DNA from: Burkholderia ubonensis subsp. mesacidophila
GTDB taxonomy: Bacteria > Pseudomonadota > Gammaproteobacteria > Burkholderiales > Burkholderiaceae
DNA length: 64,000 nt
Reading direction: 5' to 3'
Assembly: GCF_002097715.1 (NCBI RefSeq)
Contig: NZ_CP020737.1
Coordinates: forward strand, 1,240,001-1,304,000
Below the pieces are notes generated by a model. The model saw only the letters and a list, made by a program, of their open reading frames with translations, was not told the DNA's origin and ran no database searches. Shown piece after piece: positions 1 to 64,000 of the stretch; position 1 is the first letter of the stretch; every line of letters begins with the position of its first letter. A program made the translations under genes and the position numbers.

Positions 1-1721
1 TCGTACAGGCCGAGCGACGGCGCGGGGCTCCACGTGTCGGAGATGCGCTTGCCGGCTTCCGCCGTGTAGGTCCACGGGCCGTCGACGCGATTGCGCGCCT
101 GGACCTGGAACGCCGCGCCCGCGCGGCCGGTGTTCGCGAAGGTCAGCCGGAACTGGCCGCTCGCGTTGTCGATCCGGCCGTACGCAAACAGCTCGTACGG
201 CAGCGCCCGCGCCGGCCGCAGGCCGGGCTCCTGCTTCGGCAGCTTCTGCGCGAGCGGCGGGACCGGGACGTAGTCGGGATGGCGGTTGCGGTCGGGCGGC
301 GCGTAGCCGCTCGTGTCCGGCAGTTGCGGCCAGCTCGCGTCGGACGACCCGAAGTCGAACGCGGACGTCAGGTCGCCGCACACCGTGCGCCGCCACGGCG
401 ACACGTTGCCGGCCGTCACCGCGTACTGCGCGCCGAAGCGCGCCTCGATGAATTGCAGCAGCGACGTGTGATCGAACGTCTGCGAGCAGACCCAGCCGCC
501 TTTCGTCCACGGCGACACGACGAGCATCGGCACGCGCGGGCCGAGGCCGTACGGGCCGGCCATGTGCGACGCGTCGCCGGGGAACACTTCGTTGGTGGTC
601 GCGACCGTCGACAGCCCGTTGTCGCGCGACTGCGGCGCGAACGGCGGCGGCACGTGGTCGAAGAAGCCGTCGTTCTCGTCGTAGGTGATGAAGAGCGCGG
701 TCTTGCTCCACACCTCCGGGTTCGACACGAGCGCCTTCAGCACCTGCTCGATGTACCACGCGCCGTAGTTCGCGGGCCAGTTCGGGTGCTCCGAATACGC
801 TTCCGGCGCGCAGATCCACGACACCTGCGGCAGGGTGCCGTTCGTCACGTCCTGCTGCAGCACGTCGAACAGCGTGCCGCCCGCGCTGATGTTGGTGCCG
901 GTGCGCGCCTTCTCGTAGAGCGGCGAGCCGGGCTGCGCGGTGCGGTACTGGTTGAAGTAGAGCAGCGCGTTGTCGCCGTAGTTGCCGATGTACGGGTTCT
1001 GCGTCCAGCCCCACGAGCCGTTCGCGTCGAGGCCCGTGCCGACGTCCTGATAGATCTTCCACGACACGCCGGCCTGCTCGAGCACTTCCGGATAGGTGCT
1101 CCAGCCGTAGCCCTTCTCCTCGTTGCCGAGCACCGGGCCGCCGCCGGCGCCGTCGTTGCCGACGTAGCCGGTCCACATGTAGTAGCGGTTCGGATCGGTC
1201 GAGCTCGGGATCGCGCAGTGGTACGCGTCGCAGATCGTGAACGCGTCGGCGAGCTGGTAGTGGAACGGGATGTCGTCGCGCTTCAGGTACGCCATCGTCG
1301 TCGTGCCCTTGTTCGGCACCCACTGGTCATAGCGGCCCTTGTTCCATGCGGCGTGCATGTCCTGCCAGCCGTGCGGCAGGTCCTGCAGGAACTGCATGCC
1401 GAGCTTGTCGGCGCGCGGATGGAACGGCAGCAGTTCCCCGAGGCCGACCGGCTGGTGGAACACCGACTTGCCGTTCGCGAGGCGCAGCGCGCGCGGGTCG
1501 CCGAAGCCGCGCACGCCGCGCAGCGTGCCGAAGTAATGGTCGAACGAGCGGTTCTCCTGCATCAGGATCACGACGTGTTCGATGTCGCGGATCGTGCCGG
1601 TGCGGCGGTTGGCGGGAATCGCGAGCGCGTCGCGGATCACGGGCGGGAAGAGGTTCAGCGCGGTGGCGCCGGCAGTGCCGGCGGCTACGCGCAGGAAGTC
1701 ACGACGGGTCGATCGGGTCAT
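1..1721 (-). CDS. plcN: Phosphocholine-specific phospholipase C (partial, 3' end cut)
   Basis: Exported phospholipase C of the phosphoesterase family (PlcH/PlcN/AcpA type), expected to hydrolyse phosphatidylcholine-like lipids in the periplasm or outside the cell. The start at 1721 gives an N-terminus with a twin-arginine motif (STRRDFLRVAAG), so export by Tat as a folded protein is likely. Shortly after comes the family metal/nucleophile region, around residue 40-60, with the run QENRSFDHYFG. The frame stays open to the window edge (about 573 codons), so roughly the last 120-150 residues of a typical 700-residue member are missing. The next gene, pdxY, is in the same direction but 285 bases upstream, so the two are probably separate. 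The family call is firm; the choice between haemolytic (PlcH) and non-haemolytic (PlcN) type is not. Confidence 0.9.
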   Translation of the reverse strand, partial: MTRSTRRDFLRVAAGTAGATALNLFPPVIRDALAIPANRRTGTIRDIEHVVILMQENRSFDHYFGTLRGVRGFGDPRALRLANGKSVFHQPVGLGELLPFHPRADKLGMQFLQDLPHGWQDMHAAWNKGRYDQWVPNKGTTTMAYLKRDDIPFHYQLADAFTICDAYHCAIPSSTDPNRYYMWTGYVGNDGAGGGPVLGNEEKGYGWSTYPEVLEQAGVSWKIYQDVGTGLDANGSWGWTQNPYIGNYGDNALLYFNQYRTAQPGSPLYEKARTGTNISAGGTLFDVLQQDVTNGTLPQVSWICAPEAYSEHPNWPANYGAWYIEQVLKALVSNPEVWSKTALFITYDENDGFFDHVPPPFAPQSRDNGLSTVATTNEVFPGDASHMAGPYGLGPRVPMLVVSPWTKGGWVCSQTFDHTSLLQFIEARFGAQYAVTAGNVSPWRRTVCGDLTSAFDFGSSDASWPQLPDTSGYAPPDRNRHPDYVPVPPLAQKLPKQEPGLRPARALPYELFAYGRIDNASGQFRLTFANTGRAGAAFQVQARNRVDGPWTYTAEAGKRISDTWSPAPSLGLY

Positions 1722-2006
1722 GGTCGGTATCGTGCGGAAAAGGTGGGCGCCGAATGGCGGGGAGTGGTGCAATCGTGCTGCCCCGGCGCGCGAACAGAGG
1801 GGCGTGCCGGGCCGTGCCGCCGCGAGCATAGCGGCGAAACGGTGTCATTCATGTGAAGCGATGGAAACGTTTGCGCAGAGGGGCCGCGCAGCGCGGCGGG
1901 TTGGCGTGCGGACGCGCGCGGCGTCGCGGCCGGTGTATCGGCACGGGCCGCGACGCGGACCGGCGGCGCGCGATGCGCGTCGGGCGTCGTCACGCGGCGA
2001 GCGCCG

Positions 2007-2867
2007 TCAGACGTCCGTGACCCACGCGCCGAACCACTCGCTCGGGCTCGCGATCTCGTCCTGCGCGGCGATCAGCTCCAGCTCGTAGCGGCGCGCGTCG
2101 TAGGTCGCCTTGACGACCGCGTGCACGGCCGCGAGCGTATGCTCGAACGCCGCGCGCACCGAGTCGCCGCGCAGCCGCCGCGCGACGAAGATCGCGCTCG
2201 TCAGGTCGCCGACGCCGACCGGATGGCGCGGAAACGCATACAGCGGACGCTGGCCGATCCAGGCCTCGGTGGCGGTGACGGCCAGCATGTTGAAGCGGTC
2301 GGCCGGACTGTTGCGGTCGTGCAGGTGCTTGACGAGCACGATCTGCGGGCCGCGGCGGATCAGCGCGCGGCACGCGTCGACCGCTTCGGCGACGGTCTCG
2401 ATGCGCCGGCCCGCCAGCTTCTGCAGTTCGGTGTGGTTCGGCGACATGCCGTCCGCGAGCGCGGGCATTTCGTGGACGATGAACTCCTCGACGCCCGGCT
2501 CCGGGCGAATGCCGCCCGTCTGGCCCATCGCCGGATCGCAGAAGTACCATGCGTTCGGATTCGTCGCCTTCACCGCGCGCACGATCTCGACCGTCGCGCG
2601 GGCCTGCGCGGGCGAGCCGAGGAACCCGGAGAGCACCGCGTCGCAGCGCTTGAGCGCGCCGATCGCGGCGATGCCGTCGACGAGCTGCTCCATCTTCGCG
2701 GCATCGATCGCGCTGCCCGCCCAGTGGCCGTACTGCATGTGGTTCGACAGCTGGACGGTGTTGAGCGACCAGACGTTGACGCCGAGGCGCTGCATGGGAA
2801 ACACGGCCGCGCTGTTGCCGGCGTGGCCGTAGATCACGTGAGACTGAATGCTGAGGACGTTTTTCAT
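2007..2867 (-). CDS. pdxY: Pyridoxal kinase PdxY
   Basis: Cytoplasmic ribokinase-family kinase of 286 residues that phosphorylates pyridoxal with ATP in the vitamin B6 salvage pathway. It opens with [18 protein letters not shown], the characteristic PdxY/PdxK start that contacts the pyridoxal ring. It has the CDPAMG segment near residue 110 and the GVGD anion-hole/catalytic-base motif near residue 220. The length matches E. coli PdxY (287). It is monocistronic by position: the hydrolase gene upstream diverges, with about 175 bases between the two starts. Specificity for pyridoxal over pyridoxine is inferred from closeness to PdxY rather than PdxK. Confidence 0.93.
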
Positions 2868-3042
2868 GGGAATTCGCCTGCACGCGGGTCAGGTTCACAT
2901 CACACGATACCCGAGTTCCCCCGGTGCGAGAAAGCCGCCCGGCAACGGAGTGTTGCGCGCCGTCGTCAACGCGACCCGCGTAGAATCGCGGAGCGCGGCG
3001 CCGTTCGGTGATCCGCGTGCGTCTCCACTCATCGTGTTCGCC

Positions 3043-4104
3043 ATGGTTTCGATTTGCAAGATGTTGTCCGCCGCCCGCACCGCCATGCTCGGCGCGGGCC
3101 TCGCTGCCGCGTGCGCGGCGTCCGCCGCGGCGCCGGCCCCGGCGCCCGCCGGCAACGACGGGCCCGCGTACGGCGCGCGGCTCGAAGGCTTCACGTACCC
3201 GGAGCCCGTGCACCGCTATTCGTTCGTGTCGCAGCGCGAGACCGTCGAGATGATGTACATGGACGTGCAGCCTGCGCATCCGAACGGGCACACCGTCGTG
3301 CTGCTGCACGGGAAGAACTTCTGCGCGGCGACCTGGGAGGAGACGATCACGGTGCTGAGCCATGCGGGCTATCGCGTGATCGCGCCGGACCAGATCGGCT
3401 TCTGCAAGTCGTCGAAGCCCGAGCGCTACCAGTACAGCTTCCAGCAGCTCGCGCGCAACACGCATGCGCTGCTCGAATCGATCGGCGTGAAGTCGGCGAC
3501 GCTCGTCGGCCACTCGACGGGCGGCATGCTCGCGATGCGCTACGCGCTGATGTACCCGAAGGCGACCGAGCAGCTCGTGCTCGTCAACCCGATCGGCCTG
3601 GAAGACTGGAAGGCGCTCGGCGTGCCGCCGCTGACGGTCGACTACTGGTATGCGCGCGAGCTGAAGACGACCGCCGAAGGCATCCGCCGTTACGAGCAGG
3701 CGACGTACTACGCGGGCAAGTGGTCGCCGTCCTACGAGCGCTGGGTGCAGATGCTCGCGGGGATGTACCGCGGACCGGGCCGCGACGCGGTCGCATGGAA
3801 TTCCGCGCTGCTGTACGACATGATCCTCACGCAGCCGGTCGTCTACGAGATGGGCGCGATCCGCGTGCCGACCTTGCTGATGATCGGCGACAAGGACACC
3901 ACCGCGATCGGCAAGGACGTCGCGCCGCCCGACGTCCACGCGAAGCTCGGGCACTACCCCGAACTCGCGAAGCGCGCGCAGGCGGCGATCCCCGGCGCGC
4001 AGCTCGTCGAGTTCGCGGCGCTCGGCCACGCGCCGCAGATCCAGGATCCGGACGCGTTCCACAAGGCGCTGCTCGACGGGCTCGCGCAGGCGCACCCGCA
4101 GTAA
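3043..4104 (+). CDS. Secreted alpha/beta-hydrolase
   Basis: Alpha/beta-hydrolase fold protein of about 353 residues with an N-terminal signal peptide (hydrophobic Ala/Leu run ending near AAAPAPAPAG). The oxyanion HGKNF segment, the nucleophile elbow GHSTGG (Ser158) and a late GHAPQ histidine are all visible, so the catalytic triad appears complete. Substrate unknown; the family includes esterases, epoxide hydrolases and C-C hydrolases. The start is uncertain: the frame is open further upstream, but ATG 3043 or ATG 3061 gives the best signal peptide. It converges with the monooxygenase gene, 37 bases apart, with no obvious terminator. Confidence 0.85.
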   Translation: MVSICKMLSAARTAMLGAGLAAACAASAAAPAPAPAGNDGPAYGARLEGFTYPEPVHRYSFVSQRETVEMMYMDVQPAHPNGHTVVLLHGKNFCAATWEETITVLSHAGYRVIAPDQIGFCKSSKPERYQYSFQQLARNTHALLESIGVKSATLVGHSTGGMLAMRYALMYPKATEQLVLVNPIGLEDWKALGVPPLTVDYWYARELKTTAEGIRRYEQATYYAGKWSPSYERWVQMLAGMYRGPGRDAVAWNSALLYDMILTQPVVYEMGAIRVPTLLMIGDKDTTAIGKDVAPPDVHAKLGHYPELAKRAQAAIPGAQLVEFAALGHAPQIQDPDAFHKALLDGLAQAHPQ

Positions 4105-4141
4105 CGGGGGCGCGCCGCGGCGCGACGGCTGACGTGCCGCG

Positions 4142-5140
4142 CTAGCGGGCGTCGCTCGCGAGTTCGTCGCGAATCTGCGCGGCGAGCTCGAACGAGCGCA
4201 GCCGCGCCGCGTGATCGTGGATCTGCGCGGTGATGATCAGCTCGTCCGCGCCGGTCTGCGCGATCCGCTCGCGCAGCCTGTCGCGCACGGTGTCGCGCGA
4301 GCCGACCGCGGCGAACGACAGCGAATGCGCGACGCTCGCCAGCTCCAGCTCGCTTGCATCGAGCACGTCGACGGGCGGCGGCAGCTTGCCCGGCGTGCCG
4401 CGCCGCAGGTTCAGGAATTGCTGCTGCAGCGACGTGAACAGGCGCCGCGCCTCGTCGTCGGTGTCCGCCGCGAACACGTTCACCCCGACCATCGCATACG
4501 GTTTCGGCCACGCGGCCGACGGCCGGTATTGCGCGCGATAGAGCTCGAGCGCGCGCGTCAGGTAGTCCGGCGCGAAGTGCGACGCGAACGCGAACGGCAG
4601 GCCGAGCATCGCGGCGAGCTGTGCGCTGAACAGGCTCGAGCCGAGCAGCCAGACCGGCACGTCGAGCCCCGCGCCGGGCACCGCGCGCACGCGCTGGCCG
4701 GCCGCCGGCTCGGCGAAGTAGCGCAGCAGCTCGGCCACGTCGTCGGGGAACGCATCGGCGCTGCCGAGCAGGTCGCGGCGCAGCGCGCGCGACGTGGTCT
4801 GGTCGGTGCCCGGCGCGCGGCCGAGGCCGAGATCGATCCGGCCCGGGTACAGCGACGCGAGGGTGCCGAACTGCTCGGCGATCACGAGCGGCGAATGGTT
4901 CGGCAGCATGATGCCGCCCGAGCCGACGCGGATCGTCCGCGTGCCGCCGGCGACGTGGCCGATCACGACGGCGGTCGCCGCGCTCGCGATGCCGGGCATG
5001 TTGTGGTGTTCCGCGAGCCAGTAGCGCTGATAACCCCAGCGCTCGGCGTGCTGCGCGAGGTCGAGGGTGTTGCGGAACGCCTGCGCGGCGTCGGCGCCGG
5101 TCGGAATGGGGGCGAGATCGAGTACGGAAAACGGAATCAT
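4142..5140 (-). CDS. LLM-class flavin-dependent oxidoreductase (luciferase-like)
   Basis: Luciferase-like monooxygenase of 332 residues, using reduced flavin supplied by a partner reductase. Family marks are the start [15 protein letters not shown], the [10 protein letters not shown] segment, [20 protein letters not shown] and the [11 protein letters not shown] turn, all in the order of the MsnO8/YhbW-like subgroup. The start at 5140 is preferred over an upstream ATG at 5209, whose extra 23 residues are basic, Ser/Ala-rich and unlike the family. Its natural substrate cannot be read from sequence. The 626 bases upstream are gene-free and AT-rich. Confidence 0.88.
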
Positions 5141-5766
5141 CGGATGGGCCTTCGAACGTGAGGGCGCGCGGTGATGCGCGGACGCAACAGATGCGGAGGA
5201 TTTTGCCAAAGGGCTCCGGATCGCGCTGACGACGCGCGGATACCCCTGCGGCCGTCAGGGGTGACCGGACCCCATGCCCGGATTGTTTCTGTAATCGATG
5301 TAATAATCGAAAAATTACGAAATCTTACGGAGATTGGGTGCAAATTTGTGTGAAGACACAAAAAACCACGAAAGGCCAAGATTTGGAGACTGCAATACGC
5401 CTGCAAACCGCTTACGCTAGGGTTAACGAGGTTTGCATCGGAAAAATGTCCGTTGTCCGGCTTTAACGGTTTCGCATCAGTCCGTTTCATGGTGTGTTCG
5501 AGCGTGGGGTGTCGCCGGCTGTTAAAATCCGGCGATTGTCCATTTCGCGCTCACGGTTGCCGTTCGCATTTTCTGCGTTTCGCCTGTGCGTTGCGCAGGA
5601 GCGCCTCGCAAGTGGGGCAGGGCTGCTTTCGAGCATTGCGTGCCCCTGATACAGACGCTGCCGGAACAAGGAGTCGGGTCGTGCCCGCGTTCGTCCCAAT
5701 CGGATCATCCATCATCGCTCGCTCATTCGATCACCGCCGCGGCACGGCCGCCGCAGGGCGGTGCGC
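5141..5766. other. Gene-free divergent region upstream of hpnI
   Basis: No coding frame here looks real. Bases about 5283-5400 are unusually AT-rich for this genome and probably hold promoters for the divergent monooxygenase gene and/or the hopanoid genes. Near hpnI, the hexamer TAAAAT (5523-5528) sits inside a small inverted repeat, CGCCGG (5513-5518) and CCGGCG (5529-5534). It could be a -10 element overlapped by an operator, but I see no convincing -35 at correct spacing. Confidence 0.4.
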
Positions 5767-6942
5767 ATGACGTCGTCAGCCGTATCGCTCATCGAGTGGC
5801 TGCTGGTCGCGTTCACGCTGGCGGCGGCCGGGTATGCGCTCGTCGCGGCGTTCGCGCCGCGTCCGCGCACGCCGCGCACGGCCGCGCGCGACGGCTTCGA
5901 GCCCGTCAGCGTGCTCAAGCCGCTGTGCGGCGCGGAGCCGCACCTGTACGAGAACCTCGCGACGTTCTGCGAGCAGCGCCATCCGCGCTACGAGGTGCTG
6001 TTCGGCGTCGCGTCGGCGGCGGACCCGGCGGTGGCGGTCGTCGAGCGGCTGCGCGCGGACTACCCGGATTGCGACGTCACGCTCGTGATCGACGCGCGCG
6101 TGTACGGCAAGAACCTGAAGGTCAGCAACCTGATCAATCTTGCCGAGCGCGCGAAGTACGGGCGGATCGTGATCGCCGACAGCGACATCGCGGTGAAGCC
6201 GGATTATCTCGAGCGCGTGACGGCGCCGCTCGCCGATGCGTCGGTCGGCGTCGTCACTTGCCTGTATCATGCGCGCAGTGTCGGCGGGTTCTGGACGCGC
6301 ATCGGCGCGCAGTTCGTCGACGCGTGGTTCGCGCCGTCGGTGCGGATCACGCACCTCGGCCGCTCGAGCCGCTTCGGCTTCGGCGCGACGCTCGCGCTGA
6401 CGCGCGACACGCTCGACAAGATCGGCGGCTTCAAGGCGCTGAAGGACGAGCTGGCCGACGATTTCTGGCTCGCCGAACTGCCGCGCCGCCTCGGCCGGCG
6501 CACGGTGCTGTCGGAAGTCGAGGTCGCGACCGACGTGATCGAAGCGTCGTTCGGGCCGCTCTGGCACCGCGAGACGCGCTGGCTGCGCACGATCCGGTCG
6601 CTGAACCCGGCCGGCTTCGCGTTCCTGTTCATCACATTCACCGCGCCGTGGCTCGCGATCGGCGCGGGGCTTGCGCTGCGTCTCGACGGCACGTTCGCCG
6701 GCACGCTGGCGGCCGCGGCGACGGCGGCAGGCGCGTTCGGGCGGCTCGTGCTGCACGCGCGCGGCGAGGACGGCTGGCGCGCGTTCTGGCGCGATTTGCC
6801 GCTGATCGCGGTGCGCGACACGCTGCTTGCGCTCGAGTGGCTCGTCGCGGCGTTCGGCACGCAGGTCGTGTGGCGCGGCGCCAGGATGACGGTCGTCGGC
6901 GGCGAGCGCGCGACGGCCGTAGAGGGCGGCGACGGCCGCTGA
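5767..6942 (+). CDS. hpnI: Hopanoid glycosyltransferase HpnI
   Basis: Membrane-anchored family-2 glycosyltransferase of about 391 residues. HpnI proteins add N-acetylglucosamine to bacteriohopanetetrol. An N-terminal membrane segment (residues 8-28) is followed by a GT-A domain: FEPVSVLKPLCGAEP, a DSDIAV metal-binding motif near residue 140, and a DDFWLAE acceptor/catalytic motif. Hydrophobic segments close the C-terminus, as in ceramide glucosyltransferase relatives. ATG 5767 is chosen over ATG 5761, two codons earlier. It is followed by hpnJ, hpnK and hpnL, which fixes the assignment, but a strong terminator-like hairpin lies between this gene and hpnJ. Confidence 0.93.
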   Translation: MTSSAVSLIEWLLVAFTLAAAGYALVAAFAPRPRTPRTAARDGFEPVSVLKPLCGAEPHLYENLATFCEQRHPRYEVLFGVASAADPAVAVVERLRADYPDCDVTLVIDARVYGKNLKVSNLINLAERAKYGRIVIADSDIAVKPDYLERVTAPLADASVGVVTCLYHARSVGGFWTRIGAQFVDAWFAPSVRITHLGRSSRFGFGATLALTRDTLDKIGGFKALKDELADDFWLAELPRRLGRRTVLSEVEVATDVIEASFGPLWHRETRWLRTIRSLNPAGFAFLFITFTAPWLAIGAGLALRLDGTFAGTLAAAATAAGAFGRLVLHARGEDGWRAFWRDLPLIAVRDTLLALEWLVAAFGTQVVWRGARMTVVGGERATAVEGGDGR

Positions 6943-6977
6943 ACGGCACGGCGCAGGCCGACCAACCATGACGAGCG

Positions 6978-7012
6978 GCGGGCGCCCATGTGGGCGGCCC
7001 GCGGTTTTTTTT
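6978..7012 (+). terminator. Intrinsic terminator or attenuator between hpnI and hpnJ
   Basis: GCGGGC plus GCCC (6978-6987), loop ATGT, then GGGC and GCCCGC (6992-7002) form a 10-bp GC stem with one bulged G. It is followed by GG and eight T (7005-7012). This is a textbook rho-independent terminator placed 36 bases after the hpnI stop and about 50 bases before the hpnJ start. Confidence 0.8.
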
Positions 7013-7060
7013 ACTAGATTCTTGAAACGAACTCGAACTATGCAGGCTACCGGAGCATTC

Positions 7061-8482
7061 ATGAAAACGCTGTTCTTGCAGGCCCCGTCGTACGACGGCT
7101 TCGACGGCGGTGCCGGCTCCCGCTACCAGGCGAAGCGCGAAATCCGTTCCTTCTGGTATCCGACGTGGCTCGCCCAGCCGGCCGCGCTCGTGCCGGGCAG
7201 CCGCGTGGTCGATGCGCCGGCCGACGGCCTGTCGGTCGAGGAAACGCTGAAGATCGCGAATGACTACGACCTCGTGATCATCCATACGAGCACGCCGTCG
7301 TTCCCGACCGACGCGATGTTCGCGCAGGATCTCAAGAAGATGAAGCCGTCGATGCTGGTCGGCATGGTGGGCGCGAAGGTGATGGTCGATCCGCACAACT
7401 CGCTCACGGCGAGCGAGGCCATCGACTTCGTGTGCCGCGAGGAATTCGACTACACCTGCAAGGAAATCGCCGAAGGCAAGCCGTTCCCCGAGATCAAGGG
7501 CTTGAGCTGGCGCGCGAAGGACGGCTCGATCGAGCACAACGAAGCGCGTCCGATCCTCGAGAACATGGACGAACTGCCGTTCGTCGCGCCCGTTTACAAG
7601 CGCGACCTGAAGATCGACAACTACTTCATTGGCTACCTGAACTACCCGTACGTGTCGATCTACACGGGCCGCGGCTGCAAGTCGCGCTGCACGTTCTGCC
7701 TGTGGCCGCAGACGGTCAGCGGCCATCGCTACCGCACGCGCTCGGTCGAGAACGTGCTTGCGGAAGCGAAGTGGATCCGCGACAACATGCCGGAAGTGAA
7801 GGAGCTGATGTTCGACGACGACACCTTCACCGACGACCTGCCGCGCGCCGAAGCCATCGCCATCGGTCTGGGCAAGCTCGGCATGACGTGGTCGTGCAAT
7901 GCGAAGGCGAACGTGCCGTACAAGACGCTCAAGGTCATGAAGGAAAACGGCCTGCGCCTGCTGCTGGTCGGCTTCGAATCCGGCGACGACCAGATCCTCG
8001 TGAACATCAAGAAGGGCGTGCGTACCGATTTCGCGCGCCGCTTCAGCGCGGACTGCAAGAAGCTCGGCATCAAGATCCACGGCACCTTCATTCTCGGCCT
8101 GCCGGGCGAGACGCAGGAGACCATCAAGAAGACGATCGAGTACGCGAAGGAAATCAATCCGCACACGATCCAGGTCTCGCTCGCCGCGCCGTATCCGGGC
8201 ACGACGCTCTACAAGCAGGCCGTGGAAAACGGCTGGATGGAAGAGAACAAGACCATCAACCTGGTGAGCAAGGAAGGCGTGCAGCTCGCGGCGATCGGCT
8301 ACGCGCATCTGTCGCGCGACGAGATCTACCACCACCTCGAGCAGTTCTATCGCCAGTTCTACTTCCGTCCGTCGAAGATCTGGGAGATCGTGCGCGAGAT
8401 GCTGACGAGCTGGGACATGATGAAGCGCCGTCTGCGCGAGGGCGTCGAATTCTTCCGTTTCCTGCGCGCGCACGAGGCCTGA
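7061..8482 (+). CDS. hpnJ: Hopanoid radical SAM protein HpnJ
   Basis: B12-binding-like radical SAM enzyme of 473 residues. HpnJ is required to turn the glucosamine head group of bacteriohopanetetrol into the cyclitol ether, a ring contraction. The Fe-S motif is CKSRCTFC (Cys206, Cys210, Cys213). The N-terminal 180 residues resemble the Rossmann-like domain that precedes such radical SAM cores. ATG 7061 is chosen because GGAG lies 6 bases before it and MKTLFLQAPSYDGFDGGAGSRYQ is the conserved family start; the upstream ATGs at 6968 and 7040 fall in the terminator or lack an RBS. hpnK follows after 3 bases, so the two are co-transcribed. Confidence 0.95.
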   Translation: MKTLFLQAPSYDGFDGGAGSRYQAKREIRSFWYPTWLAQPAALVPGSRVVDAPADGLSVEETLKIANDYDLVIIHTSTPSFPTDAMFAQDLKKMKPSMLVGMVGAKVMVDPHNSLTASEAIDFVCREEFDYTCKEIAEGKPFPEIKGLSWRAKDGSIEHNEARPILENMDELPFVAPVYKRDLKIDNYFIGYLNYPYVSIYTGRGCKSRCTFCLWPQTVSGHRYRTRSVENVLAEAKWIRDNMPEVKELMFDDDTFTDDLPRAEAIAIGLGKLGMTWSCNAKANVPYKTLKVMKENGLRLLLVGFESGDDQILVNIKKGVRTDFARRFSADCKKLGIKIHGTFILGLPGETQETIKKTIEYAKEINPHTIQVSLAAPYPGTTLYKQAVENGWMEENKTINLVSKEGVQLAAIGYAHLSRDEIYHHLEQFYRQFYFRPSKIWEIVREMLTSWDMMKRRLREGVEFFRFLRAHEA

Positions 8483-8485
8483 TTC

Positions 8486-9370
8486 GTGACGACCCAGCGG
8501 GCGGCGCGGGCGCTCATCTTCACCGCGGACGACTTCGGGCTGCATCCGCGCGTCAACGCGGCGGTTGAGCGCGCGCATCGCGACGGCGTGCTGAACGCCG
8601 CGAGCCTGATGGTCGCCGCGCCGGCCGCGGCCGATGCGATCGAGCGCGCACGGCGGCTGCCGTCGCTCGCGGTCGGCCTGCATCTCGTCCTCGCGGACGG
8701 CCCGGCCACGCTGCCCGCGCATGAGATTCCCGCGCTCGTCGGCCCCGACGGGCGGTTCGGCGACGCGATGGCGAAGGACGGCTGCCGTTTCTTCTTCCTG
8801 CCGCACGTCCGTGCGCAGCTGCGCCGCGAGATTCGCGCGCAGTTCGACGCGTTCGCGGCGAGCGGCCTGCCGCTCGACCACGTGAACGCGCACAAGCATT
8901 TCCATCTGCATCCGACGATCCTGTCGATGATCATCGAGATCGGCCGCGACTACGGGCTGCGCGCGGTCCGGCTGCCGTACGAGACGACCGCGCCCGCGTG
9001 GCTGAAGCCGTGGATCGGGCTCGTGCGCGCGCGGCTCGACCGCGCGGGGCTCGCGCACAACGACTACGTGGTCGGCATCGAGCACACGGGCGGCATGGAC
9101 GAAGCGGTGCTGCTCGACGCGCTCGCGAGCCTGCCGCCGGGCGTCGGCGAGATTTATTGCCATCCGGCCGAGGCGGGCGACGGCCCGATCACGCCGACGA
9201 TGGCCGACTACCGTCCTGTCGACGAACTGGACGCGCTGCTGTCGCCGCGCGTCGCCGCCGCGCTGAAGGCGGCGGGTGTCGCGACGGGCTGCTTCGCCGA
9301 CGTGTTCGGCCAGACTTCGCCGTCGCGCGCGCCGCGCGCGGCGCGTCAACCGGGAGCGCAGCCGTCGTGA
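8486..9370 (+). CDS. hpnK: Hopanoid biosynthesis deacetylase HpnK
   Basis: YdjC/ChbG-like carbohydrate deacetylase of 294 residues. HpnK removes the acetyl group from N-acetylglucosaminyl bacteriohopanetetrol before HpnJ acts. The metal-site features are FTADDFGLH (Asp15/Asp16) and the His-rich VNAHKHFHLHP near residue 133. A late PAEAGDGP loop is typical of the family. Translation starts at GTG 8486, three bases after hpnJ. The stop codon overlaps the GTG start of hpnL (9367-9370), so translation of the two is probably coupled. The last 20 residues are Arg/Pro/Ser-rich and likely disordered. Confidence 0.93.
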   Translation: MTTQRAARALIFTADDFGLHPRVNAAVERAHRDGVLNAASLMVAAPAAADAIERARRLPSLAVGLHLVLADGPATLPAHEIPALVGPDGRFGDAMAKDGCRFFFLPHVRAQLRREIRAQFDAFAASGLPLDHVNAHKHFHLHPTILSMIIEIGRDYGLRAVRLPYETTAPAWLKPWIGLVRARLDRAGLAHNDYVVGIEHTGGMDEAVLLDALASLPPGVGEIYCHPAEAGDGPITPTMADYRPVDELDALLSPRVAAALKAAGVATGCFADVFGQTSPSRAPRAARQPGAQPS

Positions 9371-10401
9371 GCAAGTGGATCAAATGGCTCGGCTGGCCGA
9401 TCGGCATCGCGATCCTGCTCGCGCTGGTGCTCCATGACGGCGTCGGCGACGTCACGCAGATGATCGGGCGCGCGGGCTTCGCGCTGCTGTGGCTCGTGCC
9501 GTTCCACGCGCTGCCGCTGCTGCTCGACGCGTACGCGTGGCACCTGCTGCTCGACAAGCGCAGCTCGCTGCCGTTCCTGTGGTGGGTCGCGACCGTCCGC
9601 GAGGCCGTGAACCGGCTGCTGCCGGTGGTCGGCATCGGCGGCGAGATCGTCGGCATCCGTCTCGTGCGCTGGCGGAACCCGGACGCGAGCCGCGTGACCG
9701 CGTCGGTGATCGTCGAGGTGCTCGTGACGATCGTCGTCCAGTACGCGTTCGCCGCGCTCGGCCTCGTGCTGCTGCTCGCGACGACGCGCGACGTCAATGC
9801 CGGGACGATCGGCCTCGCGCTGCTGCTGTCGCTGCCGTTGCCGGTGCTCGGCGTCGTGTTGATGCGGCGCGGCGGGATCTTCCACGCGATCGAGCGCTTC
9901 GCGGGCCGCCTGCTCGGCGATTCGCACCGGCTGCTGCAGGGCGTCGACGGCCGGCGCCTCGACGCGGACATCGACGCGCTGATGTCGCGCACGGGCCTGC
10001 TGTTCAGCGCATTCTTCTGGCAATTGGCCGGCTATGCGGTCGGCGCACTCGAGGTCTACTGGGCGCTCGAGCTGCTCGGCCATCCGGTGTCGATCGGCGG
10101 CGCGCTCGCGATCGAGGCGATGACCCAGGCGGCGCGCCACGCCGCGTTCATGGTGCCGGGCGGACTCGGCGTGCAGGAAGCGACCGTCGTGCTGCTCGCG
10201 CAGATGTTCGGCGTGGACCGCGATACGGCGCTGTCGCTCGCGCTCGTGAAACGCGCCCGCGAGGTCGTGTTCGGCTGTCTCGCTCTCGGCTCGTGGCAGC
10301 TCGCCGAGCTCGCCCATACGCGGCGCCGGATGACGGCGAGCGCGCCGCGCGCGCCGCAGCCGGCGAAGGCCGCCGAGCGGGAAACCGAACCGACGCACTG
10401 A
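9367..10401 (+). CDS. hpnL: HpnL, lysylphosphatidylglycerol synthase-like membrane protein
   Basis: Integral membrane protein of 344 residues with about seven to eight hydrophobic segments, related to the flippase-like membrane half of MprF/lysylphosphatidylglycerol synthases. Residues around 250-275 hold the conserved run MTQAARHAAFMVPGGLGVQE. HpnL is found next to hpnIJK in hopanoid producers; a lipid-translocation role is an inference. GTG 9367 overlaps the hpnK stop. The C-terminus is a polar Ala/Pro/Glu tail. The downstream lipoprotein gene begins 86 bases later and may be separate. Confidence 0.92.
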   Translation: MSKWIKWLGWPIGIAILLALVLHDGVGDVTQMIGRAGFALLWLVPFHALPLLLDAYAWHLLLDKRSSLPFLWWVATVREAVNRLLPVVGIGGEIVGIRLVRWRNPDASRVTASVIVEVLVTIVVQYAFAALGLVLLLATTRDVNAGTIGLALLLSLPLPVLGVVLMRRGGIFHAIERFAGRLLGDSHRLLQGVDGRRLDADIDALMSRTGLLFSAFFWQLAGYAVGALEVYWALELLGHPVSIGGALAIEAMTQAARHAAFMVPGGLGVQEATVVLLAQMFGVDRDTALSLALVKRAREVVFGCLALGSWQLAELAHTRRRMTASAPRAPQPAKAAERETEPTH

Positions 10402-10487
10402 ACGAGACGGGCCGCGCGCCCGTCTCGCGCTTTTGGCGGCGCGCGGGTATGCTTGCCGCGTGTTTTCCACGACGCGCGTTTCCATCG

Positions 10488-11045
10488 ATGACTTTCCGTT
10501 TCCGGCTGTTCCCCGTCGCCATGCTGGCCGCCACGCTGGCGCTGTCCGCGTGCGACGACAAGCAAAGCGAGTTCAACGTGCAACGCATCCGGGACTTCTT
10601 CAAGGCGATCAAGCCGGCTCAGCTGCTGCTGAAGGGCCTGAAGCCGGGCGAATCGACCGAGGCCGACATCCGCGGCACGATGGGCAAGCCGGAGATCGAG
10701 CGCGTGTTCACCGACGGCTCGAAGCGCTTCGAGTATCCGCGCGGCCCGATGGGCAACCAGACCTGGTTCGTCGACATCGACGCGAACGGGCGCTACATGG
10801 GCGCCACGCAGGTGCTCACCGCGGCCAACTTCGCGAAGGTGGCGCCCGGGATGAGCGAGGACGAGGTGCGGCGCCTGCTCGGCAAGCCGGGCGAGATCGC
10901 GCAGTATCCGCTCAAGCCCGAAACGGTGTGGAGCTGGCGCTGGCTCGAGGATGGCGTCAACCAGGACGCGTTCTTCAACGTGCATTTCGGCCCGGACGGG
11001 CGCGTGTACACGACGTCGCGCTCCGACATCCTGAAAGGGCGCTGA
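10488..11045 (+). CDS. BamE/SmpA-like outer-membrane lipoprotein
   Basis: Lipoprotein of about 185 residues. The signal peptide ends in the lipobox LSAC, placing the lipidated Cys near residue 18 and no Asp at +2-only context that would clearly retain it inside (the next residues are Asp-Asp, so inner-membrane retention is possible). The mature part contains two copies of an SmpA/OmlA-like motif: LKPGESTEADIRGTMGKP and a later VAPGMSEDEVRRLLGKPGE, each followed by a beta-strand segment. BamE proteins carry one such domain and assist outer-membrane protein assembly, so this is a two-repeat relative rather than BamE itself. ATG 10488 gives a clean lipoprotein signal; an in-frame ATG at 10449 would add 13 residues. 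A perfect hairpin terminator follows. Confidence 0.82.
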   Translation: MTFRFRLFPVAMLAATLALSACDDKQSEFNVQRIRDFFKAIKPAQLLLKGLKPGESTEADIRGTMGKPEIERVFTDGSKRFEYPRGPMGNQTWFVDIDANGRYMGATQVLTAANFAKVAPGMSEDEVRRLLGKPGEIAQYPLKPETVWSWRWLEDGVNQDAFFNVHFGPDGRVYTTSRSDILKGR

Positions 11046-11125
11046 CCGCGGCGCGCCATTCTCAACCGTTCCGTCATCAATCGTCCGCCTCCGTCGCTAT
11101 ATCGAAAAAGCGACCGGAAAATTGC

Positions 11126-11176
11126 AAAAAGTCCGCTTCCCGGCTTGTCGCCCGACTGTCAGGAAGCGGACTTTTT
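11126..11176. terminator. Perfect 15-bp bidirectional hairpin terminator
   Basis: Arm AAAAAGTCCGCTTCC (11126-11140) is exactly complementary to GGAAGCGGACTTTTT (11162-11176), with a 21-base loop. A/T runs on both sides of the stem let it work on either strand. It separates the lipoprotein gene from the arginine transport operon. Confidence 0.85.
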
Positions 11177-11204
11177 CGTTTCGAAACAGACGACTAGCAC
11201 GCGA

Positions 11205-11241
11205 TTGCGAATCCTGAAGTGGGTTGTTGCAATGCAGCAAC
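11205..11241 (+). promoter_or_regulatory. Candidate promoter and operator for aotQMP-argR
   Basis: TTGCGA (11205-11210), a 17-base spacer and TGCAAT (11228-11233) resemble a sigma-70 promoter. The -10 lies within the near-perfect palindrome GTTGTTGCAATGCAGCAAC (11223-11241), one mismatch per half. An operator over the -10 suggests repression. The regulator is not known. Confidence 0.5.
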
Positions 11242-11347
11242 CGTGCGGGCGGTGATTTGAGACAAACATTTTCGCTTGCGACTATCCGCCTCAGCCCGGC
11301 GCGGACAGGAAATTGTGCCGGCTTTCATTCACGTTCTGGAGACGCGC

Positions 11348-12037
11348 GTGTTTCTTTACGGTTTTGGTCCCGTCCTGTGGGCGGGCACCGTGCAGACGAT
11401 CGAGCTGTCGGTGCTGTCGCTCGCCACCGCGGTGGTGCTCGGGCTGATCGGCGCGGTGGCGAAGCTGTCGCACAACCGGGTGTTGCGTTCGCTCGCGACC
11501 GGTTATACGACGCTGATCCGCTCGGTGCCCGATCTCGTCCTGATGCTGCTGCTGTTCTACAGCATCCAGATCTGGCTGAACCAGCTGACCGACCTGGCCG
11601 GCTGGGACCAGATCGACATCGATCCGTTCGTCGCCGGCGTGCTGACGCTCGGCTTCATCTACGGCGCGTATTTCACCGAGACGTTCCGCGGTGCGTTCCT
11701 GTCGGTGCCGCGCGGCCAGCTCGAGGCGGGCGCGGCCTACGGGATGAGCGGGATGCGGGTGTTCGTGCGGATCATGTTTCCGCAGATGATGCGCTTCGCG
11801 CTGCCGGGCATCGGCAACAACTGGCAGGTGCTCGTGAAGGCGACCGCGCTGGTGTCGATCATCGGCCTCGCCGACGTCGTGAAGGCGGCGCAGGACGCGG
11901 GCAAGAGCACGTTCAACATGTTCTTCTTCATCCTCGTCGCGGCGCTGATCTACCTCGCGATCACGACCGTTTCCAACCTCGTGCTGATGCAGCTCGAGAA
12001 GCGTTATTCCATGGGCGTGCGGCACGCAGAACTATGA
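11348..12037 (+). CDS. aotQ: Arginine/ornithine ABC transporter permease (HisQ/AotQ type)
   Basis: Inner-membrane permease of 229 residues, one half of the channel of a polar amino-acid uptake ABC system. It has about five membrane segments and the EAA-type cytoplasmic loop that docks the ATPase (residues about 125-150, with QLEAGAAYGMSGMRVF). The preferred start is GTG 11348, with GGAG at 11338-11341 and a length close to HisQ (228). The frame continues upstream, so earlier starts cannot be excluded. It overlaps the next permease by ATGA. Arginine/ornithine substrate is inferred from the neighbouring ArgR-type regulator and succinyltransferase operon. Confidence 0.9.
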   Translation: MFLYGFGPVLWAGTVQTIELSVLSLATAVVLGLIGAVAKLSHNRVLRSLATGYTTLIRSVPDLVLMLLLFYSIQIWLNQLTDLAGWDQIDIDPFVAGVLTLGFIYGAYFTETFRGAFLSVPRGQLEAGAAYGMSGMRVFVRIMFPQMMRFALPGIGNNWQVLVKATALVSIIGLADVVKAAQDAGKSTFNMFFFILVAALIYLAITTVSNLVLMQLEKRYSMGVRHAEL

Positions 12038-12747
12038 TCGAGATTCTCCAGGAATTCGGCCAGGCGTTCCTTTACTGGGACGGCCAGCGCCTGTCGGGCC
12101 TTGCGGTCACGCTGTGGCTGCTCGTCGCGTCGATTTCGCTCGGCTTCGTCTGCGCGGTGCCGCTGGCGGTCGCGCGGGTGTCGAAGAAGAAATGGGTGTC
12201 GATGCCGGTGCGCTTCTACACCTACGTGTTCCGCGGCACGCCGCTCTACGTGCAACTGCTGCTGCTTTATACGGGCATGTACAGCCTGGAGTTCGTGCGC
12301 TCGCACTCGCTGCTCGACGCGTTCTTCCGGAGCGGCTTCAACTGCGCGATTCTCGCGTTCGCGCTGAACACCTGCGCGTACACGACCGAGATCTTCGCGG
12401 GCGCGATCCGCGCGATTCCGCACGGCGAGGTCGAGGCGGCGCGCGCGTACGGGATGACGCCGTTCACGATGTACCGCCGCGTGATCCTGCCGTCGGCGCT
12501 GCGCCGTGCGCTGCCGCTGTACAGCAACGAGGTGATCCTGATGCTGCACGCGACGACGGTCGCGTTCACGGCGACGGTGCCGGACATCCTGAAGGTCGCA
12601 CGCGACGCGAATTCCGCGACCTATATGGCGTTCCAGTCGTTCGGCATCGCCGCGCTGATCTATCTTGCGGTATCGTTCGCACTCGTCGCGGCGTTTCGCC
12701 GTGCGGAGCGCCACTGGCTCGCGTACCTCGCGGCCGGCCGTCATTGA
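12034..12747 (+). CDS. aotM: Arginine/ornithine ABC transporter permease (HisM/AotM type)
   Basis: Second permease of the same transporter, 237 residues, close to HisM length. It has five membrane segments with an FRGTPLYVQLLLLY periplasmic loop conserved in HisM/AotM. The EAA loop GEVEAARAYGMTPFTMYRRV lies around residues 131-150. It starts by 4-base overlap (ATGA) with aotQ and is followed 21 bases later by the ATPase gene. The heterodimer with the HisQ-type subunit forms the path for the cationic amino acid. Confidence 0.92.
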   Translation: MIEILQEFGQAFLYWDGQRLSGLAVTLWLLVASISLGFVCAVPLAVARVSKKKWVSMPVRFYTYVFRGTPLYVQLLLLYTGMYSLEFVRSHSLLDAFFRSGFNCAILAFALNTCAYTTEIFAGAIRAIPHGEVEAARAYGMTPFTMYRRVILPSALRRALPLYSNEVILMLHATTVAFTATVPDILKVARDANSATYMAFQSFGIAALIYLAVSFALVAAFRRAERHWLAYLAAGRH

Positions 12748-12768
12748 TTTCACTTCGAGGAGAGCCAG

Positions 12769-13563
12769 TTGGCCGAGAACACTCAAACGGGCGCTGCCTG
12801 CAAGCTTGCGGCGCTCGACATTCACAAGCGCTACGGTGACAACGAGGTGCTCAAGGGCGTCTCGCTGAATGCGAAGGCCGGCGACGTCATCAGCATCATC
12901 GGCGCGAGCGGCTCGGGCAAGAGCACGTTCCTGCGCTGCATCAATTTCCTCGAGCGGCCGAATGCGGGGCAGATCGTCGTCGACGGCGAGGCCGTGCGCA
13001 CGAAGGCCGACAAGGCCGGCGCGCTCGAGGTCGCCGACCACAAGCAGCTGCAGCGGATCCGCACGAAGCTCGCGATGGTGTTCCAGCACTTCAATCTGTG
13101 GGCGCACATGAACGTGCTCGAGAACGTGATGGAAGCGCCGGTGCACGTGCTCGGCATCTCGAAGAAGGAAGCCGAGGAGCGCGCGCGCGAGTATCTGGAG
13201 AAGGTGGGCCTGGCGCCGCGGGTCGAGAAGCAGTATCCGTCGCACCTGTCGGGCGGGCAGCAGCAGCGCGTCGCGATCGCGAGGGCGCTGGCGATGCATC
13301 CGGACGTGATGCTGTTCGACGAGCCGACCTCCGCGCTCGACCCCGAACTCGTCGGTGAAGTGCTGAAGGTGATGCAGAAGCTGGCCGAGGAAGGCCGGAC
13401 GATGATCGTCGTTACGCACGAGATGGGTTTTGCGCGCAACGTGTCGAACCACGTGATGTTCCTGCATCAGGGGCGGACCGAGGAAGAGGGGAACCCGTCG
13501 GAGGTGCTCGTGCGTCCGCAGAGCGAGCGTCTCAAGCAGTTCCTGTCCGGAAGCCTGAAGTAA
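12769..13563 (+). CDS. aotP: Basic amino-acid ABC transporter ATPase (HisP/AotP type)
   Basis: ABC ATPase of 264 residues. Walker [10 protein letters not shown] is at residues 45-53, signature LSGGQQQR starts at 160, and Walker B ends in DE at 184-185. The insertion [21 protein letters not shown] after Walker A is typical of HisP-like ATPases. The start is TTG at 12769, preceded by a strong RBS (CGAGGAGA); the next ATG would remove the first beta strand. It energises the AotQ/AotM channel. The regulator gene begins 22 bases downstream, so the unit is probably aotQ-aotM-aotP-argR. Confidence 0.94.
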
Positions 13564-13585
13564 CGTTACGAAGCAGGTCGCATAC

Positions 13586-14629
13586 GTGGTAACGGTGCTC
13601 CGTCCCGCAGGCGCCACCCGCACGACGCAGGTGGCGATCGTTGCATTGCCGCCCGTGTCGATGTCGGGCGTGGGTCCGATCGTCGACGCGCTGAATCTCG
13701 CGAACGAGATCGACGGGCGGTTGCTGTACCGCTGGCAGGTGTGTTCGTGGGACGGGCGGCCGGTGCCGCTCGCCGGCGGCGCGCAGTGGCATGCCGACGC
13801 GGCGTTCAACGACGCGATCGCGTGCGACTGGCTGATCGTCGTCAGCGAGCGGTTCCAGCAGTTCGCCGATTACCGGCTGTTTCTCGCGAGCCTCGCGCGG
13901 GTCGGGCAGCGCACGCCGCTCGTGACGGGCATCCATCATGGCGTGTGGTGGCTCGCGATGGCGGGGCAGTTGTCCGGCTACCGGGTGAGCGTGAACTGGG
14001 AGACGTACCAGCAGTTTGCCGAGCAGTTCGAGCGCTCGATCGTCACGCAGCAGATCTTCGAGATCGACCGGGACCGCGCGACGTGCGCGGGCGGGCAGGC
14101 GACGGTCGATTTCATGCTGGCGATGATCGGCCGTGAGCATGGGCCGGAACTGGCGGAAAGGATTGCCGATGCGCTCGGCGCGGGGACGTTGAGGAGTGGC
14201 GAGGAACGCCAGCGGATTCCGTTCGTCACTGCGCCCGGGGAGCGGCATCCTCGGTTGAACGATGCATTGCTGCTGATGGAAGCCAACATCGAAGATCCGT
14301 TGACGACGGATGAGATCGCCGGGCTGGTCGGCGTGTCGCGCCGACAATTGGAGCGGCTCTTTCGGCAGTATCTCGGGGCGATGCCCTCCAAGTATTACCT
14401 CAATCTCCGGTTGCTGAAGGCTCGCACGCAGCTGCAGCGGACCAGCAAGTCGGTTGTGCAAGTCAGTCTCGCATGCGGGTTTTCTTCTGCTGCGCATTTT
14501 TCCAACGCGTATCGCGAGCGGTTTGGCGTGACGCCGCGGGAGGATCGGCGCGCGTGGCTCGAGAAGCAGACGGGTGGCGGCGCCGAACCGCGGGCTGGGG
14601 CGCTCGTCGAGCGCGTGAGCAAGGACTGA
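13586..14629 (+). CDS. argR: GlxA/ArgR-type AraC-family transcriptional regulator
   Basis: Regulator of 347 residues with an N-terminal class-I glutamine-amidotransferase-like (DJ-1/PfpI fold) domain, residues about 15-190. A C-terminal AraC double helix-turn-helix follows, residues about 230-325, with VSRRQLERLFRQYLG and the second helix pair at SLACGFSSAAHFSNAYRERFG. This architecture is that of pseudomonad ArgR, the arginine-responsive activator of aot and aru genes. Its place between the transporter and the aru/ast operon supports that role. GTG 13586 is the start. The last third of the gene (from about 14150) has somewhat relaxed codon usage. Control of this particular ast operon is inferred. 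Confidence 0.85.
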   Translation: MVTVLRPAGATRTTQVAIVALPPVSMSGVGPIVDALNLANEIDGRLLYRWQVCSWDGRPVPLAGGAQWHADAAFNDAIACDWLIVVSERFQQFADYRLFLASLARVGQRTPLVTGIHHGVWWLAMAGQLSGYRVSVNWETYQQFAEQFERSIVTQQIFEIDRDRATCAGGQATVDFMLAMIGREHGPELAERIADALGAGTLRSGEERQRIPFVTAPGERHPRLNDALLLMEANIEDPLTTDEIAGLVGVSRRQLERLFRQYLGAMPSKYYLNLRLLKARTQLQRTSKSVVQVSLACGFSSAAHFSNAYRERFGVTPREDRRAWLEKQTGGGAEPRAGALVERVSKD

Positions 14630-14713
14630 GATTTTTTGTGTGGTCGGTCAGGGGTGATCGTGAAGCACCTGTGATCGTGTCGGTCTATTAGCGTCGCCCC
14701 TGCGCGGGGCGGC

Positions 14714-14749
14714 GGTTACTTTTCTTTGTCTTGCCAAAGAAAAGTAACC
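14714..14749. terminator. Left-arm hairpin of the inverted-repeat element
   Basis: GGTTACTTTTCTTTG (14714-14728) and CAAAGAAAAGTAACC (14735-14749) are perfectly complementary around a 6-base loop, TCTTGC. A stable hairpin just after the argR stop could end that transcript, though no pure T-tract follows. Confidence 0.6.
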
Positions 14750-14992
14750 AAAAGAAAGGCGCTCAAACCACCCATGCTTTCAGTGCGATCGGTTGGTGGA
14801 TTGTGCGGACCTTGCAGCCGAGCGCAGCGAGGATGGAACCGATGAGCGGTATACCACTCTGTTGGGTGGTGCGGCGGGTCAGATCGCTTGCTCGAACCAC
14901 TCCGTTGTCGAGACTGGCGCGGACACTTTTGTGCGATCCACTCTGACGACCACGGCACGGGAAGTCTTGCGTTTTCACAGCGCCTTTCTTTT

Positions 14993-15028
14993 GGTTACTT
15001 TTCTTTGGCAAGACAAAGAAAAGTGACC
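14993..15028. terminator. Right-arm hairpin of the inverted-repeat element
   Basis: GGTTACTTTTCTTTG (14993-15007), loop GCAAGA, then CAAAGAAAAGTGACC (15014-15028). One G-T wobble separates it from the left-arm hairpin. The loop is the reverse complement of the left loop, as expected for an inverted copy. Confidence 0.6.
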
Positions 15029-15160
15029 CCTGCCCCGGGGAGGGGCGACGCTAATGGACCGATCCGAAAACGGGATCCAGCGAAAGAGCCCGCGCACGCA
15101 AAAAACTGACCAAACCCGCCGGAGGCAAAAAAGCCCGGCAAAAGGGGTTCCGATAGAACC

Positions 15161-15220
15161 CGTCGCAATTCCGCAAGACGCCTGCATCACCCTTACCTAA
15201 ACTTGAACCTATTGTTCAAG
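15161..15220 (+). promoter_or_regulatory. Candidate control region of the ast operon
   Basis: Two signals precede astC. CGTCGC-N8-AA (15161-15176) resembles one half-site of the pseudomonad ArgR consensus TGTCGC-N8-AA. A perfect inverted repeat, CTTGAAC-CTATT-GTTCAAG (15202-15220), lies 23 bases before the start codon, where a repressor would block the promoter or initiation. A separate small hairpin, GGGTTC/GAACCC, precedes the first signal. The link to ArgR is inferred. Confidence 0.45.
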
Positions 15221-15242
15221 ACCTCTACCGAAAGGAACCGCC

Positions 15243-16475
15243 ATGACGAACCTGACCGTGAACCGCCAGACTTTCGACGAAGTGATGGTGCCGGTGTTTT
15301 CCCCCGCGCCGTTCGTGCCGGATCGCGGCGAAGGCTCGCGCGTGTGGGACACGGCGGGGCGCGAGTACGTGGATTTCGCATGCGGCATCGCCGTGACGTC
15401 GCTCGGCCACAGCCACCCGGAACTGCTGAAGGTGCTGGACGAGCAAAGCCGCAAGCTCTGGCACATCGGCAACGGCTACACGAACGAACCGGTGCTGCGT
15501 CTCGCCAAGCGCCTCGAATCGCTGACCTTCGCCGACCGCGCCTTCTTCGCGAACTCGGGCGCGGAAGCGAACGAAGCCGCACTGAAGCTCGCGCGCCGCG
15601 TCGCGTTCGAACGCCACGGCGCCGACAAATTCGAAATCGTGTCGTTCGTGCAATCGTTCCACGGCCGCACGTTCTTCACGGTCAGCGTCGGCGGCCAGCC
15701 GAAATACTCGGAAGGCTTCGGCCCGGTGCCCGAAGGCATCAAGCACCTGCCGTTCAATGACATCGAAGCCGCGAAGGCGGCGATCGGCCCGCAGACCTGC
15801 GCGGTGATCGTCGAGCCGGTGCAGGGCGAAGGCGGCGTGATCCCGGCCGATCCGGCCTTCCTGAAGGCGCTGCGCGAAGCGTGCGACGCGCACGGCGCAC
15901 TGCTGATCTTCGACGAAGTGCAGACGGGCGTCGGCCGCACCGGCCACTTCTACGCATACATGGACACCGGCGTCACGCCGGACATCCTGACGACCGCGAA
16001 GGCGCTCGGCAACGGCTTCCCGATCGGCGCGATGCTGACGACGAAAGAGCTCGCCGCGCACTTCAAGGTCGGCGTGCACGGCACGACCTACGGCGGCAAC
16101 CCGCTCGCGTCGGCGATTGCCGACAAGGTCGTCGAGCTGATCGGCGACCCGGCGCTGCTCGAAGGCGTGCGCGAACGCAGCGTGCGCCTGAAGGGCGCGC
16201 TCGAACGCATCAATGCCCGTCACGGCATCTTCAAGGAAGTGCGCGGCAAGGGCCTGCTGATCGGCGCGGAACTCACCGCCGCATTCGACGGCCGCGCGAA
16301 GGACTTCGTGACCGCAGCCGCCGAGCAGGGCCTGATCATGCTGATCGCCGGCCCGAGCGTGCTGCGCTTCGTGCCGTCGCTGGTGATCCCGTTCGACGCG
16401 CTCGACGAAGGCCTCGCGCGCTTCGAGAAGGCGGTCGAACAGGTGCTCGCCGCGCAGGAAGCCAACGCGCGCTGA
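15243..16475 (+). CDS. astC: Succinylornithine/acetylornithine aminotransferase
   Basis: Class-III PLP aminotransferase of 410 residues, first gene of the arginine succinyltransferase (AST) operon. AstC moves the amino group of N2-succinylornithine to 2-oxoglutarate, giving succinylglutamate semialdehyde. The PLP lysine is Lys253 in [19 protein letters not shown] (phosphate cup) and [13 protein letters not shown] (Asp on the pyridine nitrogen) are intact. RBS AAGGA lies just before the ATG. The enzyme often doubles as acetylornithine aminotransferase (ArgD), so a biosynthetic role is possible. In pseudomonads this gene is aruC. Confidence 0.93.
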
Positions 16476-16505
16476 TCGGCGCATCCATCGCAGACAGGAA
16501 CGACG

Positions 16506-17557
16506 ATGTTATTTGTTCGCCCCGGCAAACTCACGGATCTCGATGCGCTCGCGCAGATGGCGCGCACCGCGCAGCCGGTCCTGCACTCGCTGCCGCACGA
16601 TCGCGCGGCGCTCGAGGCGCGCGTCGCGCTCTCGGAGGATTCGTTCCGCGCGGACGTCGACTTCCCCGGCGAGGAGTTCTATCTCTTCGTGCTGGAAGAC
16701 ACCGCGACCGGCAAGCTGCTCGGCACCGCCAGCATCGTGGCGGCGGCCGGCTACTCCGAGCCGTTCTACGCGTTCCGCAACGACGCGCTGATCCACGCAT
16801 CGCGCGAGCTGCACGTGAACCGCAAGATCCACGCGCTGACGATGTCGCACGAGCTGACCGGCAAGAGCCGGCTCGCGGGCTTCTACGTCGATCCGTCGCT
16901 GCGCGGCGACGCGGCCGCGCACCTGATCTCTCGCGCGCGGATGATGTACATCGCCGCGAACCGCCGCCGCTTCACGCCCGAAGTGTTCACGCTGCTGCTC
17001 GGCGTGAGCGACGAGCACGGCGCGTCGCCGTTCTGGGAAGCGGTGGGCCGCAAGTTCTTCGGCCGCGATTTCGAGGACGTCGACATCGCGTCGGGCGGCC
17101 GCAGCCGCACGTTCATCGCCGAAGTGATGCCCGGCTACCCGCTGTACGTGCCGCTGCTGCCGGAAGCCGCGCAGCGCGTGCTCGGCGAGCCGAACGCGAG
17201 CGCGCTGCTCGCGTACGACATCCATCTCGAGGAAGGCTTCGAGCCGGACCGCTTCGTCGACATCTTCGACGCGGGCCCGGTGCTGACCCAGCAGATGGAC
17301 CGCACCGCATGCGTGAAGCATGCGGCCGAACGCACGGTGCGCGAAGCCGCGCACCAGCAGGGCGATGCCGCGTACCTCGTATCGAGCGGCAGCGGCGAAT
17401 CGTTCCGCTGCGTGCTCGCGGATTTGCCGGCCGATGCCGGCAATGACGCGCCGCTCGCCGGCGACGTGCGCGCCGCGCTGAACGTGAAGGATGGCGATGT
17501 CGTGCGCTGCGTGCCGCTGCACCAGCGCGACGACGAAGAATTGAAGGGAGACGCAGC

Positions 17558-17561
<4 letters not shown>
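16506..17561 (+). CDS. aruF: Arginine/ornithine N-succinyltransferase, alpha subunit
   Basis: GNAT-like subunit of 351 residues that pairs with the next gene product to succinylate arginine (and ornithine) from succinyl-CoA. It starts MLFVRPGKLTDLDAL and contains the conserved HELTGKSRLAGFYVDPSLRG and the DIFDAGPVL segment near residue 255, shared with the beta subunit. Compared with the single-subunit AstA of enterics (about 344 residues), this two-gene arrangement is the Pseudomonas/Burkholderia form. It starts 30 bases after astC and overlaps the beta-subunit gene by ATGA. Confidence 0.93.
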
Positions 17562-20060
<2,499 letters not shown>

Positions 20061-20074
20061 TCGAGGGAACGACG

Positions 20075-21415
20075 ATGAACGCACAAGAAGCCAATTTCGA
20101 CGGACTCGTCGGCCCGACCCACAACTACGCCGGGCTGTCGTTCGGCAACGTGGCGTCGCTGAACAACGAGAAATCGGCCGCGAACCCGAAGGCCGCCGCG
20201 AAGCAGGGCCTGCGCAAGATGAAGCAGCTGGCCGACCTCGGCTTCGCGCAGGGCGTGCTGCCGCCGCAGGAGCGCCCGTCGCTGCGCCTGCTGCGCGAGC
20301 TCGGGTTCTCCGGCAAGGACGCGGACGTGATCGCGAAGGCCGCGAAGCAGGCGCCCGAGCTGCTCGCCGCGGCGAGCTCCGCGTCGGCGATGTGGACCGC
20401 GAACGCGGCGACGGTGAGCCCGTCGGCCGACACGAGCGACGGCCGCGTGCACTTCACGCCGGCGAACCTGTGCAGCAAGCTGCACCGCGCGATCGAGCAC
20501 GAGTCGACGCGTCGCACGCTGTCGACGCTGTTCGCCGACCCGGCGCGCTTCGTCGTGCATGAGGCGCTGACCGGCACGCCGGCGCTCGGCGACGAAGGCG
20601 CGGCGAACCACACGCGCTTTTGCGCGCAGTACGGCCAGCCGGGCGTCGAGTTCTTCGTGTATGGCCGCTCGGAATACCGCCGCGGGCCGGAGCCGAAGCG
20701 CTTCCCGGCGCGCCAGACCTTCGAGGCGAGCCGCGCGGTCGCGCATCGCCACGGGCTGCGCGAGGACGCGACGGTCTACGCGCAGCAGGACCCGGACGTG
20801 ATCGACGCGGGCGTGTTCCACAACGACGTGATCTCGGTCGGCAACCGCGACACGCTGTTCACGCACGAGCGCGCGTTCGTCAACAAGCAGGCGATCTACG
20901 ACACGCTGACGGCGGCGCTCGACGCGCGCGGCGCGCACCTGAACGTGATCGAGGTGCCGGATGCGGCGGTGAGCGTGTCTGACGCGGTGACGTCGTATCT
21001 GTTCAACAGCCAGCTGCTGTCGCGCGCCGACGGCTCGCAGGTGCTCGTCGTGCCGCAGGAGTGCCGCGAGAACGCGAACGTCGCCGCGTACCTGGACAGC
21101 CTCGCGGCCGGCAACGGCCCGATCCGCGACGTGCTGGTGTTCGACCTGCGCGAGAGCATGAAGAACGGCGGCGGCCCGGCGTGCCTGCGCCTGCGCGTCG
21201 TGCTGAACGACGCGGAGCGCGCGGCCGTCACGTCGAACGTGTGGATCAACGACACGCTGTTCGCGTCGCTCGACGCGTGGATCGAGAAGCACTACCGCGA
21301 CCGTCTCGCGCCGGACGACCTGGCCGACCCGGCGTTGCTCGAAGAGTCGCGCACCGCGCTCGACGAACTCACGCAGATCCTGCGCGTCGGGTCGCTGTAT
21401 GACTTCCAGCGCTGA
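20075..21415 (+). CDS. astB: N-succinylarginine dihydrolase
   Basis: Penteine-fold hydrolase of 446 residues that converts N2-succinylarginine to N2-succinylornithine, ammonia and CO2. Family start [16 protein letters not shown] is present. The catalytic Cys is Cys370 in [10 protein letters not shown], and His lies in the conserved [11 protein letters not shown] region. The frame is open far upstream through astD, but ATG 20075 with GAGGGAACGACG before it gives the standard N-terminus. It overlaps astE by 17 bases. Confidence 0.95.
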
Positions 21416-22454
21416 GGCCCGCATGCGCGACGCGGCCTGGCTCGACGACTTCCTCGCGTTCACGCTGGCCGGCGACGCGCCGGCCGTGCGCGACGGCGTC
21501 TGCGCCGGCGGCGCGGTGCGCTGGCAGTGGCAGGGAGAAGGGCTGCTCACGCTCGAGCCAGGCGCGGCGGATCCGGCGTCGCGCCGCAGCGTGCTCGTGT
21601 CGGCCGGCGTGCACGGCGACGAGACCGCGCCGATCGAGCTGCTGTCGATGCTGGTGCGCGACGTCGCGGCCGGCACGCTGCCGCTCGCGTGCCGGTTGTT
21701 CGTCGTGCTTGGCAATTCGCCGGCGATGCGCGCGGGCGAGCGCTATCTCGACGACGACCTGAACCGCCTGTTCAGCGGGCGCCACGCGCAGGTGCCGGAC
21801 AGCCGCGAGGCGCCGCGCGCCGCGCAGCTCGAGGCGGCTGCCGCGGCGTTCTTCGCGGCGGCGCCGGCCGAACCCGGCGCGCGCTGGCATGTGGACATGC
21901 ACACGGCGATCCGCGCATCGGTGTTCGAGCAGTTCGCGCTGCTGCCGCATACGGGCACGCCGCCGTCGCGCACGATGGTCGAATGGCTCGGCGATGCGCG
22001 CATCGCGGCGGTGCTGCTGCATACCGCGAAGGGCCATACGTATTCGCATTTCACGGCCGAGCATTGCGGCGCGCTCGCGTGCACGCTGGAGCTCGGCAAG
22101 GTGCGGCCGTTCGGCCAGAACGACCTGACGCGCTTCGCGGCCGCCGATCTGGCGGTGCGCCGGCTGGTGTCGGGCGCAAAGCGCGACGAAGGCGCGTCGT
22201 TGCCGCGCGTGTTCACGGTGATCGACCAGATCACGAAGCAGAGCGACGCGCTAGAGCTGTTCGTCGCGGCCGACGTCGCGAACTTCACGCCGTTTCCGCG
22301 CGGCACGGTGCTCGCGCAGGACGGCGCGTACCGCTACACGGTGCGGCACGACGAGGAGCGGATCGTGTTTCCGAACCCGTCGGTGAAGCCGGGCCTGCGC
22401 GCGGGCCTGCTCGTCGTCGACACCACGCGCGAGACGCTCGCCGCGCTCGTCTGA
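21399..22454 (+). CDS. astE: Succinylglutamate desuccinylase
   Basis: Zinc carboxypeptidase-like (aspartoacylase family) enzyme of 351 residues, last step of the AST pathway: succinylglutamate to glutamate plus succinate. Zinc ligands His72 and Glu75 (in GVHGDETAP) and His168 (in HVDMHTAIR) are visible. ATG 21399 lies inside astB; ATG 21423 is an alternative that removes eight residues. It closes the six-gene operon. A perfect 18-bp GC palindrome (22544-22561) about 90 bases downstream may act in termination. Confidence 0.93.
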
Positions 22455-22543
22455 CGCGCGGGCAGCGACGGCTGCCTTGCGCATTTGCGACATCGTCTTG
22501 CAAGTTCCGCATGCGCGCCGCGTGGCGGCGTGCATGCAGTGCA

Positions 22544-22561
22544 GCAGGCCGCGCGGCCTGC
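22544..22561. terminator. GC palindrome after the ast operon
   Basis: GCAGGCCGC directly followed by its complement GCGGCCTGC forms a perfect 18-bp palindrome, followed by CGCTTT. It lacks a real T-tract, so its role as a terminator is weak. Confidence 0.35.
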
Positions 22562-22565
22562 CGCT

Positions 22566-22597
22566 TTGCCGTGATGGCGCGCGGGGATTGGTACAAT
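22566..22597 (+). promoter_or_regulatory. Candidate promoter of the arginine-binding protein gene
   Basis: TACAAT (22592-22597) is a good -10 element in this genome. The nearest -35-like hexamer is TTGCCG (22566-22571), 20 bases upstream, which is longer than ideal. It suggests that the binding-protein gene can be expressed apart from the ast operon. Confidence 0.45.
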
Positions 22598-22722
22598 CGC
22601 GGCCTTGCGGCTGTTGCGCCGCATCACGGCGACGCATCGCGATTGTCCGGGCGTTCCGGCCCTGCAATGATGCATGCGCACGTTGTTCCAGAACTATCCG
22701 TTCGTATCGAGGAGATTCCCTG

Positions 22723-23517
22723 ATGAAGTTGGATTGGCGAAAAGTGGCCGCGCACGCGGTGGTGACGGCGGTGGCCGTGGCGGCAGGCAGCGCGTTTGCG
22801 GCGGATCTGAAGGAGATCCGTTTCGGCGTCGAGGCATCGTATGCGCCGTTCGAGTACAAGACGCCCGACGGCAAGCTGACCGGCTTCGACATCGATATCG
22901 GCAACGCGGTGTGCGCGAAGCTGAAGACCAAGTGCGTGTGGGTCGAGAACGACTTCGACGGCCTGATCCCGGCGCTGCAGGCGCGCAAGTTCGACGCGAT
23001 CAACTCGGACATGACGATCACCGACCAGCGCAAGCACGCGATCGCGTTCACCGATCCGATCTACACGATCCCGAACCAGCTGATCGCGAAGACGGGCAGC
23101 GGCCTGCTGCCGACGCCGCAATCGCTGAAGGGCAAGCGCGTCGGCGTGCTGCAGGGCACGATCCAGGAAGCGTATGCGAAGAAGAAGTGGGCGCCGGCCG
23201 GCGTCGACGTCGTGCCGTACCAGACCCAGGATCTCGCGTACGCGGACCTGAAGTCGGGCCGTCTCGACGCGACGTTCCAGGATTCGGAAGCGGGCGCGAA
23301 GGGCTTCCTGTCGAAGCCGCAGGGCGCGGGCTTCGCGTACGCGGGCGGCACGGTGAGCGACGCCGAGATCCTCGGCTCGGGCGTCGGCTTCGGCCTGCGC
23401 AAGAACGACGCGGCGCTGAAGACCGCGCTCGACCAGGCGCTCAAGGACCTGAAGGCGGACGGCACGATCGACAACCTCGCGAAGAAGTACTTCAGCGTGC
23501 CGGTGACGCTGAAGTAA
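22723..23517 (+). CDS. aotJ: Lysine/arginine/ornithine-binding periplasmic protein
   Basis: Periplasmic solute-binding protein of 264 residues (ArgT/HisJ/AotJ family). The signal peptide is cleaved near SAFAAD. The mature start IRFGVEASYAPFEYKTPDGK and the TGFDIDIGNAVCAK and NSDMTITDQRK segments are typical of cationic amino-acid binders. RBS AGGAG is 10 bases before the ATG. In Pseudomonas the equivalent gene heads the aot operon; here it lies beyond the ast operon, about 10 kb from its likely permease genes. A strong hairpin terminator follows. Confidence 0.93.
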   Translation: MKLDWRKVAAHAVVTAVAVAAGSAFAADLKEIRFGVEASYAPFEYKTPDGKLTGFDIDIGNAVCAKLKTKCVWVENDFDGLIPALQARKFDAINSDMTITDQRKHAIAFTDPIYTIPNQLIAKTGSGLLPTPQSLKGKRVGVLQGTIQEAYAKKKWAPAGVDVVPYQTQDLAYADLKSGRLDATFQDSEAGAKGFLSKPQGAGFAYAGGTVSDAEILGSGVGFGLRKNDAALKTALDQALKDLKADGTIDNLAKKYFSVPVTLK

Positions 23518-23544
23518 GCGCGCGGTTCGACTCGTCGCACAATG

Positions 23545-23577
23545 CAAACCGGCCGCTCATGCGGCCGGTTTGCTTTT
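23545..23577 (+). terminator. Intrinsic terminator after the binding-protein gene
   Basis: CAAACCGGCCGC (23545-23556), loop TCAT, GCGGCCGGTTTG (23561-23572), then CTTTT. The 12-bp perfect stem ends the arginine locus and lies just before the convergent HDOD gene, which may share it. Confidence 0.85.
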
Positions 23578-23607
23578 GAGGGGAGGGGGGCCGGCCCGCC
23601 GGGCCGC

Positions 23608-25092
23608 TCAGTGCGTGAAGAACCGCCCCAACTCCCGCGCCATCTCGTTCAGCACGGCCATTTCCTGCTGCGTGATCTTCCGCGCCGGCTGCGCGCCCGC
23701 CCAGTCGCCATACAGCAGCGCCACCGAACCCGCGCCGACGCGCACCGGCAGCAGCACGAACGCGTGCGCGTCGTCGAACGCATCCAGATACCACGCCGGC
23801 AGCCGCTTCATCATCTTCGGCTCGCGCGCCTGCTCGATGAAGATGCCGACGGAATTGCTGATCGCGAGGTGGAACACGTCGGGCTCGAAGCGCTCGTCGA
23901 AGCGCAGCTTGTCGAGCGCCGCGTCGACGCCGGCGCCGAAGCCGAGGCGCGCGGCAAACGTGCCGTCGTCGTGCCGCACGAACATCACCGTGCGGGTGAA
24001 CGCGAGGCCCGCCAGCAGGCTTTCCGACGCGAGCGCGAGCACCGGCGTCAGCACGTGTTCGGACGGCAGCGCGCGCAGGTCCGAGAGACCGGCCTCGAGG
24101 CAGGCCTCGGGCTCGCCCTGCGCACGCGCGATCGCATCCGCGTTCGCGCGCAGCTCGACGATCTCGCGCATCACGGTATCGCTCGCCTCTTCGCGCACGA
24201 GCCGGTCGGCGATCTCGACGAGCGCGTCCGGGCCGGTGTCGAGCACCGCGCCGTAGTGCTGCGCGAGCGACGCGATGCGCGCGTCGCGCTGCGGGCTCGC
24301 CGGCATCGCCAGCGCGCTCGCGACGTCGGTCGAGCAGCGGCTCACCGCGCGCAGCCAGGCGATCTCGCTGGCCGGGCTGTCGTCGTCGGACGCGTCGCGC
24401 GCTTCGCCGTCGTCCTCCACGAGGTCGTGGCTGTCGTCGTCGGTCATGCCCGCGCGGATCACGTCGGGCAGCCGCCAGCGGGCGGCCGCCTCGAGGCCGA
24501 TCTCGTCGAAGCCGACGCCGAGCACGTCGACGCAGGCGGCCTCGTCGTCGCCGTGCAGCTCGGCGGCGCGCCGGCGGATCCGGTCCCATTCGTTGTCGAG
24601 GTAGCAGACGACCAGCAGCTTGCCGACCTGGCGCATCAGCGAGCAGACGACCGCTTCCTCGCCGGCGCGCAGGTCCACGTGCTCGGTCAGCTTGCGGGCG
24701 ACGCAGCCCGACAGCAGCGCGCGGTTCAGCTCGAGCTTCGCGTCGATGCGGCGCGACGTGCTCTGGTGGAAGTGATCGACGAGCTTCAGGCCGACGACGA
24801 GATGGCCGACCGCGTCCATGCCGAGCACCATCAGTGCGCGGGTCACGGTCGTGATGTTGCCGCCGAACGCCATATACATCGCGGAGTTGGCGAGCCGCAG
24901 CACTTTCTGCGTCAGCGCGAAATCGGACAGCACGACGCGCACGAGCGCGGTGAAGTCGAGATCGTCGTTCTTCATCGCGGCCATGGTCGCGCGCAGCGAT
25001 TCCGACAGCAGGGGGAAGTCGCCCCGTTCGTTCATCCGGATCCACAGCTTGTCGAGCAGCGCCGTCCGGGGCAGGTGTTCGGTGATTGACAT
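23608..25092 (-). CDS. HDOD-domain signalling protein with GAF-like C-terminus
   Basis: Cytoplasmic protein of 494 residues. Residues about 20-230 form an HDOD domain, a catalytically inactive HD-related fold used in signalling (FPLLSESLRATMAAM, LRLANSAMYMAFGG, ITTVTRALMVLGMD). Residues about 335-490 look like a GAF sensor domain. An acidic Asp-rich linker (DDDSHDLVEDDGEARDASDDD) sits between. It lies 31 bases downstream of the PAS-GGDEF-EAL gene in the same direction, so both are probably one operon working in c-di-GMP or motility control. No metal-binding HD pair was seen. Confidence 0.85.
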   Translation of the reverse strand: MSITEHLPRTALLDKLWIRMNERGDFPLLSESLRATMAAMKNDDLDFTALVRVVLSDFALTQKVLRLANSAMYMAFGGNITTVTRALMVLGMDAVGHLVVGLKLVDHFHQSTSRRIDAKLELNRALLSGCVARKLTEHVDLRAGEEAVVCSLMRQVGKLLVVCYLDNEWDRIRRRAAELHGDDEAACVDVLGVGFDEIGLEAAARWRLPDVIRAGMTDDDSHDLVEDDGEARDASDDDSPASEIAWLRAVSRCSTDVASALAMPASPQRDARIASLAQHYGAVLDTGPDALVEIADRLVREEASDTVMREIVELRANADAIARAQGEPEACLEAGLSDLRALPSEHVLTPVLALASESLLAGLAFTRTVMFVRHDDGTFAARLGFGAGVDAALDKLRFDERFEPDVFHLAISNSVGIFIEQAREPKMMKRLPAWYLDAFDDAHAFVLLPVRVGAGSVALLYGDWAGAQPARKITQQEMAVLNEMARELGRFFTH

Positions 25093-25123
25093 ACGGATCT
25101 GTTCGGTTCGCGTGGGCGGCGCG

Positions 25124-26959
25124 TCAGGCCGCCTCGTGCAGGCGGAGCTGCTGCGCCTCGAAGCGCTGCGCCAGTTCCTCGGACGGCAGCGCCTGGCAGA
25201 CGAGCCAGCCCTGGATATGGTTACAGCCCATCTCGGTCAGCAGTTCGCGCTGCGCCTCGGTCTCGACGCCTTCGGCGACGAGTTCGAGATCGAGCGTCTG
25301 CGCGAGGCCGACGACCGCCGACACGATCGCGCGGTCGTTGCGCGACGTCAACAGGTTCTCGACGAAGCTGCGGTCGATCTTCAGCTTTGCGAGCGGGAAG
25401 CGCTGGAGGTAGGCAAGGCTCGAATAGCCGGTGCCGAAATCGTCGATCGCGAAGCGGATGCCGAGTTCGGTCAGCTCCTCGAGCAACCCTTTCGCGCGCG
25501 CGGGATCGTGCATCAGCAGGCTTTCGGTGATCTCGAGCACGATCCGGCGCGGATCGATGCCGGTCAGCGAGATCGCGTCGCGCACGCTCTGCGTGAAGCG
25601 CGGATCGCGGAACTGCTGCGGCGATACGTTGACGGCGACGTACTGCAGCGCGAGCTCCTGGCGGTCCCACGCGACGAGCTGCATGCACGCGGCCTTCAGC
25701 ACCCAGTTGCCGAGGTAGTTGATGAGGCCGATCGATTCCGCGAGCGGAATGAAGGTCGCCGGCGGCACGAGCCCGTGCACCGGATGGCTCCAGCGGATCA
25801 GCGCCTCGACGCCGACCACCGCGCCCGACTGGCTGCGCGTGATCGGCTGGAAATGCAGCGAGAATTCGCCGTTGCGCACGCCGTCGTAGAGGTCGGCCTC
25901 GAGCTTCAGGCGCTCGGCGTCGGACCGGTCGTCGAGCGGCGTGTGGAACGCGAGCGCGTTGCCGCCCGACGCCTTGGCCTGCTCGAGCGCATGGTCCGCA
26001 CGGCGCAGCAGCGGGCTGTGGTGCTGCGCGCGATGCGGCGCCGCGCGCTCGTCCGGATAGAGCGCGATGCCGATGCTCGCGGACAGGTGCACGGGCTGCC
26101 CGTTGTACACGTATGGCTGCCGCACCGCGGCCTGCAGCCGGCGGGCGAGCGCGCCCGCGATGTCGCTCGCCCGCGCGCGGTCGGCGGCGGTGAACACCAC
26201 CGCGAACTTGTCGCTCGCGACCCGCGCGAGCTGCTCGTCCGGCGTCACGAGCGCCTGCAGCCGCTGCGCGGTCTCGCGCAGCAGCGCGTCGCCGGCGTCG
26301 TAGCCGAGCGCGCGGTTGATCCGCTGGTAGTCGTCGAGGTCGAGCAGCACGAGCGCCGCGCAGGTGCCGGACTCGTCGGCGAGCTGCTGCGCGCGCATCA
26401 GCGCGGGCACCAGCGCCGACAGGTTGTCGAGCCCCGTCATCGGGTCGTGGTGCATCTCGTAGGTGAGGCGCGCCTCGAGCGCCCGCCACGACGACACGTC
26501 GAACGCGGCGACCGCGAAGCCGTCGACGCCGTGGTGGCGGCTCTTCACCGCGCGCACCTCGACGTCGAGCGGGTAGGTCAGCGACTTGACGATGCACATC
26601 GTCGCCTTCTCGACTTGGCCGGAACGCGCGGCGCGCGCGAGCAGGTCTTCGAGCGCCGCGGTATCCTGTTCGGCGATCAGGTCGCGCAGCGTCAACGTGT
26701 GCAGGTAGTCGCGGTGATAGCCGATGAAGCGCAGGCTCGCGTCGGATACGTACAGAAAGCGCAGCTCGCGATCGACATGGGCGAGGAAATCCACCGGGCC
26801 GACCGTCTGCTCCAGCCAGTTGCGCACGGTGTCGTCGCGACGCGGCGCGCTGGCGCGCGCGGGCATCAGCGCGCCGCCCGACCAGGCGAAGCGGCGCAGC
26901 GTATGCAGGGCGCTGCGCCAGGAGCCCTTGCGTGGCGTCTGTTTCCTGTTGGCTTCCAT
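25124..26959 (-). CDS. PAS-GGDEF-EAL protein, likely c-di-GMP phosphodiesterase
   Basis: Cytoplasmic signalling protein of 611 residues. A PAS domain (about 45-145) is followed by a degenerate GGDEF domain (about 165-325) in which GGDEF reads ASDKF near residue 249, so it should not make c-di-GMP. The EAL domain (about 345-600) keeps EAL (in VEALIRW), the DDFGTGYSS loop, the KIDRSF lysine and the final VAEGVE glutamate, so hydrolysis of c-di-GMP is expected. ATG 26959 is chosen; an in-frame ATG at 27076 would extend into the shared upstream promoter region. It is first in an operon with the HDOD gene and diverges from the peroxiredoxin gene. Confidence 0.9.
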   Translation of the reverse strand: MEANRKQTPRKGSWRSALHTLRRFAWSGGALMPARASAPRRDDTVRNWLEQTVGPVDFLAHVDRELRFLYVSDASLRFIGYHRDYLHTLTLRDLIAEQDTAALEDLLARAARSGQVEKATMCIVKSLTYPLDVEVRAVKSRHHGVDGFAVAAFDVSSWRALEARLTYEMHHDPMTGLDNLSALVPALMRAQQLADESGTCAALVLLDLDDYQRINRALGYDAGDALLRETAQRLQALVTPDEQLARVASDKFAVVFTAADRARASDIAGALARRLQAAVRQPYVYNGQPVHLSASIGIALYPDERAAPHRAQHHSPLLRRADHALEQAKASGGNALAFHTPLDDRSDAERLKLEADLYDGVRNGEFSLHFQPITRSQSGAVVGVEALIRWSHPVHGLVPPATFIPLAESIGLINYLGNWVLKAACMQLVAWDRQELALQYVAVNVSPQQFRDPRFTQSVRDAISLTGIDPRRIVLEITESLLMHDPARAKGLLEELTELGIRFAIDDFGTGYSSLAYLQRFPLAKLKIDRSFVENLLTSRNDRAIVSAVVGLAQTLDLELVAEGVETEAQRELLTEMGCNHIQGWLVCQALPSEELAQRFEAQQLRLHEAA

Positions 26960-27082
26960 GTTTCTCGCTGACGTGAAGGGCTGGAACCGGTTGTCCGCAA
27001 CAAATAACGGCAAACCACGCGGAATCTTTAATTCATGCGCGGTCCGCATGGAAGCGGTTTCGCGCGACCGGATCAAGTGCAG

Positions 27083-27133
27083 ATGTTCGATCGTCGAACA
27101 TTTGCGAACACGTATCGAGGCTGACTTTATAAG
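27083..27133 (+). promoter_or_regulatory. 19-bp perfect inverted repeat and -10 upstream of peroxiredoxin
   Basis: ATGTTCGATCGTCGAACAT (27083-27101) has perfect 8-base arms around TCG. Just downstream, TTATAA/TATAAG (27127-27133) resembles a -10, and TTGCGA (27102-27107) abuts the repeat at a somewhat long spacing. An unknown regulator may bind here and act on peroxiredoxin, on the divergent EAL gene, or both. Confidence 0.55.
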
Positions 27134-27147
27134 AAATGAGGACGCAG

Positions 27148-27699
27148 ATGAAGCGAAAACTGACGGTGATGTGCGCCGCGGCGGCGCTGGTGGCGGGTCT
27201 CGCGCTGAACGCGCAGGCAGAACTGAAGCCGGGCGATACCGCGCCGGATTTCACGACGCAGGCGTCGCTGGGCGGCAAGACTTACACGTACTCGCTCGCC
27301 GACGCACTGAAGAAGGGGCCGGTCGTGCTGTACTTCTACCCGGCCGCGTTCACGAAGGGCTGCACGATCGAGGCGCACGCGTTCGCGGACGCGGTCGACC
27401 ACTATGCCGCGTACGGCGCGACCGTGATCGGCGTCTCCGCCGACAAGATCGACACGCTGACGAAGTTCTCGGTCAGCGAATGCCGCAGCAAATTCCCGGT
27501 GGCCGCCGACCCCGACGCGCGGATCATCCGCGCGTACGACGCGAAGCTGCCCGCGCTCGACCGCGCGAACCGCGTGTCCTACGTGATTTCGCCGGAAGGG
27601 AAGGTGCTGTACGAGTACACGAGCCTGTCGCCGGACAAGCACGTCGAGAATACGCTCGGCGCCGTCAAGGCGTGGGCGGACGCGCACCCGAAACAGTAA
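27148..27699 (+). CDS. Exported peroxiredoxin (AhpC/TSA, PrxQ/Bcp-like)
   Basis: Thiol peroxidase of about 183 residues with a signal peptide (MKRKLTVMCAAAALVAGLALNAQA), so it should act in the periplasm. The catalytic motif is YFYPAAFTKGCTIEAHAF, with peroxidatic Cys in KGCT; a Cys in VSECRSKF is a possible resolving partner. Cytoplasmic Bcp/PrxQ proteins lack the signal. ATG 27148 has GAGGACG before it; ATG 27136 would add four residues. The likely substrates are hydrogen peroxide and organic peroxides, with an unknown periplasmic thiol donor. Confidence 0.88.
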   Translation: MKRKLTVMCAAAALVAGLALNAQAELKPGDTAPDFTTQASLGGKTYTYSLADALKKGPVVLYFYPAAFTKGCTIEAHAFADAVDHYAAYGATVIGVSADKIDTLTKFSVSECRSKFPVAADPDARIIRAYDAKLPALDRANRVSYVISPEGKVLYEYTSLSPDKHVENTLGAVKAWADAHPKQ

Positions 27700-27783
27700 C
27701 GGTGACGGCGGCTCCCGCCCGGCGGTCGCGCCGCGGGGCGGGGACGGGCGCTCGCGCGGCCGCCGGGGCCGCGGCGGCAGGCA

Positions 27784-28413
27784 TCATGCGCGCAGCGCCT
27801 GCTCGATCGGCACGCCGCCGCCGACGAAGCCGATGGTCTTGCGCGAGATGCCGAGCTTGATCGCCTCGATCGCGGCCCACGCGACGTCCTGGCGCGACAC
27901 GGGCGGCGCCGGGTCGAGGCGGTCCTCGGTCAGCGCGATCTTGCCGACGCCGGGGTCGTCCGCGAGCGGGCCGGGGCGCAGGATCACGTAGTCGACGCCC
28001 GACGCGATCACGTGGTCGTCGCCCTCGCGCTTCATCTGCGAATAGTGGCGCAGCGCGTCGGGGCTGCGCTCGGGCCAGTAGGCCGTCAGCGAACTGATCA
28101 CGACCAGCTTCTGCACGTTGCAGGCCAGCGCATAGTCGGCGGCGCGGGCGACCGCGTCGCGATCGATCTGCTCCTCCTCGGCCGCGCCTTCCGACTCGGC
28201 CGACCCGGCCGCGTAGATCGCGTGCGTGACGCCCTGGAATGCGTGCGAGAAGTCGCCCGCGAGGTCGGCCTCGATCACCTTCGCGCCCGGCAGCGTATAG
28301 CCGTGCCGGCGCACGAGCGCCGTGACCTCGAATTCCGGCTGCTTGAGCAGCAGATCCGCGCAGGCCTGGCCGGTGCGGCCGGTCGCGCCAATCAGCAGTA
28401 CCTTCGTCGTCAT
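27784..28413 (-). CDS. NAD(P)H-binding atypical SDR-family protein
   Basis: Rossmann-fold protein of 209 residues with the dinucleotide-binding start VLLIGATGRTGQA. The family is that of atypical short-chain dehydrogenases/NmrA-like proteins (SDR_a5, YwnB/YtfG type). A VVISSLTAYWPER segment and an LRPGPLADDPG segment occupy the usual positions. Substrate is unknown. It is convergent with the peroxiredoxin gene and divergent from the NYN gene. An in-frame upstream extension adds an unlikely basic N-terminus. Confidence 0.85.
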   Translation of the reverse strand: MTTKVLLIGATGRTGQACADLLLKQPEFEVTALVRRHGYTLPGAKVIEADLAGDFSHAFQGVTHAIYAAGSAESEGAAEEEQIDRDAVARAADYALACNVQKLVVISSLTAYWPERSPDALRHYSQMKREGDDHVIASGVDYVILRPGPLADDPGVGKIALTEDRLDPAPPVSRQDVAWAAIEAIKLGISRKTIGFVGGGVPIEQALRA

Positions 28414-28646
28414 GAAACCGCTCCTTGCTCGATGCGTCGTCGGTCCAGATGGGGACGGACGAACGATACTCAAGTGTATGTCGAATTGGCCCGGCGGCGG
28501 GCGGGGAAATGGGGGCGTACCGGCGGCGAGGAGCGGCGAGCGCATGCCGGCGACTGCGGAAGCGACTCGCGAACCGGCTATCATGTGCGCGATGCATTTT
28601 TTGCCGCAACGCGCGACGACGCGTCGGCCAACCGGTTGGAGTACAC

Positions 28647-30143
28647 ATGGCATTACCCCTGGATAACGTCAGCATGGCGGTGTTCTGCGACTTCGAGAAC
28701 GTCGCGCTCGGCGTGCGCGACGCGAAGTACGAGAAGTTCGACATCAAGCCGGTGCTCGAACGGCTGCTGCTGAAGGGCAGCATCGTCGTCAAGAAGGCCT
28801 ATTGCGACTGGGATCGCTACAAGGGCTTCAAGGCGTCCATGCACGAGGCGAGCTTCGAGCTGATCGAGATTCCGCATGTGCGCCAGTCGGGCAAGAACTC
28901 GGCCGACATCCGGCTCGTCGTCGACGCGCTCGACCTCTGCTACACGAAGTCGCACGTCGACACCTTCGTGATCATCAGCGGCGACTCGGATTTCTCGCCG
29001 CTCGTGTCGAAGCTGCGCGAGAACGCGAAGAAGGTGATCGGGGTCGGCGTGAAGCAATCGACGTCCGACCTGCTGGTCGCGAATTGCGACGAATTCATCT
29101 TCTACGACGATCTCGTGCGCGAGCAGCAGCGCGCGCTCGCGAAGCGCGAACAGCAGCGCGCCGGCAACGGCGGCGCGAAGCGGCCCGACGAGCCGTCCCG
29201 CAAGCCCGAGCTCGAAGCGCGCCGGACCGAGGCGATCGCGCTCGCGGTCGAGACCTTCGACGCGCTGGCGTCGGAGCGCGACGACGTCGGCAAGATCTGG
29301 GCGTCGGTGCTGAAGAGCGCGATCAAGCGCCGCAAGCCGGATTTCAACGAGTCGTATTACGGCTTCCGCGCGTTCGGCAACCTGCTCGACGAAGCGCAGG
29401 CGCGCGGCCTGCTCGAGGTCGGCCGCGACGACAAGTCGGGCGCGTTCGTGTCGCGCGCGCGCCAGGCCGCGTCAGCGGAGCCGGCGGCGCCTGCCGATGT
29501 GCCGGTGGCGGATGACGTGCGGGCGGCCGAGCCGGCGCATGCCGAACGCGAGCGCCGTCACGGGCGGCGCGGCGCGGCGCGCGCGAAGGAAGCGGCGGCG
29601 CCGGTCGTGGTCGAGGCGGTCGAAGCGGTCGAGCGCGACGCGGTGGACGCCGCCGCGCCGGAAGCGGCGGGGCACGCGGACGCGGCCGGCCCGGGCGCGC
29701 CGGGCGACGTGCACGACGAGAAGAAGGATGGCCGCAAGCGTGCGCGCAAGAGCGCGGCGAAGAAGGCCGGGACGAAGAAGGGCGACGCGAAGAAGACGGA
29801 TGCGAAGGAAGCCGGCGCGCAGCACGGCGACGAGCAGCACGGTGAGGCGAAGCATGCCGACGCGAAGCACGGCGAGCGCAAGCACGGCGACGGCAAGCAT
29901 GCGGAGCGGACGCACGCGGACGCTCCGCAGGTCGAGATGAACTTTGTCGACGGCGCGCATGCCGACGCGTCGCCCGCGGGCAAGAAGGCGGCTGCCGTCG
30001 CCGCCGTGGAGCCGCCACCCGAAGCGGCCGCGCCGGCTGAAGCCGCCGCCGAGGCGGCCGCCGGCGCCAAGCCGAAAAAACCGGCCCGCAAGACGGCGCC
30101 GCGCGCGCGTCGTCCGCGCAAGACCGCGCCGGCCGCCGAGTAA
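28647..30143 (+). CDS. NYN-domain nuclease-like protein with OST-HTH/LOTUS domain and low-complexity tail
   Basis: Protein of 498 residues. Residues about 8-165 form a NYN (LabA/DUF88) PIN-like domain: FCDFENVALGV carries the first acidic pair, and ISGDSDFSPLV carries the later acidic cluster, so an RNase active site looks intact. Residues about 190-275 match an OST-HTH/LOTUS domain, a fold linked to RNA binding. From about residue 280 the chain is Ala/Lys/His/Glu-rich, with irregular KHADAKHGERKHGDGKH-like repeats and a basic Pro/Arg C-terminus. The tail is probably disordered and nucleic-acid binding. Function in bacteria is unestablished. ATG 28647 is chosen because the conserved domain begins there. 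Confidence 0.88.
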   Translation: MALPLDNVSMAVFCDFENVALGVRDAKYEKFDIKPVLERLLLKGSIVVKKAYCDWDRYKGFKASMHEASFELIEIPHVRQSGKNSADIRLVVDALDLCYTKSHVDTFVIISGDSDFSPLVSKLRENAKKVIGVGVKQSTSDLLVANCDEFIFYDDLVREQQRALAKREQQRAGNGGAKRPDEPSRKPELEARRTEAIALAVETFDALASERDDVGKIWASVLKSAIKRRKPDFNESYYGFRAFGNLLDEAQARGLLEVGRDDKSGAFVSRARQAASAEPAAPADVPVADDVRAAEPAHAERERRHGRRGAARAKEAAAPVVVEAVEAVERDAVDAAAPEAAGHADAAGPGAPGDVHDEKKDGRKRARKSAAKKAGTKKGDAKKTDAKEAGAQHGDEQHGEAKHADAKHGERKHGDGKHAERTHADAPQVEMNFVDGAHADASPAGKKAAAVAAVEPPPEAAAPAEAAAEAAAGAKPKKPARKTAPRARRPRKTAPAAE

Positions 30144-30192
30144 GCGCCGGCTGACGCGCGCCGCCGCGCACGTATGATGCGGCGGCGCGGCC

Positions 30193-30576
30193 CTAGCTGG
30201 CGAGCGCGTAAGGCTGCGTCATCACTTCGAGGAAATGGCCGTCCGGATCGTCGAAATACACGCCCCGGCCGCCGTTGTGCCGGTAGATTTCGCCGGCGCG
30301 CTGTTTCGACGGATCGGCTCAGTACCGCAGCCCGCGGTCGCGAATGCGCGCGAACACGCGGTCGAACGCGGCTTCGTCGATCAGGAACGCATAGTGCTGC
30401 CGCTTGATCGCGCCGTCCTGCTCGTGGAAATCGAGCGACACGCCGTTGTCGAGCCGCACGACCAGCATCGATCCGAACGGGATCGGCGGCGGCAGTTCCA
30501 GCAGCTCCGTCAGGAACCGGGTCGACGCGAGCTTGTCGCGGCACCAGACGATCGTATGGTTCAGTTGGACGTTCAT
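30193..30576 (-). pseudogene. VOC/glyoxalase-family gene interrupted by an in-frame stop
   Basis: A vicinal-oxygen-chelate protein starts at 30576 (MNVQLNHTIVWCRD) and reads cleanly to RDRGLRY, where TGA occurs at 30319-30321. The same frame then continues without shift through ADPSKQRAGEIYRHNGG and GVYFDDPDGHFLEVMTQ to a TAG at 30193. The stop most simply replaces a TGG Trp codon (RYWADP). The full product would be 127 residues. The truncated 85-residue form lacks the last beta-alpha module and the Glu metal ligand, so it should be inactive. A sequencing error cannot be excluded. Confidence 0.85.
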
Positions 30577-30654
30577 GGTGTGTCCCCATGACACGCGCGC
30601 GGTAGCGCGCATGCCCACACGATAGCCGATGACGATCGTCGATGCTTGCCCGCG

Positions 30655-33600
30655 TCAGTTGCCCGTGACCGTCGCGCCGCCCGACGCACCCCGGCCGCGG
30701 CGCGTCTCGACCCACACCCGCAGCCGGTCCATGTACAGGTAGACGACCGGCGTCGTATAGAGCGTCAGCATTTGCGACACGATCAGGCCGCCGGCGATCG
30801 CGATCCCGAGCGGCGCGCGCAGCTCGGCGCCGTCGCCGCTGCCGAACGCGAGCGGCACCGCGCCGAGGAGCGCGGCCATCGTCGTCATCATGATCGGCCG
30901 GAAGCGCAGCAGGCACGCCTCGTGGATCGCGTCGAACGACGACATCCCGCCGTTGCGCGTCGCGTCGATCGCGAAGTCGACCATCATGATCGCGTTCTTC
31001 TTCACGATGCCGATCAGCAGGATCACGCCGATCAGCGCGATGATGCTGAACTCGGTCTTGAACAGCAGCAGGCCGAGCAGCGCGCCGACGCCGGCCGACG
31101 GCAGCGTCGACAGGATCGTGATCGGGTGGATGTAGCTCTCGTACAGCACGCCGAGCACGATGTAGACGGCCATCAGCGCGGCGAGGATCAGGATCGGCTG
31201 GTCGTTCAGCGATTGCTGGAACGCCTGCGCGGTGCCCTGGAAGCCGCCGTGGATGGTCGGCGGCACGCCGATCGCGGCCATCGTCTCGTAGATGACCTGC
31301 GTGGCCTGCGACAGCGACACGCCGGGCGGCAGGTTGAACGAGATCGTCGTCGCGACGAACAGACCCTGGTGGTTCACCGACAGCGGCGTCGTGCTCGGCC
31401 CGAACGTCGCGATCGCCGACAGCGGGATCATCGTCGACTTCGCCGTCGACACGGCCGCGCCCGACGACGCGCTCGACTTGCCGCTCGCCGCGATCGAATT
31501 GAGCGCCTGGTTGCGCGCGGAATCGGCCGCGATCGCGGCGGCGCTCTGTGCGGCGGTGCCGGCGCTCGACGCGCCGGCCTTCGTTGCGACGTAGGTGCCC
31601 GCCGCCGCGTTGGTCGTCTGCGCGCCGCTCGCGCTGCCGCCCGACGTGCTGACCCACACCTGGTTCAGCATCTGCGGGCTCTGCCAGTACTTCGGCGCGA
31701 CTTCCATCACCACGTGGTACTGGTTCAGCGGGTTGTAGATCGTCGAGACCTGGCGCTGGCCGAACGCGTCGTACAGCGTGTTGTCGATCTGCGCGGGCTT
31801 GATGCCGAGCCGCGCGGCGGTCGCGCGGTCGATCGTCACCATCGCCTCGAGGCCCCCCTGCTGCTGGTCGGAGTTCACGTCGGTCAGCTCGCGGCGCTTC
31901 TGCAGCGCCTCGGTCAGGAGCGGCCCCCACTTGTACAGCTCGGTGCTGGAATCGCCGAGCAGCGTGAACTGGTATTGCGCGTTGCTCTGCCGGCCGCCGA
32001 CGCGGATGTCCTGCGCGGCCTGCAGGAAGGTGCGCGCGCCCGCGACGTCGGCGAGCGGCCGGCGCAGCTGCTGGATCACCTGGTCGGCCGACAGCTTGCG
32101 CTCGGTGCGGTCCTTCAGCGTGACGAACATGAAGCCCGAGTTGGTCTGCGAACCGCCCGTGAAGCCCGCGACGCTCTTCACGTTCGGGTTGCCCTGCACG
32201 ATCCGCATCATCTCCGTGAACTTCAGCTTCATCGCCTGGAACGACGTGCTCTGGTCGGCCTGGATGCCGCCGATCATCAGCCCCGTGTCCTGCTGCGGGA
32301 AAAAGCCCTTCGGCACGACGATATACAGGTACACGTTCAGGCCGATCGTCGCGAACAGGATCGCGAGGATCATCAGCGGATGGCGCAGCGCCCACGACAG
32401 CGAGCGCTCGTAGCCGTGCTGCAGGCGCGTGAAGCAGCGCTCGAGGAAGCGCGCGAAGCGGCCCTCGCCGCGCTTGTCGTGCGCCTCGGGAAGCAGCCGC
32501 GCGCACATCATCGGCGTGACGGTGAGCGACACCGCGAGCGACACCGCGATCGCGAGCGACAGCGTCAGCGCGAATTCGCGGAAGAGGCGCCCGACGATGC
32601 CGCCCATCAGCAGGATCGGCAGGAATACCGCGACGAGCGACAGGCTCATCGACAGCACCGTGAAGCCGACCTCGCGCGCGCCGTCGAACGCGGCCTGCAG
32701 CCTCGGCGTGCCGTTCTCGATGTGGCGCGAGATGTTCTCGAGCACGACGATCGCATCGTCGACGACGAAGCCGGTCGCGACGATCAGCGCCATCAGCGAC
32801 AGGTTGTCGATCGAGAAGCCGAGCAGGTACATCGCGCCGAACGTGCCGATGATCGAGATCGGCACCGCGACGCTCGGGATCAGCGTCGCGCGCCAGTTGC
32901 GCAGGAACAGGAACACGACCATCACGACGAGGCCGACCGCGATCAGGAGCGTGTGCTCGGTGTCCCGCAGCGACGCGCGGATCGTGGTGGAGCGGTCGAG
33001 CACGGGCGTGACCGCGATGTCGGCCGGCAGCGACGCCGTGAGCTGCGGCAGCGCCGCGTGCACGCGGTCGATCGTCTCGATGATGTTCGCGCCGGGCGAG
33101 CGGTACAGGATCACGAGCACCGCGCGCTTGCCGTTCGCGAGACCGAGGTTGCGCAGGTCCTCGACCGAATCGACGACGTCGGACAGGTCGGCGAGCCGCA
33201 CGGCCGAGCCGTTGCGGTACGCGACGACGAGGTCGCGATATTGCGACGCCTGCGAGGCCTGGTCGTTGGTGTAGAGCTGGTAGCGCTGCGGGCCGAACTC
33301 GATCGCGCCTTTCGGGCTGTTCGCGTTGGCCGACGCGAGCGCCGCGCGCACGTCCTCGAGGCCGATGCCGTAGTGGAACAGCGCCTGCGGCTCGAGCTCG
33401 ACGCGCACCGCCGGGTTCGCGGAGCCGCTGACCGCCACCTGGCCGATCCCGTCGATCTGCGACAGCGACTGCTGCAGCACGGTCGATGCCGCGTCGTACA
33501 GCTTCGCGGCCGACATCGTGTCGGACGTCAGCGACACGACCATGATCGGCGAGTCGGCCGGGTTGACCTTGCGGTAGGTCGGGTTGCTCTTGAGCGACGC

Positions 33601-33960
33601 CGGCAGGTCGGCGCGCGCAGCGTTGATCGCCGCCTGCACGTCGCGCGCCGCGCCGTCGATGTCGCGGTTCAGCCCGAACTGCAGGATGATCCGCGCGTTT
33701 CCGACCGTGCTGGTCGACGTCATCTCGGACACGTCGGCGATCGAGCCGAGGTGCCGCTCGAGCGGGCTCGTCACGCTGGTCGCGACGGTCTCCGGGCTCG
33801 CGCCGGGCAGCGACGCCTGCACGAGGATCGTCGGGAAGTCGACCTGCGGCAGCGGCGACACCGGCAGCTTGATGAACGCGAACAGGCCCGCGAGCGCGAC
33901 CCCGAGCGCGAGCAGCGTCGTCGCGACGGGGCGGGTGATGAAGGGGCGGGACAGGTTCAT
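30655..33960 (-). CDS. mdtC: RND multidrug efflux permease (MdtC type)
   Basis: Inner-membrane proton-driven RND pump subunit of 1101 residues. It starts [16 protein letters not shown] and keeps the membrane-segment-4 Asp pair ([11 protein letters not shown]), the [10 protein letters not shown] loop and the [13 protein letters not shown] segment, all as in MdtC/MuxC. MdtB and MdtC form heterotrimers. It is about 75 residues longer than E. coli MdtC because of an Ala/Ser-rich insertion at about residues 772-842 in the second periplasmic loop. The start is immediately after the mdtB stop (TAA then ATG). No outer-membrane channel gene follows. Confidence 0.92.
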
Positions 33961-36900
33961 TTACGCATCCGTGCGCGGGCCGGCGGCGGGGCCGTGGCGC
34001 TCGAACCAGCCGCGCACGCGGCGCGCGAGCGAATCGAAGCCGAGGTAGATCACGGGCGTCGTGAACAGCGTCAGCACCTGCGACACGATCAGGCCGCCGG
34101 CGATCGCGATGCCCAGCGGCTGGCGCAGCTCGGAACCGGCGCCGGAGCCGACCATCAGCGGCACCGCGCCGAGCAGCGCGGCGAGCGTCGTCATCAGGAT
34201 CGGCCGGAAGCGCAGCAGGCACGCCTGGTAGATCGCCTCGCGCGGCGGCTTGCCTTCCGCGCGTTCGGCCTCGAGCGCGAAGTCGATCATCATGATCGCG
34301 TTCTTCTTCACGATGCCGATCAGCAGCACGATGCCGATGATGCCGATGATGTCGAGGTCGTGCCCGGTGATCATCAGCGCGAGCAACGCGCCGACGCCGG
34401 CCGACGGCAGCGTCGACAGGATCGTGATCGGGTGGATGTAGCTCTCGTACAGCACGCCGAGCACGATGTACATCGTGATGATCGCCGCGAGGATCAGGAA
34501 CAGCTGGTTCGACAGCGACGCCTGGAACGCGAGCGCCGCGCCCTGGAAGCGGGTCTGGAACGACGCGGGGAGGCCGATCTCCTTCTCGGCCGCGTCGATC
34601 GCCTTCACCGCCTCGCCGAGCGACGCGCCCGGCGCGAGGTTGAACGAGATCGTCGTCGACGGGAACTGCGACAGGTGCGACACGAGCAGCGGCGACGGCC
34701 GCTCGTGGAACGTCGCGATCGACGCGAGCGGCACCTGGCCGCCGCCCGCGGACGGCAGGTACAGGTTGTTCAGCGAGTCGGTGTAGTGCTGCATCTGCGG
34801 CTCGGACTCGAGGATCACGCGGTACTGGTTCGACTGCGTGAAGATCGTCGACACGATGCGCTGGCCGTACGCGTCGTACAGCGCGTTGTCGACGGTCGCG
34901 GGCGTGATGCCGAAGCGCGCCGCGCTCGCGCGGTCGATCTCGATGTACACCGACTGGCCGCTGTTCTGCAGGTCGGTCGCGACGTCGGCGAGCGACGGCT
35001 CCTGCTTCAGCCGCGACACGAGCTTCGGCACCCAGGTCGCGAATTCGTCGGAGTTCGGGCTCGTCAGCATGAACTGGTACTGCGTCGGGCTGACGGTCGA
35101 GTCGATCGTCAGGTCCTGCACCGACTGCATGAAGAGCGAGATGCCCGGCACGTGCGACACGCGCTGCTGCAGGTCGCGGATGATCTCGGCCGCCGTCTCC
35201 TTGCGCTGGTCGCGCGCCTTCAGGTTGATCAGCATCCGGCCGCTGTTCAGCGTGATGTTGGCGCCGTCGACGCCGATGAACGACGTCAGGCTCTCGACGT
35301 TCGGGTCCTTCAGGATCTCGGCGGCGAGCTGCTGCTGGCGCTCGGCCATCGCGCCGTACGAGATCGACTGCGGCGCCTGGGTGATCGCCTGGATCACGCC
35401 GGTGTCCTGCGGCGGGAAGAAGCCCTTCGGGATCAGCACGTAGAGGAGGCCCGTCAGCACGAGCGTCAGCACCGCGACGACGAGCGTCGAGCGCTGGCGG
35501 TTCAGCACCCATTCGAGCGCGACCGCGTAGCGCGCGATCACCCAGTCGATCGCCTGGTGCACGCGCGCCTCGAAGCGGTGGCTCTCCGGCGGCGGCGAGT
35601 GGCGCAGGAGCTTCGCGCACATCATCGGCACGAGCGTCAGCGACACGATCGCCGAGATCACGATCGTCACCGCGAGCGTGATCGCGAACTCGTGGAACAG
35701 CCGCCCGACCACGTCGCCCATGAACAGCAGCGGGATCAGCACGGCGATCAGCGACACCGTCAGCGAGATGATCGTGAAGCCGATCTGCTTCGAGCCTTTC
35801 AGTGCGGCCTCGAGCGGCGAGTCGCCGTCCTCGACGTAGCGCGCGATGTTCTCGATCATCACGATCGCGTCGTCGACGACGAAGCCGGTCGCGATCGTCA
35901 GCGCCATCAGCGACAGGTTGTTCAGCGAGAAGCCGGCCATGTACATCACCGCGAGCGTGCCGATCAGCGACAGCGGCACCGACAGGCTCGGGATGATCGT
36001 CGCGTAGACGTTCGCGAGGAACAGGTACATCACCAGCACGACCAGCGCGACCGCGAGCATCATCTCGAACTGCACGTCGCGCACCGCCGCGCGGATCATC
36101 GTCGTGCGGTCGGTGACGATGCGCACGTCGAGCGCCGCGGGCAGCGATTCCTGCAGCTTCGGCAACTGCGCCTTGATCGCGTCGACCGTCTGGATCACGT
36201 TCGCGCCCGGCTGGCGCTGCACGTTCAGGATGATCGCGGGCTCCGCATCGACCCACGCGCCGAGCTTGGTGTTCTCCGAGCCGGCGATGATCTTCGCGAC
36301 GTCGGTCAGCATCACCGGCCGGCCGCCCTTGTACGCGACGACGGCGTCCTGGTACTGGTCGGCGCTCGTCAGCTGGTCGTTCGCGTTGATCGTGTACGCG
36401 CGCGTCGGGCCGTCGAAGTTGCCCTTCGGCGTGTTGACGTTGAGGTTCGAGATCGTCGTGCGCAGGTCGTCGAGGTTCAGCCCGTACTGCGCGAGCGCGG
36501 TCGGGTTGGCCTGGATCCGCACGGCCGGGCGGTTGCCGCCGGACAGGCTGACGAGGCCGACGCCCGCGACCTGCGAGATCTTCATCGCGAGCCGCGTATC
36601 GGCGAGATCCTGCACCTGCGTGAGCGGCAGCGTCTTCGACGTGACGGCGAGCGTCAGCACCGGCGCGTCGGCAGGGTTGACCTTCGCGTAGATCGGCGGC
36701 GCGGGCAGGTCGGACGGCAGCAGGTTGCCGGCCGCGTTGATCGCGGCCTGCACTTCCTGCTCGGCGATGTCGAGCGGCAGGTCGAGCGCGAACTGCAGCG
36801 TGATCACCGACGCGCCGGCCGAACTCTGCGACGACATCTGGTTCAGCGACGGCATCTGCCCGAACTGGCGTTCGAGCGGCGCGGTCACCGACGACGTCAT

Positions 36901-37074
36901 CACTTCCGGGCTCGCGCCGGGATAGAAGGTCTGCACCTGGATGGTCGGGTAGTCGACCTCGGGCAGCGCCGCGAGCGGCAGGAAGCGCAGCGCGACGAGG
37001 CCGGCCAGCATGATGGCCACCATCAGGAGGGCGGTGCCGACCGGCCGGAGAATGAAGATGCGGGATGGGTTCAT
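33961..37074 (-). CDS. mdtB: RND multidrug efflux permease (MdtB type)
   Basis: RND pump subunit of 1037 residues, close to MdtB (1040). The N-terminus [17 protein letters not shown], the [15 protein letters not shown] membrane motif with the proton-relay Asp pair, and [13 protein letters not shown] are typical. It pairs with the MdtC-type subunit and with the adaptor gene 15 bases upstream. The order adaptor, MdtB, MdtC is that of E. coli mdtABC and Pseudomonas muxABC. Substrates of this family include bile salts, novobiocin and beta-lactams in other species; those of this pump are unknown. Confidence 0.93.
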
Positions 37075-37089
37075 CGGACGGCCCGCGCG

Positions 37090-38442
37090 TTACTGTGCCG
37101 GCGTCTGCGATGCGCCGCCGCGATGCTGGCCGCGGTGTGCGCCTTTCGCGCCGGATGCGCCGGCGGCCGCGCTCGCGCCGTGCGCGCCCGACGCGCCCTT
37201 GGGCTTGTCGGCCGGGATCGTGATCGTCGAGCCTTCGCGCAGGCGGTCGGACCCGTCGGTGACGACCCGCTCGCCGACCGCGACGCCGTCGACGATGCTG
37301 GTGCGCTCGCCGTCGACCGGGCCGATCTTGACCTTGCGCACCGTCACCGTGCTGTCCGGCTTGACGACGTAGACGAACTGGCCGATCGAGCCCGTCAGCA
37401 CGGCCGACGTCGGCACGATCGTCGCGTCGCGGACCGTGTCGACGAGCAGCCGCGTGTTGACGAACTGATTCGGGAACAGCAGCCCGCCCTGGTTCGCGAA
37501 CGTCGCGCGCAGCTTGACCGTGCCGGTGGACGTGTCGATCTGGTTGTCGAGCGTCTCGAGCATGCCGGCCTCGAGCGGCACCGTGTTGTTGCGGTTGTAC
37601 GCGGTGACCGACAGCTTGCTGCCCGCGTTCACCTGCTTGAGGATCTGCGGCAGGTTGTCCTCGGACGTCGTGAAGATCACGCTGATCGGCTGGATCTGCG
37701 TGATCACGACGATGCCGTTCGCGTCGCCCGGCGTCACGTAGTTGCCCGGGTCGACCTGGCGCAGGCCGACGCGGCCCGACACCGGCGCGGTGATGCGCGC
37801 GTAGACGAGGTTCAGCTTCGCGGAATCGATCGCCGCCTGGTCGGTCTTCACCGCGCCTTCGTACTGCTTGACGAGCGACGCCTGGGTGTCGACCTGCTGC
37901 GACGCGATCGAATCCTGCGCGAGCAGCGTCTGGTAGCGCTTCAGGTCGAGGCGCGCGGTCGCGAGCAGGGCCTCGTCGCGCGCGTGCGTGCCTTCGGCGT
38001 TCTCGAGCGCGTTCTGGTATGGGCGCGGGTCGATCTGCGCGAGCACGTCGCCCTTCTTCACGAGCTGGCCTTCCTGGAACGCGACCGACTGCAGGTAGCC
38101 CGACAGCTGCGTCTTGACGGTCACGTTCGCGAGCGGCGTCACGGTGCCGAGCGCGGACAGCACGACCGGCATTTCGCCGCGCGTCGCGGCCGCGACCTGC
38201 ACCGGCTGCGGCACGTTCGCCATCGCGGCCGGGCCGCCGCGGCCGTGGCGGCCGCTGGCCGCACTCGCGCCCGAGCCGGGCTTGTCGGCGCTCGCGTCGC
38301 TCCACGGATGCCACCACAGCAGGCCGCCGGCCGCGACGAGCGCGAGCGCGCCGAGCATCAGCTTGCGGCGCGGGCGCCGCGCGGCGGGGGAGGCGGGCGC
38401 AGGTTCGTGCGCGGAGGGCGTGGGCTTTTGTTGATTGTCCAT
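37090..38442 (-). CDS. mdtA: RND efflux periplasmic adaptor (MdtA type)
   Basis: Membrane-fusion adaptor of about 450 residues with one N-terminal membrane anchor (LMLGALALVAAGGLLWW). A biotinyl-lipoyl-like hammerhead (GTVTPLANVTVKTQLSGYL), an alpha hairpin (NALENAEGTHARDEALL through TDQAAIDSAKLNL) and a beta barrel follow. The Gly/Ala/His-rich tail after residue about 405 is low-complexity. ATG 38442 is preferred over the upstream ATG at 38577, whose extra 45 residues are Arg/Pro-rich. No strong RBS is seen. It is first in the operon. Confidence 0.9.
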   Translation of the reverse strand: MDNQQKPTPSAHEPAPASPAARRPRRKLMLGALALVAAGGLLWWHPWSDASADKPGSGASAASGRHGRGGPAAMANVPQPVQVAAATRGEMPVVLSALGTVTPLANVTVKTQLSGYLQSVAFQEGQLVKKGDVLAQIDPRPYQNALENAEGTHARDEALLATARLDLKRYQTLLAQDSIASQQVDTQASLVKQYEGAVKTDQAAIDSAKLNLVYARITAPVSGRVGLRQVDPGNYVTPGDANGIVVITQIQPISVIFTTSEDNLPQILKQVNAGSKLSVTAYNRNNTVPLEAGMLETLDNQIDTSTGTVKLRATFANQGGLLFPNQFVNTRLLVDTVRDATIVPTSAVLTGSIGQFVYVVKPDSTVTVRKVKIGPVDGERTSIVDGVAVGERVVTDGSDRLREGSTITIPADKPKGASGAHGASAAAGASGAKGAHRGQHRGGASQTPAQ

Positions 38443-38667
38443 CGGTTCGGTCGGAAAGACGGCGTGCCGCAAGGCGGGCAGCGCATGTGCATGCGGCGTC
38501 AGGGGGGAGCCGGCCCGGCCCCGGCCTGCGCGGGAAAAGAGCGGTGCGCACCGCGAGGGCGGCGCTACGATGGGCATGATGCTACGTCCCGTCCCCGTTA
38601 CAGTCCAGCGATCTATCTTTCAACGGGTTACGGTCGTTACAGAAGGCGACGGGCGGGGGCGCGCCCG

Positions 38668-39492
38668 TCACGCGGCGCGGCGCCGGGCGGGCGCACCGCC
38701 GATCTCGCGGGTGATCTTCGCGATGCATTCGTGCAGCGCCGGCACCACGTGCTCGTTGAGCCATTCGGGCGGGCACTGGTGCGAGGCGCCGCCGCAATTG
38801 ACCGAATAGCACTGGCCCGACGGGCCGACGAACCCCGCGGCGACCGCGTTCAGGCCCTCGCGCCATTCGCCGATCGCGATCGTGTGGCCCTGGCGCTGCG
38901 CGTCGTCGAGCGCCGGGTTGAGCCGCGCGAACACGTGCGGCCAGTCGTCGCCCGCGGCGGCCCGCAGCGCGTCGATCAGCCCGCGGCGTTCGTCGTCCTC
39001 GAACGCGGCGAGGTACGCGCGGCCGACCGCGGTGCGCGCGATGTCCATCCGCGAGCCGATCTCGAGACGCGTGACGAGCACCGCCGAGCGCGGCCGGATC
39101 ACGTCGATCGCGACCATGTCGAGCCGGTCGCGCACCGCGAGGTGCACGGACAGCGACGTGCGCTCGGCCAGCTCGATCATGAACGGCCGCGAGCGCGCGC
39201 GGATGTCGAAGTTGCGCAGGAAGCCGTGGCTCAGCTCCAGCACCGACGCGGTGAGCACGAACCGTTCGCTGTCGGGCAGCTGGAACAGGAAGCCGGCGCT
39301 GACGAGCGTCGCGGTGATCCGCGATACGGTCGGCTTCGGGATGCCGGTGAGTTCGGTCAGCTCGCGGTTGCTGACCGGCGCGTCGGCGGCGGCGATGCGC
39401 CGCAGCACGGCCAGGCCGCGCGCGAGCGCGGTGATTTCATCGGGCGACGATTCGCGTTCGCGGGAAGCAGGAGGATTCACGGGTGTCGACAC
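38668..39492 (-). CDS. IclR-family transcriptional regulator
   Basis: Regulator of 274 residues with an N-terminal winged helix-turn-helix (residues about 20-80: LARGLAVLRRIA, VSNRELTELTGIPKPTVSRI) and a C-terminal IclR ligand-binding domain. The effector pocket region has the conserved GRAYLAAF and a late NCGGASHQCPPE stretch. Start is GTG 39492. It lies 225 bases upstream of mdtA in the same direction. Control of the pump is possible but not shown; many IclR regulators act on catabolic genes instead. Confidence 0.9.
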   Translation of the reverse strand: MSTPVNPPASRERESSPDEITALARGLAVLRRIAAADAPVSNRELTELTGIPKPTVSRITATLVSAGFLFQLPDSERFVLTASVLELSHGFLRNFDIRARSRPFMIELAERTSLSVHLAVRDRLDMVAIDVIRPRSAVLVTRLEIGSRMDIARTAVGRAYLAAFEDDERRGLIDALRAAAGDDWPHVFARLNPALDDAQRQGHTIAIGEWREGLNAVAAGFVGPSGQCYSVNCGGASHQCPPEWLNEHVVPALHECIAKITREIGGAPARRRAA

Positions 39493-39678
39493 GGGGCGTT
39501 CTCTCTATTTCCGAAACTGGATTTCAATTTTGTTGGAATTGTAGGATGATTGTCAAAGGATGCATGTTATTCGGGTCAACCGGTCATGAGACGGGATTTT
39601 ACGGGTTCACCCTTGGTTTATTAGGAAAACTCCCGATCCTGCATTGCGGAAAACCGCGTCGTTGGGTGCAAATACCGC

Positions 39679-39707
39679 TTGACTTGTCCGGCGGAAACGG
39701 AAAGAAT
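39679..39707 (+). promoter_or_regulatory. Candidate promoter of the orphan RNA
   Basis: TTGACT (39679-39684), a 17-base spacer and AAGAAT (39702-39707) give sigma-70-like geometry. The -35 is near consensus and the -10 is weak. It reads toward the double terminator with no protein gene between. Confidence 0.5.
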
Positions 39708-39713
39708 GTCTCA

Positions 39714-39841
39714 CGTTTTCGAAACAACGTTTCGGAGTTTAACCGGCAACGTTGATTCGCGCAGTCTCTCAGGTTCTAGCACGGCCCTCGGAATGGCTAG
39801 AACTTTTTTAGCGCCACGGTCTCCGTGGCGCTTTTTTTTTG
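39714..39841 (+). ncRNA. Candidate small RNA of about 128 bases
   Basis: This is bounded by the candidate promoter upstream and a very strong terminator at its end. Inside are a small hairpin CGAAAC-AAC-GTTTCG, then GTTCTAGC ... GCTAGAAC with a run of T, then the final hairpin with a T-tract. Tandem hairpins, lack of an ORF and an independent promoter are what a bacterial sRNA shows. It does not match any RNA family that I can name. Confidence 0.5.
39810..39841 (+). terminator. Strong intrinsic terminator without an upstream gene
   Basis: AGCGCCACGG (39810-39819), loop TCT, CCGTGGCGCT (39823-39832), followed by an unbroken T run to 39841. A 10-bp perfect stem plus long T-tract is among the clearest terminators in the window, yet no plus-strand protein gene ends before it. 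Confidence 0.9.
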
Positions 39842-39880
39842 TCCGTTCGCTGCGCGCGTCGTTTGCGCACGCAAAAAAAA

Positions 39881-39909
39881 AGCGCGACGCCCGCAAGGGG
39901 CATCGCGCG
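39881..39909 (-). terminator. Intrinsic terminator of phoX
   Basis: Read on the minus strand: GCGCGA-TGCCC, loop CTTGC, GGGCG-TCGCGC, then nine T. An 11-bp stem with one G-T pair, placed about 80 bases after the phoX stop. Confidence 0.8.
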
Positions 39910-39988
39910 TGAAGCGGCGTAGCGCCACGAATGAAACGTGATGAAGCAGGGGGCGGTTCCCGCCGGCGGCGGGAACCGGTGCAGGGCG

Positions 39989-41947
39989 TCAGGCCTTCGC
40001 GAGCTTGATGCTGGTCGGCTCGGCCGTCAGGTAGCCGACGCTCGCGCCGAAGCGGTCCTTGAAGTTCGCGCGCACCAGCGGATCGAGGGTCGGCTTGACC
40101 TTGTCGTGCAGCGGCGACTCCCAGTCGCCCGCGTGCTGGAAGTTGCTCATGATGTAGGTCCAGCCGTTGATCTCGTCGACCGCGTGCAGGCCCGTCGATT
40201 CGGCGCCGGCCGGGCAGGACAGCACGCGCGTGAGCGCTTTCGTGTCGACGTTGTACGCCCACAGGAAGTTGTTCACGTGCATGCCCGAGTCCTCGCCGAT
40301 GAAGAGCGTGCGCAGCTTCTCCGAGAACTTCAGGTTGTCCGGGTTCGCGATCTTGTCCGGGTTCGCGAGGTTGCCGAGCGCGTCGGCAGCGGCGAGGTCC
40401 TCGCCGACCAGCGCGGCCGGCGCGCTCATGTCGACCGGCACCCAGTCGCTGTCGATCGCGGCGCCCGACGTGTCGCGCTGGCCGCCCTTCAGGTTCAGCG
40501 CGTAGACGGCGCCCGCGGCGATCTTCTTGTCGAGCGCGACGTCGCGCGACACCGCGTTGCCCTTGACCATCGACGTCTCGATCCGCGACATCGCCGTGTA
40601 GACGATCTTGTCCTTCGCGTTCACCGTCGTGCCTTCGAGCTTCGTGAACGCCATGCTGCCGCCGATCAGCGCCGCGTAGCGGTGCGTCTCGAGGAACGCG
40701 GCGGCCTTTTCCATGCCCGGCTTCACGCGAACCCAGTTGAATTTGCCGCTGAAATGGATCTTCGTGTAGCTCGCGTCGGCCGGATCGGTCGTCGCGACGT
40801 CCATGATGTCCGACCACTTCAGCGTGTTCGCGAGCGCCTCGATCTCGGCGCTCGTCGCGTGGCCGATCTTGAACCACGTGAGCGTCGCGGAACCGGCGCC
40901 CGCCGACGACGTTTGCGTCCACTTCGCGACGTACAGCGTGCCCGCCGACAGGTCGGCCGGCTTGTCCGCGACGAACATGAAGAGGCCGCCGTTGGTCGCG
41001 TCGTCGCCCATCATCACCGTGCGCTGGTCCGGCATCACTTGGATCAGCTCGTGCGAGATGCGGCCGAGGCAGTAGTGCTTCTTCGCGGTGCCGGTGCCGT
41101 CCGGGTTGACGGTGATCTCGGGCAGGTGGCCGTAGTGATACGGGTTGGCCCGGGTCTCGTCGCCGAACGTGTTGCGGCTGAACGCCTTGAACTGGGCGTC
41201 GGTCGCGGCCTTCGTCGCGTCCGGCTCGTATTCCTCGCTCGACAGGTGGGTGCCCCACGGCGACAGGCTCGCGCCGCAGGTGATCCACAGCCCGTGCGCC
41301 TTCGACGTGTCGACGTTGTGGTACTTGACGAGCTTGAGCGCGCCGCTCGCCGGATCCTGGTCGAGCGAGAGCACCGCGATCGGCGAAGGCAGCTGGCCGT
41401 ATTGCGACACGCTCGCCTGGTCGCGTGTCGTGTATTCGAACTGCACGACCGCGAACACCGTGTTGCCCTTCACGCCCGCCACGCTGGCGTTCTTCAGCGT
41501 CAGCAGCGAACTGCCGTCCGGGCAGTCCGAATAGAACTGGCGCTCCTTGCCCGCGACCGAGCGGTCGATGATCGGCTGGTTGTTGATGTCGTAGTAGCCG
41601 CCTGCGAGGATCGTGCCGCCCTTGCCGTCCGGCACCAGGTCGCCCGTCACGAAGAACGGCCGGTACGCGAGCTTGAAGTTGCGCGACGTGCCGTCGGAGA
41701 AGGACACCGACAGCGTCGAGCCCACCGTCGTCGTCGCCATCGCCGCCGGGTTGTCGAGCGCGGGCGCGGCCATCGACGCGAAGGTTGCCGCGGCGAATGC
41801 CGCAGCGGTCGGCGTCGCGGCCGGATGGTCGTCGCCGCCGCAGCCCGTCAGCAGGGCGGGCAGCGCGAGTCCGGAAAGGGGCAGCATGGGCGCGCCGGCG
41901 AGAATCTTCAGGGCCTGACGACGGGAAGCATTGGGCAACGCGGGCAT
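39989..41947 (-). CDS. phoX: PhoX-family phosphatase (DUF839), Tat-exported
   Basis: Exported protein of 652 residues. The N-terminus has a twin-arginine motif (SRRQALKIL) followed by a hydrophobic run that ends in a lipobox-like LLTGC, so it may be a Tat lipoprotein. The large beta-propeller-like body matches the PhoX/DUF839 family of alkaline phosphatases (SPWGTHLSSEEYEPD, GRISHELIQVMPDQRTVMMGDD, FIGEDSGMHVNNFLW). ATG 41947 is preferred over 42022. No clear Pho box was found upstream, so phosphate control is uncertain. An enzyme that frees phosphate from organic esters is the likely role. Confidence 0.85.
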   Translation of the reverse strand: MPALPNASRRQALKILAGAPMLPLSGLALPALLTGCGGDDHPAATPTAAAFAAATFASMAAPALDNPAAMATTTVGSTLSVSFSDGTSRNFKLAYRPFFVTGDLVPDGKGGTILAGGYYDINNQPIIDRSVAGKERQFYSDCPDGSSLLTLKNASVAGVKGNTVFAVVQFEYTTRDQASVSQYGQLPSPIAVLSLDQDPASGALKLVKYHNVDTSKAHGLWITCGASLSPWGTHLSSEEYEPDATKAATDAQFKAFSRNTFGDETRANPYHYGHLPEITVNPDGTGTAKKHYCLGRISHELIQVMPDQRTVMMGDDATNGGLFMFVADKPADLSAGTLYVAKWTQTSSAGAGSATLTWFKIGHATSAEIEALANTLKWSDIMDVATTDPADASYTKIHFSGKFNWVRVKPGMEKAAAFLETHRYAALIGGSMAFTKLEGTTVNAKDKIVYTAMSRIETSMVKGNAVSRDVALDKKIAAGAVYALNLKGGQRDTSGAAIDSDWVPVDMSAPAALVGEDLAAADALGNLANPDKIANPDNLKFSEKLRTLFIGEDSGMHVNNFLWAYNVDTKALTRVLSCPAGAESTGLHAVDEINGWTYIMSNFQHAGDWESPLHDKVKPTLDPLVRANFKDRFGASVGYLTAEPTSIKLAKA

Positions 41948-42107
41948 GTGGTGTCCAGTTTCGATTGTTGGAAGAGTTGTCGCCCCCGCACCGTTTGCAA
42001 ACGGCAAGCGATGCGAAGGCAAATTGAAAACTGGACGGAAGTGTAGGGACGCTAGATGAAAGTTTTTTGAATTGAAGTTGTAGGGTGATCGAGCGTCCGT
42101 TCGAATC

Positions 42108-43301
42108 TCAATCGCGTTCGGGCGTCGCCGAGATGCGGTGGATCGACAGGTCCGCGCCGTCGAACTCGGCCTCGCGGTCGAGGCGCAGGCCGACGGTCGC
42201 CTTCAGCGCGCCGTAGACGAGCGTGCCGCCGGCGAGCGCGATAGCGATGCCGCCGAGCGTGCCGACGACCTGCGAGCCGAACGCGACGCCGCCGAGACCG
42301 CCCAGCGCGGGCAGCCCGAACACGCCGGCCGCGATGCCGCCGAGCGCGCCGCACATGCCGTGCAGCGGCCACACGCCGAGCACGTCGTCGATGCGCCATT
42401 TGTTCTGCACGCAGGTGAACATCGCGACGAACAGCGCGCCGGCCGCGGCGCCGGTCGCGAGCGCGCCGATCGGGTGCATCACGTCGGACCCCGCGCAGAC
42501 CGCGACGAGCCCCGCGAGCGGGCCGTTGTACGTGAAGCCCGGATCGTTGCGGCCGGCGAGCCACGCGGCGAGCGTGCCGCCGACCATCGCCATCAGCGAG
42601 TTCAGCGCGACGAGGCCGCTCACCTTGTCGAGCGTCTGCGCGCTCATCACGTTGAAGCCGAACCACCCGACCGCGAGCACCCACGCGCCGAGCGCAAGGA
42701 ACGGGATGTTCGACGGCGGGTGCGCGGCGATCCGGCCGTCGTTGCCGTAGCGGCCGTGGCGCGCGCCGAGCAGCAGCACGGCGGGCAGCGCGACCCAGCC
42801 GCCGAACGCGTGCACGACGACCGAGCCCGCGAAATCGTGGAACGGCGCGCCGAACGCGTGCGCGAGCCACGCCTGGATGCCGAAGCGTTCGTTCCACGCA
42901 ATGCCTTCGAAGAACGGATAAATGAAGCCGACGATGATCAGCGTCGCGACGAGCTGCGGGTTGAATTTCGCGCGTTCGGCGATGCCGCCGGAGATGATCG
43001 CCGGAATCGCCGCGGCGAACGTCAGCAGGAAGAAGAAGCGCACGAGCGCATAGCCGCTGTGCTGCGACAGCGTGCCGATGTCGTCGAAGAACTCGACGCC
43101 GTACGCGATCGTGTAGCCGATGAAGAAATACGCGATGGTCGACACCGAGAAATCAACCAGGATCTTCACGAGTGCGTTGACCTGGTTCTTCTTGCGCACC
43201 GTGCCCAGTTCGAGGAACGCGAAGCCCGCGTGCATCGCGAGCACCATGACGGCGCCGATCAACAGGAACAGCGTGTCGACGCCGGATTTCAGACCATCCA
43301 T
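42108..43301 (-). CDS. amtB: Ammonium transporter AmtB
   Basis: Ammonium channel of 397 residues with 11 predicted membrane segments. Conserved features are the periplasmic-gate Phe region (FFFLLTFAAAIPA), Asp and the first pore His in DFAGSVVVHAFGGW, GWFGFNVMSA, and the second pore His in PLHGMCGALGG. It lacks the cleaved signal peptide of E. coli AmtB. The C-terminal tail (DREAEFDGADL) would contact a PII protein, but no glnK gene adjoins it. A good sigma-54 promoter lies just upstream, so induction by nitrogen limitation through NtrC is likely. Confidence 0.93.
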   Translation of the reverse strand: MDGLKSGVDTLFLLIGAVMVLAMHAGFAFLELGTVRKKNQVNALVKILVDFSVSTIAYFFIGYTIAYGVEFFDDIGTLSQHSGYALVRFFFLLTFAAAIPAIISGGIAERAKFNPQLVATLIIVGFIYPFFEGIAWNERFGIQAWLAHAFGAPFHDFAGSVVVHAFGGWVALPAVLLLGARHGRYGNDGRIAAHPPSNIPFLALGAWVLAVGWFGFNVMSAQTLDKVSGLVALNSLMAMVGGTLAAWLAGRNDPGFTYNGPLAGLVAVCAGSDVMHPIGALATGAAAGALFVAMFTCVQNKWRIDDVLGVWPLHGMCGALGGIAAGVFGLPALGGLGGVAFGSQVVGTLGGIAIALAGGTLVYGALKATVGLRLDREAEFDGADLSIHRISATPERD

Positions 43302-43336
43302 TCCGAAGCTTCCTTGCTCAAAAAATGGGCGAGGAA

Positions 43337-43352
43337 CGCAAAAATCGAGCCA
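43337..43352 (-). promoter_or_regulatory. Sigma-54 (-24/-12) promoter of amtB
   Basis: On the minus strand the sequence is TGGCTCGATTTTTGCG. GG and GC are exactly 10 bases apart, and it matches the consensus TGGCAC-N5-TTGC at all but one core base. It lies 36 bases upstream of the amtB start, leaving a leader of roughly 25 bases. NtrC sites further upstream were not identified. Confidence 0.75.
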
Positions 43353-43553
43353 ACTTGGTGAATGATTGCGTGGAAATGGTGCGGCGCGCGCTGCCGCGTG
43401 GGGCGCGGGCGCGGTGCATGCGCACCGGGGCCCGGCGGTCGTTCGGGCCGGGCGGCGTCGGTCGCACGGGCGTGGTGCGGGACGTTCCGATCTGGTGCGG
43501 GCGGGGCGCGCGATGGTGCGCGATCATGTGGCATCGCGCACCGGCCTGGCGCG

Positions 43554-43889
43554 TCAGGAGCGCCGGATGAACAGGCGCGGGCGGCGCAGCCGCACGGCGC
43601 AGGCGGACCAGTAGGCGGCGACCGCCGCGAGCCCGAGCGCAGCGAACGCGATTGCCGCGAAGCCGGCCGGGGACGCGTCGGCGCTGTCGGCGACCAGCAT
43701 TTCGCGCGCGACGATCAGCGCGGCCGTCCAGAAGCCGAAAATCGCCTGCGTGAGCAGGCGCGCGGATTCGATGCGGCGCGCGCGGCCGAGCTCCGGCGGA
43801 TGGCGCGAGGGCGGCGCGCGCAGGCACAGGAACCAGGTGGCGGCCAGCAGGACGGCCAGGACGATGAGCCAGTTGACGAGAAAATCCAT
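43554..43889 (-). CDS. Small membrane protein of unknown function
   Basis: Predicted inner-membrane protein of 111 residues with three hydrophobic segments (about 5-22, 48-65 and 75-95) and an Arg-rich C-terminus (RLRRPRLFIRRS). No family is recognised. It stands alone between amtB and the lipoprotein gene, about 250 bases upstream of amtB in the same direction, and amtB has its own promoter. Coding is supported by GC-biased third positions and a plausible membrane topology. Confidence 0.6.
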   Translation of the reverse strand: MDFLVNWLIVLAVLLAATWFLCLRAPPSRHPPELGRARRIESARLLTQAIFGFWTAALIVAREMLVADSADASPAGFAAIAFAALGLAAVAAYWSACAVRLRRPRLFIRRS

Positions 43890-44081
43890 GGAATGCGGAT
43901 CGCGGGCGATGCGGGTCGGGGGGCTTCACTTTAGGGCGATCGCCCGCGCGATTGAATCAGACGAGTCCGAAATTGAAAGCTGTTTTTAACCCGGAGTGAG
44001 CGAAATGCGGCGCACATCGGCGGTATCATCGACATCGTTTCAACCAGAAAGGGCCGCGCGGCGCGTGGCCGGAGAATGCAG

Positions 44082-44504
44082 ATGAAGGTAAGTGAATGGC
44101 GAGTGAGCGGGCGTGGTCCCGTGCTGGCGGTCGCCGCCGCGTGCGCGGCGCTGCTGCTCGGCGGATGCGAGAAGTCCGGCGCGCCCGCGCAACCCGACAC
44201 GGCCGCGAGCGCGGCCGCCGACGCCGCGAAGCAGGCGACGCAGGCTATCGACCAGGTGACGAGCGCGGTGAACCAGCAGCTCGGCGCGGCGAAGGCCGGC
44301 ATCGCGTCCGCGGCGTCCGCCGTGCCGCCGCTCTCCGCGAGCGGCCTCGCGTCCGCCGCGCAGGCGCAGATCGACGCGGCGGCGTCCGCGGTCGTCGCGC
44401 ACGCCGCGTCCGAAGCCGGCGCGAAGCTCGCGGAAGCCGGGCGCAAGCTCCAGCAATGGAGCCAGCAGGGTGCGTCCGCCACCAAGCCTGCCAGCGGCCA
44501 GTGA
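44082..44504 (+). CDS. Alanine-rich lipoprotein of unknown function
   Basis: Lipoprotein of 140 residues. The lipobox LLGGC places the lipidated Cys near residue 27. The mature chain is an Ala-rich heptad-like helix (QATQAIDQVTSAVNQQL, AASAVVAHAASEAGAKLAEAG), probably a coiled coil, with no catalytic motif. ATG 44082 is preferred over ATG 44076 because GGAG lies 7 bases before it. Such helical lipoproteins often link the outer membrane and peptidoglycan, but nothing in this sequence fixes that role. Confidence 0.75.
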   Translation: MKVSEWRVSGRGPVLAVAAACAALLLGGCEKSGAPAQPDTAASAAADAAKQATQAIDQVTSAVNQQLGAAKAGIASAASAVPPLSASGLASAAQAQIDAAASAVVAHAASEAGAKLAEAGRKLQQWSQQGASATKPASGQ

Positions 44505-44529
44505 CCGGCCGCTTGCATGATCCACAAAA

Positions 44530-44548
44530 TGTAATTATCATGGTTACA
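44530..44548. promoter_or_regulatory. Rrf2-type operator upstream of the Rrf2 gene
   Basis: TGTAATTATCATGGTTACA: TGTAA and TTACA arms separated by 9 bases, about 50 bases before the rrf2 start. The same spacing and arms occur upstream of the next gene (45151-45169). Together they suggest autoregulation. Confidence 0.65.
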
Positions 44549-44598
44549 CATTGTCGCCGGCAGCCGGTTCGAACCGGCGCCGGTCGAGTGAGCAAGGA

Positions 44599-45054
44599 AT
44601 GAATACCAGCAGCCGATTCGCGTTTGCCGTGCACGTGCTCGCCTTGCTGTCGATGCAGGAGGGCGTTCCGTTGTCGTCCGACATCATCGCCGGCAGCGTG
44701 AACACGAATCCGGCGCTGATTCGCCGGCTGCTGTCGATGCTCGCGGCGGTCGGGCTGACGACGTCCCAGCTCGGCGCGGGCGGCGGCGCGCTGCTCGCAC
44801 GCGAGCCGGCCAGCATCACGCTGCTCGACGTGTACCGGGCGGTCGACGACGCGCAGCTGTTTGCGCTGCACCGCGAGGCGCCGAACCCGGCGTGTCTCGT
44901 CGGGCGGCACATCCAGGGCGTGCTGACGGACTACATCGGCGACGCGCAGCGTGCGATGGAAGCGTCCCTCGCCACCCGCACGCTGGCCGACGTGACGGCC
45001 GACGTGCTGAATTCCGAGCAGCTTCTGCTGCATCGGGCCGGCGCCGGCGGATGA
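44599..45054 (+). CDS. Rrf2-family transcriptional regulator (YwnA-like)
   Basis: Winged-helix regulator of 151 residues. The recognition region is SVNTNPALIRRLLSMLAAVGL (about 30-52), followed by the beta wing and a dimerisation helix. The IscR/NsrR cluster cysteines are absent; one Cys (in NPACLVG) remains, so Fe-S sensing is unlikely and thiol sensing is possible. YwnA-type Rrf2 proteins usually sit beside an NAD(P)H-binding gene like the one here. ATG 44599 has AAGGA before it. A terminator follows the gene. Confidence 0.88.
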   Translation: MNTSSRFAFAVHVLALLSMQEGVPLSSDIIAGSVNTNPALIRRLLSMLAAVGLTTSQLGAGGGALLAREPASITLLDVYRAVDDAQLFALHREAPNPACLVGRHIQGVLTDYIGDAQRAMEASLATRTLADVTADVLNSEQLLLHRAGAGG

Positions 45055-45117
45055 GCTGACGCGGATGAGCGAATGACAGAGCGGTGAGCCGGCTGCGCGA
45101 CGCGCGGCCGGCACAAC

Positions 45118-45140
45118 GGGGTGGATCACCCCATTTTTTT
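45118..45140 (+). terminator. Intrinsic terminator after the Rrf2 gene
   Basis: GGGGTG, loop GAT, CACCCC, A and seven T. It makes the regulator gene monocistronic and leaves the next gene with its own operator and promoter. Confidence 0.75.
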
Positions 45141-45147
45141 CGGCCTT

Positions 45148-45172
45148 ATATGTAATTAAATAAGTTACATAT
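45148..45172. promoter_or_regulatory. Second Rrf2-type operator, upstream of the NAD(P)H-binding gene
   Basis: The core TGTAATTAAATAAGTTACA (45151-45169) extends outward to perfect 8-base arms, ATATGTAA and TTACATAT, separated by 9 bases. It is 22 bases before the start codon, so binding should block transcription or initiation. Confidence 0.7.
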
Positions 45173-45194
45173 TTTTTCTTTCTGGAGAATCGAC

Positions 45195-45836
45195 ATGACG
45201 CAACGTACCTTGAACATCGCCCTGTTCGGCGCAACCGGCACGATCGGCTCGCGCATCGCCGCGGAAGCCGCGCGGCGCGGCCATCGTGTGACGGCGCTGT
45301 CGCGCACGCCGGGCGCGGGCGGCGACGGCATCACCGCGAAGGCCGCCGACCTGTTCGACCCGGCGAGCATCGCGGCCGCGCTGCCGGGCCACGACGTCGT
45401 CGCGAGCGCATACGGCCCGAAGCAGGACGATCCGGCGAAGGTCGTCGCGGCGACCCACGCGCTCGTCGCCGGCGTGCGCGCGGCTGGCCTGAAGCGGCTC
45501 GTCGTGGTCGGCGGCGCGGGTTCGCTCGAAGTCGCGCCGGGCAAGCAGCTCGTCGATGCCGAAGGCTTCCCGGACGCGTACAAGGCGGTCGCGCTTGCGC
45601 ACCGCGATGCGCTCGCGTACCTGCGCAGCGCCGGCGATCTCGACTGGACGTTCTTCGCGCCGGCCGCGCTGATCGCGCCGGGCGAGCGCACGGGCACGTT
45701 CCGCACCGGCGCCGGCAAGCTGATCGTCGACGCGAACGGCGACAGCAAGATTTCGGCCGAGGACTACGCGATCGCGTTCGTCGATGCGCTCGAGCAGGGC
45801 AGCTTCGTGCGCGAGATCGCGACCGTCGCGTACTGA
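45195..45836 (+). CDS. NAD(P)H-binding protein (YwnB-like atypical SDR)
   Basis: Rossmann protein of 213 residues with the nucleotide-binding start IALFGATGTIGSRIA. Conserved blocks are VVASAYGPKQDDPAK, LVVVGGAGSLEVAPGKQLVD and DLDWTFFAPAALIAPGERTG, as in the YwnB/NADH(P)-binding family. The catalytic Tyr-Lys pair of classical SDRs is not obvious. It is the probable target of the adjacent Rrf2 regulator. A quinone or reactive-electrophile response role is common for such pairs; none is shown here. Confidence 0.88.
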   Translation: MTQRTLNIALFGATGTIGSRIAAEAARRGHRVTALSRTPGAGGDGITAKAADLFDPASIAAALPGHDVVASAYGPKQDDPAKVVAATHALVAGVRAAGLKRLVVVGGAGSLEVAPGKQLVDAEGFPDAYKAVALAHRDALAYLRSAGDLDWTFFAPAALIAPGERTGTFRTGAGKLIVDANGDSKISAEDYAIAFVDALEQGSFVREIATVAY

Positions 45837-45963
45837 GCGGCGGCCGGCGGCGCGAGACCGCTCCCGGGCTGCCCGCCCAGCTGCCCGCCCCGCCATTTCG
45901 GCGGGGCCGCTGCCGGTTGACGCTACACTAGGCGATCCGTGCTTCCCCAGACAGGATCGCAAT

Positions 45964-48486
45964 TTGCTTTCGTTCTCCTTGCAATTTCTGGGCTGGGCAG
46001 TGACGGCCTGTTGTGTCGTTTTGCTGTCCAGCCTTGTCGCAGTGCGCCGGCCAGTCCGGCCCCGTATTGCGGCCCGTCTCACGCCGTGTGCCGCCGCGCT
46101 CGGGCTCGTGTTCGGGGTCGGGTTCGCGCAGCCCGCGCCGGCGGCGACCGTGCCCGTGCCCGGACTCGCGACGTTCCAGAAGCTGATCGCGCCCGCGGTC
46201 GCGGAGGCGCCCGCGTCGGCGGCCTCGGGCGCGGCCGCGTCGGGCGCCGCGGCGGCCTCTGCGCCGTCGCCGGCGAGCGCCGCCGAGATCGCCCAGTCGT
46301 TCAATGCCGTGATCCGCATGCTCGACAACGATCGGCAGCGGACCGCGCTCGTGTCGCAGCTCAAGGCGTTGCGCGACGTCGCGCAGTCCGCGCAGGCGGC
46401 ATCCGCCGCATCGGCCCCGTCGGCGGCGAACGCCGGCCTGTGGGGCGCGATCGCATCCGGGATGGCGTCTGTCGAATCGAGCATGAAGCAGGGCGATTCG
46501 CCGCTGCACTACTGGGCGGGGCGCTTCACCGCGGCCGGCAACGAGCTCTATACGATCGTGAGCGGCCACGGCCCCGAATCGTTCGGCATGACCCTGCTCG
46601 ACTGCGTGCTGCTGCTGGTCGGCTGGGGCGCGTGCGCGGTCGCGCTGATCGCCGTGCAGCAGCGGCTCGCTGCGCGCCTGGGCGCCGCCGCCAGGCTGAA
46701 TCCGAACCCGAGCGCGCACGAGATGCTGATGTTCGCGCTGCGCCGGGTCGGCCCGTGGATCATCGCGTTCGTGCTCGTGCTGTCGATCGCGCGCAACCTG
46801 CCGGAATCGCTCGGCCGCACCGTCGCGCTCGTGATCGCGTATGCGATCGTGGCGGGCTCGGTGTTCGCGGCGCTGTGCCTGATCATGTTCGCGCTGTTCA
46901 GCGCCGGGCACCGCCGCGCGGCGGGGCGCGTGCTGATCGAGCGATCGTGGCGCCTGCTGCGCGTGATCGGCGCGTTCGGCGCGCTCGGCGACGCGGCGCT
47001 CAACTACGACGTCGCCCATCTGCTCGGCACCAATCTCGCGGGCCTGATCGCGACGGTTGCGAACATGATCGCGGCCACGCTGTGCGCGTATTTCGCGCTC
47101 GCGTTCCGGCGCCCGGTCGCGCACCTGATCCGCAACCGCAGCTATGCGCTGCGCACGGGGCATCGCGCGACGACCGAGATGGCCGAATTCGCCGCTTGGA
47201 TCTGGCCGGTGCCGGTGTTGCTGCTGGCGTTCGCCGCGGTGTTCGGCACGCTTGCCGGCAGCCGTTCGTCGTCGAACCTGCTGCAGACGTCGATCGTCAC
47301 CGCGCTGCTGCTGGTGCTCGCGTTCTTCCTGTCGGCGGTCGTGCTGCGCGTCACGCGTCCGAACCCCGCGCACCGCCGCGTGCGGCGCAACCAGTCCGCG
47401 TACGTCGCGCGGCTCGTGCGCTTCGCCGGCTCGCTGATGACGCTGTTCATCTGGCTCGGCTACGTCGAGCTGACGTCGCGGCTGTGGGGCATCTCGATCG
47501 CGCGCATCGTCGAGCACAGCGTCGCGGCGCGCGGCATCGCGCAGGCGATGAGCGCGATCGTCGTCACGTGGTTCGTGTCGTGGCTCACGTGGATCATCGT
47601 CGATACGGCGATCCTCGAGGCGCTCAATTCGGCGGCCGCGCGCCGCGGCCGCAATCCGAGCGTGCGCGCGCGCACGATGCTGCCGCTCGTGCGCAACGTC
47701 GTGTTCGTCACGATCCTCACGATCGCCGCGGTCGTCACCGCGGCGAGCCTCGGCATCAACGTCACGCCGCTGCTCGCCGGCGCCGGCGTGATCGGCCTCG
47801 CGGTCGGCTTCGGCGCGCAGTCGCTCGTGTCCGACCTGATCACCGGGCTCTTCATCATCGTCGAGGACACGATCTCGGTCGGCGACTGGATCGACGTCGA
47901 CGGCGGCCACGCGGGCACCGTCGAGCACCTGTCGATCCGCACCGTGCGGCTGCGCGACGGGCAGGGCGCGCTGCACGCGATTCCGTTCTCGCAGATCAAG
48001 ATCGTCAAGAACCTGTCGCGCGACTTCGGCTGCGCGGTGTTCGAGGTGCGCGCGCCGCTGTCCGCCGACGTCGACGAGATCACGCATCTGATCCGCGACG
48101 CGGGCGGCGACCTGTGGAGCGACGTCACGGTGCGGCGCCTGATGCTCGGCGGCGTCGAGGTGTGGGGGCTCGACCGCTTCGAGCCGAACTGGCTGATCTT
48201 CAAGGGGCAGATCCGCACGCAGCCACTGCAGCAGTCGACCGTGATGCGCGCGTTCAACGCGCGCGTGAAGGCGCGGATGGAGGCGGCAGGCATCGCGATT
48301 CCGGTGCCGCAGATGCAGGTGGTGTCGCCGCCACGCGGCGCGGCGGAAGAGGGGGCGGCCGAAGGGCCGGTCGTGGGCGCCGGCGAGGCGGGGGCGGCCA
48401 ATGAAGCGTTGGCGTCGACGCACGGCGCGTCTGCGTCGGCAGCAGCGGCAGCAGCGCAGGCCGCGCGCAACAGCGGCGGCGCGTGA
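45964..48486 (+). CDS. Large mechanosensitive channel of the MscS family (YbiO-like)
   Basis: Inner-membrane channel of about 840 residues. A hydrophobic N-terminus with a signal-like segment leads to a periplasmic Ala-rich region. About ten membrane segments follow. The last, glycine/alanine-rich pore helix (LLAGAGVIGLAVGFGAQSLVSDLITG, near residues 600-625) is the MscS pore motif, followed by the beta domain (ISVGDWIDVDGGHAGTVEHLSIRTVRLR). The start is probably TTG 45964 with CAGGA before it; the upstream extension in the same frame is Arg-rich. The C-terminal 60 residues are Ala/Gly/Glu-rich. The channel should release solutes on osmotic downshock. Confidence 0.85.
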   Translation: MLSFSLQFLGWAVTACCVVLLSSLVAVRRPVRPRIAARLTPCAAALGLVFGVGFAQPAPAATVPVPGLATFQKLIAPAVAEAPASAASGAAASGAAAASAPSPASAAEIAQSFNAVIRMLDNDRQRTALVSQLKALRDVAQSAQAASAASAPSAANAGLWGAIASGMASVESSMKQGDSPLHYWAGRFTAAGNELYTIVSGHGPESFGMTLLDCVLLLVGWGACAVALIAVQQRLAARLGAAARLNPNPSAHEMLMFALRRVGPWIIAFVLVLSIARNLPESLGRTVALVIAYAIVAGSVFAALCLIMFALFSAGHRRAAGRVLIERSWRLLRVIGAFGALGDAALNYDVAHLLGTNLAGLIATVANMIAATLCAYFALAFRRPVAHLIRNRSYALRTGHRATTEMAEFAAWIWPVPVLLLAFAAVFGTLAGSRSSSNLLQTSIVTALLLVLAFFLSAVVLRVTRPNPAHRRVRRNQSAYVARLVRFAGSLMTLFIWLGYVELTSRLWGISIARIVEHSVAARGIAQAMSAIVVTWFVSWLTWIIVDTAILEALNSAAARRGRNPSVRARTMLPLVRNVVFVTILTIAAVVTAASLGINVTPLLAGAGVIGLAVGFGAQSLVSDLITGLFIIVEDTISVGDWIDVDGGHAGTVEHLSIRTVRLRDGQGALHAIPFSQIKIVKNLSRDFGCAVFEVRAPLSADVDEITHLIRDAGGDLWSDVTVRRLMLGGVEVWGLDRFEPNWLIFKGQIRTQPLQQSTVMRAFNARVKARMEAAGIAIPVPQMQVVSPPRGAAEEGAAEGPVVGAGEAGAANEALASTHGASASAAAAAAQAARNSGGA

Positions 48487-48571
48487 GCCGCCGCGATTGA
48501 CGGATGACGATCGCGACGCGCTGACCAGGGTTCGCGTCCATGCGCGCCGCGCACGGCGCGCGGTCGATCAT

Positions 48572-49246
48572 TCACGCATGAAGCGGCGTTGCGACGCGCA
48601 CGAGATCGTTCACGTGCGTCGCGATCTGTTCGCCCGGCACGCCGTACACGTGCAGCGACACGGCCGGCGCATCACCGGCCGCGCCGGCGTGGCCGAGCTG
48701 GTGGATGCCGTGCGCGCCGGCGCGCACGAACGACACCGCACCCGCTTCGCGCGCGTGGCGGCGCGCGTCGGTCGCGAGACCCGTGGCCTCATCCCAGTCG
48801 TACAGCGTTTCGGTCAGCGTGCCGTCGAGCACCGTATAGCCGCACCACGTGCGGTGGCCATGCACGGGACTCATCTGGCCGGGTCGCCAGACCAGCGAGA
48901 CGATCGCGTAGCGGCCGGACGGATCGGCCGCGAGCAGATGGCGGCAGTATTTCTGCGGATCGCATGCGCGCTCCGCGCCGGTCAGCCACGGTGCGGCTGC
49001 CCCGGCTTCGGCGAGTGCCGCGCGCACGCTGCGCGCGAAATTGGCGTGCCGCGCCGGATCGGTGGACGCGCCCGCGGCAGCGGCGGCCAGTGCCGCGTCG
49101 AATGCGGCGTCGATCTGCCGGCACAGGCGCGCGAGTGCCGGGCGCAGCGGGTTCGCGCAGACGGACGCATCAGCGGGCGCGCCCTGCGTGACGCCCGGGG
49201 CGGCGCGATGACGCGCGCCGGCGGAAAGAACGGCTGACGGTGACAT
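48572..49246 (-). CDS. Cysteine dioxygenase-family cupin protein
   Basis: Cupin of 224 residues. The iron-binding motif is SPVHGHRTWCGYTVLDGTLTE (two His of the HxH), with a later His in GIHQLGHAG. This is the bacterial cysteine dioxygenase/thiol dioxygenase type, which oxidises cysteine or a related thiol to the sulfinate. ATG 49246 is chosen; ATG 49288 would add an odd 14-residue lead. It diverges from an Lrp/AsnC regulator gene, an arrangement known for cysteine dioxygenase and its regulator CdoR in Ralstonia. Exact substrate (cysteine or 3-mercaptopropionate) is uncertain. Confidence 0.85.
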   Translation of the reverse strand: MSPSAVLSAGARHRAAPGVTQGAPADASVCANPLRPALARLCRQIDAAFDAALAAAAAGASTDPARHANFARSVRAALAEAGAAAPWLTGAERACDPQKYCRHLLAADPSGRYAIVSLVWRPGQMSPVHGHRTWCGYTVLDGTLTETLYDWDEATGLATDARRHAREAGAVSFVRAGAHGIHQLGHAGAAGDAPAVSLHVYGVPGEQIATHVNDLVRVATPLHA

Positions 49247-49290
49247 GGCGTTCTCGTTGTCGATCGCGTGGCGGAGCCACGCTCGCATGT

Positions 49291-49370
49291 CGGTATTTAT
49301 ACCGGTCGACGCAGGGAAACGGTTTTCATATTGTTCCCCCGAACGAAGTATGCATAGAATAAATTTCTAT
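49291..49370. promoter_or_regulatory. Divergent promoter region with two palindromes
   Basis: For the Lrp gene: TTGTTC (49331-49336), an 18-base spacer and TAGAAT (49355-49360). ATAGAA-TAAAT-TTCTAT (49354-49370) overlaps that -10, a likely autoregulatory site. A second perfect palindrome, CGGTATTTATACCG (49291-49304), lies about 45 bases before the cysteine dioxygenase start, on the other side. Confidence 0.6.
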
Positions 49371-49388
49371 TCACGAAGGAACGGGGAA

Positions 49389-49856
49389 ATGGATGCCATC
49401 GATCGCAAGCTGCTGGAGTTATTGCAGACGGATGCCACGCTGCCGATCGCGGAGCTTGCGCAACGCGTGAACCTGTCGCAGACGCCGTGCTGGAAGCGCG
49501 TTCAGCGGCTCAAGGAAACCGGCGCGATCCGCGCGCAGGTCGCGCTGTGCGATCCGCGCAAGCTGGGGGTCGGCACGACGGTGTTCGTCGCGGTGCGCAC
49601 GAACCAGCACACCGAGGAATGGGCGCAGCGCTTCACGCAGGCGGTGCGCGACATGCCGGAAGTCGTCGAGGTCTACCGGATGAGCGGCGAGACCGATTAC
49701 CTGCTGCGTGTGGTGGTGGCCGGCATCGACGACTACGACCGCGTCTACAAGCAGCTGATCCGCGCGGTGCCGCTGTTCGACGTCAGCTCGTCGTTCGCGA
49801 TGGAGCAGATCAAGTATTCGACCGCGCTGCCGGTGCGTGCCGGCGACGGCGCCTAG
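49389..49856 (+). CDS. Lrp/AsnC-family transcriptional regulator
   Basis: Regulator of 155 residues. The N-terminal helix-turn-helix (MDAIDRKLLELLQTDATL, LAQRVNLSQTPCWKRVQRL) is followed by a RAM ligand-binding domain (VVEVYRMSGETDYLLRVVV). Length and order are typical for Lrp. ATG 49389 is chosen from the conserved DAIDRKLL start, with AAGGAACGGGG before it. Divergence from the thiol dioxygenase gene suggests it controls that gene in response to cysteine, as CdoR does; this is inference. Confidence 0.9.
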   Translation: MDAIDRKLLELLQTDATLPIAELAQRVNLSQTPCWKRVQRLKETGAIRAQVALCDPRKLGVGTTVFVAVRTNQHTEEWAQRFTQAVRDMPEVVEVYRMSGETDYLLRVVVAGIDDYDRVYKQLIRAVPLFDVSSSFAMEQIKYSTALPVRAGDGA

Positions 49857-49914
49857 CCGCTTGCGCTGACGGGCGCGCGGCCCGTTGCTTCGGCGCGAGC
49901 GTCCGAGCGGGGCG

Positions 49915-50688
49915 TCAGCAGCCGCGCGCGAGCGCGCGCCGGCGCTCGTCGGCGAGCGCGTCGTCGCGCACGAACGATGCGACGAACGCGTCGGCCGGCT
50001 GGTGACGCAGCGCATACGGCGTGTCCCACTGCGCGAGGCGGCCCTCGTGCATCACGCCGATCCGGTCGCCGAGCGCGACGGCTTCCGCCTGGTTGTGCGT
50101 GACGACGATCGCCGTGTGGCCGGTTTCCTTCAGGATGTCGCGCACCTCGAACGCCAGCCGTTCGCGGGTATCCACGTCGAGATTCGAGAACGGCTCGTCG
50201 AGCAGCAGCAGTTCCGGCGACGGCGCGAGCGCGCGGGCGAGCGCGACGCGCTGCTGCTGGCCGCCGGACAGCTCGTGCGGATACGCGCCGGCGGCGTCGG
50301 CGAGGCCGACGAGTTCGAGCATTTCCGCGACGCGCGCGCGCCGCGCAGCCTTCGCCTGTTTCCGCAGGCCGAACCCGACGTTGTCCGCGGCGTTCAGGTG
50401 CGGGAACAGCGCGTAATCCTGGAACATCATGCCGATGCGCCGCCGCTCGGGCGGCACGTCGAGCGTCGGCGTCGCGACCGGCGCGCCGTCCAGCAGGATG
50501 CGGCCCGCGCGCACCGGCTCGAAGCCGGCGATCGCGCGCAGCACGGTCGTCTTGCCGCAGCCGGACGCGCCGAGCAGGCAGCCGATGTCGCCGCGGGCCA
50601 GCGCGAGGCTCAGCCCGTCGACCACGGTGCGGCGGCCGTGCGGCGTGTCGTAGGCGAGGGTGAGGGCGTCGAGTTCAAGCAGGGTCAC
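49915..50688 (-). CDS. fbpC: Ferric iron ABC transporter ATPase (FbpC type)
   Basis: ABC ATPase of 257 residues. Walker A GASGCGKTT is at about 39-47, signature LSGGQQQR near 137, and Walker B LLLLDEPFSNLD follows. The PPERRRIGMMFQDYALFPHL Q-loop is typical of FbpC/PotA/CysA-type ATPases. Start is GTG 50688, 4 bases after the permease stop. It lacks most of the C-terminal regulatory domain that extends longer FbpC proteins (about 350). It is the last gene of the operon. Confidence 0.88.
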   Translation of the reverse strand: MTLLELDALTLAYDTPHGRRTVVDGLSLALARGDIGCLLGASGCGKTTVLRAIAGFEPVRAGRILLDGAPVATPTLDVPPERRRIGMMFQDYALFPHLNAADNVGFGLRKQAKAARRARVAEMLELVGLADAAGAYPHELSGGQQQRVALARALAPSPELLLLDEPFSNLDVDTRERLAFEVRDILKETGHTAIVVTHNQAEAVALGDRIGVMHEGRLAQWDTPYALRHQPADAFVASFVRDDALADERRRALARGC

Positions 50689-50692
50689 GGTG

Positions 50693-52372
50693 TCAGGATC
50701 CGATCGGGTGGCGGGTACGGGCGAGCAGGATCACGGGCACCAGCCCCGCGAGCACGATCGCGAGCGCGGCGACCGCGCCTTCCTCGTAGGTGCCGCGCGC
50801 AGCCTCCGCATACAGCCAGGTTGCGAGCGTGTCGAAGTTGAGCGGGCGCAGCAGCAGCGTCGCGGGCAGTTCCTTCATCGCGTCGACGAACACCAGCAGC
50901 GCGCTCGTCGTCAGCGCGGGCCGCAGGAGCGGCAGGTGCACGCGCCGCAGCGTGCCACCCGCGGTTTCGCCGAGCGAGCGCGCCGCCTGTTCGAGCGACG
51001 GCGGGATGCGCGCGAGGCCGGCTTCGATGCTGCCGGCCGAGATCGCGAGGAAGCGCACGGTATACGCGATCACGAGCGCGGCCGCGGACCCCATCAGGAT
51101 CAGCCCGTCGCGGCCGAACGCCGCGCCGATCGCGCGATCGGCGGCCGCGAGCGGCAGCAGCAGGCCGATCGCGAGCACCGTGCCCGGCACCGCGTAGCCG
51201 AGGCTCGCGATCCGCGCGCCCACGCGCGCCGGGCCCGCGCCCGCGCTGTCGCGCTGCGCGCGCGCGGCCCACGCGACGATCAGCCCGCAGGCGAGCGTCG
51301 CCGCGGTCGCGGTGCCCGCGATCGTCAGCGTGTTGGCGAGCCCCGTCAGCAGCTGCGCGGACACGCCGCCGACGAGATGCAGCCGCTTGCCCGTTTCGAC
51401 CGCGAGATACGCGGCCGGCGCGCCGAAGCCGAGCAGCACCGGCAGCCAGCCGAGCGTGGCGGCGCCCCACGCGGCCGGGCCGCAGAGGCGGCGCGGCGCG
51501 AGCGGGCGCATGCGGCGGCCGTGCGCATAGCGCTGGCGGCGGCGCCCGTAGCGCTCGAGCACGATCATGCCGACGACGATCGCGAGCATCGCGAGCGCGA
51601 TCTGCGCGGCGCCGGCGAGATCGGAGCGCGTGATCCAGGTGGTGTAGACGGACACGGTCAGCGTCTGCACGCCGAGAAATTCCGATGCGCCGATGTCGTT
51701 CAGCGTCTCGAGCAGCGCGAGGCTCACGCCGACCGCGATCGCCGGCCGCGCGAGCGGCACGACGACCCGCCAGAACGTCGCGATGCGTCCCGCGCCGAGC
51801 GTGCGCGCGGCTTCGAGCAGGCTCGCCGACTGCGTGACGAACATCGCGCGGGTGCTCAGGTACACGTACGGGTACAGCACGAAGCCGAGCACGAAGATCG
51901 CGCCGGGCAGCGAGCGCAGGTCGGGCAGGCGGAACTGGCGCGGGCTGTCGTAGCCGAGCAGCCAGCGGATCGCGCCCTGCACGGGGCCGATAGGGTGCAG
52001 CAGGTCGAGATACGCGAACGCGACGATGTAGGTCGGCACCGCGAGCGGCAGCAGCAGCGCCCAGGTCAGCGCGCGGCGCCCCGGGAAGTCGTACGCGGTG
52101 ACAAGCCACGCGCAGCCGGTGCCGACCAGCGTGACGATCGCGCCGACGCCCGCGAGCAGCAGCAGCGTGTTCGCGAGCGCCTGCGGCAGCACGAATTCGG
52201 CGAGATGCCGCCAGTGCGCGAGGTCGGCATCGAACGCGGCGGCGACGAGCGTGGCGAGCGGCGCCGCGACCGCCGCGGCGATCGCGAGCGCCGCGGCGAG
52301 CCACAGGCCGCCCTTCAGGCGCGGCGAGCGCCGCAAGCGGCGCGCGGGCGCGGACGAGGCGTCAGTTGTCAA
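50693..52372 (-). CDS. fbpB: Ferric iron ABC transporter permease (FbpB type, fused)
   Basis: Inner-membrane permease of 559 residues made of two homologous halves, each with about six membrane segments and an EAA loop (EAARTLGAGRIATFWRVVVP; EQAARSLGETAGGTLRRVHLP). FbpB/SfuB permeases have this fused form. The start is TTG 52372, overlapping the binding-protein stop by 11 bases, so translation is probably coupled. The channel carries iron released by the binding protein. Confidence 0.9.
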   Translation of the reverse strand: MTTDASSAPARRLRRSPRLKGGLWLAAALAIAAAVAAPLATLVAAAFDADLAHWRHLAEFVLPQALANTLLLLAGVGAIVTLVGTGCAWLVTAYDFPGRRALTWALLLPLAVPTYIVAFAYLDLLHPIGPVQGAIRWLLGYDSPRQFRLPDLRSLPGAIFVLGFVLYPYVYLSTRAMFVTQSASLLEAARTLGAGRIATFWRVVVPLARPAIAVGVSLALLETLNDIGASEFLGVQTLTVSVYTTWITRSDLAGAAQIALAMLAIVVGMIVLERYGRRRQRYAHGRRMRPLAPRRLCGPAAWGAATLGWLPVLLGFGAPAAYLAVETGKRLHLVGGVSAQLLTGLANTLTIAGTATAATLACGLIVAWAARAQRDSAGAGPARVGARIASLGYAVPGTVLAIGLLLPLAAADRAIGAAFGRDGLILMGSAAALVIAYTVRFLAISAGSIEAGLARIPPSLEQAARSLGETAGGTLRRVHLPLLRPALTTSALLVFVDAMKELPATLLLRPLNFDTLATWLYAEAARGTYEEGAVAALAIVLAGLVPVILLARTRHPIGS

Positions 52373-53429
52373 AGCCGACCTTGTCGACGAGCTGGCTCGC
52401 CTGCTTGCGGTACTTCGCGATTTCCGCGAGCGGCAGCGGATCGACCTTCAGCGTGCCGAAGCTCGCGACGACCGGATCGAGCTTCACGTTCGCGCGCACC
52501 GGATACTCGTAGTTCGCCTGCGCGTACAGCGTCTGCGCGTCGGGCGACACGAGGTATTCGAGCAGCCTGACCGCGTTGGCCTTGTGCGGCGCGTGCTTCG
52601 CGACCGCCGCGCCGCTGATGTTGACATGCGTGCCGCCGCTCTTCTCGTTCGCGAAGGTCGGCCGCACGACCTTGATCGCGTCGCCCCACTTGCGTGCGTC
52701 GCTGCCGGGCTCCGAGTGCTTCATGTGGCCGACGTAGTACGCGTTCGCGAGGCCGACGTCGCAGATGCCGCCGAGGATGTCGCGCGCGACGTCGCGGTCG
52801 CCGCCCGTCGCCTTGCGCGCGAGGTTCGCCTTCACGCCGCGCAGCCATTTCTCGGTCGCGGCCTCGCCGTCGTGCGCGATCATCGCGGCGACGAGCGCCG
52901 TGTTGTACGGATGCTGGCCCGAGCGGATGCACACCTTGCCTTTCCACTTCGGATCGGCGAGATCCTCGTAGCGGAACGCATCGACCTTCAGGTCCTTCTC
53001 GACGTACAGCACGCGGTCGCGCAGCGACAGCGCGTACCAGTCGCCCTGCGCGCCGCGCAGGTTCGCGGGAATCGCGTCGTCGAGCGCCTTCGAGCGGATG
53101 GGCTGCGTGAGCCCGCCGTCGACGAGGTCGAGCAGGTTGCCGATGTCGACCGTCATCAGTACGTCGGCCGGCGACTGGCCGCCTTCCGCCTTCACGCGCT
53201 CGAGCAGGCCGTCCTTCACGAACACCGTGTTGACCTTGATGCCGCTCTGCTTCGTGAACGCGTCGATCAGCGGCTGGATCAGCTTCGGCTCGCGGGTGGT
53301 GTACAGGCTGACTTCCTCGGCGGCGTGGGCGAGCGGCGCGAACGTGGCGGCGGCGAAGGCGAAGGCGAAGGCGAAGGCGAAGGCGAAGGCGCCGGCGAGC
53401 GGAAGCAGGCGGGTGCGCGAGTGCGACAT
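52362..53429 (-). CDS. fbpA: Ferric iron-binding periplasmic protein (FbpA type)
   Basis: Periplasmic binding protein of 355 residues, first gene of the operon. The mature start EVSLYTTREPKLIQPLIDAF, the IPANLRGAQGDWYALSLRDR loop and the NANYEYPVR-like end (QANYEYPVRA, with a Tyr pair expected to bind Fe3+) fit FbpA/FutA. The signal peptide contains six Phe-Ala pairs (residues 15-26) encoded by a hexanucleotide repeat. Start ATG 53429 is preferred over 53501. A Fur-like box lies upstream. Confidence 0.92.
   Translation of the reverse strand: MSHSRTRLLPLAGAFAFAFAFAFAFAAATFAPLAHAAEEVSLYTTREPKLIQPLIDAFTKQSGIKVNTVFVKDGLLERVKAEGGQSPADVLMTVDIGNLLDLVDGGLTQPIRSKALDDAIPANLRGAQGDWYALSLRDRVLYVEKDLKVDAFRYEDLADPKWKGKVCIRSGQHPYNTALVAAMIAHDGEAATEKWLRGVKANLARKATGGDRDVARDILGGICDVGLANAYYVGHMKHSEPGSDARKWGDAIKVVRPTFANEKSGGTHVNISGAAVAKHAPHKANAVRLLEYLVSPDAQTLYAQANYEYPVRANVKLDPVVASFGTLKVDPLPLAEIAKYRKQASQLVDKVGFDN
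53352..53387 (-). repeat. Six-copy hexanucleotide repeat in the fbpA signal peptide
   Basis: (GGCGAA)6 on the plus strand reads (TTCGCC)6 in the gene, coding six Phe-Ala pairs in the hydrophobic core of the signal peptide. The unit is a multiple of three, so slippage would change core length by two residues per step without a frameshift. Confidence 0.9.
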
Positions 53430-53535
53430 GGGAGCTCCGTGAGGCAGGCGGACGAAGAGGGCGCTCCGGGCAGCGCCTGCCGTTCGATCGACCCGGAACA
53501 TTACAGAATGAAAGATTCTGAATTCTAGATCGAAA

Positions 53536-53550
53536 TGGAAACGATTATCA
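53536..53550 (-). promoter_or_regulatory. Fur-box-like site upstream of fbpA
   Basis: On the minus strand: TGATAATCGTTTCCA. The first seven bases match the consensus TGATAAT exactly; the second half matches ATTATCA at four of seven. Iron-dependent repression by Fur is likely for an Fbp operon. Confidence 0.6.
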
Positions 53551-53683
53551 AATGAAAGCTTGGGGTGGGCGCGGGGAAGGACAGGCGGAGGGGCGGGCGG
53601 GGTGGGTGGGGAAATGCGCGGCGGCGCGCGCGCAAGCGCGTAGAATGCCCGCTTCGATGAATTTGACGGAGCCGGGCCGAATC

Positions 53684-53848
53684 ATGAACGATCAGCGCAA
53701 GAAGAATCCTGTACGCAATGTGAGCATCCTGATCGTCGTGGCCGTGCTGCTCGTGATCGGCACGATCCTTTACAACGCGATCTCGGAGAAGCGCGCGTAC
53801 GACGAGGCGCACCCGGCCGTGGCGTCGAGCGCGTCGGCCGCGCACTGA
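53684..53848 (+). CDS. Small single-pass membrane protein
   Basis: Protein of 54 residues: a basic start (MNDQRKKNPVRN), one membrane helix (VSILIVVAVLLVIGTILYNAI) and a short polar tail. No family is recognised. A TAGAAT (53641-53646) some 40 bases upstream may be its -10. ATG 53657 in the same frame would add nine residues. It is convergent with the permease gene downstream and divergent from fbpA. Confidence 0.6.
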   Translation: MNDQRKKNPVRNVSILIVVAVLLVIGTILYNAISEKRAYDEAHPAVASSASAAH

Positions 53849-53962
53849 CGCGGCGTGACGCGGGCGGCAGGGCGCCGCGAGAGGAGGGCCGGCACGCGGC
53901 CGGCGATGAAGCGGCGCGGGCGCCCGCCGGAGCAGAGCGCCGCGCGCGTGCGCAACCGTGCG

Positions 53963-55330
53963 TCAACGTGACGCAGGGGCGAATTTCGGCCGGATCCGCA
54001 CGAAGAAGACCGCTGCGAGCAGCACGAGCCAGGCGGCGCCGACGACCAGCGCGATGCGGGTGTCCTCGAACCAGCCGAGCATCGCGATCACGAAGCCCAT
54101 GAACGCGATCGTCAGCGCCGGCGCGACCGGCCACAGCGGCACCTTGAACTTCAGCGCCGCGACTTCCGCGGCCGACAGGCGCCGCCGCATCGCGACCTGC
54201 GACAGCAGGATCATCAGCCATACCCAGACCGTCGCGAACGTCGCGATGGCCGCGACCATCAGGAACACGTCCTTCGGCATCAGGTAGTTGAGCAGCACGC
54301 CGACGAACAGTGCGCCGGCCATCACGAGCACCGTGACCCACGGCACCCCGTGCCGCGACGTCTTCGTCAGCACGCGCGGCGCCTGGCCTTGCCGCGCCAT
54401 CCCGAACATCATGCGGCCCGCGCCGAAGATGTCGCTGTTGATCGCCGAGATCGCCGCGCTGATCACGACGAGGTTGAGGATCGTCGCCGCCGATTTCACG
54501 CCGAGCGCGGAGAAGATCTGCACGAACGGGCTGCCGTCGTTGCCGACGGTCGTCCAGGGGCTGATCGACATCAGCACGACCATCGTCAGCACGTAGAACA
54601 GCAGGATCCGCGCCGGCACCGCGTTGATCGCGCGCGGGATCACGCGCTCCGGGTCCTTCGCCTCGCCGGCGCTCATCCCGATCACCTCGATGCCGCCATA
54701 CGCGAAGATCACGACCGACAGCGACGCGACGAGCCCCCCGATGCCGTTCGGCAGGAAGCCGCCGTGATTCCACAGGTTCGCGAACGACGGCGCATCGGCC
54801 GCGTGGCCGATGCGCATGCCGGTCGCGAGGATCGCGACGCCGCCGCCGATCATCGCGACGATCGCGCCGACCTTGATGATCGACAGCCAGAACTCGAGCT
54901 CGCCGAACACCTTCACGTGGCACAGGTTGAGCCCGCAGATGATCGTCACGACCGCGAGCACCCAGATCCACTGCGGCACGCCCGGAAACCAGAAGCCCAT
55001 GTAGATGCCGAACGCGGTGATGTCCGCGATCGCGACGATCACCATCTCGAGCGTGTAGGTCCAGCCGGTGACGAAGCCCGCGAACGGGCCGAGGTTCTCG
55101 GTCGCGTAGTGACCGAACGAGCCGGCGACCGGTTCGCGCACGGCCATCTCGCCGAGCGCGCGCATCACCATGTAGACGGCCGCGCCGCCGAGGATGTACG
55201 CCAGGATCACCGCCGGGCCCGCAAGCTGGATCGCGGACGCCGAGCCGTAGAAGAGGCCGGTGCCGATCGCCGAGCCCAGCGCGAGAAAGCGGATGTGCCG
55301 CGCGCTCAGGTGGCGCTGCAAGTTCTTCAT
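53963..55330 (-). CDS. proY: APC-family amino-acid permease (ProY/HutT-like)
   Basis: Inner-membrane amino-acid/proton symporter of 455 residues with 12 segments. The sequence is close to E. coli ProY throughout: [77 protein letters not shown]. Close relatives in pseudomonads (HutT) carry histidine, so histidine or proline are both possible substrates. ATG 55330 has GGAGACTCG before it. A HutC-like operator lies upstream, which favours a histidine-linked role. Confidence 0.85.
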
Positions 55331-55388
55331 CGAGTCTCCGATATTGTTTATGCGACGAACCGGGCGAGCGGGCCGGTCCGGTCGTCTC

Positions 55389-55406
55389 AAGTTGTCTATA
55401 CAACTT
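55389..55406. promoter_or_regulatory. HutC/GntR-like operator upstream of proY
   Basis: AAGTTGTCTATACAACTT is a perfect inverted repeat with 7-base arms and a CTAT spacer. Its core TTGTCTATACAA resembles the HutC operator TGTATA/TATACA type. It lies 59-76 bases before the permease start. Confidence 0.6.
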
Positions 55407-55543
55407 AATTGTGAACGAATGATAACAAGCGGGGCCGGGTAGCTGGAATCGGGTATTCCCTGACTGGCGCGCTGGACGGAATGGCGCGCGGCGTGCGCGC
55501 GAGGCGGGCAGGTCATGCGTGGGGCTTCGCTTTATCCGGAAAC

Positions 55544-55563
55544 GCCGCGGGCCGGCCCGCGGC
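55544..55563. terminator. 20-bp GC palindrome after the FUSC gene
   Basis: GCCGCGGGCCGGCCCGCGGC is perfectly palindromic. It lies just past the stop of the minus-strand FUSC gene and may help end its transcript, but only GTTT follows on that strand. Confidence 0.4.
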
Positions 55564-55571
55564 GGCAAACG

Positions 55572-57863
55572 TCATGCGGGCAGGCGGATGACGCTCGCAT
55601 CCTTGCGGATCAGCAGCGACGACGCGAGCATCTGCTTGCACTGGTGCGCGAGCACCTTCAGGTCGTGCGTGAGTTCCGCGCCGACCGCGTCGGACTGCTC
55701 GGCGGCGACCACCATCGCGTCGAGCTCGCGCGTGATCTGCTTCGTGGCTTCGAGCTGGTGTGCGGGCGGCGGTTCGCCGGCCTCGGCCTTTTCGAGGTTC
55801 TCGAGGATCGCGGTGAGCCCGCGTTCGAGCGTGTCGCCATGGCTTGCGCCCGGCTCGGCCGCGCACGCGGTGCGGATCAGCGGCGCGGCGGCCGTGATCT
55901 GCGCGCCGAGCACGTGCGTCTGCACGAGCAGGTCGTTCAGCTCCGGCACGAAGCGCTGGTGCGCCTTCGGCTCGATCATCATCCGCTGGAACGCCTGGCC
56001 GAGGTTCGCGAACGCGATGTGCACGTTCTTGCGGGCAAGGCGGTACGGGTAATCGTCGTCGAGGCCCGCGGCCGGCGCCTCGACCACCGCGGCGACGACC
56101 GGCACGACGGCCGCGCCGTCGGCGGTCGGCACCGCCGGCGCGGACGTGCCGCGCCCGGCGTGCCATGCGGCCTGGAAGTACTTGCGGGTGGCCGTCAGCA
56201 TGTCGGCGACCTGCTTGCCCATCAGCCGGTATTCCCAATACGGGAACAGCCGGCTCGCGGCGATCGCGATCATGCAGCCGACCACGGTGTCGATCGCGCG
56301 CTCGCCGATGATCGCCATGTTGCCCGGCGCGAGCAGGTGGAACATCAGCAGCACGTAGGCCGACGTGAACACGACGCTCGCCGCGTAGTTGAACAGCAGC
56401 AGGCTGTAGCTCATCACCATCGAGCCGAACATGATCGCGATCAGCAGGTGCGCATCCTTGACCGTGTAGATCAGCGCAACGCTCGCCGCGCAGCCGATCA
56501 GCGTGCCGACGATACGCGCCGTGTTGCGCTGCTTGGTCAGCGAATAGCCGGGCTTCAGGATGATGATGGTGGTCATCACGATCCAGTACGCGTTGGTGAG
56601 CGGCAGGAGCCGCCCGAGCCAGAAGCCGACCGCGACCGCGATCGTCACGCGCAGCGCATGGCGGAAGCTCGGCGAGCGCATGTTCAGGTTCGAGAGGATC
56701 AGCAGCGGCGACACGCTGCGGCGCTGCAGGAAGCGCGTGAGCGCCTTGTCGATCCGCAGTTCGGTCTGCTGCGGATCGGCGCGGCCGGACAGGTTGCGGC
56801 GCATCCGGTCGATCAGGCGCGTCGCGCTCCAGATGCGCCGGAACGTCGCGAGCACCGCCGCGTACGCTTCGGCGTTGGTGGTCGGGAAGTTCTTCTTGCG
56901 CATCAGCTCGATCTCGTACTCGATCGCGCGCAGTTCGGCCTTCACGCTGATCCGCGAATGCGGCGCGCGGTTCTCGAGCACGGCGAGGCCGATCTGCTCG
57001 AGGTCGATGGCCGCCTTGCGGATCAGGTCGCGGTAGAAGATGATCAGGTCCGAGCCGCCGAACGTGTTGCGCACGAGCGGGTAGTCGGTGTGCGCGCCGA
57101 CGAACAGCTCGTGCAGGTCGACGCTGTTGATGAACAGGTTGTACATCGCCACGCGGCCCGGGTCGAGCTTGCCGCGCCGCAGCTTCGGCAGGTTGCGCAG
57201 CACGATGTCGCGCGCGGTTTCCTGCGTCTCGACCGCGGTGATCTGCTTCGCGACCAGGTTGCGATAGCACTCGTCGAGATCGGCGTCGAGGTCGTAGAAT
57301 GCCGCGCGCGCGAGCAGGTAGTCGGCGCACGCGAACAGGCTCTCGGCGAGCGCCTGCTGCTCGATCCGGCGCGCCTGCCAGCTCGACACGACAGTGGCCC
57401 AGTACGTGTACCAGAGGCCGCCCGCGAGAATCCAGCCTGCGTTGATGAACGCCTGCAGCGGCGTGAGCTTCTCCTCGAGCGTCATCACCATCATGAACAG
57501 CGTCGCGAAGCTGATCTGCGGCCAGCGGTTGCCGTACACGACGATCAGCGACAGCGCGAACGTGAGCGGCACGATCGTCAGCCACAGCGCGAAGATGTTG
57601 GGCGTCGCGAGGCCCGTCGCGAGCGCGGCGAGAAAGCCGATCACGCTGCACGCGAGCATTTCGTTGTGCTTGTACTTGAGCGGGCCCGGCATGTCGACGA
57701 CGCAGGCGCCGAGCGCGCCGGTCGAGATCGTGAAGCCGATCTCGCGGTTGTTGAACACGATCAGGCACAGCACGGCCGGCAGCGACACGCCGATCGCGAT
57801 CCGCAGACCACCGAAAAAATACTGGCTGTAAAGAAACTTTCTGATTTCGACGGAATAGCGCAT
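55572..57863 (-). CDS. FUSC-family inner-membrane protein (YccS/AaeB-like)
   Basis: Membrane protein of 763 residues. An N-terminal block of about six membrane segments, a large cytoplasmic domain, a second block of segments (about residues 395-540: AYWIVMTTIIILKPGYSLTKQRNTARIVGTLIG is the FUSC signature) and a C-terminal cytoplasmic domain are visible. AaeB relatives export aromatic acids with a separate adaptor, which is missing here; YccS relatives have no known substrate. ATG 57863 is chosen from the MRYSVEIRKFLYS start; it is divergent from recC. Confidence 0.82.
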   Translation of the reverse strand: MRYSVEIRKFLYSQYFFGGLRIAIGVSLPAVLCLIVFNNREIGFTISTGALGACVVDMPGPLKYKHNEMLACSVIGFLAALATGLATPNIFALWLTIVPLTFALSLIVVYGNRWPQISFATLFMMVMTLEEKLTPLQAFINAGWILAGGLWYTYWATVVSSWQARRIEQQALAESLFACADYLLARAAFYDLDADLDECYRNLVAKQITAVETQETARDIVLRNLPKLRRGKLDPGRVAMYNLFINSVDLHELFVGAHTDYPLVRNTFGGSDLIIFYRDLIRKAAIDLEQIGLAVLENRAPHSRISVKAELRAIEYEIELMRKKNFPTTNAEAYAAVLATFRRIWSATRLIDRMRRNLSGRADPQQTELRIDKALTRFLQRRSVSPLLILSNLNMRSPSFRHALRVTIAVAVGFWLGRLLPLTNAYWIVMTTIIILKPGYSLTKQRNTARIVGTLIGCAASVALIYTVKDAHLLIAIMFGSMVMSYSLLLFNYAASVVFTSAYVLLMFHLLAPGNMAIIGERAIDTVVGCMIAIAASRLFPYWEYRLMGKQVADMLTATRKYFQAAWHAGRGTSAPAVPTADGAAVVPVVAAVVEAPAAGLDDDYPYRLARKNVHIAFANLGQAFQRMMIEPKAHQRFVPELNDLLVQTHVLGAQITAAAPLIRTACAAEPGASHGDTLERGLTAILENLEKAEAGEPPPAHQLEATKQITRELDAMVVAAEQSDAVGAELTHDLKVLAHQCKQMLASSLLIRKDASVIRLPA

Positions 57864-58048
57864 CGATGGGCGGAATGGCTGACGACGAGACGACGCCCGG
57901 GCGGCATCGAGACTGGCGACGAGTCTATCGTATTTCGCGGGGCCCAAGCCCCTGGCCGTTCGACAGATACGCTTCGCGGCGCCCCTTTGCTATCCTTGGT
58001 GCTTCCGTTCGCCCGGCCCGGCCGGCGCGACGTCCCAATGCTTGCCTC

Positions 58049-61000
58049 ATGCTCCATCTCTTCTATTCGAACCGTCACGAAACGCTGGCCGACGCGTTGC
58101 TCGACGACCTGGCCGCGTTCCCGGCCCGCAACGCGCCGTGGGCGCCTCAGCAGATCATCGTGCCGAGCGCGGCGCTGCGTCGCCGTCTCGAGCTCGATAT
58201 CGCCGAGCGCCACGGCGTGTGCGCGAACGTCGAGTTCACCTATCTCGCGCAGTGGCTGTGGGCGCAGATCGGCCGCGTGATGACGGTGCCGGCGCGTTCG
58301 CCGTTCGCGCCCGACCGCCTCGTGTGGCGCTGCTACCGGCTGCTCGCGCAGGCGAGCGGCGACGCGCCCTGGCTCGCGTCGCCGCGGCTCGCCGGGTATC
58401 TGTCCGCGTCCGACGACGCGATGCGCTACGAGCTCGCGCAGCGCGTCGCGACGGTCCTCGATCACTACCTGACCTATCGTCCCGAATGGCTTGCCGCGTG
58501 GCAGGCGGGCGAATCGGTGCTCGCGGGCGACGGCGCGCCGCGCGGGATCGGCGACGCGGCCCGCGACGACGAGCGCTGGCAGGCGGCGCTGTGGCGCGCG
58601 CTGCTCGCGGAGCTGAGCGACAGCGGCACGCCGCCCGCGCACCGCTTCCTCGGCGACGCGCGGCATCTCGATCTCGACACCGTCGCGCGCGCGGACTGGC
58701 CGGAATCGGTCAGCGTGTTCGCGCTGCCGACGATGCCGCCGCTGCACGTCGCGCTGCTGCGCGAGCTGTCGCGCTGGATCGACGTGCGCATCTACGCGCT
58801 CAATCCGTGCCGCGAATTCTGGTTCGACATCGTCACCGCCGCGCATGCCGAGGCGCTCGACGCGGCGGGGCGGCTCGACTACCAGGAAGTCGGGCATCCG
58901 CTGCTCGCCGAATGGGGCCGCCAGACGCAGGCGCAGCTGCACATGCTGCATGAACTGACCGAAAGCGCGGCGTCGAGCGACGCGTCGCGCTACGTCGGCA
59001 ATCCCGCGCCGACGTGGCTCGCGCGGATTCAGAACGCGATCCTCGACCTGCAGTCCGAGGCGGAGCTCGGCGAGCCGCCGGCCGAACACGGGATCGAGGT
59101 GCATGTGTGCCACAGTCTCGCGCGCCAGCTCGAAGTGCTGCACGACCGTCTGCTCGCGTGGTTCGACGCGGACGACAGTCTGCGGCCGTCCGACGTGCTG
59201 GTCGCGGTGGCCGACCTCGCCGCGGCGGGGCCGCTGATCGACGCGGTGTTCGGCACGGCCGGCGCCGGCAGCGCGCGCATCCCGTACCGGATCTCCGGCC
59301 TGCCGCCGTCGCAGGCGAACCCGGTCGCGCGCGTGCTGCTCGACTGGCTCGCGCTGCCGGATCGGCAGGTCGGCGCGCCGGAGCTGGTCGAATGGCTGCG
59401 CGTCGATGCGGTGGCCGCGCGCTACGGCATCGACGCGGCCGCGCTCGAAACCGTGCAGACCTGGCTCGCGGCCGCCGGCGCGCGGCGCGGGCTCGCGCCG
59501 CAAGCCAGCGACGACGCGCTGGTGCCGTCGCCACGCCATACGTTCTCGGACGCGCTCGCGCGCCTGTTTCTCGGCTACGCGATGCCGGACGGCGCGGCGC
59601 CGGTCGGCGGGTGGCTGCCGATCGAGGCGGCGACCGGCAGCGAGGCCGAGCTGCTCGGCCGTCTCGCGCGCTTCACCGACGATCTCGACGGGTTCGCGCG
59701 GCGAGTGTCGGAGCCGCACGCGCCGCGCGCGTGGAGCGAACTGTTCGCCGACACGCTCGCGCGCTTCTTCGATTCCGGCGCCGCTTATGCCGATGCGCTC
59801 GCGGGCGTGCGCGACGCGCTCGACGCGATGCTCGCGGCGATGGCGGAGGGCGCGCCCGGGCAGTTGCTGCCCGCCGCCGTCGTGCGCGCGGGGCTGGCCG
59901 CGGCGCTCGACGATCCCGCCCGCGGCGGGGTGCCGTGGGGCGGCGTGACGTTTTCGTCGTTGACGAGCCTGCGCGGGCTGCCGTACCGGATCGTGTGCCT
60001 GCTCGGGATGGACGACGGAGTATTGCCGAGCCTCGCGCGCCCCGACGAGTTCGACCTGATGGGCGTGCTGCCGAAGCTCGGCGACCGGCAGCGGCGCGAC
60101 GACGAACGCAACCTGTTCCTCGACCTGGTGCTCGGCGCGCGCGACCGGCTGATGATCGCCTACACGGGGCGCAGCATCCGCGACAACGCGCCGTTGCCGC
60201 CGGCTGCGCTCGTCGACGAGCTGCTCGACCATCTCGCGCTCGTCGCTGCCGGTCCCGACGCGGCGCCGGACGAAGTCGACGCCGCGCGCCGCGCGTTCCT
60301 CGTCGAGCATCCGCTGCAGCCGTTCGCCGCCGCGTATTTCCGGCCGGAAGGGCCGCTGTTTTCCTATGACGCGGAACGGGCGTCGCTGGCCGCGCTGCTG
60401 GCCGCCGAGCCGTCGCGCGACGGCGCGCGCGCCACGGCGTTCTTTGCGCAGCCGCTGCCGGCCGAGCCCGTCGAGCCGGTCGCGTTCGCGGACTTCGAGC
60501 GCTTCTGGCGTCATCCGGCGCGCGCGCTGCTGCGCGAGCGCCTCGGCATCGTGCTCGCGGACGCGCAGGCCGAACTGCTCGACACTGAGCCGTTCGCGCT
60601 CGACTACGCGGGCAGCGACGCGCTGGCCGAGCGCGTGCTGCCGCTCCTGATCGAATCGGGCGACGCGCGCGCGCGCGACCATGCGCTGCGGATCGCGGAC
60701 GCGAGCCCGGAGCTGCCGGGCGGCGCGACCGGGGCGGTGTGGCGCGACCAGGCGCTCGGCTCGCTGTCGCAACTGGCGACGAACGTGCGGCAGGCGCTCG
60801 CCGACGGCGCCGAGCGCCTGCCGTTCTCGATCGAGGTCGCGCCGGCGTGGCCCGCAACGGAGCAGGCGCTGTTCGGCCCGTTCGACGCGGCGCTGTCGCG
60901 CGACGCGGCGGCCGCGCCGCTCGCGCTGCACGGCACGCTGAATCGCGTGACGGCCGCGGGGCAGGTCATCTTCCGCTATGCGCGGCCGAGCGCGCGCGAT

Positions 61001-61387
61001 TATCTGTCCGCATGGCTCGCGCATCTCGTCTACTGCGCGGCCGTGCCGGACGGGCCGCGCCGCACGCTGTGGTTCGGCAGCGGCGGTGCGTTCGAGCTGA
61101 CGCCCGTCGCGGCGCCGCTCGCGCGCCTCGCGCCGCTCGCCGCGCTGTTCAGGGCCGGCCGGCGCATGCCGCTGCGCTTCTTTCCGCGCAGCGCGTGGGC
61201 CCGGGTGACCGATAGCGAAGCGAAGGCGGCAAGCGTCTGGATCAACGACCGGGTCGTGAGTGAAGCCGACGATCCCGCGCTCGCGATCGCGTGGCGCGGC
61301 GCCAATCCGTCGCTCGACGAGCCGTTCGGCACGCTTGCGCGGCTCGTGTTCGAGCCGCTCGTCGAACACCTGAGGGAGGCGGCATGA
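58049..61387 (+). CDS. recC: Exodeoxyribonuclease V gamma subunit RecC
   Basis: RecC of 1112 residues, the Chi-recognising subunit of RecBCD, which processes double-strand ends for homologous recombination. It starts MLHLFYSNRHETLADALL and contains the inactivated helicase-like domains, with IVPSAALRRRLELDIAE near residue 40 and the conserved RGLPYRIVCLLGMDDGVLP block near 640. The frame is open upstream for about 180 bases, but that stretch is Arg/Pro-rich. It overlaps recB by ATGA. Confidence 0.93.
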   Translation: MLHLFYSNRHETLADALLDDLAAFPARNAPWAPQQIIVPSAALRRRLELDIAERHGVCANVEFTYLAQWLWAQIGRVMTVPARSPFAPDRLVWRCYRLLAQASGDAPWLASPRLAGYLSASDDAMRYELAQRVATVLDHYLTYRPEWLAAWQAGESVLAGDGAPRGIGDAARDDERWQAALWRALLAELSDSGTPPAHRFLGDARHLDLDTVARADWPESVSVFALPTMPPLHVALLRELSRWIDVRIYALNPCREFWFDIVTAAHAEALDAAGRLDYQEVGHPLLAEWGRQTQAQLHMLHELTESAASSDASRYVGNPAPTWLARIQNAILDLQSEAELGEPPAEHGIEVHVCHSLARQLEVLHDRLLAWFDADDSLRPSDVLVAVADLAAAGPLIDAVFGTAGAGSARIPYRISGLPPSQANPVARVLLDWLALPDRQVGAPELVEWLRVDAVAARYGIDAAALETVQTWLAAAGARRGLAPQASDDALVPSPRHTFSDALARLFLGYAMPDGAAPVGGWLPIEAATGSEAELLGRLARFTDDLDGFARRVSEPHAPRAWSELFADTLARFFDSGAAYADALAGVRDALDAMLAAMAEGAPGQLLPAAVVRAGLAAALDDPARGGVPWGGVTFSSLTSLRGLPYRIVCLLGMDDGVLPSLARPDEFDLMGVLPKLGDRQRRDDERNLFLDLVLGARDRLMIAYTGRSIRDNAPLPPAALVDELLDHLALVAAGPDAAPDEVDAARRAFLVEHPLQPFAAAYFRPEGPLFSYDAERASLAALLAAEPSRDGARATAFFAQPLPAEPVEPVAFADFERFWRHPARALLRERLGIVLADAQAELLDTEPFALDYAGSDALAERVLPLLIESGDARARDHALRIADASPELPGGATGAVWRDQALGSLSQLATNVRQALADGAERLPFSIEVAPAWPATEQALFGPFDAALSRDAAAAPLALHGTLNRVTAAGQVIFRYARPSARDYLSAWLAHLVYCAAVPDGPRRTLWFGSGGAFELTPVAAPLARLAPLAALFRAGRRMPLRFFPRSAWARVTDSEAKAASVWINDRVVSEADDPALAIAWRGANPSLDEPFGTLARLVFEPLVEHLREAA

Positions 61388-64000
61388 GCGGCGCATCGCA
61401 TCCGCACGCGTCGCTCGAGCTCGACGTGTTCGCGTGTCCGCTGGACGGCGTCAACCAGATCGAGGCGTCGGCGGGCACCGGCAAGACCTGGAACATCTGC
61501 GCGCTTTACGTGCGCCTGCTGCTCGAGAAGGATCTCGGCGCCGACCAGATTCTCGTCGTGACCTTCACGAAGGCCGCGACCGCGGAACTGCACGAGCGCA
61601 TTCGCGGCCGGCTCGCTCAGCTCGCGCATGCGCTCGACACCGGCGACGACGGTGGCGATCCGTTCATCACGCGTCTCGTCGACACGACGCTCGGCGACGG
61701 CGGCGTGCTCGACGCCGAGACGGCGGCGAAGCGGATCCGGCGCGCGCTGCGCGCCTTCGACCAGGCGGCGATTCACACGATCCACGCGTTCTGCCAGCGC
61801 GCGCTGCAGGAAGCGCCGTTCGCGGCCGCGATGCCGTTCGCGTTCGAGATGCAGGCCGATGATGCGGCGCTGCGCTTCGAGCTCGCGGCGGATTTCTGGC
61901 GCACCCGCGTCGAACCGATGGCGGCGCGCTGGCCGGGCTTCGCCGCGTGGCTCGTCGAATCGGGCGCGGGGCCGGCCGCGCTCGACGCGCAGCTCGCGCG
62001 CCGGCTGAAGAAGCCGCTCGCCGCGTTGCGCTGGGACGGCGTCGTGGAGCCGGACGAAACGGCGGAAGCAGCCGCGGCGGCGTGTTTCGCGGAGGCGGCC
62101 CGGATGTGGGCGGCCGAGCGCGACGCGCTCGACACGTTGCTGCGCGCCGCGCAGCCGGCGCTCAACCAGCGTTCGCACAAGCCGGAGGCGATCGCCGATG
62201 CGCTCGACGCATGGGCCGCGCATTTCGCGCAAGCCGATGCGACGGCCGCGTTGCCGAAGGCCGCGCTGAAGCTGACGCGCACGGCGCTCGCCAAGGCGAC
62301 GAAGAAGGGCGGCGCGACGCCCGAGCATCCGTTCTTCGAGATCGCCGACGCGCTCGACGCGGCGGTGGCCGCGGCCGAGGCCGTGCAGCGCGCGCGCTGG
62401 CTCGCGCTCATCGCCGCCTGGCTCGACGAGGCGCCGCGCGAGCTGGCCGAACGCAAGCGCACGCGGCGCATCGTGTCGTTCGACGATCTGCTCGCGAACC
62501 TGTATCACGCGCTGCACGAGCATCCGTGGCTCGCCGACACGCTGCGCGCGCGCTATCCGGCCGCGCTGATCGACGAGTTCCAGGATACCGATCCGCTGCA
62601 GTTCGCGATCTTCGACCGGATCTTCGCGCCCGGCGGGCCGCTGTTCCTGGTCGGCGATCCGAAGCAGGCGATCTACAGTTTCCGCGCGGCGGACCTGCAT
62701 ACGTACCTGGCCGCGCGCGCGCGGGCGAGCGCGTGCTACACGCTCGCGGTCAACCAGCGCTCGACGCCGGCGATCGTCGATGCGTGCAACCGCTTCTTCC
62801 TGTCGAACCCGCGCGCGTTCGTGCTCGACGGGCTCGACTACTACCCGGTGCGCGCTGGCACGCGCGTGCGCGCGCCGCTGGCCGACGAGACGGATGCGGG
62901 GCCGGCGGGCGACTTCCGGATCTGGACGCTGCCGGACGGCGACGACGTGTGGCTCAAGCGCGACGCGCAGGCGTACGCCGCGCAGGCGTGCGCGGCCGAG
63001 ATCGCCCGGTTGATGCGCGGCGCGCGCGACGGCCGCGTGCGGCTCGGCGACACGCCGCTGTCGCCGGGCGACATCGCGGTGCTCGTGCAGACGCACAAGC
63101 AGGGCAGCCTAGTGAAGCGCGAGCTCGCGCGATGGGGGATCGGCAGCGTCGAGCTTGCGCAGGCATCGGTGTTCTCGACCGGCGACGCCGAGCAGCTCGA
63201 GCGCGTGCTCGCGGCGATCGATGCGCCGGGCGACCTGCGGCGTTTGCGCGCGGCGCTGGCGTCGGATTGGTTCGGTCTCGACGCGGACGCGCTGTGGCGG
63301 ATGGAGCAGGGCGGCGACGATGCCCCCGGCACGGATGCCGCCGCCAACGGCGCCGATGCGATGAGCTGGGTCGAGCGCTTTTCTCGCTACCGGCTGGTGT
63401 GGCGCGAGCGCGGCTTCGCGGTGATGTGGCGCACGTTCACGCGCGAGTTGCGGATCGCCGAGCGGCTGATGGCGGGCGCCGACGGCGAGCGCCGCGTGAC
63501 GGACGTGAACCACCTGGCCGAGCTGACCCAGGCGCGCGCGTCGGCGCAGCCGGGCATCGCGCCGACGCTGCGCTGGCTGGCCGCGCAACGGCTCGACGGC
63601 GGCGGCGAGGACGCGCAGCTGCGTCTCGAATCCGATCGCAACCTCGTGCAGATCGTGACCGTGCACAAATCGAAAGGGCTCGAATACGCGATCGTGTTCT
63701 GCCCGTTCCTGAACGACGGCGCGCTGCGCGAACCGTTCGCGTCCGGGTTGCCGGACGCGCGCGAATATCACGACGAAGCGGGCGACGCGGTGCTGCACTA
63801 CGGCTGCGACGACGAGGCCGCCGAGCATGCGGCGCGACAGGCGCTGCGCGAGCAGGCGGCGGAGCGCGCGCGGCTCGTCTACGTGGCGCTCACGCGCGCG
63901 GTCTACCGCTGTTATCTCGTCGCGGGGCCGTACCTGTCGTCGCGCTCGACGCGCGAATCGCGGCGCAGCGTGCTCAACTGGCTGGTGGCCGGCAGTGGCT
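61384..64000 (+). CDS. recB: Exodeoxyribonuclease V beta subunit RecB (partial, 3' end cut)
   Basis: UvrD-like helicase/nuclease subunit; the first 872 codons are present. Walker A is EASAGTGKT at 27-35, VVTFTKAATAELHERIR follows, Walker B is DEFQDTD at 397-403 and VGDPKQAIYSFRAAD comes after it. Motif VTVHKSKGLEYAIVF and VALTRA near the edge complete the helicase motifs. The C-terminal nuclease domain (roughly 300-350 residues) lies beyond the window, as would recD. It overlaps the recC stop by ATGA, so expression is coupled. Confidence 0.95.
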   Translation, partial: MSGASHPHASLELDVFACPLDGVNQIEASAGTGKTWNICALYVRLLLEKDLGADQILVVTFTKAATAELHERIRGRLAQLAHALDTGDDGGDPFITRLVDTTLGDGGVLDAETAAKRIRRALRAFDQAAIHTIHAFCQRALQEAPFAAAMPFAFEMQADDAALRFELAADFWRTRVEPMAARWPGFAAWLVESGAGPAALDAQLARRLKKPLAALRWDGVVEPDETAEAAAAACFAEAARMWAAERDALDTLLRAAQPALNQRSHKPEAIADALDAWAAHFAQADATAALPKAALKLTRTALAKATKKGGATPEHPFFEIADALDAAVAAAEAVQRARWLALIAAWLDEAPRELAERKRTRRIVSFDDLLANLYHALHEHPWLADTLRARYPAALIDEFQDTDPLQFAIFDRIFAPGGPLFLVGDPKQAIYSFRAADLHTYLAARARASACYTLAVNQRSTPAIVDACNRFFLSNPRAFVLDGLDYYPVRAGTRVRAPLADETDAGPAGDFRIWTLPDGDDVWLKRDAQAYAAQACAAEIARLMRGARDGRVRLGDTPLSPGDIAVLVQTHKQGSLVKRELARWGIGSVELAQASVFSTGDAEQLERVLAAIDAPGDLRRLRAALASDWFGLDADALWRMEQGGDDAPGTDAAANGADAMSWVERFSRYRLVWRERGFAVMWRTFTRELRIAERLMAGADGERRVTDVNHLAELTQARASAQPGIAPTLRWLAAQRLDGGGEDAQLRLESDRNLVQIVTVHKSKGLEYAIVFCPFLNDGALREPFASGLPDAREYHDEAGDAVLHYGCDDEAAEHAARQALREQAAERARLVYVALTRAVYRCYLVAGPYLSSRSTRESRRSVLNWLVAGSG

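Follow-up and report, generated by a model that had tools for sequence, protein, structure and literature searches.

What occupies the gap between a regulator gene and an aminotransferase gene in Burkholderia ubonensis subsp. mesacidophila? The window analysed here is a stretch of 64,000 nucleotides, and in this gap two inverted arms face each other. An earlier sequence-only reading described a 369-bp element between argR and the ast operon, and proposed that it could be MITE-like, a double terminator or an RNA-forming element. For its placement, Pfam confirms an AraC-family regulator upstream, which we take to fit an argR of the Pseudomonas type, and the gene downstream is putatively astC-like. 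We read the element as a non-autonomous mobile element with structured ends, and we think that it borrows its enzyme. That the window holds a decayed and fixed copy of a palindromic, non-coding mobile element with triple-helix pseudoknot ends has, in our judgement, somewhat better than an even chance of being right. The parts of the locus, in window coordinates, are:

13586-14629, plus strand: left neighbour, AraC-family regulator (Pfam HTH_18, HTH_AraC)
14613-14725, minus strand: match to Rfam RF02421, Bp1_684 (55.5 bits, gathering score 44)
14668-14763, minus strand: left arm, shortened, with outer tip, GC hairpin and triple-helix motif; inner part and loop deleted
14692-14714, plus strand: GC-rich outer hairpin in the left arm, resembling a terminator in the inward direction
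14714-14762, minus strand: left triple-helix pseudoknot motif (predicted by motif search and fold), read outward
14807-15074, plus strand: right arm, nearly complete by alignment with G062, with inner part, motif, GC hairpin and outer tip
14980-15028, plus strand: right triple-helix pseudoknot motif (predicted by motif search and alignment), read outward
14980-14984, plus strand: P1, whose last 3 nt can pair with the start of the loop (GCC with GGC)
14985-14992, plus strand: mirror tract Y3, TTTCTTTT, the proposed third strand
14993-15006, plus strand: GGTT-AC linker and base strand, then pyrimidine stem Y2 (TTTTCTTT)
15007-15014, plus strand: loop GGCAAGAC, with P1' at its start
15015-15028, plus strand: purine stem R (AAAGAAAA), GT and base strand GACC
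15017-15108, plus strand: match to Rfam RF02421, Bp1_684 (45.2 bits, gathering score 44)
15032-15046, plus strand: outer GC-rich hairpin of the right arm (fold)
15243-16475, plus strand: right neighbour, putative astC-like aminotransferase

The two arms (14668-14763 and 14979-15074) are identical as an inverted repeat at 85 of 96 positions. The 77-bp terminal inverted repeats described earlier are confirmed within them, 14687-14763 and 14979-15055 agreeing at 72 of 77 positions. Each arm has a hairpin with a 15-bp stem and a 6-nt loop. These hairpins had been called near-identical and perfect, which is exact for the one at 14714-14749, whereas the one at 14993-15028 has one mismatch. With up to two mismatches allowed, the hairpin arm occurs four times in the 64-kb window and in none of 100 shuffles. 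The G+C content is 0.56 for the 369-bp element. The core is of lower G+C, as had been noted (0.59 against 0.69 for the whole window), and it is also free of genes, as the 369 bp show just short overlapping ORFs. The small false frames expected of the arms are present on both strands between 14716 and 15190, where ORFs of 57-82 aa derive solely from the repeat. What did not stand is the core as a separate part, as 14807-14978 is the inner right arm and its left counterpart is deleted.

The same site carries a full palindromic element, typically 580-870 bp long and lying between the araC-family gene and astC, in much of Burkholderia. The copy count that had been suggested as a check gave element matches in 59 of 65 Burkholderia genomes among the matches listed, and at least 46 of the 65, counted from the matches listed, have two arms close together. 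An astC tree was built from 44 rows, one of 45 loci being dropped; arms and astC lie within one stretch in 34 of these 44 loci. In a separate set, 14 loci showed the regulator gene on the other side as well. Complete arms measure roughly 280-300 bp and are up to 98% identical inside one genome, and of 26 genomes measured, the 21 without cargo have loops of 77-369 bp. The window copy is an ordinary-looking relic of an unusual family. Judged by alignment, it is ~200 bp shorter than the complete copy of G062, its loop and most of its left inner arm are gone in comparison with its relatives, and 14807-15058 aligns at 90% with the right arm of G062.

Loci with and without the element were also compared, as the sequence-only reading had proposed, and empty sites were found. 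Among 20 genomes, three of whose ast loci (L158, L159, L164) began too near astC for judgement, 12 have a regulator-astC gap of 123-259 bp with no arm. Seven of the empty sites are in Burkholderia (G014, G015, G016, G027, G038, G042, G050), several of these lineages being basal in the genus, and five in outgroups (G763, G847 and G319 of genus g6; G755 and G799 of genus g3). Two of the 20 genomes show deletion scars: G047 (L156) retains just a perfect hairpin made from the two outer tips, as expected of a deletion across a palindrome, and G048 keeps one tip. One arm is left in G021, and both arms are left in G035 and G052. On the astC tree, the 8 empty rows require one change against the other labelled rows, with weak support (62/66). 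The arm-bearing G017 clusters with G038 and G042, both empty, and G016, likewise empty, sits among carriers. The element would have entered early in the genus and been lost later in some lineages, which is the simplest reading of this tree and not proof.

The hairpins noticed earlier are present, but they belong to a larger structure that had been missed, with a mirror third tract and a pseudoknot pairing. This end motif is ~50 nt long, lies near each outer edge of an intact element and faces outward. Read in that direction, it consists of P1, a pyrimidine tract (Y3), GNNN-AC, a pyrimidine stem (Y2), a loop, a purine stem (R) and GT-NNN. Hairpins were picked by stem, AC/GT foot, closing G-C and loop length alone, and the upstream tract was then examined. 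The regions fetched were part of the listed places, and ten of 80 (L431-L440) that were not stem-chosen were left out. The 75 records gave 73 hairpins once two reverse readings of a single hairpin were set aside, with near-identical copies within a genome still counted, and in 65 of these 73 Y3 is an exact mirror of Y2, 4 nt before AC. The exact mirrors are TTTTCTTT with TTTCTTTT (31), TTTCTTT with TTTCTTT (19), TTTCTTTT with TTTTCTTT (10) and TTCTCTTT with TTTCTCTT (5). Six of the others have one mismatch, one has two, and one (L365) is without the tract.

Co-variation was scored in an alignment of 39 distinct sequences from 22 genomes of 22 genera, all with an 8-nt stem, an 8-nt loop and at least 7 of 8 upstream pyrimidines. 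Parallel T.A or C.G pairing of the tract with R is found in 309 of 312 cells (shuffled mean 270.9, maximum 293). When the window is included (40 sequences), the three variable triple columns fit in 99.2% of cells against 83.1% when shuffled, and sliding these columns by 1-3 positions lowers the fit to 63-66%; the shuffles ignore relatedness, whereas the sliding control retains it. The stem, including three foot base pairs, is 98.8% paired. The P1-loop helix is paired in 89% of cells, with changes on both sides in 4 of 5 pairs, and the whole Watson-Crick structure has 100 double-change cells against 28.0 in shuffles. With the register left free, the P1-loop run has a mean length of 4.90 pairs, where shuffles reach 3.52 at most. 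In strict register, its mean is 2.84, with 1.66 as the shuffled maximum, in a mixed set that is larger and partly tract-selected; such pairing is absent in 43 of the 125 distinct combinations of this set, which counts against the pseudoknot. The window motifs keep the mirror exactly (8/8), three P1 pairs and the foot. As aligned sequences go, the end motif is shown to be kept by co-variation in three layers, namely a Watson-Crick stem, a Watson-Crick P1-loop pairing and a parallel mirror tract.

The motifs occur in characteristic pairs. Among 92 distinct neighbouring pairs within 1.5 kb, 87 are divergent (outward-facing), with a median spacing of 492 bp and a spacing of 200-800 bp in 84 of the 87. 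When the Burkholderia ast loci are excluded, 55 of 60 pairs are divergent. The two ends have different stem types in 28 of the 87 divergent units. Two of these 28, with stems over 9 nt, were left out of scoring, and in the other 26 units the tract is the mirror of its own stem in 50 of 52 cases and of the partner's stem in 0 of 52; the motif filter allowed up to two own-mirror mismatches, by which same-length partner mirrors differing by two could pass and those of other lengths could not. Homogenisation of the inverted repeats was considered as the cause of the mirror and was rejected on this result. A coding origin of the arms was rejected as well. One T gained or lost shifts the frame in both tracts together, hence conserved peptides do not explain the mirror.

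A parallel third strand needs just such a mirror tract. The P1-loop pairing in turn puts that strand at the top of the stem, and from the two features together we infer an H-type pseudoknot containing a pyrimidine triple helix. Once single-stranded, the end would fold so that loop 1 occupies the major groove beside the stem and forms T.A-T and C+.G-C triples. The third loop is short, with 2-4 nt left depending on the P1 pairs counted, and at this length the complete stem and the P1-loop helix may be mutually exclusive. ViennaRNA, which models neither triples nor pseudoknots, gives a plain hairpin of -20 kcal/mol.

Such a fold could act as RNA. Transcripts leaving the core would then end in a triple-helix pseudoknot whose role is to protect the RNA or to sequester a partner, and dispersal would come about by occasional copying. 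Pyrimidine triple-helix pseudoknots serve as stability elements of eukaryotic RNAs. In the window, Bp1_684 matches both arms on the outward strand above the Rfam gathering threshold, and this sRNA candidate is listed as validated by RT-PCR in B. pseudomallei (Table 3, PMC3521395). According to the main text of PMC4666352, RNA forms pyrimidine triplexes and not purine ones. The base (foot) helix tolerates G-U and not A-C, with 10 against 1 distinct combinations, which favours RNA on this strand, but in the P1 helix this bias is reversed (4 G-U against 10 A-C). Moreover, by crude ORF calls, the units and single motifs have no consistent orientation to neighbouring genes, and the window region has no sigma-70-type promoter-like site. 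We regard a function as RNA as unlikely, though not negligibly so.

The orientation of neighbouring genes also bears on termination. A pair of transcription terminators would insulate the regulator gene from the ast operon, and a GC-rich stem followed by a T-rich tract is indeed read inward from the regulator at 14692-14714. However, the 3 terminator-like sites stand against an average of 1.2 (sd 1.3) in shuffles, termination gives no reason to expect the mirror tract or the P1 pairing, and 5 of 34 units with both neighbours called sit between convergent genes (a crude count, overlapping loci included). The double terminator proposed earlier is weakened to one terminator-like stem, with no preference for convergent genes elsewhere, and we hold it to be very improbable.

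Copies beyond the ast locus speak to movement. The 7.84-Mb genome has 3 hairpins in total, the ast-locus pair and one lone 81-bp copy of the end motif at G000:C1:2482819-2482899 (L051, 3020-3100). Judged from translations, the lone copy lies between aceF/pdhB-like (E2) and lpdA-like (E3) pyruvate dehydrogenase genes, on the strand opposite to them; a figure legend in PMC3521395 likewise has pdhB and lpdA among the neighbours of Bp1_Cand684. One or two extra copies are found in each of 15 matching genomes of 18, with the position fixed in the window genome alone. Unlike the window genome, G763, G847 and G935 have many dispersed copies. There are 16 match places in G763 and 14 in G847, with common outer sequence, some of them single-armed or at contig ends, and motif search finds no intact motif in 8 of the 28 element-matching loci of these two genomes. 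The copy at L137 has empty sites in related genomes (~225 bp in G784 against ~1,027 bp in L137). Megaplasmids of Paraburkholderia and Caballeronia carry many partial matches, with at least 39 places in one record.

The hairpin is found still further afield. The matches listed include Silvimonas, Rhodoferax, Dokdonella, Halopseudomonas, Actinobacillus, Aggregatibacter, Mannheimia and others, and some metagenome bins among them carry implausible names. The stem and loop-length pattern occurs in at least 26 of 369 genomes of the class, and in 10 of 369 with a shorter stem; a reversed control pattern gave none among the matches listed. An inverted self-match is present in 16 of 21 cores compared (in one it is merely 32 nt), and the longest stop-free frames of the 21 cores span 40-148 codons. 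Judged by these matches, the element family is spread patchily over Beta- and Gammaproteobacteria and is dispersed.

An Rfam scan of 20 loci with other copies gave no family that covers the motif and two hits elsewhere. A SAH riboswitch match (RF01057) lies at L201 6995-7063, within ~200 bp of the Silvimonas terrae element and outside the unit. A Bacillaceae-1 match (39.8 bits, gathering score 35) lies at L195 7012-7074 in the core of the Dokdonella-bin element and may be due to chance. In G976 (L457), the sequence outside one end repeats the outer-end sequence of other ends, as if in tandem. A phage origin was considered and rejected, the window element having no match in 50,697 phage records; yet the full motif is present on some virus-labelled contigs. 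Scanning viral contigs for the stem alone brought up 12 and 8 stretches, and the full motif was found in L297, L300, L304, L311 and L312.

An intact copy has two long inverted arms around a short loop, with an outward-facing motif near each outer edge. The folded ends would be the feature by which a trans-acting enzyme recognises the element during movement or copying. Dispersal, common ends, empty sites and, by crude ORF calls, indifference to gene direction favour a mobile element that is recognised at these ends. Against the mobile-element reading stand the failure to find an enzyme or a target duplication, the few copies in the window genome and the 8 loci of G763 and G847 with no intact motif. 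Specifically, a target-site duplication, which had been named as a check, was not seen by eye in the element ends compared. The enzyme search covered RAYT-like transposases. Four of them had no tblastn match in the collected element loci, and neither E. coli RayT nor a divergent relative had a match on Burkholderiaceae plasmids, although plasmids of this kind carry up to 39 or more element places. No link to RAYT or TIRYT genes emerged, and the end motif is absent from the five loci scanned with or near such genes (L509-L513). The MITE-like nature suggested at the outset is supported in part by empty sites in relatives and dispersed copies in other genera, but it is held back by the single locus and lone hairpin here and by the lack of a transposase tied to the element.

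The loop would have gained or lost gene cassettes several times, as inferred from the tree. In 8 of 65 Burkholderia genomes among the matches listed, the arms enclose a gene for Tae4, an amidase and type VI effector, always in the same direction, and no inverted cargo was seen in these 8 genomes. The 7 loops read (L035-L041) have a PAAR-like ORF and a third small ORF beside Tae4. Pfam confirms PAAR and Tae4 in the cassette of G033 and gives no family match for its third small ORF. The loop of G011 holds DUF1120 fimbria-like genes and that of G023 insertion-sequence transposases. Tae4 carriers are scattered on the astC tree. Set against the remaining labelled rows they require 4 changes, of which well-supported branches force at least 3, in a count that leaves out 23 unlabelled rows. 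Further Tae4 genes of the genus sit outside the ast locus. A search of empty loops for cassette remnants gave just short 18-48 nt matches to cassettes.

The arms, for their part, resemble each other within a genome. Both arms were obtained from 26 of 28 genomes, and in these 26 the identity of left and right arm is 0.930 (0.784-0.979) within a genome, while arms of different genomes reach 0.874-0.881. In 30 of 52 cases an arm is closer to its own partner than to any other arm. In these alignments, the likeness points to conversion between arms. Arm likeness and scattered cassette carriers would also follow if the element had a role as DNA without moving itself. The palindrome and its H-DNA ends would then stall replication or form a recombination hot spot, by which the arms stay alike and the loop swaps cassettes. 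Another intrastrand triplex repeat has been tied to genome instability in PMC4666352. This explanation, however, accounts neither for the dispersed copies with common ends in G763, G847 and G935 nor for the conservation, rather than loss, of the three layers, and we consider it decidedly unlikely.

We return to the mobile element. In its fullest form, the proposal is a mobile family whose triple-helix pseudoknot ends are recognised by shape, whose sequence can drift if the layers change together, and whose centre is a landing site for cassettes such as type VI effector pairs. We put this full form a little short of an even chance. To our knowledge, natural triple helices in bacteria have so far mostly been inferred from composition. 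A mirror tract that changes with its stem across stem types and many genera is evolutionary evidence of a selected triple, and the family supplies short natural sequences for testing the triple-helix fold. The ast site of Burkholderia offers a place where effector cassettes come and go inside a palindrome. The elements could be mistaken for small ORFs in annotation. From what the comparisons indicate, repeated elements of this little-known kind occur in many bacteria, and their ends retain the letters needed for a triple-helix fold.

No description of the end motif was found in the open-licence literature, supplements excluded, and several known systems share some of its features. The BoxC, PIT and TMECO repeats have, like the element, a pyrimidine, purine and mirror block order and are dispersed in proteobacteria (main text of PMC4666352). 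As in PIT-type repeats, a third block of the element mirrors its purine stem block and the linkers are short, but unlike the PIT repeats described there it has a P1-loop pairing and occurs in divergent pairs of ends. The TMECO consensus is G/C-rich (CCCTCNCCC...) in that text, whereas the element has A/T-rich tracts (TTTTCTTT and kin) that do not match it. The main text of PMC4666352 is without Burkholderia, pseudoknots or TTTTCTTT. For Bp1_684 (RF02421), a Burkholderia sRNA candidate, both arms exceed the gathering score and the matches start inside the purine strand; the triple helix and the pairing of the two arms both fall outside the model.

RUP, NEMIS, ERIC and Nezha, as listed among MITEs in PMC3733652, are non-coding, dispersed and intergenic and have inverted ends. 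The element is likewise non-coding with inverted ends and has empty sites in relatives at the ast locus and the L137 locus. It differs from those MITEs in being longer (arms of ~200-320 bp in Burkholderiaceae), in its structured ends and in that no target duplication was found. TIRtrons, in the account given in PMC3733652, have tyrosine transposase genes between long inverted repeats, and they share with the element long inverted repeats that form repeat families. The TIRtron octamer GGGGWSAS (PMC3733652) is present at the outer edge of the right motif of the window (GGGGTCAC); with a final C, it is present on just 12 of 242 distinct motif ends, and tblastn with the four RAYT-like proteins brought up no such transposase in the element loci. 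REP and REPIN sequences are palindromes of 20-40 nt next to a GTAG or CGTC tag and come with a RAYT gene, and relatives of RAYT were not found by tblastn in the element loci.

H-type pseudoknots with a pyrimidine triple helix occur in telomerase RNA and others. In these telomerase-type pseudoknots, as in the element, loop 1 is a parallel mirror of the stem, which is what a major-groove triple calls for. The element has the corresponding features, with a co-varying P1-loop helix and stem and with loop 1 parallel to the purine strand. It differs in that the predicted fold is the repeated terminal motif of a bacterial element and not a unique RNA.
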